Shown here piece after piece: positions 1 to 35,323 of a DNA stretch of 35,323 bases. Location: positions 1 through 35,323 of the forward strand of contig LFLC01000029.1 of assembly GCA_001543015.1 (NCBI GenBank), written 5' to 3'. This stretch comes from Nitrosopumilus sp. LS_AOA. Its GTDB lineage: Archaea > Thermoproteota > Nitrososphaeria > Nitrososphaerales > Nitrosopumilaceae. Position numbers and translations under genes: made by a program. The notes under the pieces were generated by a model. The model saw only the letters and a program-made list of their open reading frames with translations, did no database searches and was not told the origin of the DNA. The first letter of the stretch is position 1. Each line of letters begins with the position of its first letter.

Positions 1-85
1 ACACCTTTGTAACCTCTTATGTTTGTTTATTTGTTTGCTTACGGTTGTTTTTTAAGTTACTTAAGCTTATCATCGCCTATCATAA

Positions 86-604
86 GTTTTTGACCAAGTT
101 ATTAGTCAGATATTTTTATTCTTCCAGATTTGTTTGTTTGTTCCTTTCATCAGACTTTCTTTATTAATTTCCGGTGATATAGAAATTAATCCAGGACCAG
201 AAAAACCGTGTTGTCAGGACATTTCCTTGTGCCATTGGAATTTAAATGGAATTGCTGCTAATAATTTTGTTAAAATATCTCTTTTAGAAGCGTATAATGC
301 AGTGCATGACTATGATATCATTTGTATCTCAGAAACATACTTGGATTCTGTTTATTCCTATGATGATGCAAGGTTGTGTCTTCAAGGTTATAACTCAATT
401 AGGTCTGACAACCCAAATAATACGAAACACGGTGGTGTATGCATATATTTTAAGGAGCATTTGCCGTTGACTAAAAGAGATATTTCACCTTTACATGAGT
501 GTCTGGTATGTGAAATTAAAGTCAAATACTATTGTCAACAACGGATTACAGTAACTAGAGTGTCCAAATTTCTAAATAACATAAACATCTCAATAAATAC
601 TTGA
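86..604 (+). mobile_element. Fragment of an animal-type non-LTR retrotransposon (2A peptide + APE endonuclease N-terminus)
   Basis: The frame is open from 86. There is no ATG; the first TTG is at 134 and residues are counted from it. Residues 14-22 read GDIEINPGP, a canonical 2A ribosome-skipping motif (coded by 173-199; the break would fall before the last Pro). It is followed by an endonuclease-like start: HWNLNGI at 34-40, DIICISETYLD at 61-71 with the catalytic-type Glu67, and a segment ending HGGVCIYF at 99-106. A 2A motif just before an APE endonuclease is known in CR1/L2/Rex-like elements of invertebrates and lower chordates. Similarity fades near residue 130 and the frame stops at 604. 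No reverse transcriptase follows, so this is a truncated or decayed copy. Nothing of this kind is known in archaea. It is interpreted as eukaryotic (host) DNA. Confidence 0.8.
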
Positions 605-675
605 CTAGTAAATTAATTGTATGAACTAGTCTATCTTAATTCTAATTGAACTGTACATTATCGATCCCTTAGAAA

Positions 676-860
676 TCATATTAGATATGATGAAATCTCT
701 TTTTCTAGTGCTTTTTTATACTGATCAATTCCCCCATCCATTCTTTCCAGTCCTGTACCGTTTCTTGTGACGAGCCACACCTCTTGACAACAAGACTTCA
801 CAAGCGATTCATCGTGGCTAACTAATATAACACCTCCTCTATAGTGTGCAATAGCGTGAC
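676..860 (-). CDS. Last exon of a eukaryotic GCN20/ABCF3-type ABC ATPase (partial)
   Basis: The minus-strand frame reads HAIAHYRGGVILVSHDES, then a CQEVW segment, then GGIDQYKKALEKEI and a stop. This matches the end of the second ATPase domain of ABCF3/Gcn20: the GGVILVSHDE switch (H-loop) region, the CRELW-like strand and the GGFDQY C-terminal signature. There is no ATG. Similarity begins exactly after TATGTAG (acceptor AG at 862-861 on the minus strand), which fits a 3' splice site entering a Gly codon in phase 1, so it looks like a terminal exon. ABCF3 acts in translation and stress signalling in eukaryotes. The rest of the gene is missing because archaeal sequence begins within the presumed intron. 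A prokaryotic ABCF paralogue is less likely given the signature and lack of a start. Confidence 0.72.
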
Positions 861-861
861 C

Positions 862-960
862 TACATAATTATTATTCCTCAATGAATTTAGTTTGATCTT
901 ACGCTATTTTGGTAATTTTACTAATAAACCGATTAATTGAATTCGGTTTATTGATATAGT
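862..960. other. Presumed junction between eukaryotic and thaumarchaeal DNA
   Basis: To the left are eukaryote-like coding pieces (retrotransposon endonuclease and ABCF exon). To the right an unbroken archaeal gene set begins at 981. The presumed ABCF intron, which should run rightward from 861, is followed within about 60-100 bases by an archaeal promoter, so the join must lie in this stretch. Both sides are AT-rich, so composition does not show the exact base. An assembly misjoin or library chimera is the default interpretation. Confidence 0.6.
923..952. promoter_or_regulatory. 10-bp inverted repeat before the Lrp-type gene
   Basis: Arms AATAAACCGA (923-932) and TCGGTTTATT (943-952) are perfect inverted repeats around a 10-base spacer. 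The right arm runs into an AT-rich TATA-like stretch (947-957) about 27 bases before the ATG at 981, the spacing of a leaderless archaeal promoter. A dyad overlapping a promoter in front of an Lrp-family effector-domain protein suggests an operator. A hairpin in RNA is the alternative. Confidence 0.45.
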
Positions 961-980
961 CGATTTTTTCAATTAGATTC

Positions 981-1220
981 ATGGCAACAGCTTATGTTTT
1001 AATAAACTGTGAACTAGGTTCTGAAGAAGCTATTATTCAGCAATTAAAGGGCTTAGACGGTGTTAAGGAAGTTCATGGAACTTTTGGAGCATACGATATT
1101 TTGGCCAAGATCGAATCTGATACTGTTGAAAAACTACGAGAGACTATTACTTGGAAAATCAGAAAAATTGAAAAGATTCGTTCTACTCTTACCTTGATGG
1201 GTATTGAAGGTCAAACATAA
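981..1220 (+). CDS. Stand-alone Lrp/AsnC ligand-binding (RAM) domain protein
   Basis: 79 residues with the beta-alpha-beta-beta-alpha-beta layout of the RAM effector domain: an N-terminal strand MATAYVLINCELG, helix EEAIIQQLKGL, then the typical DGVKEVHGTFGAYDILAKIE segment. There is no helix-turn-helix, so it cannot bind DNA by itself. In thaumarchaea such single-domain proteins are common and are thought to oligomerise and sense small molecules (amino acids), perhaps partnering full-length Lrp proteins. The ATG at 981 is supported by a TATA-like element about 27 bases upstream. The next gene follows after 18 bases on the same strand. The family assignment is firm; the ligand is unknown. Confidence 0.9.
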   Translation: MATAYVLINCELGSEEAIIQQLKGLDGVKEVHGTFGAYDILAKIESDTVEKLRETITWKIRKIEKIRSTLTLMGIEGQT

Positions 1221-1238
1221 TCATTCTTTTTTCTAATC

Positions 1239-1811
1239 ATGCTTTTACATTTTATTTTCTTAGTCAAAGAAGCTGACCGTGAAAAACGACAATTTGAGTT
1301 TGAATATGTAAAAAAAATGAGTCAGTTTTACAAGATTTGGATTAAAGAAAAATTTGGTACAGATTATGAAATTCAATGCGATGAGATGATAATACCGCCT
1401 CGAAGTATTCTTCGTAAACTTGACACTCATGTACTTTTGCATGATCATGAACAGCGAGGAAAAGAAACCTATCATTTCTATCTAACATTCTTTAGACCAT
1501 TTTGGACTGATTGTACTTGTGACGGATATCAAGCTGAAAATTTTGGATCTGTATTTTGGCAACCTATGAAAGAAAAAAATGATACACTATTTTTAGCAGA
1601 AAAAAATTGCACTTCTGTTTCTCATGTGTTACTACATGAATTATTACGAATATCTGGACACAAAAAATTTCTTCAAGATGTTCACGATATCTGGACCAAA
1701 CATCTCTTTGAACAATTAGAGTTTGATCAATATGGTGAAGATTTTAAAAAAACTGATGGTAAACCTGTATTTTTAGCAATGGATACTATGCCATTAAATT
1801 TACAAACTTAA
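1239..1811 (+). CDS. Conserved-type hypothetical protein with a metalloprotease-like His motif
   Basis: 190 residues, soluble, no signal peptide. I do not recognise the family by name. Near residues 129-142 it reads SHVLLHELLRISGH, which resembles the HExxHxxGxxH zinc signature of metallopeptidases but has Arg where the second His belongs, and it is followed by VHDIWTKH. The central part is rich in aromatic residues and has a DCTCDGY segment. The zinc-site reading is tentative. It may share a transcript with the RAM-domain gene 18 bases upstream. Its stop codon overlaps that of the convergent gene by four bases. Confidence 0.7.
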   Translation: MLLHFIFLVKEADREKRQFEFEYVKKMSQFYKIWIKEKFGTDYEIQCDEMIIPPRSILRKLDTHVLLHDHEQRGKETYHFYLTFFRPFWTDCTCDGYQAENFGSVFWQPMKEKNDTLFLAEKNCTSVSHVLLHELLRISGHKKFLQDVHDIWTKHLFEQLEFDQYGEDFKKTDGKPVFLAMDTMPLNLQT

Positions 1812-2440
1812 CATTTTGTAACAGAATAAATATTATTTTCAAAATTAGCTGTTTTGAAATTTAACATATTTTCAGGATCATCGTTTCTTGATTTAGTCAA
1901 ATTTTGAAGTTCTACTACTGCATCAGTTCTAAAACCTACTGATGAACCATAAATTCCATCAGTTAACATTGTTCCATGGTCTCCTTTTTTGAGATCATCT
2001 ACAATTGCATAAAATTTAGCAGTATCTTTTTTGTTAACAGGATTTCCAGTTGCTTTGTTTGTAGCTACTGCAATATACATTCCATTATTTTTTACTGCAA
2101 CTAGGACTTTGTGATTTTTACCGGTTTCTCCAGGAATTGTATCATTAACTATGACTTCACATTTATGATACATGCTTGAAACATATGCAAAAAATCTGTA
2201 TTGTGCATAATTTCCTTTAGTATCTTCTTCACAACCAACGAAAACTTTGTGTAATAATTTTAAAGCATCATCATTCATACTTTGTAATCTATCATCAATT
2301 CTTCCCCTTTCCAATAGTTCTGATTTACATTCTTTAGCAACTAACACTAAAATGAAATCTGGTAAATTATAATTTTTTAGGGCTGCAACAAATGCACCAG
2401 CTTGTGACATTCCAAATTTTGGAAAACCCTTATTGACCAA
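1808..2440 (-). CDS. Hypothetical protein, 210 residues
   Basis: Soluble, mixed alpha/beta composition; family not recognised. There is a Cys-containing segment (VGCEED) and another around YHKCEV, but no clear metal site. The start is a TTG at 2440 preceded six bases away by GAGGT, a good Shine-Dalgarno match. A later in-frame ATG (residue 11, MSQAGAF) is possible but has no such site. The gene converges on the preceding one with a four-base overlap and is divergent from aconitase, with about 155 bases between the two starts. Confidence 0.7.
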   Translation of the reverse strand: MVNKGFPKFGMSQAGAFVAALKNYNLPDFILVLVAKECKSELLERGRIDDRLQSMNDDALKLLHKVFVGCEEDTKGNYAQYRFFAYVSSMYHKCEVIVNDTIPGETGKNHKVLVAVKNNGMYIAVATNKATGNPVNKKDTAKFYAIVDDLKKGDHGTMLTDGIYGSSVGFRTDAVVELQNLTKSRNDDPENMLNFKTANFENNIYSVTKC

Positions 2441-2595
2441 AACTATACCTCAATTTAGAAAAACTACAACTCCCCAACATTGTCTTAAGAAGCTATGTTT
2501 AGCTTATAATTGTTAAGAATTCACATGCCTATTGGGATGATTTTTCCAATTTTACAATTGTAAATATTAAATTCGGGATTGATTTATTGTAATTT

Positions 2596-4863
2596 GTGAA
2601 TACTGATACAACTTCTGAGTTAGTTTCTAATGTTTATCAGAAATTAAAAGAAAATATTCTAAAATTTAGAGATGTTACTGGAAGACCACTAACACTTACT
2701 GAGAAAATTCTGTCAGGGCATTTTAATAAAATTGATGATAAAAATTTCGTTGGTGGAAAAGATTATGTTTTTCTCAAACCAGATAGAGTTGCATTACAAG
2801 ATGTAACTGGTCAAATGGTAATGCTACAATTTATGCAAGCAGAACTTCAACAAACATCTGTACCAACAACTGTGCATTGTGATCATCTAATTCGAGCTGA
2901 AGTTCAAGGTGATGTTGATATGAAAGTTTCACTTGATGAAAACAGCGAAGTTTTCCAATTTTTACAATCTGCTGCTGCAAAATATGGATGTGGTTTTTGG
3001 AAACCAGGTGCAGGAATCATTCATCAAGTGGTTCTTGAAAATTATGCATTTCCTGGCGGACTGATGATTGGTACTGATTCTCACACGCCTAACGCTGGAG
3101 GTCTTGGAATGATTGCAATAGGTGTTGGTGGATTAGATGCAGCTGAAACAATGGCTGACTTGCCTTGGGAATTATTGTATCCTAAAAAAATTGGTATTAA
3201 ATTAACTGGAGAATTAAACGGATGGACTGCTCCAAAAGATATCATACTAAAAGTTGCAGAAGAACTAACTGTATCTGGTGGAACAAATGCAATTGTTGAA
3301 TATTTTGGTCCTGGTACAAAAACAATTAGTTGTACTGGTAAAGCTACAATTGCAAATATGGGAGCTGAGATTGGTGCAACATGTTCTGTTTTTCCATATG
3401 ATGAACGAATGGAAACGTATCTAAAATATACAAACAGAAGTAACATTGCAGAATTAGCAAATCAAAATAAAGAATCACTTGTTGCAGATCCTGAAATAGA
3501 GCAAAACCCTGAAAAGTATTTTGATAGAGTAATTGAAATTAATCTATCCACATTAGAACCACATATTGTAGGACCTCACACTCCTGATTTAGCAAGAACT
3601 ATTTCTGAATTAGCTAATGATGTTGTAACTAATGATTACACTGATCCAATCTCTGTTGCATTAATTGGCAGTTGTACTAATTCATCTTATGAAGACATGT
3701 CTAGAGCAGCAAGTATTGCTGAACAAGCAAAAGCCAAAGGAATCAAATCAAAAATACCACTATTAGTTACTCCTGGTTCTGAACAAATTCGAGGAACAAT
3801 TGAGAGAGATGGACAAATGGATTCTCTAATCGATATAGGTGCAACTGTTTTAGCTAATGCTTGTGGTCCTTGTATTGGTCAATGGAATAGACCAGAATTA
3901 GAAAAAAATGAAAAAAATTCTATTGTTACAACCTTTAACCGAAATTTCCCTGGACGAAATGATGGTAGACGAAGTACATTGAATTTTATTGGAAGTCCTG
4001 AAATGATTATCGCTTTATCTTTGGGGGGAAAACTCTCCTTTAATCCATTAAAAGATGAGTTAACAGCAGCTGATGGCTCAAAATTCAAACTAGAACCACC
4101 AAAGGCTGCACCTGAAGTTCCTGAAGCAGGTTTTGTGAGACCTGAAGGAATTTTTGTTGCCCCTCCTGAAAATTCTAATGATATTGATGTAGTCATTGAT
4201 CCTAATAGTAAAAGATTGCAGCGTTTAGAACCATTTGATAAATGGAATGGAGAAGACTTTGAAAAAATTCCAATTCTACTAAAGGCAAAAGGCAAATGCA
4301 CTACTGATCATATTTCTCCTGCAGGTGCATGGTTGTCTCTTCGAGGACATTTAGATAATCTTAGTGACAACATGTTCTTGGGTGCAGTTAATGCATTTAA
4401 TGATGAAATCGGTCAAGGTAAGAATATCCTAAATGATAAACTAGAATCATTTTCAAATATTGCAAGACAGTACAAAGAAAAACAAATGCAATGGATAGTA
4501 ATTGGTGATAATAATTATGGTGAAGGCAGTAGTAGAGAACATGCTGCAATGACTCCTAGGTATTTAGGATGTGTTGCAGTAGTAACTAAAAGTCTAGCAA
4601 GAATTCATGAAACAAATTTGAAAAAACAAGGAGTCTTGGCTTTAACATTTAGCAATCCTGATGATTATGAAAAGATTCTTGAAGATGATAAAATCAGTCT
4701 AAAAAATCTAAATGAATTAGAACCAGACAAGCAAGTTAAATGTGTAATTTTACATAATGATGGAAATCAAGAAGAAATTTTACTAAATCATTCTTATAAC
4801 AAATCTCAGATAGAGTGGTTCAAAGCCGGTTCTGCACTAAATGTTTTGAAAAATAATCGTTAA
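2596..4863 (+). CDS. acn: Aconitate hydratase
   Basis: 755 residues, GTG start. It isomerises citrate to isocitrate in the TCA-type reactions that feed biosynthesis in autotrophic thaumarchaea. The [4Fe-4S] ligands are Cys360 (IGSCTNS), Cys423 and Cys426 (NACGPCIGQW). Substrate-site motifs are TDSHTPNAGG (160-169), FNRNFPGRND and, in the swivel domain, CTTDHISPAGAW and GEGSSREH. Length and order match the single-chain mitochondrial-type aconitase (domains 1-3, linker, domain 4). No break or missing residue is seen. It stands alone, divergent from the upstream gene, with an AT-rich promoter region. Confidence 0.97.
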   Translation: MNTDTTSELVSNVYQKLKENILKFRDVTGRPLTLTEKILSGHFNKIDDKNFVGGKDYVFLKPDRVALQDVTGQMVMLQFMQAELQQTSVPTTVHCDHLIRAEVQGDVDMKVSLDENSEVFQFLQSAAAKYGCGFWKPGAGIIHQVVLENYAFPGGLMIGTDSHTPNAGGLGMIAIGVGGLDAAETMADLPWELLYPKKIGIKLTGELNGWTAPKDIILKVAEELTVSGGTNAIVEYFGPGTKTISCTGKATIANMGAEIGATCSVFPYDERMETYLKYTNRSNIAELANQNKESLVADPEIEQNPEKYFDRVIEINLSTLEPHIVGPHTPDLARTISELANDVVTNDYTDPISVALIGSCTNSSYEDMSRAASIAEQAKAKGIKSKIPLLVTPGSEQIRGTIERDGQMDSLIDIGATVLANACGPCIGQWNRPELEKNEKNSIVTTFNRNFPGRNDGRRSTLNFIGSPEMIIALSLGGKLSFNPLKDELTAADGSKFKLEPPKAAPEVPEAGFVRPEGIFVAPPENSNDIDVVIDPNSKRLQRLEPFDKWNGEDFEKIPILLKAKGKCTTDHISPAGAWLSLRGHLDNLSDNMFLGAVNAFNDEIGQGKNILNDKLESFSNIARQYKEKQMQWIVIGDNNYGEGSSREHAAMTPRYLGCVAVVTKSLARIHETNLKKQGVLALTFSNPDDYEKILEDDKISLKNLNELEPDKQVKCVILHNDGNQEEILLNHSYNKSQIEWFKAGSALNVLKNNR

Positions 4864-5003
4864 AGTTTGTGGAATTAACTATTTAGTTCTAAAAGGAATT
4901 ATTCAAATCAGTTAATTTGTTCATAAATGGTGATCAGTCTTAAGTAAGACAAATTGGTATAGTTTCTACGAATCTTAATCAAAGAATTCTATTTTTTGCA
5001 GGA

Positions 5004-8000
5004 TTGTTCTTAGTGTTAATGCTAATGTTTCCTCCGATGCAAAATGTATCTAGTTTTATTCCTATAATTTCTGATAACTTACCATCTGTAAACCAGGAAG
5101 ATCATGACGATGATGATTATGATTGTGATCCTGCATATGAGGATTGTACAACTGATTCTGACGGTGATGGTGTACCTGATTGGGATGATGATTGTCCTAA
5201 TGAATCAGGAACCTATGAGAATTATGGTTGTCCTGATGGTGTAACACATGTTGACACTGATTCAGATGGAGATGGATGGTATGATGATGAGGATGATTGT
5301 CCAAATACTCCTGGTCAATACAATGGCTGTCCTGATGATCCTAATGATCCGGATGGAGATGGAATAGTAAATGATTATGATGATTGTCCAAATACACATG
5401 GAGGTGCCAATGAAGTTCGTGGTTGCCCTGATTCTGATGCTGATGGTGTAGCAGACATTAATGATCAATGTCCTAGTGAACAAGAAGATTGGATGGGTCC
5501 TACTGATGGATGTCCAACTGCAAATGATTCTGATAATGATGGAATTCCTGATGATCAAGACAACTGTCCAAACACTGGAAATCAAGATCAAGCCGATTTT
5601 AACAATGATGGTAACGGTGATGTATGTTCAGATGCTGATGGTGACGGATACTATGATAGTTTTGATCAATGCCCATTAGAATATGCATATGCTGATCCTA
5701 ATGATGATGGCTGTCTGGATGATACTGACGGTGATGGTGTTCCAGATGAAACTGATCAATGTCCTAACGAACCAGGAAATGTAAATGGATGTCCTGCACC
5801 AACTGATACTGATAATGATGGCGTTCCAGATTCATCTGACTCATGTCCAAATGAATTCGGCACACAATCAAACGGTTGTCCAGTTCCAGTAGTTACTGAT
5901 TCTGATAATGATGGCGTTCCAGATTCATCTGACTCATGTCCAAATGAATTCGGCACACAATCAAACGGTTGTCCAGTTCCAGTAGTTACTGATTCTGATA
6001 ATGATGGCGTTCCAGATTACAATGATCTATGTATATACGAATATGGTCCTTCTGAAAATGCTGGTTGTCCTGTTGATGATGATTATGGTGGATATAGTAG
6101 CTGGGATGCATTTTGCCAAGGAGAATTTGGTTCAGGTACCTATTATGACGAGTCTCTAGATGGATGTTATGACATAGATTATGATGGTGACGGTATTCCA
6201 GATGACCAAGACTCATGTCCAAATGAATTCGGCACACAATCAAACGGTTGTCCTGTCCCAGTAGTTACAGACTCAGACGGTGACGGTATTCCAGACAATG
6301 AAGATGCATGTCCAAACCAACCTGAAGATAATTGGACATATGATCCTGTTGACGGTTGTCCTGAATCTGGAGGCAATGGCACAGAATTAACTATCGATAA
6401 AGTACCTGCTTTTTCTGAATATCTGAATTATCACGTTGAAGGATATCTAAAATCATCTAGTGGTGAGGGGTTAGCCGGTAAACAAGTTACTGTATCTTTT
6501 TTTAACACCGATACAAATTCTAAAGTTACTAGTGATATTGTGACAACTGATTCCACTGGATTATATTCAGCAACTGCTGGTGGCGGTTCTTTTCCTGGTA
6601 ATCATGTATTGACTGTCTCTTTTACAGGTGGAGCATTAATTGGAACTGTTGATGATATTAAATTCCCAGTTGAAGTATCCCCGCTTTCTTGGCCTTTCTC
6701 TTGTACATCCGAAGAACTAAGTGGTGGAATTGTTTGTGATATATTCCGATTGAACGCTATGTTCAAAGAAAATAAAATCACATCTCCTGGAACTGTTCAA
6801 TATGGCGATGAATTCCAAGCCATTGGTTACAACTTCAGATATGGAAATCCAGACAACATGTTAATCTCAATCTACAATCCATGTGATGAATTAATTCATA
6901 AATCTCCAATAATTATTCACACCACTATGCAATTCTGGCCAAAGTTTGTTGCATCTGGTCAGGGGTGGAATATTTCTGGAGTCTACAAATTAATTGCACA
7001 TCATGAAAATTCTGGAAATTACGTAGCTGAAACAACATTCACTGTTCAATCTTCAGGTCCATTTGTCTCATCACCATCTGACTCACAATGCACTGCTCCT
7101 GCTAGTGGTTCAGGAAGTTGGAAAGGACAAGTTGCTGGTTATGGAACCCTTCACACCGAGTATAACACATATGTCTATTCTATAGATGGAACTTTTAATT
7201 TTGATGTTCTTGATAACGGAGAAATAAAAGGTTCCGGAATATCTGGTGTTGAAATATCAAAAACATATGGATATGTAGATAGTTGGGGTAATCCAACATA
7301 CAGTTGTTGGTCTATTGATAATAAACCAAAAAGTATTTCATTTAGTACCAAAGGGAAAATATCTGGCGGAGAAGTACACATGTATCTTTCAGATGGGTCT
7401 CCCGGCGATTTGTGGTTAACTATCTGGTGTGATATTCCTGGATATCATCAAGATGTTCAAAAGGTGTACGACCCATTCAATTTTGATTCTTATGCTGTTT
7501 TAGATTTAAAACAAGGTGCAAAAACTACCACAACTACTGATGGACCGTATGCAGATAAAGGAGGTTACATTGATTGGACTTTTAAAATTACTCAAGAAGG
7601 AGAACTTGATCCAAAATTCTCATCTGAACCCCCAAAACCTGTTCCAACAAAACCTAAACTTGTAGCACCAAAACCTATTCCTGCCCCAACACCTCCTCCA
7701 CAAGCTACCCCTGCACCTCCACCAAAGACTTTGCCACCACAAGCACCTGCCCCAACCCCAATCCCACCATCATATGTTCCACCTACACCATATGTTCCAC
7801 CTACAAACCCCTATGTCCCACCAACTACACCAACTACACCAACTGCCCCAATTAACCTCATCACACTTTCAGTTGATACAGACAGAACAACATACAATCA
7901 AGGAAATCTTGTAACGATTAACACTGACATTGATGGAGCTACAAACAATGCAAATATCGCAATAAGTGTAATTGATCCTTCAGGAAATGTTGTAATGACG

Positions 8001-8933
8001 AGAACTCTTTTCACCGATGACAAAGGTTCAATTCCATTCAAAGTTTCTCATGGTACAATAGCTGGCTCATACAAAGTAACTGCATCTGTAAATATTGATG
8101 GTCAAAATTATGAAGACACATCTCAATTTACCATTAAAAAAGATCTTGCCGGACTTTCGATAAAATCTGTTTCAGCAACTAATCAACAAGGGAATCCTGT
8201 CGATTCATTTTCCCAAGGAAATCAAGGGCATATCAAAATTGTAACATCAGCTGATTCATTTATGTCTAATTCACTGGTAACTGTTACTATACTAGATTCT
8301 GATTTTATCGCTCTTGGAACAAGCTCAATTAAAACATCAATTAGTTCTGGTGAATCTGAAATAATTTTATCATATTACATTCCAGATGATACATCTGTAG
8401 GTGTTGCTAATATCTATGTCAATGCATTTACTGATTGGCCTAGTAATGGTGGAATACCATTAACTAGAGAAAGTTCTGCACAAATTGGTATTGGAGTTGC
8501 TATACCCCCTCCAACTATATCCCCAACCATTGATGCATCACCATCACCTGTACAACCATCACCTGTACAACCATCACCTGTACAACCATCACCTGTACAA
8601 CCATCACCTGTACAACCATCAGTCCAAACCAGTAGTCTGAAAACAGTAACCATTCCTTCAGGAACTGGTTCACCTGGATGTGAGAGAGCAAACTTGTGTT
8701 ATTTCCCATCCACTATTGTGATTAATCAAGGAGGTTCTATAGAATGGAATAACAAAGATGGTGCTGCACACACTGTAACATCTGGAAATCCGAGTGATGG
8801 ACCTGATAGTATCTTTGATAGTAGTTTGTTTATGGGGGGAGAAAAATACAAAGCAGATTTTAACACTAAGGGAACTTTTGAATATTTCTGTATGGTACAT
8901 CCATGGATGGAGGGTAAAGTAATTGTCAAGTAG
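5004..8933 (+). CDS. Giant secreted surface protein: TSP3 calcium repeats, Ig-like domains, C-terminal blue-copper domain
   Basis: 1309 residues as given from TTG. About residues 50-459 are thrombospondin type-3-like repeats (DxDxDGxPDxxDxCPN), expected to bind Ca2+. Then come an Ig-like domain (~460-565), two unassigned beta-rich regions (~570-690 and ~700-866), a Pro-rich linker (~875-950), two more Ig-like domains (~952-1046, ~1049-1166), five SPVQP units (1181-1205) and a plastocyanin-like domain (~1212-1309). The type-1 copper ligands are His1256, Cys1296, His1299 and Met1302. The start is uncertain. The frame is open back to 4944 and the residues just before the TTG (NLNQRILFFAG) look like the charged end of a signal peptide, yet no ATG/GTG/TTG lies there. 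Likely cell-surface, extracellular. It overlaps the next gene by 11 bases. Confidence 0.9.
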   Translation: MFLVLMLMFPPMQNVSSFIPIISDNLPSVNQEDHDDDDYDCDPAYEDCTTDSDGDGVPDWDDDCPNESGTYENYGCPDGVTHVDTDSDGDGWYDDEDDCPNTPGQYNGCPDDPNDPDGDGIVNDYDDCPNTHGGANEVRGCPDSDADGVADINDQCPSEQEDWMGPTDGCPTANDSDNDGIPDDQDNCPNTGNQDQADFNNDGNGDVCSDADGDGYYDSFDQCPLEYAYADPNDDGCLDDTDGDGVPDETDQCPNEPGNVNGCPAPTDTDNDGVPDSSDSCPNEFGTQSNGCPVPVVTDSDNDGVPDSSDSCPNEFGTQSNGCPVPVVTDSDNDGVPDYNDLCIYEYGPSENAGCPVDDDYGGYSSWDAFCQGEFGSGTYYDESLDGCYDIDYDGDGIPDDQDSCPNEFGTQSNGCPVPVVTDSDGDGIPDNEDACPNQPEDNWTYDPVDGCPESGGNGTELTIDKVPAFSEYLNYHVEGYLKSSSGEGLAGKQVTVSFFNTDTNSKVTSDIVTTDSTGLYSATAGGGSFPGNHVLTVSFTGGALIGTVDDIKFPVEVSPLSWPFSCTSEELSGGIVCDIFRLNAMFKENKITSPGTVQYGDEFQAIGYNFRYGNPDNMLISIYNPCDELIHKSPIIIHTTMQFWPKFVASGQGWNISGVYKLIAHHENSGNYVAETTFTVQSSGPFVSSPSDSQCTAPASGSGSWKGQVAGYGTLHTEYNTYVYSIDGTFNFDVLDNGEIKGSGISGVEISKTYGYVDSWGNPTYSCWSIDNKPKSISFSTKGKISGGEVHMYLSDGSPGDLWLTIWCDIPGYHQDVQKVYDPFNFDSYAVLDLKQGAKTTTTTDGPYADKGGYIDWTFKITQEGELDPKFSSEPPKPVPTKPKLVAPKPIPAPTPPPQATPAPPPKTLPPQAPAPTPIPPSYVPPTPYVPPTNPYVPPTTPTTPTAPINLITLSVDTDRTTYNQGNLVTINTDIDGATNNANIAISVIDPSGNVVMTRTLFTDDKGSIPFKVSHGTIAGSYKVTASVNIDGQNYEDTSQFTIKKDLAGLSIKSVSATNQQGNPVDSFSQGNQGHIKIVTSADSFMSNSLVTVTILDSDFIALGTSSIKTSISSGESEIILSYYIPDDTSVGVANIYVNAFTDWPSNGGIPLTRESSAQIGIGVAIPPPTISPTIDASPSPVQPSPVQPSPVQPSPVQPSPVQPSVQTSSLKTVTIPSGTGSPGCERANLCYFPSTIVINQGGSIEWNNKDGAAHTVTSGNPSDGPDSIFDSSLFMGGEKYKADFNTKGTFEYFCMVHPWMEGKVIVK
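5811..5996 (+). repeat. Two identical 93-bp tandem repeats within the TSP3 region
   Basis: Bases 5811-5903 and 5904-5996 are identical by eye, each coding 31 residues that end in the GCPVPVV linker and carry one DNDGVPD calcium loop. A third partial copy starts at 5997 and diverges after about 22 bases. Near 6213-6254 a stretch of about 42 bases is again identical. Identity at silent sites points to recent duplication or gene conversion. Confidence 0.9.
8544..8618 (+). repeat. Five perfect 15-bp repeats coding SPVQP
   Basis: The unit TCACCTGTACAACCA is repeated five times without change and codes a Ser-Pro-Val-Gln-Pro linker before the cupredoxin domain. Such perfect short tandem repeats can change in number by slippage and so alter linker length. 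Confidence 0.95.
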
Positions 8934-9720
8934 AAAATATAATCTTGATTTTTTCAAGAACAAGAAATTTTTAGGACTTTTTATCATTCTACTTAGTATT
9001 ACATTTTCACAATCTTTTGCAGCTGAAGTAATTTTTGATTCATCTGATCAATCATATTCTGCAGGTGACATTGTTGATCTTGTAGGAAATATTGATGGTG
9101 GAATTGAGGGAGATCTTGTAGCCATTGAAATTAAATCCCCTTCAGGTGAAGTAATTCTTGTTAGAACCGTAGAGCTAGGACCTGATGGAAGTTATTCTAT
9201 GAAATTTAGAATTCCTCCATCTGGCGAATCAGGAAATTATGGGATTACAACTAATGTTGCAGTAGACAAATCTTTTGATACAAAAACATCTCAAAACGAG
9301 TTTGTTCCTCAAGCTTCTCAAAATACTCAAGAAAATGGTGGTGGTTGTTTAATTGCAACTGCAACATACGGTTCAGAACTTGCACCACAAGTACAACAAC
9401 TAAGAGAACTCAGAGATAACACATTACTACAAACAGAATCTGGAACTTCATTCATGAAATCATTTAACGAATTTTATTATTCATTTAGTCCATACATTGC
9501 TGATTATGAACGAGAAAATCCATTATTCAAAGAGATAGTTAAACTAACACTTGCACCAATGATTTCTAGTTTATCGATTCTAAATTATGTTGATATGGAT
9601 TCAGAGTCTAAAGTTTTAGGTTATGGAATATCACTAATCATACTTAATCTTGGAATGTATATTGGAATTCCAATATTTGCAATTATTGGAATTAAAAAAA
9701 CATACACACACCACTTTTAA
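8923..9720 (+). CDS. Secreted/membrane protein with Ig-like domain and CFI-box C-terminal domain
   Basis: 265 residues. A signal peptide (RKYNLDFFKNKKFLGLFIIL, cut near QSFAA) is followed by an Ig-like beta domain (~35-120, with YSAGDIVDLVG and PSGEVILVRTV, like those of the upstream giant protein). Then comes the CFI-box signature GGCLIATATYGSELAPQVQ with Cys142, a helical stretch, and a C-terminal membrane helix (~231-257). CFI-box domains occur at the ends of many thaumarchaeal envelope proteins; their role is not known. The start is a TTG at 8923, inside the end of the upstream gene, with GGAGGG eight bases ahead, so translation is probably coupled. It may anchor or process the giant copper protein; this is inferred from position only. 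Confidence 0.88.
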   Translation: MSSRKYNLDFFKNKKFLGLFIILLSITFSQSFAAEVIFDSSDQSYSAGDIVDLVGNIDGGIEGDLVAIEIKSPSGEVILVRTVELGPDGSYSMKFRIPPSGESGNYGITTNVAVDKSFDTKTSQNEFVPQASQNTQENGGGCLIATATYGSELAPQVQQLRELRDNTLLQTESGTSFMKSFNEFYYSFSPYIADYERENPLFKEIVKLTLAPMISSLSILNYVDMDSESKVLGYGISLIILNLGMYIGIPIFAIIGIKKTYTHHF

Positions 9721-9735
9721 TCTGAAATTCTAACG

Positions 9736-9889
9736 TGGGGCCGACCGGAATTGAACCGGCGACCTACGGGTCACTACAGCTCCAAACTTACATCATCCGT
9801 GAGTCAGTTTAGCTTAGTTAACCTTTGGAGCCCTTAGCGGTGATCTTTTTCGTAGACACTGTCGCCCTACCAGGCTAGGCTACGACCCC
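9736..9889 (-). tRNA. tRNA-Trp (anticodon CCA) with two introns
   Basis: Removing two introns gives a 74-nt cloverleaf. The acceptor stem is GGGGTCG/CGGCCCC, the D arm GCCT/GGGC, the anticodon stem ACGGG/CCCGT, the loop CTCCAAA and the T arm GCCGG-TTCAATT-CCGGT; the discriminator base is A. No CCA is encoded. Exons are 9889-9861, 9833-9825 and 9771-9736. Intron 1 (27 nt, 9860-9834) interrupts the 5' anticodon stem. It sits in a bulge-helix-bulge with helix GGCG/CGCT and bulges ACA and AAG, cut AC/A and AA/G. Intron 2 (53 nt, 9824-9772) is at the standard 37/38 site, with bulges AAA and TGA. Without intron removal the anticodon stem cannot form. RtcB, encoded at 18683, is the expected ligase. 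Confidence 0.93.
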
Positions 9890-9979
9890 ACAAACAAGAT
9901 TGAAAAAGACTCAAATTTTAAGTTATTTTTAACCAAGATTTATTTGCAATATGACCCAATTTTTAATTGATTATTACTA

Positions 9980-10513
9980 ATGGTAAAACCAATTTACTTG
10001 GCAATGGGGGCTATTCCCGTAATTGTAGCACTCTTAATTTCAGTTCCAATGATTACAAAAAATGAAATTCCTATGTCTGCTGCAAATTCTTTTGATAAAA
10101 TTGAAATTGAATACACAAAACATCAATTAAAGATAGTTTCTTTTGGTGTTACTGAAAGAACTGGAGCACAAAAAACTGAAATTCTCTTAATAAAAAATAA
10201 TGGCGACATAAAATATTCAGTAACTGATAATGGGTATCTTCAACCAGATATTAAATCAAAACTAGATGAAAAGAAATTAGATAAAATTAGAGCGTTGATT
10301 AAAGAAACTGGTTTTATTGCAATCCCTTCAGAATCATTTGCAATTTTAGATGATGTAACTGAATATCAAAAGTCAAATGTGAAAATCACTCTAAATGGAC
10401 GAACTAATCAAATTCATTGGCCTGAACAAAATGCCACATCTGTTTTCATTCCACCAATTATTACTATGGTTGAATTAGAGCTAGATCAAATAATATCTAA
10501 AATTAGTGAATAG
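9980..10513 (+). CDS. Membrane-anchored hypothetical protein
   Basis: 177 residues. An N-terminal hydrophobic helix (residues ~5-25, YLAMGAIPVIVALLISVPMI) acts as signal anchor. An extracytoplasmic alpha/beta domain follows, with strands such as EIEYTKHQLKIVSFGVT and a helix-rich middle (KSKLDEKKLDKIRALIKETGF). The family is not recognised. The layout resembles small thaumarchaeal envelope proteins. It lies 30 bases before pdxS on the same strand and could be co-transcribed, though a separate promoter cannot be excluded. Confidence 0.75.
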   Translation: MVKPIYLAMGAIPVIVALLISVPMITKNEIPMSAANSFDKIEIEYTKHQLKIVSFGVTERTGAQKTEILLIKNNGDIKYSVTDNGYLQPDIKSKLDEKKLDKIRALIKETGFIAIPSESFAILDDVTEYQKSNVKITLNGRTNQIHWPEQNATSVFIPPIITMVELELDQIISKISE

Positions 10514-10543
10514 GTACAAATAGTCTTTAGTAAAGATTACCAC

Positions 10544-11512
10544 ATGCTTCCATTATCTGGTGAACGACTTGATGCAAAAGGAATAGTTTCTGAAAAAGAA
10601 AATTCTATTGATGTTTTACGCGGTTCATCTACACTCAAGCGTGGTTTTGCGCACATGCTAAAAAATGGAGTTATAATGGATGTAACAACTGTAGAGCAAG
10701 CACAAATTGCAGAAGAAGCTGGTGCAGTTTCTGTTATGGTTTTAGATAAACTTCCATCTGAAGTAAGAAAGGCTGGTGGAGTTGCACGAACTGCAAGTAT
10801 TAGAATTATTGAGGATATTATGGATTCAGTTACAATTCCTGTAATGGCCAAGTGTAGAATTGGTCATGTACATGAAGCATTGGTTCTAAAAGAAACTGAT
10901 GTTGATATGATTGATGAATCTGAAGTATTAACTCCTGCAGATGAATTACGACATATTTGGAAATGGGATTTCACAACACCATTTGTTAATGGTGCAAGAT
11001 CATTAGCAGAAGCTTTGAGAAGAATAGAAGAAGGAGCTGCAATGATTAGAACAAAAGGAGAACCTGGAACAGGAAATGTTGCAGAAGCAATCACTCACAT
11101 AAAAAAAGTAAATGATGGATTAAGAACAATAAAGGGAATTTATGATTCTGGAGATAATCAAGAACTAGTTAGAATTGCAAGAGAATTCAAAGTATCATAT
11201 GATATTGTTGAACAAACTGCAAAGCTTGGTAGATTACCTGTTGTAAATTTTGCAGCTGGTGGAATTGCAACTCCTGCTGATGCCGCATATCTGATGTCTC
11301 TTGGCTGTGATGGAATTTTTGTTGGTTCTGGAATTTTTAATGCAGATGATGCAAAAGAAAGAGCAAGAGCAATAGTTTTAGCTACTACTTTTTGGAATGA
11401 ATCAGACAAAGTAAAAGAGGCTCAAAAGATGATTGATGAAAGGCAATCAATGGTGGGACTTGACATTAACACCTTAGAATTACGAATGCAGGACCGTGGT
11501 GGCTCAGCATGA
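10544..11512 (+). CDS. pdxS: Pyridoxal 5'-phosphate synthase lyase subunit PdxS
   Basis: 322 residues, TIM barrel. It makes PLP from ribose 5-phosphate, glyceraldehyde 3-phosphate and ammonia supplied by PdxT. The key residues are present: Asp46 (VIMDVT), Lys103 (VMAKCRIGH, first Schiff base) and Lys171 ([11 protein letters not shown], second), plus phosphate-binding loops GGIATPADA and FVGSGIF. It has about 20 more N-terminal residues than the bacterial enzyme. The ATG at 10544 is used because no later start fits better. The stop overlaps the pdxT start (ATGA), so the two are translationally coupled. A deoxyxylulose-independent B6 route is thus encoded. Confidence 0.97.
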
Positions 11513-12126
11513 GTTTTACACTTGGAATTTTATCAATTCAGGGCGATGTAGCAGAGAATCTCATATCTACAAAAGCTGCAATATCTGAATTAGGATTTGA
11601 TGGTAAAGTCATTGATGTAAAAACACCTGATGAAATTTCTCAATTAGATGGATTGATTATTCCTGGTGGTGAAAGTACTACCATTGGAGAATTATCTCTA
11701 GTAAATGGCTCACTGAAGGTACTAAAAGAAAAAATTGACAATGGAATGCCTGTATTGGGCATTTGTGCTGGAATGATTATGCTTGCAAAAACTGCAAATG
11801 ACAAAGTCGTTGGAAAAACTGATCAACCTCTATTAGATATACTTGATATTAAATTAGAAAGAAATTCCTTTGGACGACAGCGACAATCCTTTGAAACTGA
11901 TATTTCATTGGATTCAATTAATATTCCAAAATTCAATGGAGTCTTTATTCGAGCACCATCAGTTTCTGATGTTGGTTCTGATGTTGAAGTTTTATCAAAA
12001 TTTAATGGAAAAATTGTTGCAGTCAAAAAAGGTAATGTAATTGGTACTTCATTTCATCCAGAACTAACAGAAGATATTTCATTGCACAAATATTTTGTAA
12101 ATCTTGTAAATTCTTTTAAAAATTAA
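11509..12126 (+). CDS. pdxT: Pyridoxal 5'-phosphate synthase glutaminase subunit PdxT
   Basis: 205 residues, class I glutamine amidotransferase. It hydrolyses glutamine and channels ammonia to PdxS. Cys86 (LGICAGM) is the nucleophile, and His183 and Glu185 (FHPELT) complete the triad. The PGGESTT oxyanion-hole/loop motif lies near residues 52-58 and RAPSV near 148. The start overlaps the end of pdxS by four bases. Length and motifs are normal. Confidence 0.97.
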
Positions 12127-12136
12127 TTTAGAAAAT

Positions 12137-14455
12137 TTATTCTATTAAATTATGCATGGATTTTAAATCCTTTGCAAATGGTTTTAGATTTTCAGGAATT
12201 TCAATTTTAATTGAATCTTTTAATGATAGAGACTGAGATTTTTTCTCATTCCATACTTTGGAATTAAATTCTGCTATTTCTTTTGTAATGTTCTCATCAT
12301 TTTTGATATTTTCAGCCTCAACTTGCATTTGTTTATGAATACTGTCTTCAGAATACAATTCTTTCCAGAGATGTTCTGTGATAAATGGAGTGATTGGTGC
12401 TAATAATTTTAAAATTGTTGATAGTGTTTTGTGTAGTGTAAATATTGCACCATCTCTTTCTTCATCAGAGAAATCAATTCCATATGCTCTAGCTTTTACC
12501 ATTTCGATATAGTGGGCAGCAAACACATTCCATGTAAATTCTCTAATTGCAATGGCTGGAATAAAAAAGTTGTATTCTTCATATCCTTTTTTACATTCAA
12601 TTACTAGTTTATCTAATTCTGATAAAATCCATTTATCTGATGCATTAGGTGATCCTGTCTCTATAACTGGGAAACTTGACAAGAATCTTGAGACATTCCA
12701 TAATTTACTGAGGAATTTTTTTGTTGATTCAATTTTTTGTTCGTTACATCTAAAGTCATATCCATGATTAATTTCACTTGCACTCCAAAACCTAAAAGTG
12801 TCAGCACCCAATTTTTCAATTACTGGTAGGGGATCTATTGCGTTTCCTTTACTCTTACTCATTTTCATTCCTTTTTCATCAAGACCATACCCCATAATCC
12901 AAGCTTCTGACCATGGTTTTTCTCCTGTAAGTTGTTCACATCTTAGAAGTGTATAGTATAGCCATGTTCTAACAATGTCTTTTGCTTGAGGTCTAATTGT
13001 AGCAGGATATACTTTTTTGAAGAATTCATTATCTTTGTTAAATTTGGCAACAAACAATGGTGATACACTTGAATCCATCCATGTATCAAAAGTTCGTTCT
13101 TCACCAACAAATTCTATAGAATCACATTTTACACAATTACTAATTGGACATTTCTCATTCCATGGCTTGTAATATTTTCCAGGCTCAGGGACATGAGGTT
13201 CTGAACACTTTTTACAATACCAAATAGGAATTTCTGTACCATAATACCTTCTTCTTGAAATTGGCCAGTCAATATTGATTGAATCCAACCAATTCATCAA
13301 AATTTGCTTGTGCATTGGAGGATGGAATATAATTTCTTCACCTAGCTTTCTCATTTTTTCAACTGATCCTTTTTGTTTAAGATAATATTCCTCCATTGGA
13401 ATAATTTCAATTGGAGCTTTACTTCTTTCAGAGACAGGAGTTCTGTGATTAATGTCTTCAACTTTTTCTAATAGTCCTTTAGCTTCCAAGTCTTCAATAA
13501 TTTTTGTTCTTGCTTGTTTTGGTCTTAGTCCTGTATACTCTCCTGCAACTTCAGTCATTCTTCCATCTAATCCAATTGCAACAATCTCCTCTAATTCTAA
13601 TTCTCTAAATAGTGATACATCGTTTTGATCACCATAACTACATACCATTACAGCACCTGAACCAAATTCTTCTTTAGCAGAATGATGAGTTCTTAATTCA
13701 ACTTCCTCATTTGTAATTGGAACAATTACTTTCTTTCCAATGTACTGTGCATATCTCTCATCTTTAGGATTTACAATAATTGTTTTACATGCACAAAGTA
13801 ATTCAGGTCTTGTACTTGCAATGATTATTTCCTTTTCTGTATCTTTAATTTTAAATTTCATGTAAACTAGTTTTGTTGGTAAATCTTGGTAGATGATTTC
13901 AGCATCAGCAATCGTTGTTCCAGAAATCCAATCATAGTTGTTTGGTCTATTTGCTAGATAGACTTGACCTTTATTCCATAAATCAATAAACGTTGATTGT
14001 GTAAGTGTTCTATATTCTTCAGAATCTGTTCTGTAATAGTTTGAAAAATCCCCACTAATCCCTAGATTTTTCATTATGAGAATCATTTCAGCCTCTAGAT
14101 CATCTAATGCGTTCCTACATAGATTCAAAAATTCATTTCTATCAGTTTCCTTCATTCTGATTTTGTGCTTTTTTTCTGTGTACAGTTCTACGGGAAGCCC
14201 ATTCCTGTCAATGCCTATTGGAAAGTAGACATTTTTTCCAGCCATTCTTGCAGTACGTGCAATCATATCGATTTGTGAATAGTGAGCTGCTGCTCCAATA
14301 TGCCATGGTCTACCTGAGGGATATGGTGGAGGAGTGTCTATGGTAAAATTATCATCTTGTGGAGTAAAATCATAAATTTTATCTTCTTCCCATTGTTTGA
14401 GAATTCTTTTCTCTAATTCTGGGTTCCATGCTTTTTCTGAAATTTTTGGGTCCAT
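12137..14455 (-). CDS. valS: Valyl-tRNA synthetase (archaeal type)
   Basis: 772 residues, class Ia synthetase that charges tRNA-Val and edits misactivated Thr. The HIGH-like motif is HIGA at 52-55, preceded by PPPYPSG; KMSKS starts at Lys531. The insertion between them is the CP1 editing domain (IIASTRPELL, and HHSAKEEFGSGAVMVCSYGD). A Cys-rich zinc knuckle (WYCKKC, then CPISNCVKC) and the TFDTWMDSSVSPLF motif place it with ValRS rather than IleRS or LeuRS. The C-terminal anticodon-binding helical domain is present but the tail is short compared with bacterial ValRS, as usual in archaea. It lies eight bases downstream of the PTPS-like gene and is probably co-transcribed with it. Confidence 0.95.
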   Translation of the reverse strand: MDPKISEKAWNPELEKRILKQWEEDKIYDFTPQDDNFTIDTPPPYPSGRPWHIGAAAHYSQIDMIARTARMAGKNVYFPIGIDRNGLPVELYTEKKHKIRMKETDRNEFLNLCRNALDDLEAEMILIMKNLGISGDFSNYYRTDSEEYRTLTQSTFIDLWNKGQVYLANRPNNYDWISGTTIADAEIIYQDLPTKLVYMKFKIKDTEKEIIIASTRPELLCACKTIIVNPKDERYAQYIGKKVIVPITNEEVELRTHHSAKEEFGSGAVMVCSYGDQNDVSLFRELELEEIVAIGLDGRMTEVAGEYTGLRPKQARTKIIEDLEAKGLLEKVEDINHRTPVSERSKAPIEIIPMEEYYLKQKGSVEKMRKLGEEIIFHPPMHKQILMNWLDSINIDWPISRRRYYGTEIPIWYCKKCSEPHVPEPGKYYKPWNEKCPISNCVKCDSIEFVGEERTFDTWMDSSVSPLFVAKFNKDNEFFKKVYPATIRPQAKDIVRTWLYYTLLRCEQLTGEKPWSEAWIMGYGLDEKGMKMSKSKGNAIDPLPVIEKLGADTFRFWSASEINHGYDFRCNEQKIESTKKFLSKLWNVSRFLSSFPVIETGSPNASDKWILSELDKLVIECKKGYEEYNFFIPAIAIREFTWNVFAAHYIEMVKARAYGIDFSDEERDGAIFTLHKTLSTILKLLAPITPFITEHLWKELYSEDSIHKQMQVEAENIKNDENITKEIAEFNSKVWNEKKSQSLSLKDSIKIEIPENLKPFAKDLKSMHNLIE

Positions 14456-14463
14456 CTCTTAAA

Positions 14464-15288
14464 CTATCTTGAGATATTTGAAATAATATGAGAACCTTTG
14501 TTGTATCCCTCATAGATGTAAACTCCCACTGCTTCTACATTTGATGGCATTTTTGGTACTAAAATTTTGATAATTTCACTTGAAAGATTCTCTACTGTAG
14601 CTTCACCTTTTAAAAGATAAGTGGTGTCTTTTGGAACTTTTAATTCAAATTTTCCTTTGGGACCATCAAATGAAATAACATAATGTGAATCATCTTCTGA
14701 TTTTAGATATTTTTCATTGATGAAAAATTTATGATCAAATACATTTACAACTTCTTTAATGAGTTTTTTTGCTACTCCAAAATCTAATAGTAAATTATTT
14801 TTCATCTGTCCAACTAGTTCAACCATTACAGATGATGTATGACCATGTAGGATTGAGCATTTTTCAACTAGTGGAAGAATATGTGCATAATCAAATGAAA
14901 ATGATGCATCTTCTAAAAATATGGAACCTGTCTGTGGAGATTTTTCATAAAACACAATGTCTTGTAATTCTTTGATTTGTGCGACATATTTTGCATGTCC
15001 TATTGCCATTACTTTATCTTGAGGAAAATCTTCTTTGATTTGTCTGTATTTTTCAATGTCATCGTCATTATCAATTACCTCGATTAATCCTTTTTTTGTT
15101 TTAAAATCAATTGTAACTTCTTGTCCATTTTTTAAAGTAAGTTTGTGATCGTATTGATATTCTTCTTCAAGAAAGGTTAGCATTTGGGCTATGGTTAGCT
15201 CTGTTCTTGTTCTCAGTAAATTCCCTTTTTTATCGATATATTTGAAATCTGAATCTAAAATCGTAGGACTTGTAGCCATTTGAAGCAT
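14464..15288 (-). CDS. Two-domain protein: N-terminal nuclease-fold-like domain fused to 6-pyruvoyltetrahydropterin synthase/QueD-like domain
   Basis: 274 residues from the first ATG. A TATA box on the minus strand at 15310-15300 lies about 26 bases before the second ATG (15279, MATSPTI), which suggests a leaderless 271-residue product. Residues ~125-274 are PTPS/QueD-like: zinc ligands His136 (DYAHIL), His148 and His150 (LHGH), the catalytic-type Cys144, a FDHKF segment and ATVENLSSEI. This family acts on dihydroneopterin triphosphate, to give either pterins or the 7-deazaguanine precursor for archaeosine. Residues 1-120 are not part of that family. The pattern TELTIAQML, then VTIDF, then LIEVID loosely recalls a restriction-endonuclease fold, but the lysine of the active site is not evident. 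It is followed by valS, with the pterin dehydratase upstream. Confidence 0.85.
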   Translation of the reverse strand: MLQMATSPTILDSDFKYIDKKGNLLRTRTELTIAQMLTFLEEEYQYDHKLTLKNGQEVTIDFKTKKGLIEVIDNDDDIEKYRQIKEDFPQDKVMAIGHAKYVAQIKELQDIVFYEKSPQTGSIFLEDASFSFDYAHILPLVEKCSILHGHTSSVMVELVGQMKNNLLLDFGVAKKLIKEVVNVFDHKFFINEKYLKSEDDSHYVISFDGPKGKFELKVPKDTTYLLKGEATVENLSSEIIKILVPKMPSNVEAVGVYIYEGYNKGSHIISNISR

Positions 15289-15339
15289 CTGGCTTTGGAT
15301 ATAATATAAATTCTGTAATGACTGCCTAATTCTTGTTTT

Positions 15340-15624
15340 TTACAACGATGCCAAAGAATTTAGAATTTTGGCTAGATTGGTATCATTTTTTGTAATCCCG
15401 CCAGCATCATGAGTAGTCAATTCTATCGTAATTTTGTTATACACATTAAACCATTCTGGATGATGATTCATCTTTTCAATTTCCATGGCAGCCCTTGTCA
15501 TAAAACCAAATGCCTCATTGAAACTATCAAATTGAAAATCTTTGTGTAATTTTTCATTTACAACACTCCATCCTGATAGAGTTTTTAATTCTTCATCAAT
15601 TTCTGTTTCTGATAATCTCATCAT
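15340..15624 (-). CDS. Pterin-4a-carbinolamine dehydratase
   Basis: 94 residues. The signature [20 protein letters not shown] followed by THDAGGIT is diagnostic of the PCD/DCoH (PhhB) family; the paired His at NHHPEW form the active site. The enzyme dehydrates 4a-hydroxytetrahydropterin to recycle pterin cofactor. It lies about 50 bases upstream of the PTPS-like gene on the same strand, forming a pterin pair. The PTPS gene has its own TATA box, so the two may also be transcribed separately. Confidence 0.94.
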
Positions 15625-15710
15625 ACCATTTTGTATCTTTTACTAGATTAAAAGATTGAGTTGTTTCATTGAAGGAATTTTTTAATAAATAAATTGTATT
15701 TCTAGTAAAT

Positions 15711-16001
15711 CTATGGAAAATTGTTTTCTAACCATTCATTTGCCTCTTGCATACACTCATTCCATCCAAGTTCCATCTCATCTGATTCAAAGTTCCCTGT
15801 ACTACCAAATTCATTACATTTGTCTTGTATTTTCTCCAACATTCCTTCCATGTCATCTTTGAAAACTTCCATCTCTGTTTTCTCGACAATGTTTGATATT
15901 TGATAATCATATATTGCTAAAATTGATAATATTGCAAATATAGCTATTACTCCAATAACTCCAGTCCTATATCCAATTGTTTGATATTCTACTTTACTCA
16001 A
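15711..16001 (-). CDS. Small membrane-anchored hypothetical protein
   Basis: 96 residues. One N-terminal membrane helix (~12-32, GVIGVIAIFAILSILAIYDY) is followed by an acidic helical domain with two Cys (KCNEFG and NECMQE), plausibly outside the cell where they could form a disulfide. The start is TTG at 16001; no ATG precedes the membrane helix. The family is not recognised. Confidence 0.65.
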   Translation of the reverse strand: MSKVEYQTIGYRTGVIGVIAIFAILSILAIYDYQISNIVEKTEMEVFKDDMEGMLEKIQDKCNEFGSTGNFESDEMELGWNECMQEANEWLENNFP

Positions 16002-16146
16002 ATCAAATTACCACCAATGAAGTGTTTATTATTATTTTATTTTTTTAATTCATTTTTTGATTGATGGATTTTAACGCCTATGTGTATGGAATCAAGATCA
16101 AATTAATAATTAAAGAGATTGATTCATTACCATTCTAGTATAATTT

Positions 16147-16908
16147 ATGATGATGGATGAGATATGCCAAAAATTACTTGATAATATCAAAAATGCTATT
16201 TCTGAAACTGTCTCAGGTAAAAAAATTGGAATTGCATATTCTGGAGGCGTAGATAGCACATTAATTTCAAAAATTTGTTCTGATATGGACTATGACATTA
16301 CATTACTAACAATTGGTTTTCCTGAATCTCATGATATTTTATTTGCAAAACAAGTTAATGAATTTCTAAAATACCCACATCATGTATTAGAAATTGATTC
16401 AGAAACATTTCCAACTGTATCATCAAAAATTAATCAAACAATTCAAACTGAGAATTTATCTTGGAATGAAAATTCAATTGCATTTTACTATGTATCAAAA
16501 TTAGCACAAAGTCTATCCCTTGATACTGTAATTACTGCAAACGGAATAGATGAATTATTCTGTGGATATAACGCATATCGAGAAGCATTTTCTGAAGGTG
16601 AATCAAAAATTCATCAAGTCATGAATGAGAAATTAGAAAACGAACTAAAAATGATGAAGGCAGTAAATTTAGTTGCATCAGAGTTTGGTGTAACAATACT
16701 CCAACCTCTATTACACTCAAAATTCATAGATTATGCTAAAACTATCCCCATTTCTGAGAAAATTCATGACTCAGAAGACCTCTATCGTAAACATATCATC
16801 AGAAAACTAGCTAGTCAAATCAATGTTCCAGAAATTTCTTGTACCAAAAGAAAAAAAGCCTTACAGTATGGCTCAAAAATTCACAAGGCTTTACTAAAAA
16901 CTAGATAA
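16147..16908 (+). CDS. Asparagine synthetase-like ATP pyrophosphatase (synthetase domain only)
   Basis: 253 residues. The PP-loop SGGVDST (32-38) binds ATP. NGIDELFCGYNAYREAF matches the GxGaDELFxGY motif of the AsnB C-terminal domain, and KRKKALQYGSKI is near the end. The N-terminal glutaminase domain of AsnB is absent, so it would need free ammonia or a separate amidotransferase if it makes asparagine; other amidations are possible. Three ATG codons in a row start the frame; the exact one is unclear. The last eight bases overlap the convergent purB. Confidence 0.85.
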   Translation: MMMDEICQKLLDNIKNAISETVSGKKIGIAYSGGVDSTLISKICSDMDYDITLLTIGFPESHDILFAKQVNEFLKYPHHVLEIDSETFPTVSSKINQTIQTENLSWNENSIAFYYVSKLAQSLSLDTVITANGIDELFCGYNAYREAFSEGESKIHQVMNEKLENELKMMKAVNLVASEFGVTILQPLLHSKFIDYAKTIPISEKIHDSEDLYRKHIIRKLASQINVPEISCTKRKKALQYGSKIHKALLKTR

Positions 16909-18262
16909 ATTTTCTAACATTCTTTTGAACTGACTTGTTTACATTACTGATAATTATTGGTGATGCACCAAGGTGTTTTTCAGGTGAAAAGATTGAATCA
17001 ATTTCCTTTTCAGTTAGTCTTGATGAAAATGCTTTATCATTTTTGATTGCATCTCTGTATTGCATTCCTTTGTCATTTGCCTCAAATGCAACTCTTTGAA
17101 CATCTTTGTATGCTACAAATCTTGGAACACCTTTTTTGATTAGTGCCTCTAAAACAAATTCTGCAAAGATTTGCCCCTTTGTGATGTACAAATTCTCTAC
17201 AATTCTTTTCTCATTTACAAACAAGTTTGAAATAATTCTAGTCATGGTTTCAAGCATCTCATCTACTAGTATTGATGTAGTTGGAATGACAAATCGCTCG
17301 TTTGCAGAATTTGAAAGGTCTCTTTCATGCCATAATGGAATATTTTCAAATGAAATTGCTACTTGACTTCTAACCATTCTAGATAATGATGATACACGTT
17401 CACTTTTGATTGGATTTCTTTTTACGGGAACTGCACTACTTCCCATTTGTCCTTTTTTGAATCCTTCTGCAACCTCACCAATCTCTGTTCTTTGCAGATT
17501 TCTAATCTCTATTGCAATTTTTTCTAATGTTGCGCCAATTAATGCTAATTCAAAAACATACTCTGCATAACGTTCTCTTGGAACTATTTGGGTAGCAACT
17601 TCTGCAGGAAATAATTTCAATTTTTTTGCAACTCTTTTTTGAACTTCAACTGCTTTTGCACCCATCAAAGAACCAGTTCCAACAACTCCGAGTGTTTTAC
17701 AAATCAGAATTCTTTTTTTAATTTCTTCAATTCTTTCAACGTGTTTTGACATTTCTGCTGCCCAGTTTGCAAATTTTAATCCAAATGAAATGATACTTGC
17801 ATGTTGACCGTGTGTTCTACCAACTGCTGGAATTTTTCCATACTTTACTGCTTTTTTTGCAAGAATTAATGCCATCTTTGCAACCTTTGGTTCAATTATT
17901 TGTAAAGCATCACGCATTTGCATAGAATTACTGGTATCTACTAAATCATTACTTGTTAATCCATAGTGAATCCATGGTCTTGCATCCTTGGTACATTTCT
18001 CACTTAGTGATTCAACTAGAGCTGCAGTATCGTGATCACTTTTTGCCTCTAATTGTTTTATTCTTTTAGCAGTAATTTTTCCAGAATTTGCAGCTTTGTT
18101 AATTTTTTTACCAACACCTTTAGGAATTATTCCTATATCGCTTTGTGAAACAGCTGCTGCACCTTCAATTTCTAATTGATAATCAACTTTTTTTTGTTCA
18201 CCAAAAATCTCCATCATTTCTTTAGTGCCATAACGACCATTGTCTATAGGTAAAATTGCCAA
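16901..18262 (-). CDS. purB: Adenylosuccinate lyase
   Basis: 453 residues, fumarase/aspartase superfamily. It cleaves SAICAR and adenylosuccinate in purine synthesis. The family signature GSSAVPVKRNPIKSE (around residues 270-285) carries the mobile catalytic Ser loop. GRTHGQHASIISFG holds the catalytic His, and HYGLTSNDLVDTSNS the substrate-binding segment. The N-terminus AILPIDNGRYG is typical of archaeal PurB and supports the TTG start at 18262. No defect is seen. Confidence 0.95.
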   Translation of the reverse strand: MAILPIDNGRYGTKEMMEIFGEQKKVDYQLEIEGAAAVSQSDIGIIPKGVGKKINKAANSGKITAKRIKQLEAKSDHDTAALVESLSEKCTKDARPWIHYGLTSNDLVDTSNSMQMRDALQIIEPKVAKMALILAKKAVKYGKIPAVGRTHGQHASIISFGLKFANWAAEMSKHVERIEEIKKRILICKTLGVVGTGSLMGAKAVEVQKRVAKKLKLFPAEVATQIVPRERYAEYVFELALIGATLEKIAIEIRNLQRTEIGEVAEGFKKGQMGSSAVPVKRNPIKSERVSSLSRMVRSQVAISFENIPLWHERDLSNSANERFVIPTTSILVDEMLETMTRIISNLFVNEKRIVENLYITKGQIFAEFVLEALIKKGVPRFVAYKDVQRVAFEANDKGMQYRDAIKNDKAFSSRLTEKEIDSIFSPEKHLGASPIIISNVNKSVQKNVRKFI

Positions 18263-18344
18263 TATTTCATATCATTTTACATCGAAAATAAATCTACTTC
18301 TTTGTATATTTGATAATTCTAGCCTCAAAAATTACTTTTTCTAA

Positions 18345-18542
18345 TTATCTGCGTGATTTTCTAACTGTTGCAATTTTCTTTTGTGATCTAGGAGTTTTTG
18401 ATTTAGCACTTGATTTTGATACCTTGCCTTCTTTTTTAGTTATTTTTCCACTTCTTCTTGCTGCTCGAGATGCTTTGGCTCTCATTTTTTGTTGTTCTTT
18501 TTGCTCTTCTATCTCTTTTTTTGTCGGCTTTCTTTGTACCAC
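18345..18542 (-). CDS. Small very basic protein, probably nucleic-acid binding
   Basis: 65 residues from the GTG at 18542. A longer reading to a TTG at 18602 is possible, but a TATA-like element (18571-18566 on the minus strand) sits 26 bases before the GTG, matching a leaderless start. About 40 percent of residues are Lys or Arg, with a helical KKEIEEQKEQQKMRAKASRAARR segment and a Ser/Lys tail ending VRKSRR. It looks like a ribosome- or DNA-associated tail protein. It lacks the winged helix of eS25, which I considered. The family is not recognised. Confidence 0.65.
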   Translation of the reverse strand: MVQRKPTKKEIEEQKEQQKMRAKASRAARRSGKITKKEGKVSKSSAKSKTPRSQKKIATVRKSRR

Positions 18543-18682
18543 GATGATAAAACCCGATAACCGTAGATAAACCCTACCTTGATTCTTTTTTACAAAATAC
18601 AATCAATGTAACAATTGAATTTAGTTACAAACCTCTTGATTGATGATTTAAATTGGATTGAAAGAAAATTTCTCCATTAAAC

Positions 18683-20131
18683 ATGACTACTGCAACTCCA
18701 AGAAAAATAGGAGAAAACCAATATCAAATTGATGCTGATTCAAATTCTGGAATGAGAGTTCCAGTTAGAATTTATGCTGATGAACCATTACTTCAGAAAA
18801 TGTTATCTGATAGAACTATCATGCAGGCAAAAAATGTAGCATCAATTCCAGGAATTGTTGGACAAAGTATAGTTCTACCTGATGGTCATGAAGGATATGG
18901 ATTTCCTGTAGGTGGAGTTGCTGCAATGGATGCAGAAGAGGGAATGATTAGTCCTGGAGGTGTTGGATATGATATTAATTGTGGTGTAAGATTATTGCGT
19001 TCAAATTTAACAGAGAAAGATGTTCGCTCAAAATTAAAAGAATTAGTAACTGATTTGTTTAGTTCAATTCCATCAGGAGTTGGCTCTAAAGGTTCAGTAA
19101 GACTTACTCCTTCACAACTAGATGAAGTTTTAGTTAAAGGAGTTAATTGGGCAATTGACAATGGTTATGGTTCATCTGATGATGCAGATGTGTGCGAAGA
19201 GAATGGTCAAATTCAAAATGCAGATCCTAACAAAGTTTCAGATAAAGCAAGAAAAAGAGGAGCACCGCAACTAGGAAGTTTGGGTTCTGGAAATCATTTT
19301 CTTGAAGTACAAAAAGTTTCAGAGATACATGATGAGGAAGCAGCAAATAGAATGGGACTCAAAGAGGGAACAATCACTGTTTTAATTCATTGTGGTTCTA
19401 GAGGATTTGGTCATCAAGTGTGTAGTGATTATCTTAGAGTAGCAGAACAAGCAATGGAGAAGTATAATATCAATTTGCCAGACCGAGAACTTGCATGTGT
19501 TCCAAATAATTCTGAAGAAGGTGAATCTTATAGAGCAGCAATGTTTGCTGCATTAAATTTTGCATGGAGTAACAGACAGATGCTAACTCATTGGACTAGA
19601 AAATCTATTGAACGTGTGTTTAATCAATCAGAATCTGATCTTGATATGAAATTAGTTTATGATGTTTCACACAACATTGCTAAAGTTGAAAAACACAAAG
19701 TTGATGGTAAAGAAAGAAAAGTTGTTGTTCATAGAAAGGGTGCAACAAGAGCATTTCCTGCAAATCGTGATGAAATTCCATTAAAATATCGTGATTTGGG
19801 TCAACCTGTACTAGTTCCAGGATCTATGGGAACTGCAAGCTGGGTTTTACTTGGGCAACCAAATTCAATGGATTTGAGTTTTGGTTCTACTGCACATGGT
19901 GCAGGAAGAACAATGTCAAGAACAAAGGCTAGACGAAATTTTTCAGAAGAGGATGTCAAAAAATCCCTCAGTGATAAGGGCATATTTATCAAGGCATTAA
20001 CCCGAGATGGCGTTGTGGAGGAAACCCCTCAAGCCTACAAAGACGTTGATGCAGTAGTCAATGTGTCACACAATCTAGGAATAGCCACAAAAGTTGCAAA
20101 ATTGATACCTATAGGGGTGATTAAGGGTTGA
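18683..20131 (+). CDS. rtcB: RNA-splicing ligase RtcB
   Basis: 482 residues, no intein. It joins 2',3'-cyclic phosphate and 5'-OH RNA ends using GTP and Mn2+; in archaea this seals tRNA exons after the splicing endonuclease. The metal and guanylate sites are present: Asp97 and Cys100 (GYDINCGVRLL), GSGNHFLEV, HCGSRGFGHQ, and the guanylylated His405 in TAHGAGR (equivalent to His404 of Pyrococcus RtcB). It begins an operon; its TGA overlaps the TTG of the next gene. The two-intron tRNA-Trp in this window is a natural substrate. Confidence 0.97.
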   Translation: MTTATPRKIGENQYQIDADSNSGMRVPVRIYADEPLLQKMLSDRTIMQAKNVASIPGIVGQSIVLPDGHEGYGFPVGGVAAMDAEEGMISPGGVGYDINCGVRLLRSNLTEKDVRSKLKELVTDLFSSIPSGVGSKGSVRLTPSQLDEVLVKGVNWAIDNGYGSSDDADVCEENGQIQNADPNKVSDKARKRGAPQLGSLGSGNHFLEVQKVSEIHDEEAANRMGLKEGTITVLIHCGSRGFGHQVCSDYLRVAEQAMEKYNINLPDRELACVPNNSEEGESYRAAMFAALNFAWSNRQMLTHWTRKSIERVFNQSESDLDMKLVYDVSHNIAKVEKHKVDGKERKVVVHRKGATRAFPANRDEIPLKYRDLGQPVLVPGSMGTASWVLLGQPNSMDLSFGSTAHGAGRTMSRTKARRNFSEEDVKKSLSDKGIFIKALTRDGVVEETPQAYKDVDAVVNVSHNLGIATKVAKLIPIGVIKG

Positions 20132-20538
20132 GTGAGGATTCAGAACTTGAACGACTAAAAGCAAAACGTCTAGCTGAAATGCAAAAAAATATTTCTTCAC
20201 AAAAAGAACAAGAATCATTACCAGAACCAACACAAAAACCTCAAGAAAATCCTCGAGATTTATTGGTGGCAAAATTAGGTTATAGAGGATTAGAAGTTTT
20301 AGAAAATGCAGAATATCAATTTCCAAATGAAACTAAAATGTTAATTCAAAAATTATTTGAATTAATTAAGAGTGGTGAAATTAATGAATCCTTTGATGGT
20401 GGACAACTCTTAGCATTGTTTAGATCAATTGGATTGAGTGTTAAAATGAAAACAAAAATCAACGTTGAACAAGATGGAAAATTTGTTTCCCTAAGTGACA
20501 AACTAAGTACACAATCATCTGATGACCGTGATGATTAA
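20128..20538 (+). CDS. PDCD5-like DNA-binding protein
   Basis: 136 residues, TTG start overlapping the rtcB stop. The N-terminus (ELERLKAKRLAEMQKN) and the helical core (LGYRGLEVLENAEYQFPNET, MLIQKLFELIKSGEI, then DGGQLLALFRSIG) follow the PDCD5/TFAR19 pattern of archaeal double-stranded DNA-binding proteins. A hydrophilic C-terminal extension (residues ~105-136) goes beyond the usual ~110 residues. Being between rtcB and another small gene suggests a role in RNA or DNA metabolism. Assignment is moderate because the core is divergent. Confidence 0.7.
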   Translation: MSEDSELERLKAKRLAEMQKNISSQKEQESLPEPTQKPQENPRDLLVAKLGYRGLEVLENAEYQFPNETKMLIQKLFELIKSGEINESFDGGQLLALFRSIGLSVKMKTKINVEQDGKFVSLSDKLSTQSSDDRDD

Positions 20539-20849
20539 TGAGCAGAATTTTAGAAATTGGAACAAGAAATTATTTAGATGATTTATTGTCAATCAAAAAA
20601 GCACTTTCACATATAGAAACACTTGTTGATGCACACAATGGATATGAAATTAGTGAACCAGAACCAAAATTTGGATGGACATTTTTTAAATTATCCTTTA
20701 AACCAAATTTACAAAACGGTATTGAGGAAAAATTTTCTGACATGTTGGCAAAATATGACAAATATACTCCACATGAAAAATTTGCAGACTTTATTTCTGA
20801 TTATTTTACTTCAAAGGGTATTAATGTAAAAGTAAGACTAGTCGACTAA
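20538..20849 (+). CDS. Hypothetical protein, last gene of the rtcB operon
   Basis: 103 residues, alpha/beta, with [15 protein letters not shown] and a C-terminal strand [10 protein letters not shown]. The family is not recognised. It starts at an ATG overlapping the previous stop (TAATG), so it is translated with rtcB and the PDCD5-like gene. It ends within the convergent uS11 gene (four-base overlap). Confidence 0.78.
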
Positions 20850-21388
20850 ACTCTTCTTCCTCTTTTTCCACCTTTCTTTCTAGTGGTGTCATGAGGAATC
20901 GGTGTAACATCATCTATTCTTCCAATTTTAAATCCACCTCTTGCTAATGCTCTAATTGCAGCTTGTGCACCTGGACCAGGAACTCTGGAACCAACTCCAC
21001 CTACTGCACGAACTCTGATATGAAATCCTGTGAATCCTTTAGTTCTTGTAGATTCTACCACAGCATTTGCAGCTTTCATTGCAGCAAATGGTGATGATTC
21101 ATATCTATCAGCATTAACATGAATACCGCCAGAACTGATGGCAACTGTTTCGCCACCTGTAAGGTCAGTCATGTGAATAATTGTATTATTGTAACTACTG
21201 TAAATGTGAGCAATTCCCCATTTTTCGGGACCTTCTTTTTTTGTCTCTGGTTGATTCTTTGCTTCTACTTTGGTCTCTGATTTTACTTTCTCAACTTCTT
21301 CAGTCTTTTCAACTGTTTCTTCAGTTTTCTCAACTTCTTCAGTCTTTTCAACTGCTTTTTCTTCTACTTGAGCCTCAATTTCAGACAA
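20846..21388 (-). CDS. rps11: Small-subunit ribosomal protein uS11 with acidic N-terminal extension
   Basis: 180 residues. The conserved core starts near residue 56 ([19 protein letters not shown]) and ends in [16 protein letters not shown], binding 16S rRNA at the platform. The first ~55 residues are an added Glu/Lys/Thr-rich stretch of repeats (VEKTEE), absent from typical uS11. TTG at 21388 is the available start; the extension has no other good start. The core is intact. The extension is discussed as a finding. Confidence 0.95.
21288..21354 (-). repeat. 39-bp period repeat in the uS11 extension
   Basis: Bases 21288-21315 recur exactly at 21327-21354 (28 bases identical, period 39, 13 codons). 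They encode the repeated VEKTEEVEK-type segments of the uS11 N-terminal extension. Confidence 0.85.
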
Positions 21389-21504
21389 TGTCTACTCACG
21401 CCTTAAAGGGTTTAAAAAACATTGATTTCTCAAATCATTCTAAATTTGATAAATTGGTATGAAATTGATTATTCTTCATATATTGTAATAATTGAGTACT
21501 TTTG

Positions 21505-21822
21505 ATGACATCAATTATTTTGATGGCAATTGGTATTGGGATTGCAACAGTTTTACTTGGTTCAGCTGCTATGCATTTTCTGATCCCATCTGATGATGTT
21601 CTGTCTCCACAAGAAAAAAAATGTCAACAAATTGCAAATGAAGGATATAAAATTCACACAATTTATCCTGATTCTAGTCCTGATGAACTTTTAGAAAAAG
21701 ATATGAAACGATTGTTATATCTTGATAATTTATGGATGAAGGAATGTGTTTCTGTTTTATCTGCTGATTCAGTCTTTAGTATAATAAATAATGTAGAACG
21801 AGATTTTTCTCACAACGAATAA
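21505..21822 (+). CDS. Small secreted or membrane-anchored hypothetical protein
   Basis: 105 residues from the ATG at 21505 (a TTG lies just before it at 21502). An N-terminal hydrophobic helix (residues ~3-27, SIILMAIGIGIATVLLGSAA) precedes a helical soluble domain with two Cys (KKCQQIA and KECVSV), likely extracytoplasmic. The family is not recognised. It converges with the ThiL-like gene without overlap. Confidence 0.68.
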   Translation: MTSIILMAIGIGIATVLLGSAAMHFLIPSDDVLSPQEKKCQQIANEGYKIHTIYPDSSPDELLEKDMKRLLYLDNLWMKECVSVLSADSVFSIINNVERDFSHNE

Positions 21823-22773
21823 TTATTTGAAATGTTTCCATCCTAAATCTTTTAAACTAATATTTTTATTATTTTCTTGTACAAAAACACCACTACCTAA
21901 AGTTACATAACCAATTTCAATGATTGGTGTTTTGAGAAGTTTTGCATTTTTTAAAATTCTTTGCCTGTATTTTGGATTCACTGTAAATACAAACTCATAT
22001 TCCTCCCCCCCATGGAACACTAAGTCATTTAAATTAAATTTTTGAGATTTTGCGTGTTCTTCTAAATCTTTTTTTGATGGAATATTATTTATCACAAATT
22101 TCTTTTTGCTTTGTTTTGACATTTCATTTAATGTAGTAGATAACCCATCACTAGAATCCATTGATGAGGAGAAATATTTTTTATTTTTTATTCCAAAATT
22201 GAGTTTCGGTTTTGGGTTTATTACTGATTGAATTGATTTTTTAACAAATCCTGCTTTACCTTTTTTCTTTCCAAGAAGAATATTCAAGCCTGCAGCTGTA
22301 TAACCAAATGGCCCTGTAACAAATATCAAGTCATTTTTTTTAGAGCCTTTTCTACTTACAATGGTATTAGTTTCTCCAAAAATACACACATTAAACACAA
22401 TTTCCTTGCCTGCATTGGTATCTCCACCAAGTATTGAAATTCCATATTCATTACATGCTTTTTTGAATCCATTGGAAATATCATTAATTTTTGAGCGTGA
22501 AATATTCTTTGGTAAATTTATAGAAATTATTCCATATTGAGGCTTGATTCCCTTTGCAGCAAAATCACTTACACATGCAACAATGCTTTTTCTTGCAGCA
22601 TCAAACAATTTCATTTTTGATGGAATATCTGTACTTTCTACAAGTGTATCTGTTTTTACAGCAATTGTGGTTTTACCTATATTAAAAAATTCAACATCCT
22701 CTGAAACAAATTTCTTATTGCCAAATTTTCTCTGGAAAATTTTGATTATTGATGATTCATCTAATTTTGTCAT
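21823..22773 (-). CDS. thiL: Thiamine-monophosphate kinase (ThiL-like)
   Basis: 316 residues, PurM/ThiL superfamily. It would phosphorylate thiamine monophosphate to the diphosphate cofactor. Seen: KTDTLVESTDIP (metal and substrate binding, normally with an Asp pair), FAAKGIKPQYGIISI, the Asp-rich GGDTNAG motif, TGPFGYTAAGLNIL, SMDSSDGLSTTL and FHGGEEYEFVF. All are in family order. The N-terminal DD pair is less clear than usual, so substrate specificity is likely but not certain. Its start lies within the end of the upstream mutase gene (17-base overlap), so the two form an operon. Confidence 0.88.
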   Translation of the reverse strand: MTKLDESSIIKIFQRKFGNKKFVSEDVEFFNIGKTTIAVKTDTLVESTDIPSKMKLFDAARKSIVACVSDFAAKGIKPQYGIISINLPKNISRSKINDISNGFKKACNEYGISILGGDTNAGKEIVFNVCIFGETNTIVSRKGSKKNDLIFVTGPFGYTAAGLNILLGKKKGKAGFVKKSIQSVINPKPKLNFGIKNKKYFSSSMDSSDGLSTTLNEMSKQSKKKFVINNIPSKKDLEEHAKSQKFNLNDLVFHGGEEYEFVFTVNPKYRQRILKNAKLLKTPIIEIGYVTLGSGVFVQENNKNISLKDLGWKHFK

Positions 22774-24055
22774 AGCTTTGTTTCACTGATTCTAATGTAT
22801 TCTCTACAATCTTTTTACATTTTTCTTTATCGGTTGATTCTGCTGAAACTCTTATGATGTCTTCAGTATTTGATTTTCTAATCAATACCCAACTATCTTC
22901 ATCTATGATTCCTTTAATTCCATCAAGTGTACTTGTTTCTGAATACTCTTTTGAAAATTTTGAATCCATTTCATCAATTAATTTGTCATGAAAATTTGAA
23001 TCAACATTAATTTTATCTCTTATTTGGAAATAATTTCCCATATAATTTAGAATCTCATTAAATTTTGAAGTTCCTAGCATTGATGCAATTAACCCACTAG
23101 TAAGAATTCCTTCTCTACAATAATTGAACTCAGGTAAGATGAAACCTCCACTACTTCCTTCTCCACCTGCTTGTGCAGATGTTTTTAGCATGAGTTCAAT
23201 GACATTTGCTTCTCCAACTTTTGATCTTTGCACTGTTCCTCCTTTTTCTTTGATAAATTTTTCAATTGATATGCTTGAATCGATACTTAAAACAAATTTT
23301 TTGTATCCTAATTCTAATGATTTTGCAACACCCAACCCTAATGTTACATCTGGAGTTTGTTTTTCTCCATTTCTAACTACAACTAAGCGATCTCCATCTA
23401 AATCATATGCAAACCCAATTTCTTTTTTTATTGACGCTGTTTTCAAATCAATTAATTCATCAGATGTAGGATCAGGTCCTCTTGAGCAGTTTATCAGGTC
23501 TTCATTTAGAACTTGAACTTTACATCCTAGATTTTTTAGCAATTTTGGGGCAAATTCTTTTGCTGCCCCTCCACCAATGTCTATAACAATTTCAGGTTGA
23601 TTTTCAATATTTCCGATAATTTTCTGAGCATCTTCGATATATGATGATGAAATATTTTCCTCAATACCAATTTTTGATTTTAAAATTTCTTGATGTTCAA
23701 TTATTTGTGGTAATTCTTGTTCATTAATCCCCCTTCCATCAATTATGAATTTCAACCCATTCCATTCCATTGGATTGTGTGATGAAGAAATTACTAATCC
23801 CGCACCATACTTTCTAGATTCTCTAAAAACTACTGGAGTTGGAACTGTTTCTAAATTAAATACATCAATTCCATTTTTCATTAAAGCTGCACTGGCAGTA
23901 TCTTTTATCATAGAACCAGTAGGTCTTGTATCTTTTCCAATAACACACTTTTTTGATTTTATTAAAGATGAAAAATTATTACAAAATTCTAACACATCTT
24001 TGAGTTTAAGATCTTCTCCAAATATTCCTCTAATACCTGATATTGTCTTTTTCAA
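22757..24055 (-). CDS. Phosphohexomutase (phosphoglucosamine/phosphomannomutase type)
   Basis: 432 residues, alpha-D-phosphohexomutase family. The phosphoserine is Ser92 in SSSHNP (90-95), the metal loop is DLDGDRLVV near 220, the sugar loop is GEGSSGGF near 307 and the phosphate-binding loop is near the end (IRVSAES). Archaeal homologues make GlcN-1-P or Man-1-P for surface glycans; which substrate this one uses cannot be read. The TTG start at 24055 gives the standard KKTISGIRGIFG N-terminus. Confidence 0.9.
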   Translation of the reverse strand: MKKTISGIRGIFGEDLKLKDVLEFCNNFSSLIKSKKCVIGKDTRPTGSMIKDTASAALMKNGIDVFNLETVPTPVVFRESRKYGAGLVISSSHNPMEWNGLKFIIDGRGINEQELPQIIEHQEILKSKIGIEENISSSYIEDAQKIIGNIENQPEIVIDIGGGAAKEFAPKLLKNLGCKVQVLNEDLINCSRGPDPTSDELIDLKTASIKKEIGFAYDLDGDRLVVVRNGEKQTPDVTLGLGVAKSLELGYKKFVLSIDSSISIEKFIKEKGGTVQRSKVGEANVIELMLKTSAQAGGEGSSGGFILPEFNYCREGILTSGLIASMLGTSKFNEILNYMGNYFQIRDKINVDSNFHDKLIDEMDSKFSKEYSETSTLDGIKGIIDEDSWVLIRKSNTEDIIRVSAESTDKEKCKKIVENTLESVKQSYDKIR

Positions 24056-24108
24056 TTAATCCCATTCTGAGAGACTTTTTATTAACTCTGATGGATTTGT
24101 CCAAACAT

Positions 24109-24182
24109 GCCTTGGTAGCTCAGTCTGGTAGAGCGAACGCCTCGTAAGCGTTAGGTCGCGGGTTCGTACCCCGTCCGAGGCT
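24109..24182 (+). tRNA. tRNA-Thr (anticodon CGT)
   Basis: 74-nt intron-free cloverleaf: acceptor GCCTTGG/CCGAGGC, D arm GCTC/GAGC, anticodon stem AACGC/GCGTT with loop CTCGTAA, T arm GCGGG-TTCGTAC-CCCGT, discriminator T as in archaeal tRNA-Thr. CCA is not encoded. A TATA-like TTTTTATTAA at 24076-24085 is about 28 bases upstream. Confidence 0.96.
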
Positions 24183-24207
24183 TTTATTTTATAAAATAAT
24201 ATTAAAA

Positions 24208-24294
24208 TTAAATTTTTTCTTCATCAAAGGTTTCGATATCTGTTTCTAATTCTATTCCTAAACCTTCCCACCATTGTTTAGTTTGTTCTACCAT
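24208..24294 (-). CDS. Possible 28-residue microprotein
   Basis: The ATG at 24294 is preceded by GGGGAGC and opens an acidic 28-residue frame beginning MVEQTKQWWEGLGIELETD, followed by ETFDEEKI and a stop. It fills part of an otherwise empty 200-base gap after tRNA-Thr. The amphipathic sequence with paired Trp looks protein-like, but at this length chance is possible. Confidence 0.4.
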   Translation of the reverse strand: MVEQTKQWWEGLGIELETDIETFDEEKI

Positions 24295-24382
24295 GCTCCC
24301 CTTATACTAGCGTTAAATTATCCTTTATAGATCTGTCGGTTGATTTTTAGCTGATCGTTTCATAATAACTAACAAAATATTT

Positions 24383-24571
24383 TTAATCCTTTTTTTCTTC
24401 TTGCTTTCTTTTCTTTTTTCTATATATGATTATCATTAGTGCCCCAACTGCACAAATCCAAAATAATATTGATAATCCTGGTTCTATTCCATATGGTCTG
24501 AATACACCAACAAAACCTAATGTCATGATTGCAACTAGAACCAATCCTATTATTTCAAGTAATTTTATCAT
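24383..24571 (-). CDS. Small two-helix membrane protein
   Basis: 62 residues: two membrane helices (~5-25 and ~33-50) separated by RPYGIEPG, ending in a strongly basic tail (YRKKKRKQEEKKD) that should face the cytoplasm. The family is not recognised. The size and the basic tail resemble the divergent small membrane protein beginning at 24633. Confidence 0.65.
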   Translation of the reverse strand: MIKLLEIIGLVLVAIMTLGFVGVFRPYGIEPGLSILFWICAVGALMIIIYRKKKRKQEEKKD

Positions 24572-24632
24572 GATATTCTATTGTAACTATGTAAAATCAA
24601 AAAGATATATGGTTTTGTAAATTATAAAAAAT

Positions 24633-24845
24633 ATGGACAAGTATCTTACAGTAATTCTAATTTTTATGATTGTAGGTATCCCTATTTCATTTGTTAATCC
24701 AAGTACTGGGGAATTACGAGATCCACCTTTCATTGGATTGTTTTATGCTTCAATTGCTGGAATTATCGTAATTATGCTTTACAGTTCATACAAAGAACGA
24801 AAATTACGTCAAAAAGCAAATGCAAAAAGAAGATCTAAAAAATAG
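24633..24845 (+). CDS. Small two-helix membrane protein
   Basis: 70 residues: helix (~5-22, TVILIFMIVGIPISFV), loop NPSTGELRDPPF, second helix (~33-50) and a basic tail (KERKLRQKANAKRRSKK). The architecture is similar to the gene at 24383 on the other strand. Function unknown. It ends three bases before the convergent wHTH gene. Confidence 0.65.
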   Translation: MDKYLTVILIFMIVGIPISFVNPSTGELRDPPFIGLFYASIAGIIVIMLYSSYKERKLRQKANAKRRSKK

Positions 24846-24848
24846 ATT

Positions 24849-25130
24849 TTAAAGTTCTAATCCAAATGATCCTGCAATATTTGAAAAATTTACATATGAT
24901 TCCAAATATTGTCTACCCTTTGATGTTATGACAAAAGTATTTTTTCCATCATATTCTATTTTGTTAATCAGACCTGCACCTGTTAAATTCCCTAAAAATT
25001 TAGATAATCTAGAATGAGATAAGTTTGCCTTTGTTAGAAGAGATGTTGTTTTGATACCTACTTGTCCTGATTGTTCTGTAACTGTAAGTAAATCTGCAAC
25101 GATTTGCATACTAGTTCTATAAGACACCAT
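24849..25130 (-). CDS. Winged helix-turn-helix regulator (HTH_45/ArnR1-like), copy 1
   Basis: 93 residues. The recognition region is TKANLSHSRLSKFLGNLTGAGLI, followed by the wing (EYDGKNTFVITSKGRQYLE) and a C-terminal helix (NFSNIAGSFGLEL). The HTH_45-type fold is widespread in Nitrososphaerota as small one-domain transcription factors. It is clearly paralogous to the protein at 33187 (shared ANxSHSRxS, GLxx, GRxxLxxYxxFxNxAxxFGL). It diverges from the Cys-rich gene at 25214; the 83 bases between them hold both promoters. Confidence 0.88.
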   Translation of the reverse strand: MVSYRTSMQIVADLLTVTEQSGQVGIKTTSLLTKANLSHSRLSKFLGNLTGAGLINKIEYDGKNTFVITSKGRQYLESYVNFSNIAGSFGLEL

Positions 25131-25213
25131 GTGTAATTTAGTTTAAAACTCAGATATAAGGGTATTACCACTCATTCAGATCAGATAAATAAGCTCTGCC
25201 TGATTTTCCAACA

Positions 25214-25801
25214 ATGTCTTCATCTAAATCATCAATTCCTTGGTTTGATGACTTTCTTGGAGTAGCTTACCGATATTATGATCTTCGAATGAATGTTGTT
25301 CCATTATTTACTGAAAGAAAAGAATCCGTGACTCTTTGGAATGATACTATTCATTGGTGGGTAGATCCATCCATTAAAATTCGATTTGTAGAAACTGGTG
25401 ATGATTATTGGTTCATCTTAGGTTCTGATTCACAAAAGCCTGCAACTAATTTGTCTTTTTTCAAAGTGCTACCAAAATCAGAACATTATGAACGATTTAA
25501 GAAAGGACATGGTGGAGAGGCATATTTGAGATTAGGAGTATACCAACAACAAACTCTTGATGATGCAAAAAAAAGTGCAATGTGTGCTTGTAATCATGAA
25601 GCACAAGATCATGATGAAGGTGATGGTGATGTGTGTTTGTATAATGATTGTGATTGTAAAAAATTCACTAGTTTCCAAGTAAATTTATCAAAAAGAAAAA
25701 AAACAATTTCTGATATTAAATTTTTAGATGAAAAAGATGTAAAAGATGATCCGTTAACTTGGAATTGTCTTAATGTTAACAAATATTCAAAACAAAATTA
25801 A
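25214..25801 (+). CDS. Hypothetical protein with a Cys/His-rich metal-binding segment
   Basis: 195 residues. The N-terminal ~120 residues are alpha/beta with several Trp (LWNDTIHWWVDP). Then comes a compact cluster CACNHEAQDHDEGDGDVCL followed by NDCDCKKF (residues ~123-150), which gives four or five Cys plus His as likely zinc or iron ligands. The CxCxH...H...C...CxC arrangement recurs in archaeal proteins of unknown role. The start is ATG at 25214. The stop overlaps the end of the opposite small zinc-finger gene. Confidence 0.72.
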   Translation: MSSSKSSIPWFDDFLGVAYRYYDLRMNVVPLFTERKESVTLWNDTIHWWVDPSIKIRFVETGDDYWFILGSDSQKPATNLSFFKVLPKSEHYERFKKGHGGEAYLRLGVYQQQTLDDAKKSAMCACNHEAQDHDEGDGDVCLYNDCDCKKFTSFQVNLSKRKKTISDIKFLDEKDVKDDPLTWNCLNVNKYSKQN

Positions 25802-25962
25802 TCTAAATGTTTGTTCACTCTAACATGTTCACCTGGATAATAATCACTGAGTTTTTTGGAATAACATTTTCCACAAAGTAACCCTTCTATTTTCCATTCG
25901 TCCATTGCCTTGAATTTAATTTCAATTTTTTCACCACAAATAGTACAATTATTTTTTGACAT
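25798..25962 (-). CDS. Small zinc-finger protein (CxxC...CxxC)
   Basis: 54 residues from the ATG at 25962. Cys6/Cys9 (CTIC) and Cys30/Cys33 (CGKC) form a four-Cys zinc site, with a basic/aromatic C-terminus (SDYYPGEHVRVNKHLD). The stop lies within the stop region of the gene at 25214 on the other strand. The pattern, the start and the tight packing support a real gene. Function unknown; such zinc ribbons often bind nucleic acid or serve as transcription accessory proteins. Confidence 0.72.
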   Translation of the reverse strand: MSKNNCTICGEKIEIKFKAMDEWKIEGLLCGKCYSKKLSDYYPGEHVRVNKHLD

Positions 25963-26059
25963 TGAAGTATTTTTGCTCTTTTTAATCTATATAAAAAACA
26001 TTCTAGAATTATTGTTATTCTAAAAACTATGTTAAATATCACTTGTTTTTATTGAATTT

Positions 26060-26121
26060 AGGTAGGCAGTCTGGCCAATGTAAACCTCCTGCAAGATTTT
26101 TACTTGGTTGGACTACTACCT
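26060..26121. ncRNA. Strong long hairpin downstream of the AIPR-like gene
   Basis: The stem has three parts: AGGTAG (26060-26065) with CTACCT (26116-26121), AGTCTGGCCAA with TTGGTTGGACT (11 pairs, three G-U), and GTAAA with TTTAC. They are separated by a GC/A internal loop and one bulged base, around a 14-base loop starting CCTCC. That is 22 pairs. The flanks AATTT and AAATT can extend it. Seen as minus-strand RNA it lies just after the AIPR stop (26128), so it may be a 3' structure or terminator, or a small RNA. A short mobile repeat (MITE-like) is another possibility. Which strand is transcribed is unknown. Confidence 0.6.
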
Positions 26122-26127
26122 TTAAAA

Positions 26128-27879
26128 TTAAAATAAATTATTTGCAAGTTTTTTTAGCGCTAATATTTCATCTTCTTCTTGTCTGATTTTTTTATCAATT
26201 ACCCGAAGCATTGTATCATTCCATACATGTTGAGAAAAGAAATTATGTTTGGTATTAGCTAATTCAATCTCATCATCAACTACTGTATCATCCAGAAATT
26301 TAGTAACAATGACATCTGTAATCTTTAAAATTCTAGAATTAAGCTTGAAACTACGAAAAATTGGCTCTAATTTTCTTATATCGTTCTTAAAATCACCTTT
26401 TGATTCTAAAATTTTCATGTGTAGAATTCTAAAATAAACTGCGACAAAAAATAATGTTGAATATCTTTTTGTTTTATGGCCACCTTTTTTTCCATACTTT
26501 AATGATTTTTTTGCAAATTCTTTAACAAGATATGGGTATAACAAAATTCTATAATCATCTTTTAAATTGTCATTAAAAATATCATCATATTTACTTCCTC
26601 TTGGTAAAAATTGAGCTGGTGAACTATATGCTTCAGTTGGTCTTTGTTCAATTCCTGCAACAAGTGATTGAATTGCATCTTTAGCTACAATTACTTTCTT
26701 GTGATTATCTGGAAGATAATTATTGTATATTGAATCGCCTACATATTCACATTGTTTTGATTTTGATTTTGTATCAAAAGAACCTGCTTGAATTTCATAA
26801 AAATAGCCACAATTTTTTAATTGTGATTTGATAGATTTATGAAAATCCATTAATGATACTAAATCTTTTCCTCTAACTGAATTTTGAGAATTTCTATATT
26901 TTGTTATGTTATTTTGTTCTTCTTCATCATTTGCTTTGATAATTGTCACTGTCATTGAACCATCCATATTTTTTGTTCTCTTTGATTGATCTAAAATAGA
27001 ATTTGATGTTTGTGCACCATTTACAATTTGTGGCGCATGCATTTCAATAATATTATCTCCTAGTTCTGTAAAATCACTAACTACAATTGTAATTCCATTA
27101 TTGTAAAAGAAAAATTTATTCGGATTATTTTGTAATGTTTCTCGTAATCCTTTGTTAACTGTTGTTTTAAATTGCATCCATTGCCTGATGTTTGATTCAA
27201 ACACATAATCTCTACTTTTACTAACAAACTCAGTTAATTCTCGTAACTTTAAAATTCCTAATATTGTATTTTCATGTCTAAGCATTCTCTCTAATTTGAT
27301 TGAAGCTTTTTTTCCTGCTGCTGGTTTTTTTATTCTGTCCCATAAGTTTTGAATAATTTTTTCCTCATCAATAATTTCAACCATATCGTCCTCATACTCT
27401 ACTTTTTGATTAGTAACGTAACAGCATTTTACCTTGAGATTTTTTTCTTTAATTTTTGTGACTAGCTGTGCTAATTCGGGTCTCATTTTTGTAATGTCTT
27501 TTGTAAGTAATCTCTTTGCATCTTCTTTGAATTTTGTAATTGCTTCAAGTGAGTGTGATGTACCATATTTTGATTGAAATAATCTAATTGTATTATCTGA
27601 AAAATCTACTGGAAGATAAGCATCAATCCCAAGATCGTTTGCCCCATCTACAATTGCATCTGCTGCATCATCTTCTGTAGCTTCAAAAACACGTGTTAGA
27701 ACCCACTGGAGGAAATTGTTCCCTTTCTCAACTTCACTTTTGGAATTTTCAGCATAATCTTGAATACTTTCTCTAATATTTTCTCTAAATCCATCTAATG
27801 GTGGACTAGATTTCTTTTGGGTTAAAAGTTCACGTGAACCTGGAATGTATTCTAATAATCCATTTGAATTTTGAGGCAT
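26128..27879 (-). CDS. AIPR-family (abortive infection phage resistance) protein
   Basis: 583 residues. The AIPR core is clear: FESNIRQWM (227-235), FFFYNNGITIVVSDF (256-270) and APQIVNGAQTSNSIL (282-296). Residues ~60-110 hold a nuclease-like site, DGANDLGIDAY (78-88) followed by LFQSKYG (100-106), i.e. Asp82/Asp86 and Gln102-x-Lys104, as in PD-(D/E)xK enzymes. The AIPR family is known from phage abortive-infection systems, so a nucleic-acid-cutting defence role is inferred. The ATG at 27879 has a TATA-like AAATATATAAC (minus strand, 27904-27894) upstream and a perfect palindrome beyond it. No methylase or toxin partner is adjacent; a retropepsin-like pair lies 192 bases upstream on the same strand. 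Confidence 0.88.
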   Translation of the reverse strand: MPQNSNGLLEYIPGSRELLTQKKSSPPLDGFRENIRESIQDYAENSKSEVEKGNNFLQWVLTRVFEATEDDAADAIVDGANDLGIDAYLPVDFSDNTIRLFQSKYGTSHSLEAITKFKEDAKRLLTKDITKMRPELAQLVTKIKEKNLKVKCCYVTNQKVEYEDDMVEIIDEEKIIQNLWDRIKKPAAGKKASIKLERMLRHENTILGILKLRELTEFVSKSRDYVFESNIRQWMQFKTTVNKGLRETLQNNPNKFFFYNNGITIVVSDFTELGDNIIEMHAPQIVNGAQTSNSILDQSKRTKNMDGSMTVTIIKANDEEEQNNITKYRNSQNSVRGKDLVSLMDFHKSIKSQLKNCGYFYEIQAGSFDTKSKSKQCEYVGDSIYNNYLPDNHKKVIVAKDAIQSLVAGIEQRPTEAYSSPAQFLPRGSKYDDIFNDNLKDDYRILLYPYLVKEFAKKSLKYGKKGGHKTKRYSTLFFVAVYFRILHMKILESKGDFKNDIRKLEPIFRSFKLNSRILKITDVIVTKFLDDTVVDDEIELANTKHNFFSQHVWNDTMLRVIDKKIRQEEDEILALKKLANNLF

Positions 27880-27914
27880 TCATTTTCTAATATGTTATAT
27901 ATTTAGAGAATTTG

Positions 27915-27930
27915 GTAATTATGTAATTAC
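27915..27930. promoter_or_regulatory. Perfect 16-bp palindrome upstream of the AIPR gene
   Basis: GTAATTA-TG-TAATTAC, 7-bp arms, lying just upstream of the TATA-like element and 36 bases before the AIPR start. It is related to the dyads at 28001-28016 and 29015-29030 (same length, two-base centre). It is probably an operator. Confidence 0.55.
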
Positions 27931-27999
27931 TAGCCGTTTAACCAACAAAATGAATAACCAGTTGATACTACAAAATAATTTAATTGTAAAACTGATATT

Positions 28000-28017
28000 G
28001 GTTATTAGATAATAACC
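28000..28017. promoter_or_regulatory. Perfect 18-bp palindrome between the retropepsin-like and AIPR genes
   Basis: GGTTATTA-GA-TAATAACC, 8-bp arms. It is about 120 bases upstream of the AIPR start and 55 bases after the retropepsin-like stop. An AATAACCA just upstream (27951 onward) repeats one half-site. Possible second operator, or an RNA hairpin at the end of the upstream transcript. Confidence 0.5.
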
Positions 28018-28071
28018 CATGAAAAATAATAAATTATTATTGAATACCTGTGGTTTAAGTGATCATCTCAA

Positions 28072-28512
28072 TTATTGCTTCTCTATAGAAAATTTTTCAT
28101 CTTTATAATTTATACAACATGTATAATCCATAAATGAAGTTTGTCCTATGATTGGGGTTTGTTTTGGATTAAATGAGAAAATCAGTGGTATCTTTTTTTC
28201 CATGGGTTTTTCAAGTATGTTATCTTTACCAACATTAATTTCATTAATACTTACTAAACAAGCACGTTGAACAACACTTGGTGCGCCAGGAGAAGAAACA
28301 TTCACAGGAAATAGATTCTTACCATCTATTTTAAATTCTTCAATATGTCCAACGGAAAGCATAATCCCATTATCATTACCACTATCAAATAATAATTTTT
28401 TTGTTTGTGTTCCAAGTGATGTATTTTGTTTATCAAACATTTCAAATACAACTTCTATGACGGGACCTTTTTTTGACCAATTAGGAATACGTTCAAACTT
28501 AGATGTTGGCAA
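28072..28512 (-). CDS. Retropepsin-like (clan AA) aspartic protease-fold protein
   Basis: 146 residues. KKLLFDSGNDNGIMLS places Asp43 in a D-S-G motif after two hydrophobic positions, as in retroviral-type aspartic proteases. The C-terminal TPIIGQTSFMDYTCCINY resembles the ILGxxFL...x(I/V)D strand-turn-strand that closes the fold, and a PGAPSV...ACLVSINEINV segment is between. One such chain would work as a dimer. The start is a TTG three bases after the stop of the gene upstream, so the two are cotranslated. Clan AA assignment rests on motif and strand order only. A non-catalytic role is possible, but Asp43 is present. Confidence 0.65.
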   Translation of the reverse strand: MPTSKFERIPNWSKKGPVIEVVFEMFDKQNTSLGTQTKKLLFDSGNDNGIMLSVGHIEEFKIDGKNLFPVNVSSPGAPSVVQRACLVSINEINVGKDNILEKPMEKKIPLIFSFNPKQTPIIGQTSFMDYTCCINYKDEKFSIEKQ

Positions 28513-28515
28513 GTA

Positions 28516-28830
28516 TTATACTGCTTCAGGAAGTTGATAAATAAATGATTCTTTCTGATGATCCAACTCGTATATTGTTTCCAAAGCAGATTTTATATCA
28601 TCACAACATTGTACAACTTTTTTCTCTGTTGCATTCACTACTATGAATTTTCCAAATCTTGTAACGAGTTCTGATTGTAATTTTAATAATAAACTGAATT
28701 GTTTTTGTAGTTCTTCATTGTTGTTTAATTGAGATATGCTATACTGTGTGTGTAAATATTTGTCTAATCTTTCTTCCTTGACATCCGTGGATAAAGCATC
28801 AAAATCTTGTTTATTTAACAATAAGCTCAT
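28516..28830 (-). CDS. Small helical protein resembling DUF5678, partner of the retropepsin-like gene
   Basis: 104 residues. The first 55 residues are helical. Residues ~57-103 (RFGKFIVVNATEKKVVQCCD, then a helix, then SFIYQLPEAV) follow the DUF5678 layout: a GKWVAI-type strand, a turn, a strand, a helix and a final FIxxVPE. DUF5678-type genes next to retropepsin-like genes have, as I recall, been seen in other prokaryotes, which would make this a two-gene module; role unknown. Starts at ATG 28830. Assignment moderate. Confidence 0.6.
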   Translation of the reverse strand: MSLLLNKQDFDALSTDVKEERLDKYLHTQYSISQLNNNEELQKQFSLLLKLQSELVTRFGKFIVVNATEKKVVQCCDDIKSALETIYELDHQKESFIYQLPEAV

Positions 28831-29014
28831 TTCAGTAACCTAAATGTAAAATCATTACTTAAGAGTTTTTGGTACTTTAGATTAAAATTTTTCATATTTT
28901 CAGATTGAGACACAGTTATCATTCTAATCGTTTACTCATAATTTTTTCTATATTTTTACCCCCTTTATATGGCGAGAACCCGATTATCAAATAATAACTA
29001 GGGGAATTAGATTT

Positions 29015-29030
29015 GTTACTATGTAATAAC
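29015..29030. promoter_or_regulatory. 16-bp near-palindrome in the cupredoxin promoter
   Basis: GTTACTA-TG-TAATAAC (six of seven arm positions match) lies 23-38 bases before the TTG at 29053, where BRE/TATA would sit for a leaderless transcript. It has the same centre (TG) and length as the dyad before AIPR. Probably a repressor site overlapping the promoter. Confidence 0.5.
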
Positions 29031-29052
29031 TCTGTTTTGGATATGATGTGAT

Positions 29053-29463
29053 TTGCTAAAAAAAATAATAATATTGGGAATAATTGGCGCTATAATTCTT
29101 GTAGGCATTGGATTTTCTTTCTCTAGTACTACTATTGAAGAAAATGAAGAAGAACAAACTATGATTATTACAGGTGATGTAGTAATGCCATCAAAAGTTT
29201 CTCGTCCTGGATGTGAAGAGATTGATAGATGTTATATCCCATCTAATATTGTCATTGAAAAAGGCAAACAAGTTACATGGGTGAATGAAGATTCAGCTTT
29301 TCATAGTGTAACTTCAGGTTTTTACGAAACTCCAACTGAACTTTTTGATAGTGGACATTTAGATCCGTATGAATCGTATACTCTTACTTTTGATGAATCA
29401 GGCACGTTTGATTATTTTTGTACACTACATCCTTGGATGAAGGGCCAAGTTATAGTAGAATGA
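29053..29463 (+). CDS. Secreted plastocyanin-like blue-copper protein
   Basis: 136 residues. An N-terminal signal or anchor helix (KKIIILGIIGAIILVGIGFSF) is followed by one cupredoxin domain with type-1 copper ligands His84 (FHSVTSG), Cys123, His126 and Met129 (FCTLHPWM). An extra Cys pair (PGCEEIDRC) is shared with the cupredoxin domain of the giant surface protein. Small blue-copper proteins are the presumed electron carriers of the copper-based respiratory chain of ammonia-oxidising archaea; a pilot role here is inferred. TTG start. The final base of its stop is also the tRNA-Cys 3' base on the other strand. Confidence 0.93.
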   Translation: MLKKIIILGIIGAIILVGIGFSFSSTTIEENEEEQTMIITGDVVMPSKVSRPGCEEIDRCYIPSNIVIEKGKQVTWVNEDSAFHSVTSGFYETPTELFDSGHLDPYESYTLTFDESGTFDYFCTLHPWMKGQVIVE

Positions 29464-29534
29464 GGTACCCTAGGGAGTCGAACCCCATTGTATAAGCTTT
29501 GCAGGCTCACGCATAACCGTTCTGCCAGAGTACC
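29463..29534 (-). tRNA. tRNA-Cys (anticodon GCA)
   Basis: 72-nt cloverleaf, no intron: acceptor GGTACTC/GGGTACC, D arm with three pairs (GCA/TGC), anticodon stem TGAGC/GCTTA, loop CTGCAAA, T arm TGGGG-TTCGACT-CCCTA, discriminator T (U73, usual for Cys). CCA is not encoded. It shares one base with the cupredoxin stop codon. Confidence 0.95.
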
Positions 29535-29573
29535 GTTTTAAAAAACACAAAATGAACAATTAAACTCTTTAGA

Positions 29574-29795
29574 TTAGAATCTACTAAATGGCTTTGAAGC
29601 CAACTTTACATCTTCACCTTTTACTGTTTTTCTACCTGCATGAGAAGTCATATCTACAGCACTTTTTGCAATACCATTTGCAATATCTTCTATCACTCTT
29701 CTTAATTCATCGGCTGATTCATCACTTACTCTTTCGGCGCCTGCTTTCTTTAAAATTCGATACATTGCAGATAATCCAAGTTCAGATGATTTCAT
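29574..29795 (-). CDS. Archaeal histone
   Basis: 73 residues, a single histone fold. Helix 1 (MYRILKKAGAERVS), the long helix 2 (DESADELRRVIEDIANGIAK) and helix 3 (KTVKGEDVKLASK) match HMf/eukaryotic histone-fold proteins. AGAERVS contains the expected loop Arg and GRKTVKGEDV the second DNA-binding loop. It packages DNA as dimers or longer oligomers. No tail. ATG start at 29795. Confidence 0.95.
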   Translation of the reverse strand: MKSSELGLSAMYRILKKAGAERVSDESADELRRVIEDIANGIAKSAVDMTSHAGRKTVKGEDVKLASKPFSRF

Positions 29796-29890
29796 GAATT
29801 TTATTTTAATTTTTTCCGAAAAAAGATAATGAGTGAAAAAATAACACTAAGGAATCGATTTATACCGACTATTTTAAGAAATGATAAAGC

Positions 29891-30637
29891 ATGACTTGGT
29901 ATTTTGATTCTCATATCCACTTGTCTGATCCTGCATATCTTTCAGATATGGAATTTATCTTAAAAGGAATGGAACATCTAAAATTAAAAGCATGTTGTGT
30001 TTCAATGGATGTTGAAAATTCTTTACAAACATTAAAACTCGCAAAAATAAATGATCTTGTTTTACCCTTTATTGGAATTCATCCTGAGTGTGCAGACGAT
30101 AATGTTGAAAAAATGATTGAGATGATTGAAGAACATCATGATATTCTTTCTGGAATTGGTGAAATAGGATTAGATCCTACTTATGATAACACTAACACAC
30201 GACAAGTTCATGTGTTTGAATCCTTATTGTCAATCGCGGAAAAATTTAACAAACCTGTTTCAATTCATTCAAGAAAAAGTCTTGATAATGTTTTTGAAAT
30301 AATGACTAGTTATAATACAAAACATGCATTACTCCATTGGTTTGATGGAAGTAAAAAACAACTTCAAAAGGCTATGGATATGGGTTTTTTTGTATCATTT
30401 GGACCTGTAATGATTTATGCAAATGACAAGCAAACTTTGTTATCTAAAACAGTTGAATCAAAAATTCTTGTTGAAACTGATGGACCTGTAAGATTTTCTA
30501 GATGTTTTGAATCAAAATCTGGACAAATCAGTTTTATTCCAAGTGTGATCTTTGCTGCAGCAAAAGTTCTTGAAAAAACATTTGATGATATGACAAATTT
30601 ACTAGAAAAAAATTCAAAATCATATCTTGGAATATAG
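29891..30637 (+). CDS. TatD-family metal-dependent hydrolase
   Basis: 248 residues, amidohydrolase-type TIM barrel. Metal-site motifs in order: DSHIHL (6-11), GIHPE, GEIGLDP, VSIHSRKS, LLHWFDG and VETDGP. TatD proteins are 3'-5' DNases/RNases or have related phosphodiesterase activity. The HWFDG (commonly HxFxG) and the end are normal. ATG at 29891 follows a short AT-rich leader. It stands beside the histone gene, from which it diverges. Confidence 0.92.
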   Translation: MTWYFDSHIHLSDPAYLSDMEFILKGMEHLKLKACCVSMDVENSLQTLKLAKINDLVLPFIGIHPECADDNVEKMIEMIEEHHDILSGIGEIGLDPTYDNTNTRQVHVFESLLSIAEKFNKPVSIHSRKSLDNVFEIMTSYNTKHALLHWFDGSKKQLQKAMDMGFFVSFGPVMIYANDKQTLLSKTVESKILVETDGPVRFSRCFESKSGQISFIPSVIFAAAKVLEKTFDDMTNLLEKNSKSYLGI

Positions 30638-30667
30638 GTATAAAACACCCTATTCTTTAGTCAAATT

Positions 30668-31108
30668 GTGAATAGAATTAAGCGTCTATCCTTTGAAGCA
30701 CTTGAAGATAACAAGTCAAAATTTGGCGAGGATTTTGCTGAAAATAAAAAAGTATTAAATCAAATTTCTATCATACGATCTAAAAGCCTAAAAAATGAGA
30801 TAACAGGATACATTACAAGATTAATCAAAAAAGAAAATCGTGAAGCAAAATCCAAACGAGAACGAATTTTAGCATCACAACCTGAAGAACAAGAAGTTCG
30901 CGTGGTAACCACTAAACCAACAACATCTGAAGAAACTTCTGAAATTACAATACCTGAATCAGAACCAACAACATCTGAAGAAACTTCTGAAATTACAATA
31001 CCTGAATCAGAACCAACAGTTGTTTCTGATGAATCACCAAGTGAAGTTGTTACAGAAGCAGCACCTGCTGATGAAACACCTGAATCTACAGAAGAGAAAA
31101 CCCAATAA
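30668..31108 (+). CDS. rps17e: Ribosomal protein eS17 with long acidic C-terminal tail
   Basis: 146 residues, GTG start. Residues ~1-58 hold the eS17 core (FGEDFAENKKVLNQISI, then KSLKNEITGYITRLIKK). The remaining ~85 residues are Glu/Thr/Pro/Ser-rich and include two identical 16-residue units. Archaeal eS17 is usually about 60-70 residues, so the tail is an added feature. It mirrors the acidic N-terminal extension on uS11 in this window. Confidence 0.92.
   Translation: MNRIKRLSFEALEDNKSKFGEDFAENKKVLNQISIIRSKSLKNEITGYITRLIKKENREAKSKRERILASQPEEQEVRVVTTKPTTSEETSEITIPESEPTTSEETSEITIPESEPTVVSDESPSEVVTEAAPADETPESTEEKTQ
30917..31012 (+). repeat. Two identical 48-bp repeats in the eS17 tail
   Basis: Bases 30917-30964 and 30965-31012 are identical and encode PTTSEETSEITIPESE twice. 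A third partial start (CCAACA) follows. Recent tandem duplication within the disordered tail. Confidence 0.9.
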
Positions 31109-31148
31109 CCAATAAAATATTAATTTCAATATTTTCAATTAGATTAGC

Positions 31149-31922
31149 ATGATTTCTGTAAAATTTATTGGTGGTGCAAAAAAATCTTTTCCACAAGAAC
31201 AATTACAGATTGATAAATCTGATATATCTATTCAAGAATTAATTGATTTAATATTAAAATTAAAACCTGACAATACCCCCAACTTGGATACTAAAAATAT
31301 TTTAATTGCAATTAATGGAGTTGATTCTTCTGCATTGGATGGTGTGAATACCATGTTAAAAAATAATGATGTTGTAAGCATTATTCCTGTAATTCATGGT
31401 GGGGCATCAAAAAAACTATTTTTTGAAATAAGAAAAAAGCAAATTCAAATCATTGAGATTAAAGGTCAAACAACAATTGATGTAAAATTTATTGATAATT
31501 TGAGAAAAAAATACCCAAAAACACAACTTCAAGCAATCTCTAGTAATTTTATAATAAATAATTCTCATTTAAAAAAAATATTGAGCCTATCATTTGAATC
31601 CGAAAAAAATGATATTTTACTTTCAAAAAAACTTGAAATTGATATTCTAATGCGTTTTGCATTAACTACACAAATTTCAAAAGCAATACTTTCAGTTGGA
31701 ATAAAACCTAAAACTAATTTTATTTTAATTGTAATTGGAAATAAAAAAATATTAAATTCATTATATGCAGAATTACTACCAATATCTACAACTTTATTTT
31801 CAAAAAATAATAACTTGTTTCTCAAAAAATATTTCAAAATTACAAAAAAACAACTCGATGTAGTTTATTCTAAAACACCTTTGGAAGATATTTTAGTGGA
31901 AAAAGCAGCTATTTTACTCTGA
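31149..31922 (+). CDS. Ubiquitin-like (MoaD/ThiS-type) domain fused to a KEOPS CGI-121 domain
   Basis: 257 residues. Residues 1-85 look like a beta-grasp MoaD/ThiS/SAMP fold: a first strand ISVKFIGGAKKSF, helix SIQELIDLILKL, LIAINGVDSS, NNDVVSIIPVIHGG ending in Gly84-Gly85. Residues ~88-257 are CGI-121-like: EIDILMRFALTTQISKAILSVGIKPKTNFILIVIG matches the family core (LR.TG..QIskAi..~GIK). CGI-121 is the KEOPS subunit that binds the tRNA 3' end for t6A formation. Its t6A context is supported by sua5 two genes away. The fusion of a diGly-like ubiquitin fold to CGI-121 is unusual. The fold of the first 85 residues is inferred. Confidence 0.75.
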   Translation: MISVKFIGGAKKSFPQEQLQIDKSDISIQELIDLILKLKPDNTPNLDTKNILIAINGVDSSALDGVNTMLKNNDVVSIIPVIHGGASKKLFFEIRKKQIQIIEIKGQTTIDVKFIDNLRKKYPKTQLQAISSNFIINNSHLKKILSLSFESEKNDILLSKKLEIDILMRFALTTQISKAILSVGIKPKTNFILIVIGNKKILNSLYAELLPISTTLFSKNNNLFLKKYFKITKKQLDVVYSKTPLEDILVEKAAILL

Positions 31923-32435
31923 AATACTACGTTTAGTTTTTTCAATACTTAGTACATCTGATTTTTTTAGTATGGATATTCCTGTTTTATTTCCTAAAAT
32001 TTCAATTAAGACTATTCTATCTGGAAATTCAAGTGATACTTTATTTTTTATTTGATTTGCTATTTTTGTAATAATTTCTTTACTTGACAAATCTGAATTT
32101 CTTTTTTCTATGGAAATTCTATATGTTTCATCATCTAAAATTTGTTTAGACATTTCTGAGACTGCTTTTTCAATTTCATCAATTTGTGATTCAACAATTT
32201 TCTGAATTGGTATGATTCTTAGACAATATCTAACACTCCATGGTTCATCTAGAACCATTTCTTTGATTTTCTTTACAATTTCTATTGGATCAAGCTTTGT
32301 TTCAGCCGTCAAAATTCCTGACATGTTTGTAATTGTAATTTTTGGTTCAGAATCTCCTAAATCATCTAAAATAGACATTAGTTCTTCTTCAGTTTCAGGT
32401 TCCAAGTGTCTGGCACAGGTGATAATTAGATTCAT
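31914..32435 (-). CDS. THUMP-domain RNA-binding protein
   Basis: 173 residues. The layout MNLIITCARHLEPETEEELMSIL, ITITNMSGILTAET, then WSVRYCLRIIPIQKI, and the C-terminal TYRISIEKRNSDLSSKEIITKIAN, fits a THUMP domain with its N-terminal ferredoxin-like part, as in Tan1/THUMPD1-type proteins and tRNA-modifying enzymes. No catalytic domain is attached, so it would act as an RNA-binding adaptor. Its ATG overlaps the sua5 stop by four bases (ATGA), so it is co-translated with sua5. Its own stop overlaps the fused CGI-121 gene by nine bases. Confidence 0.82.
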   Translation of the reverse strand: MNLIITCARHLEPETEEELMSILDDLGDSEPKITITNMSGILTAETKLDPIEIVKKIKEMVLDEPWSVRYCLRIIPIQKIVESQIDEIEKAVSEMSKQILDDETYRISIEKRNSDLSSKEIITKIANQIKNKVSLEFPDRIVLIEILGNKTGISILKKSDVLSIEKTKRSISE

Positions 32436-33028
32436 GTTCTTAAGATCTCATCTTTACTCACAGAACCTTCTCGAATAATATTGACCTTTTCATTTTCTAT
32501 TTCAATAATTGTAGATTCAGAATCACTCTGAATTGTACCTCCATCAACAAAAATATCAAAATTTTGAATATTTTTAAAACATTCATCTGCATTTGTAAAT
32601 GCTTTTTGACCCGAAATATTTGCACTAGTACCAACTAGAAAATTACATTTTTTCAATAATTCTAATGTACATTTATGATTAGGAACCCTGATTGCAATTT
32701 TATCATTTAGATTTAATGATTTTTTTAATTTTTCATCTTTTAATTTTAAAATTATTGTTAATGGTCCTGGCCAAAATCTTTGTGCAATTTTTTTTGTAAA
32801 TTCATCAAAAAATACAATTTTTTCTGCAATCTCTTTTGAATATGCTAAAACTGGAAAAGGTTTTGATATATCTCTTGATTTTATCTCATAAACTTTTTTC
32901 ACTGACTCTTTGTTGTATGGATTACACCCAATTCCATATACTGTATCCGTTGGAAAAATTACAATACCTCCTTCATTAATTATTTCAAAAGCACTCTCAA
33001 TTCCTTTTTTATCACAATTTACTTTCAA
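32432..33028 (-). CDS. L-threonylcarbamoyladenylate synthase (Sua5/YrdC family)
   Basis: 198 residues, YrdC fold only (no C-terminal Sua5 domain). Signatures: FPTDTVYGIGCNP, KSRDISKPFPVL, FWPGPLTIILKL, IAIRVPNHK, and VGTSANISGQKAF. It makes threonylcarbamoyl-AMP from Thr, bicarbonate and ATP, the substrate that KEOPS transfers to A37 of ANN-decoding tRNAs. Operon: sua5-THUMP, convergent with the CGI-121 fusion gene. Confidence 0.95.
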   Translation of the reverse strand: MKVNCDKKGIESAFEIINEGGIVIFPTDTVYGIGCNPYNKESVKKVYEIKSRDISKPFPVLAYSKEIAEKIVFFDEFTKKIAQRFWPGPLTIILKLKDEKLKKSLNLNDKIAIRVPNHKCTLELLKKCNFLVGTSANISGQKAFTNADECFKNIQNFDIFVDGGTIQSDSESTIIEIENEKVNIIREGSVSKDEILRT

Positions 33029-33109
33029 TGTTGATTTGATACTTTTTTGTTTAATTATTATTTACTTTTGAACAAGTTTTTAATAGTAGAATCTTTTCAT
33101 TTGTGAAGT

Positions 33110-33190
33110 ATGTCTTATGAAAATGGTGAAGCCGGTTTTGAAGATGATTTTGATGATGAAATAGAAGAACTTGATGAAACAGATGATTAG
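33110..33190 (+). CDS. Acidic 26-residue microprotein
   Basis: The ATG at 33110 has a TATA-like TTTTTAATA (33077-33085) about 28 bases upstream. The peptide has 13 acidic residues (FEDDFDDEIEELDETDD is its end) and no basic ones. It fills the gap between divergent sua5 and convergent wHTH copy 2, whose stop it overlaps by four bases. The promoter spacing and compact packing suggest a real gene; function unknown. Confidence 0.5.
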   Translation: MSYENGEAGFEDDFDDEIEELDETDD

Positions 33191-33474
33191 ATACTTAATC
33201 CAAAATTGTCTGCAAAATTAGTAAATGAATAATATGCTTGAAGAAATTCTCTACCGTTTTGACTAATTTTATATTTATTTGAACCCTGTGAACCATTTCG
33301 TTCTAAGAGCCCTTGTGACACTAGAGTCTTTAAAATTCTTGAAATTCTAGAATGTGAAATATTCGCTTTTCTAATTAGATAAGTTACTGTTGCTCCATCC
33401 TCATCTTGAAGATCATCTCTAGTTGTAGCTAAAATATCTCCAATAATTTTCATATGAGTTCTATATTCTGCCAT
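33187..33474 (-). CDS. Winged helix-turn-helix regulator (HTH_45/ArnR1-like), copy 2
   Basis: 95 residues, paralogue of the regulator at 24849: AEYRTHMKIIGDILATT, recognition region RKANISHSRISRILKTLVSQGLLE, wing NGSQGSNKYKISQNGREF, C-terminal helix ending ADNFGLSI. The Arg-rich third helix and short wing fit DNA binding without a ligand domain. Function unknown; this group is among the most numerous transcription factors of thaumarchaea. Confidence 0.88.
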   Translation of the reverse strand: MAEYRTHMKIIGDILATTRDDLQDEDGATVTYLIRKANISHSRISRILKTLVSQGLLERNGSQGSNKYKISQNGREFLQAYYSFTNFADNFGLSI

Positions 33475-33583
33475 CTCTTGCTTGATTTCTCTATTAATTT
33501 CTATGAGAGGGCATTGATATTTTCCAATATACCAAAAAGATAAAAGAAATTGACAAATTTTTAATTTTGAGCCTAAATTGAAA

Positions 33584-34252
33584 TTATTTTAATTTATCAT
33601 CTAATTCATCATCTTCTAATCCTTCATCAAATTTTATCTTAGTTAATGGGACTTTACTTACCGGAATAAACAATGCAATTAATCCTGCGATTTTGATTAT
33701 CATTGATGCAGGATATAACAATGAATCTGGGAACATAAATGAATACCATCCTAAAAATTCACCTAACGCTAAGAATGCTAATCCTACAGAAACTGAAATT
33801 GCACCTTTGTTTTTATTTTCAAAATATGATAACATTGTTTCAATGGCACCATATACTAACAAAATAAATGACACTGATCTAAAAATATGTTCTAGTTGAA
33901 CAGATGAAACTAAAAATAATGGAATAAATCCAACTGATCTAAAATAATTTGATTTTGGAAAAAATGATTTTATACTATGTGAAAATGCTATGAAGAAATA
34001 TCCAACTGTCTGTATTACAATTCCAACAGTTTGAATCCATCTCTCGATGTTACCTGATTTTATAACAAAGTCTTCTACCATGTATCCTGCCCATATTACA
34101 AAAAATCCGGCACTAATTGAAAAAAATGCTAATGTTAATCTAAATAATGTTGGACTACCTGTATTTCTAAATCCAATTAATGACATTATTCCTATGGCAA
34201 GTCCTACCAAAAATCCTATCAAATTAAGAATATTTTCTAATAAAAATTCCAA
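33584..34252 (-). CDS. Multi-pass membrane protein
   Basis: 222 residues with about six or seven membrane helices between residues ~5 and ~205 and a charged cytoplasmic tail (KIKFDEGLEDDELDDKLK). Small loops and periodic aromatic residues (FLGWYSFMF) give it the look of a sensory or transport membrane domain, but no conserved motif is recognised. TTG at 34252 is the start. Unknown role. Confidence 0.7.
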   Translation of the reverse strand: MEFLLENILNLIGFLVGLAIGIMSLIGFRNTGSPTLFRLTLAFFSISAGFFVIWAGYMVEDFVIKSGNIERWIQTVGIVIQTVGYFFIAFSHSIKSFFPKSNYFRSVGFIPLFLVSSVQLEHIFRSVSFILLVYGAIETMLSYFENKNKGAISVSVGLAFLALGEFLGWYSFMFPDSLLYPASMIIKIAGLIALFIPVSKVPLTKIKFDEGLEDDELDDKLK

Positions 34253-34312
34253 TTACGTTTAGAAACTCGTTAAGCTAATTATTTTAATCTGATGAATGAT
34301 TTCACAAGGTTG

Positions 34313-34522
34313 TTAATCCCAATCATCTAATGAACCAGCAGTTTGACCCTCAGTACTACCTGTATAGTCTCCTAGAATATCTGAATATTTTTCTTCATTA
34401 TGTGCTACAAATTTAATATATTCACCATAACTCATATCCAAACCACATGAATCACATGTCACAGAAGTAAAATCCATTGTTAATTCAGCATTTTCTTTAC
34501 ATTTTGGGCATATTATCTTCAT
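34313..34522 (-). CDS. Small zinc-ribbon protein
   Basis: 69 residues. CPKC at residues 5-8 and CDSC at 23-26 form a zinc ribbon; the C-terminal half is acidic. ATG at 34522. No partner is obvious, but it is the first of a set of small Cys-rich genes (34313-35150). Role unknown. Confidence 0.75.
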   Translation of the reverse strand: MKIICPKCKENAELTMDFTSVTCDSCGLDMSYGEYIKFVAHNEEKYSDILGDYTGSTEGQTAGSLDDWD

Positions 34523-34635
34523 GAATATTTTTTGTTATTGTTAATTATTTACTTTACCTTCAAAACGTTGTTAATTCTTGACTAATTTTGAATTATCTTT
34601 GATGATAAATTTCTTGAAATGCTTTTTTAGATATT

Positions 34636-34797
34636 TTACACTCTTACTAATTTTGGTAAATTTCTAGTCAATCGAATTCTATTTTGTCTAATAAGCTCAG
34701 TTGGATCGATTTCACTGGTTCCTGCACCATTACATGTTTTACATCCAAATTTGTTCACTCTACCAGTCCCTTTACAATTCTCACATTGAATATTCAT
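34636..34797 (-). CDS. Microprotein with a DnaJ-type CxxCxGxG zinc finger
   Basis: 53 residues from the ATG at 34797. CENCKGTG (5-12) and CKTCNGAG (19-26) are the classic cysteine-rich repeats of DnaJ. There is no J domain. The rest is a basic tail, ELIRQNRIRLTRNLPKLVRV. It is a stand-alone zinc finger that may bind peptides or RNA. The motif makes a chance frame very unlikely. Confidence 0.82.
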   Translation of the reverse strand: MNIQCENCKGTGRVNKFGCKTCNGAGTSEIDPTELIRQNRIRLTRNLPKLVRV

Positions 34798-34871
34798 AAC
34801 AAAATTTCCTTTTTCTAGTTAATAACATGGTGTTCCAAAAAAATAAAAAGAGTCTTTTAGCCATTAATTTT

Positions 34872-35150
34872 ATGAGTAGAACTTGTACAAAATGTAAGAA
34901 TTCCATTCCTGATGATGAAGATCTAGGCGTTGTGGCTGAAAAATATCCTACATGCAAAAAATGTTGGGCTGAATGGAAAGAATATCAAATAATGGTGATG
35001 AATGAAATGAAACTTGACATGTCTATGCTTGATCACCGAAAATTATTAAAAAAACACGAAAAAATCTTTGTTGGTGTTTTAACTGCTGAAGGTGAAATAA
35101 TTGATTACTCAAATGAAGATAATAGAAATCCTGAAAAACCTCCAGAGTAA
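34872..35150 (+). CDS. Fe(II)-trafficking YggX-like small protein
   Basis: 92 residues from the ATG at 34872 (a longer reading begins at 34827). CTKC (residues 5-8) and CKKC (28-31) could bind zinc. Then comes WAEWKEYQIMVMNEMKLDMS and RKLLKKHEKIFVGVL, which follows the YggX order: AWxxWxxxQTMLINExRLN...R.fL...M..FfFG. YggX family members guard Fe-S clusters from oxidative damage. A TATA-like stretch (34841-34850) about 26 bases upstream favours the shorter form. The YggX link is from motif order; the CxxC pairs are not in bacterial YggX. Confidence 0.7.
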   Translation: MSRTCTKCKNSIPDDEDLGVVAEKYPTCKKCWAEWKEYQIMVMNEMKLDMSMLDHRKLLKKHEKIFVGVLTAEGEIIDYSNEDNRNPEKPPE

Positions 35151-35323
35151 TTAAAATTTCAAGTGTTTTTTAGCATTATCTGGAATAACTAGCAATATTC
35201 TTCTTTTTTGCTCATTATCTAAATTATTGATAATTTTTTTGATTGCAGTTGAGATAACTTCTTTTTCATTTTCCTCTAATGATAAAAATACCTCTAAAAT
35301 TCCATCTAAATTGAAGGTGATCA
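35151..35323 (-). CDS. Partial gene running off the right end
   Basis: A minus-strand frame is open from the window end to the stop at 35153-35151. The last ~57 residues are visible and mostly helical (EENEKEVISTAIKKIINNL, ending LVIPDNAKKHLKF). No family recognised. It abuts the stop of the YggX-like gene, as is usual for convergent genes here. Confidence 0.6.
   Translation of the reverse strand, partial: ITFNLDGILEVFLSLEENEKEVISTAIKKIINNLDNEQKRRILLVIPDNAKKHLKF

What the first reader, a model, noticed from the sequence alone, without database searches (positions are those of the whole stretch)
31149..31922. Ubiquitin-like domain fused to KEOPS subunit CGI-121, facing sua5
An N-terminal beta-grasp domain ending in GG at 84-85 is followed without a gap by a CGI-121-like domain, and Sua5 (first t6A step) is two genes away. 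A SAMP/Urm1-type fold tied to the tRNA-binding arm of KEOPS could regulate t6A synthesis, could be cut after GG by a JAMM protease to release a free modifier, or may be a fixed docking domain.
Basis: partly seen in the sequence, partly recalled or inferred. Interest (0 to 1): 0.8.

Follow-up and report, generated by a model that had tools for sequence, protein, structure and literature searches.

The report
Urm1–Cgi121 precursor with hidden diglycine
Marine ammonia-oxidising archaea make a ubiquitin-like protein and a tRNA-modification protein as one chain; the joint keeps, in every one of 121 relatives, the two glycines that normally matter only as a free end, so it is most likely a precursor cut there by a protease that is also encoded in this genome.

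Summary
ORF 31149-31922 is an Urm1/SAMP-type beta-grasp domain ending in HGG (aa 83-85), joined directly to the genome's only detected Cgi121. Profiles, an AlphaFold model and Foldseek agree.

The fusion itself is not new: Makarova & Koonin (2010) reported it as conserved in all Thaumarchaea then sequenced, next to S17.

New here:
1. It is not universal. Outside Nitrosopumilaceae the two are usually neighbouring separate genes whose Ubl mostly ends exactly at ...HGG-stop. Fusion arose about three times.
2. HGG is invariant in 121 of 121 distinct fused proteins, with 14 of 16 possible Gly-Gly codon pairs, while the sequence just after it drifts.
3. Both Ubls found in this genome are N-terminal parts of fusions (Ubl-Cgi121, Ubl-E1), yet it encodes the tRNA thiolase NcsA, which elsewhere uses a free Ubl C-terminus.
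4. It encodes a JAMM protease closest to P. furiosus JAMM1. Families where this type was not found have free-standing Ubls ending in GG.

Best reading: a precursor cut after G85 into free Urm1 and Cgi121, as in MoaX. A fixed docking domain is disfavoured. Cleavage is inferred, not shown; the JAMM association follows clades and could not be tested statistically.

The parts
31149..31403 (+). Urm1/SAMP-type beta-grasp (Ubl) domain, residues 1-85
   Evidence: Pfam ThiS and Urm1 over cut-off; fold match to Urm1 and SAMP1; only Urm1 hit in the genome
31395..31403 (+). HGG tail motif, residues 83-85; inferred cleavage after residue 85 (between 31403 and 31404)
   Evidence: Invariant in 121 of 121 distinct fused proteins, 14 different Gly-Gly codon pairs; C-terminus of most unfused homologues
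31404..31919 (+). Cgi121 domain (KEOPS subunit), residues 86-257; stop codon 31920-31922
   Evidence: Pfam and NCBIfam Cgi121 over cut-off; fold match 8up5/4ww7; only Cgi121 hit in the genome
30668..31108 (+). Ribosomal protein eS17 gene just upstream, same strand; conserved neighbour
   Evidence: Pfam Ribosomal_S17e 64 bits; seen in 99 of 103 fused loci with flanks
31914..32435 (-). Stand-alone THUMP-domain protein, convergent, overlapping the end of the fusion gene by 9 bases
   Evidence: Pfam THUMP 39 bits; seen in 102 of 103 fused loci
32432..33028 (-). Sua5/TsaC, first step of t6A synthesis; facing
   Evidence: TIGR00057 181 bits, over cut-off; seen in 93 of 103 fused loci
29891..30637 (+). 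TatD-family metal-dependent hydrolase upstream of eS17; conserved neighbour
   Evidence: Pfam TatD_DNase; seen in 93 of 103 fused loci

Best explanation
The gene encodes a two-product precursor. A JAMM/MPN+ protease of the PfJAMM1/desampylase type (G000 contig C12, 104416-104724, not in the window) cuts after Gly85. This releases (a) an 85-residue Urm1/SAMP protein with a free HGG carboxyl end, to be adenylated by the genome's E1 and used as sulfur carrier for tRNA 2-thiolation by NcsA and/or as a protein modifier, and (b) Cgi121, which joins Kae1, Bud32 and Pcc1 and holds the tRNA 3' CCA end during t6A37 synthesis. Fusion gives a 1:1 supply of both. Shown here: both domains, the invariant HGG, the older separate-gene state, the presence of JAMM, E1, NcsA and the other KEOPS subunits, and no other Ubl detected outside a fusion. 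Inferred: the cleavage itself, which protease does it, and what the released Ubl does.
For: HGG invariant in 121 distinct fused proteins (entropy 0.00 bits against 1.99 for residues 86-110), with 14 Gly-Gly codon pairs; residue after GG small in most (Ser 74, Ala 27, Thr 8). All 43 unfused homologues read keep HGG, 33 of them ending exactly there. Recurrent fusion keeping the motif each time. Only two ThiS-type domains found in the genome, both in fusions, although NcsA is present. JAMM-A nearest solved relative is P. furiosus JAMM1 by sequence and fold (rmsd 1.2), catalytic E36, H90, H92, S100, D103 invariant. Families without JAMM-A have free Ubls. Precedents: MoaX cut after Gly82 (PMC4326299), SAMP1-MoaE cut by HvJAMM1 (PMC4443979), SAMP precursors cut by CsJAMM (PMC6043591). 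Most fused genes have no start codon just after GG (85 of 121), so a separate Cgi121 could hardly come from internal initiation.
Against: No cleavage has been observed. Only about three residues separate G85 from the first Cgi121 strand in the model, and the related CsRpn11 is sensitive to the folding state of the attached protein (PMC6043591). A few fused proteins have Leu, Ile, Val, Lys, Glu or Met after GG. The JAMM-A association is confounded with ancestry: 2-3 independent contrasts. G192 is fused with no JAMM found (350 contigs); G163 has a tailed Ubl with only JAMM-B found; G083 (98% complete) has the fusion but no detectable E1. Divergent free Ubls could escape the profiles.
Confidence: 0.7

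Rival explanations
1. Fixed docking domain: the Ubl stays attached for good and serves as a binding module of KEOPS, for example to bring E1, NcsA or tRNA close; GG is only a flexible hinge.
For: Only one chain is encoded; the model is well folded with a flexible junction; some relatives (G083) have the fusion without a detectable E1.
Against: A hinge would not need an invariant HGG identical to the C-terminus of free homologues, while the residues right after it drift. Unfused sisters work as two proteins.
Confidence: 0.12
2. Regulated switch: the uncut form is a functional or inactive KEOPS subunit and the extent of cutting controls t6A and thiolation, as SAMP1 linkage inactivates MoaE until HvJAMM1 acts.
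For: SAMP1-MoaE precedent in Haloferax (PMC4443979); residual uncut MoaX in mycobacteria (PMC4326299); conserved linkage to Sua5.
Against: No sequence evidence for regulation. It is an extension of the cleavage model rather than an alternative to it.
Confidence: 0.13
3. Accident of neighbouring genes: the stop codon was lost by chance, the Ubl part is decaying and HGG is a relic.
For: The genes were adjacent before fusion, so fusion needs only loss of a stop and frame fusion.
Against: Fused proteins diverge down to 27-45% identity, yet HGG never varies while its codons do; the Ubl part as a whole is as conserved as Cgi121 (mean entropy 1.24 against 1.34).
Confidence: 0.03

Closest known systems
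Thaumarchaeal Ubl-Cgi121 fusion (Makarova & Koonin 2010, PMC2948915)
   Same: The same protein family and the same S17 neighbourhood; this is a member of it.
   Different: They called it conserved in all Thaumarchaea then available and suggested regulation by sampylation or joint turnover control; with more genomes it is split in most other families, the HGG is invariant, and processing is the better reading.
MoaX of M. tuberculosis and archaeal Ubl-MoaE fusions (PMC4326299, PMC4443979)
   Same: N-terminal sulfur-carrier Ubl with internal GG joined to a partner; cut precisely after the second Gly; needs GG.
   Different: Partner is MoaE, which uses the Ubl in the same enzyme; here the partner belongs to another tRNA modification (t6A). 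Cleavage is not yet shown here.
Eukaryotic ubiquitin-ribosomal protein fusions (from general knowledge)
   Same: Modifier made as N-terminal part of a protein of the translation apparatus and released after GG, giving 1:1 supply.
   Different: Urm1-type Ubl, different partner, independent origin, different proteases.
Caldiarchaeum SAMP precursors cut by CsJAMM (PMC6043591)
   Same: Archaeal SAMP with residues after GG, cut by a JAMM protease in vitro.
   Different: Precursors processed by CsJAMM there are SAMPs, not known to be joined to a KEOPS subunit.
Thaumarchaeal Ubl-E1 (MoaD-MoeB) fusion (PMC2948915, PMC11237513)
   Same: Second Ubl of the same genome, also N-terminal and also with an invariant internal GG.
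   Different: MoaD/SAMP1-like Ubl with AGG instead of HGG; partner is its own activating enzyme.

Membership tests
Urm1/SAMP (ThiS-type Ubl) | beta-grasp fold and family profile | tested here: met
   ThiS and Urm1 over Pfam cut-off; Foldseek to Urm1/SAMP1. Single-protein NCBIfam models (Urm1_like, SAMP1) hit below cut-off.
Urm1/SAMP (ThiS-type Ubl) | conserved Gly-Gly tail | tested here: met
   HGG in 121 of 121 fused and 43 of 43 unfused homologues
Urm1/SAMP (ThiS-type Ubl) | Gly-Gly is the C-terminus, or becomes it by processing | tested here: inconclusive
   Not C-terminal in the gene product; processing inferred only. C-terminal in 33 of 43 unfused homologues
Urm1/SAMP (ThiS-type Ubl) | adenylation/thiocarboxylation by an E1 | not testable with these tools
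   An E1 (UbaA/MoeB-like, itself fused to a Ubl) is present
Cgi121 (KEOPS subunit) | fold and family profile | tested here: met
   NF011465 170 bits, cut-off 40; Foldseek 4ww7, 8up5
Cgi121 (KEOPS subunit) | tRNA CCA-contacting residues | tested here: met
   Gln28, Gln71, Ile72, Ile76, Gly80 of MjCgi121 (PMC7718258) correspond to Q128, Q175, I176, I180, G184, kept in 117-121 of 121. Lys56/Met60 equivalents not kept; Phe21 not mapped.
Cgi121 (KEOPS subunit) | Kae1, Bud32 and Pcc1 in the same genome | tested here: met
JAMM1/desampylase (for the candidate protease JAMM-A) | JAMM catalytic motif E...HxH(x10)D and nearest relation to PfJAMM1 | tested here: met
   Invariant residues in 16 sequences; 5ld9/5lda by sequence and fold. 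NCBIfam haloarchaeal desampylase model hits below cut-off (54 of 130 bits).
JAMM1/desampylase (for the candidate protease JAMM-A) | cuts after Ubl Gly-Gly | not testable with these tools
   Needs purified proteins
Processed Ubl-fusion precursor (MoaX / ubiquitin-ribosomal type) | Gly-Gly kept at the junction in all fused members | tested here: met
Processed Ubl-fusion precursor (MoaX / ubiquitin-ribosomal type) | cleavage in the cell | not testable with these tools

The most novel reading that the evidence does not exclude
In Nitrosopumilaceae the whole detectable Ubl pool is born locked inside longer proteins (Urm1 in Cgi121, a MoaD/SAMP-like Ubl in its own E1), so one JAMM protease gates all Ubl sulfur transfer and conjugation and at the same time releases a KEOPS subunit, coupling tRNA 2-thiolation to t6A37: an independently evolved archaeal parallel of ubiquitin-ribosomal fusions.
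Probability: 0.4. Interest if true: 0.75.

Novelty: new variant of a known kind. Interest (0 to 1): 0.52.

Why it matters
If right, abundant marine archaea make their Urm1 as a fused precursor, a convergent counterpart of the eukaryotic ubiquitin-ribosomal fusions. It would tie two tRNA modification pathways (2-thiolation and t6A) through one gene product. It predicts that a JAMM protease is needed to start the Ubl pathway at all, not only to undo conjugation, which is a direct and cheap test. It also updates a 2010 report in which the fusion was thought universal in Thaumarchaea and was read mainly as regulation by sampylation or joint turnover control.

Tried and rejected
Internal initiation of Cgi121 instead of cleavage: 85 of 121 fused genes have no ATG/GTG/TTG in the 15 codons after GG, so not general. 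A second Cgi121, Urm1 or free ThiS gene that would make the fusion dispensable: none found in G000. A statistical test of fusion/tail against JAMM-A with independent pairs: only 2-3 pairs, no power. The weak LytTR hit on the Cgi121 part (below cut-off) was ignored. The split in G105 (L043), in a 90-contig assembly, may be a frameshift error and was not used as evidence. No later paper on the Ubl-Cgi121 fusion was found in the library.

Full report
What is there. The ORF at 31149-31922 (+) encodes 257 residues. Residues 1-85 are an Urm1/SAMP-like beta-grasp domain and residues 86-257 a Cgi121 domain, by Pfam and NCBIfam, by an AlphaFold2 model with mean pLDDT 91 and by Foldseek, which finds Cgi121 structures including the tRNA-bound KEOPS complex 8up5, and Urm1 and SAMP1 structures. 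The boundary is the tripeptide HGG at residues 83-85, in the least confident stretch of the model.

Known before. Makarova and Koonin reported in 2010 that a Ubl domain is fused to Cgi121 in all thaumarchaeal genomes then available, apparently cotranscribed with S17 in Nitrosopumilus, and suggested regulation of KEOPS by sampylation or coordinated function in RNA and protein turnover (PMC2948915). They also reported the Ubl-E1 fusion. I found no later study of the Cgi121 fusion in the paper library.

Distribution and origin. In a sample of 200 genomes of the class, full-length fusions occur in nearly all members of the window's family (Nitrosopumilaceae, by the named relatives), but most other families have the two as separate, usually neighbouring genes. 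In further lineages of the phylum, outside the class, the Ubl gene also lies beside cgi121. The order eS17 - Ubl - Cgi121, facing THUMP and Sua5, is conserved: of 103 fused loci with flanks, 99 show eS17, 102 THUMP and 93 Sua5; eS17 is also seen beside 33 of 39 unfused pairs. So adjacency is old and fusion is probably secondary. A tree of the joined domains needs five changes of the fused state, at least three of them forced by starred branches: the main family, members of one genus of another family (G108, G131, G135, with unfused members G120, G137, G169), and G047 (G047's ORF is cut at its start by a contig end).

The diglycine. In 121 distinct fused proteins H83, G84 and G85 never vary, with 14 of the 16 possible Gly-Gly codon pairs in use, so the residues and not the DNA are under selection. 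Mean entropy is 0.00 bits for residues 83-85 against 1.99 for residues 86-110. The residue after GG is Ser in 74, Ala in 27, Thr in 8 and something else in 12. All 43 unfused homologues read also have HGG: 33 stop exactly there and 10 carry a short tail such as GG-S, GG-CL or GG-SPKPA. In unfused relatives HGG is thus usually the C-terminus that an E1 would adenylate; in the fusion it sits mid-chain but is still invariant. In MoaX, changing the last Gly did not stop cleavage but destroyed MoaD function (PMC4326299). With CsRpn11, Gly-to-Ala changes at either Gly are still cut, the penultimate one much more slowly (PMC6043591). Invariance of both glycines therefore points to later use of the free end, not merely to protease recognition. 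This step is inference.

The rest of the pathway in this genome. Profiles find only two ThiS-type domains, both N-terminal parts of fusions: this one and a Ubl-E1 protein on contig C9 whose junction is AGG-S; there is one Urm1 hit and one Cgi121 hit. The genome has Kae1 with Bud32 close by, two Pcc1-family genes, and an NcsA/TtuA-type tRNA thiolase with its cysteine clusters. In other archaea a Ubl acts as sulfur carrier for tRNA 2-thiolation (PMC11323500). If that holds here, at least one Ubl must be released from its fusion.

The candidate protease. Two JAMM proteins are present. The first, called JAMM-A here, has P. furiosus JAMM1 (solved with SAMP2) as nearest solved relative by sequence and by fold, rmsd 1.2 over 128 columns, and its catalytic residues are invariant in 16 relatives. 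The second, JAMM-B, is a distinct type. In genomes of families f4, f7, f9, f11 and f13 where no JAMM-A was found, the Ubl ends at GG; in f7, f4 and f9 members the E1-linked Ubl is also a separate gene ending in GG beside E1. Nearly all fused or tailed Ubls occur in genomes with JAMM-A; the exceptions are G192 (350 contigs, no JAMM found) and G163 (91% complete, only JAMM-B found; its sisters have strong hits). G013 (f11) carries a third, divergent JAMM. Most f4 members were judged from weak profile scores, not from sequence. The association is confounded with ancestry: only two to three independent contrasts exist. It is consistent with the model, not proof of it.

Cgi121 looks intact. The CCA-contacting residues named for MjCgi121 (PMC7718258), Gln28, Gln71, Ile72, Ile76 and Gly80, correspond to Q128, Q175, I176, I180 and G184, conserved in 117 to 121 of 121 proteins. 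The Lys56 and Met60 equivalents are not kept, and Phe21 was not mapped.

Interpretation. The best reading is a processed precursor that yields free Urm1/SAMP and Cgi121. Precedents for the chemistry are MoaX (PMC4326299), SAMP1-MoaE cut by HvJAMM1 in vivo (PMC4443979) and SAMP precursors cut by CsJAMM in Caldiarchaeum (PMC6043591). A fixed docking domain would not need an invariant HGG. A regulated switch remains possible as an extension. Weak points: no cleavage has been observed; the linker to the first Cgi121 strand is only about three residues; a near-complete relative, G083, has the fusion without a detectable E1.

Verdict. The architecture is published. Its restricted and recurrent distribution, the invariant internal HGG, the lack of any detected free-standing Ubl in this genome and the matching protease are, as far as I could find, not. 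I file it as a new variant of a known kind, of moderate interest, with a cheap decisive test.

Noticed in passing
30668-31108 (+), repeat at 30915-31018: eS17 carries a long acidic Thr/Glu/Ser-rich C-terminal tail containing a perfect 48-base tandem repeat (2.2 copies, 100% match); the tail varies greatly in length among relatives and is longest in this family.
   Followed up: partly
G000 contig C9, Ubl-E1 gene (L112:1547-2878): The genome's other Ubl is N-terminal in an E1 protein with an internal AGG, also invariant in the relatives read; where JAMM-A was not found, Ubl and E1 are separate adjacent genes.
   Followed up: partly
31914-32435 (-): A stand-alone THUMP-domain protein faces the fusion in almost every locus (102 of 103); it may be a further tRNA-binding partner. 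Function not studied.
   Followed up: no
33187-33474 (-): Small winged-helix protein related to Sso10a chromatin proteins (43 bits, below the family cut-off of 60); a conserved neighbour within the family.
   Followed up: no
G000 contigs C10:28729-28947 and C62:14637-14858: Two Pcc1-family genes in the genome; one may be a Gon7/Pcc2-like second subunit.
   Followed up: no
L260 (G076), L259 (G067), L261 (G079), L076 (G098): In one family the Ubl runs 2-9 residues past HGG (CL, CI, CLRYDGEVE), overlapping the cgi121 start: a short-tailed state between separate and fused genes.
   Followed up: partly
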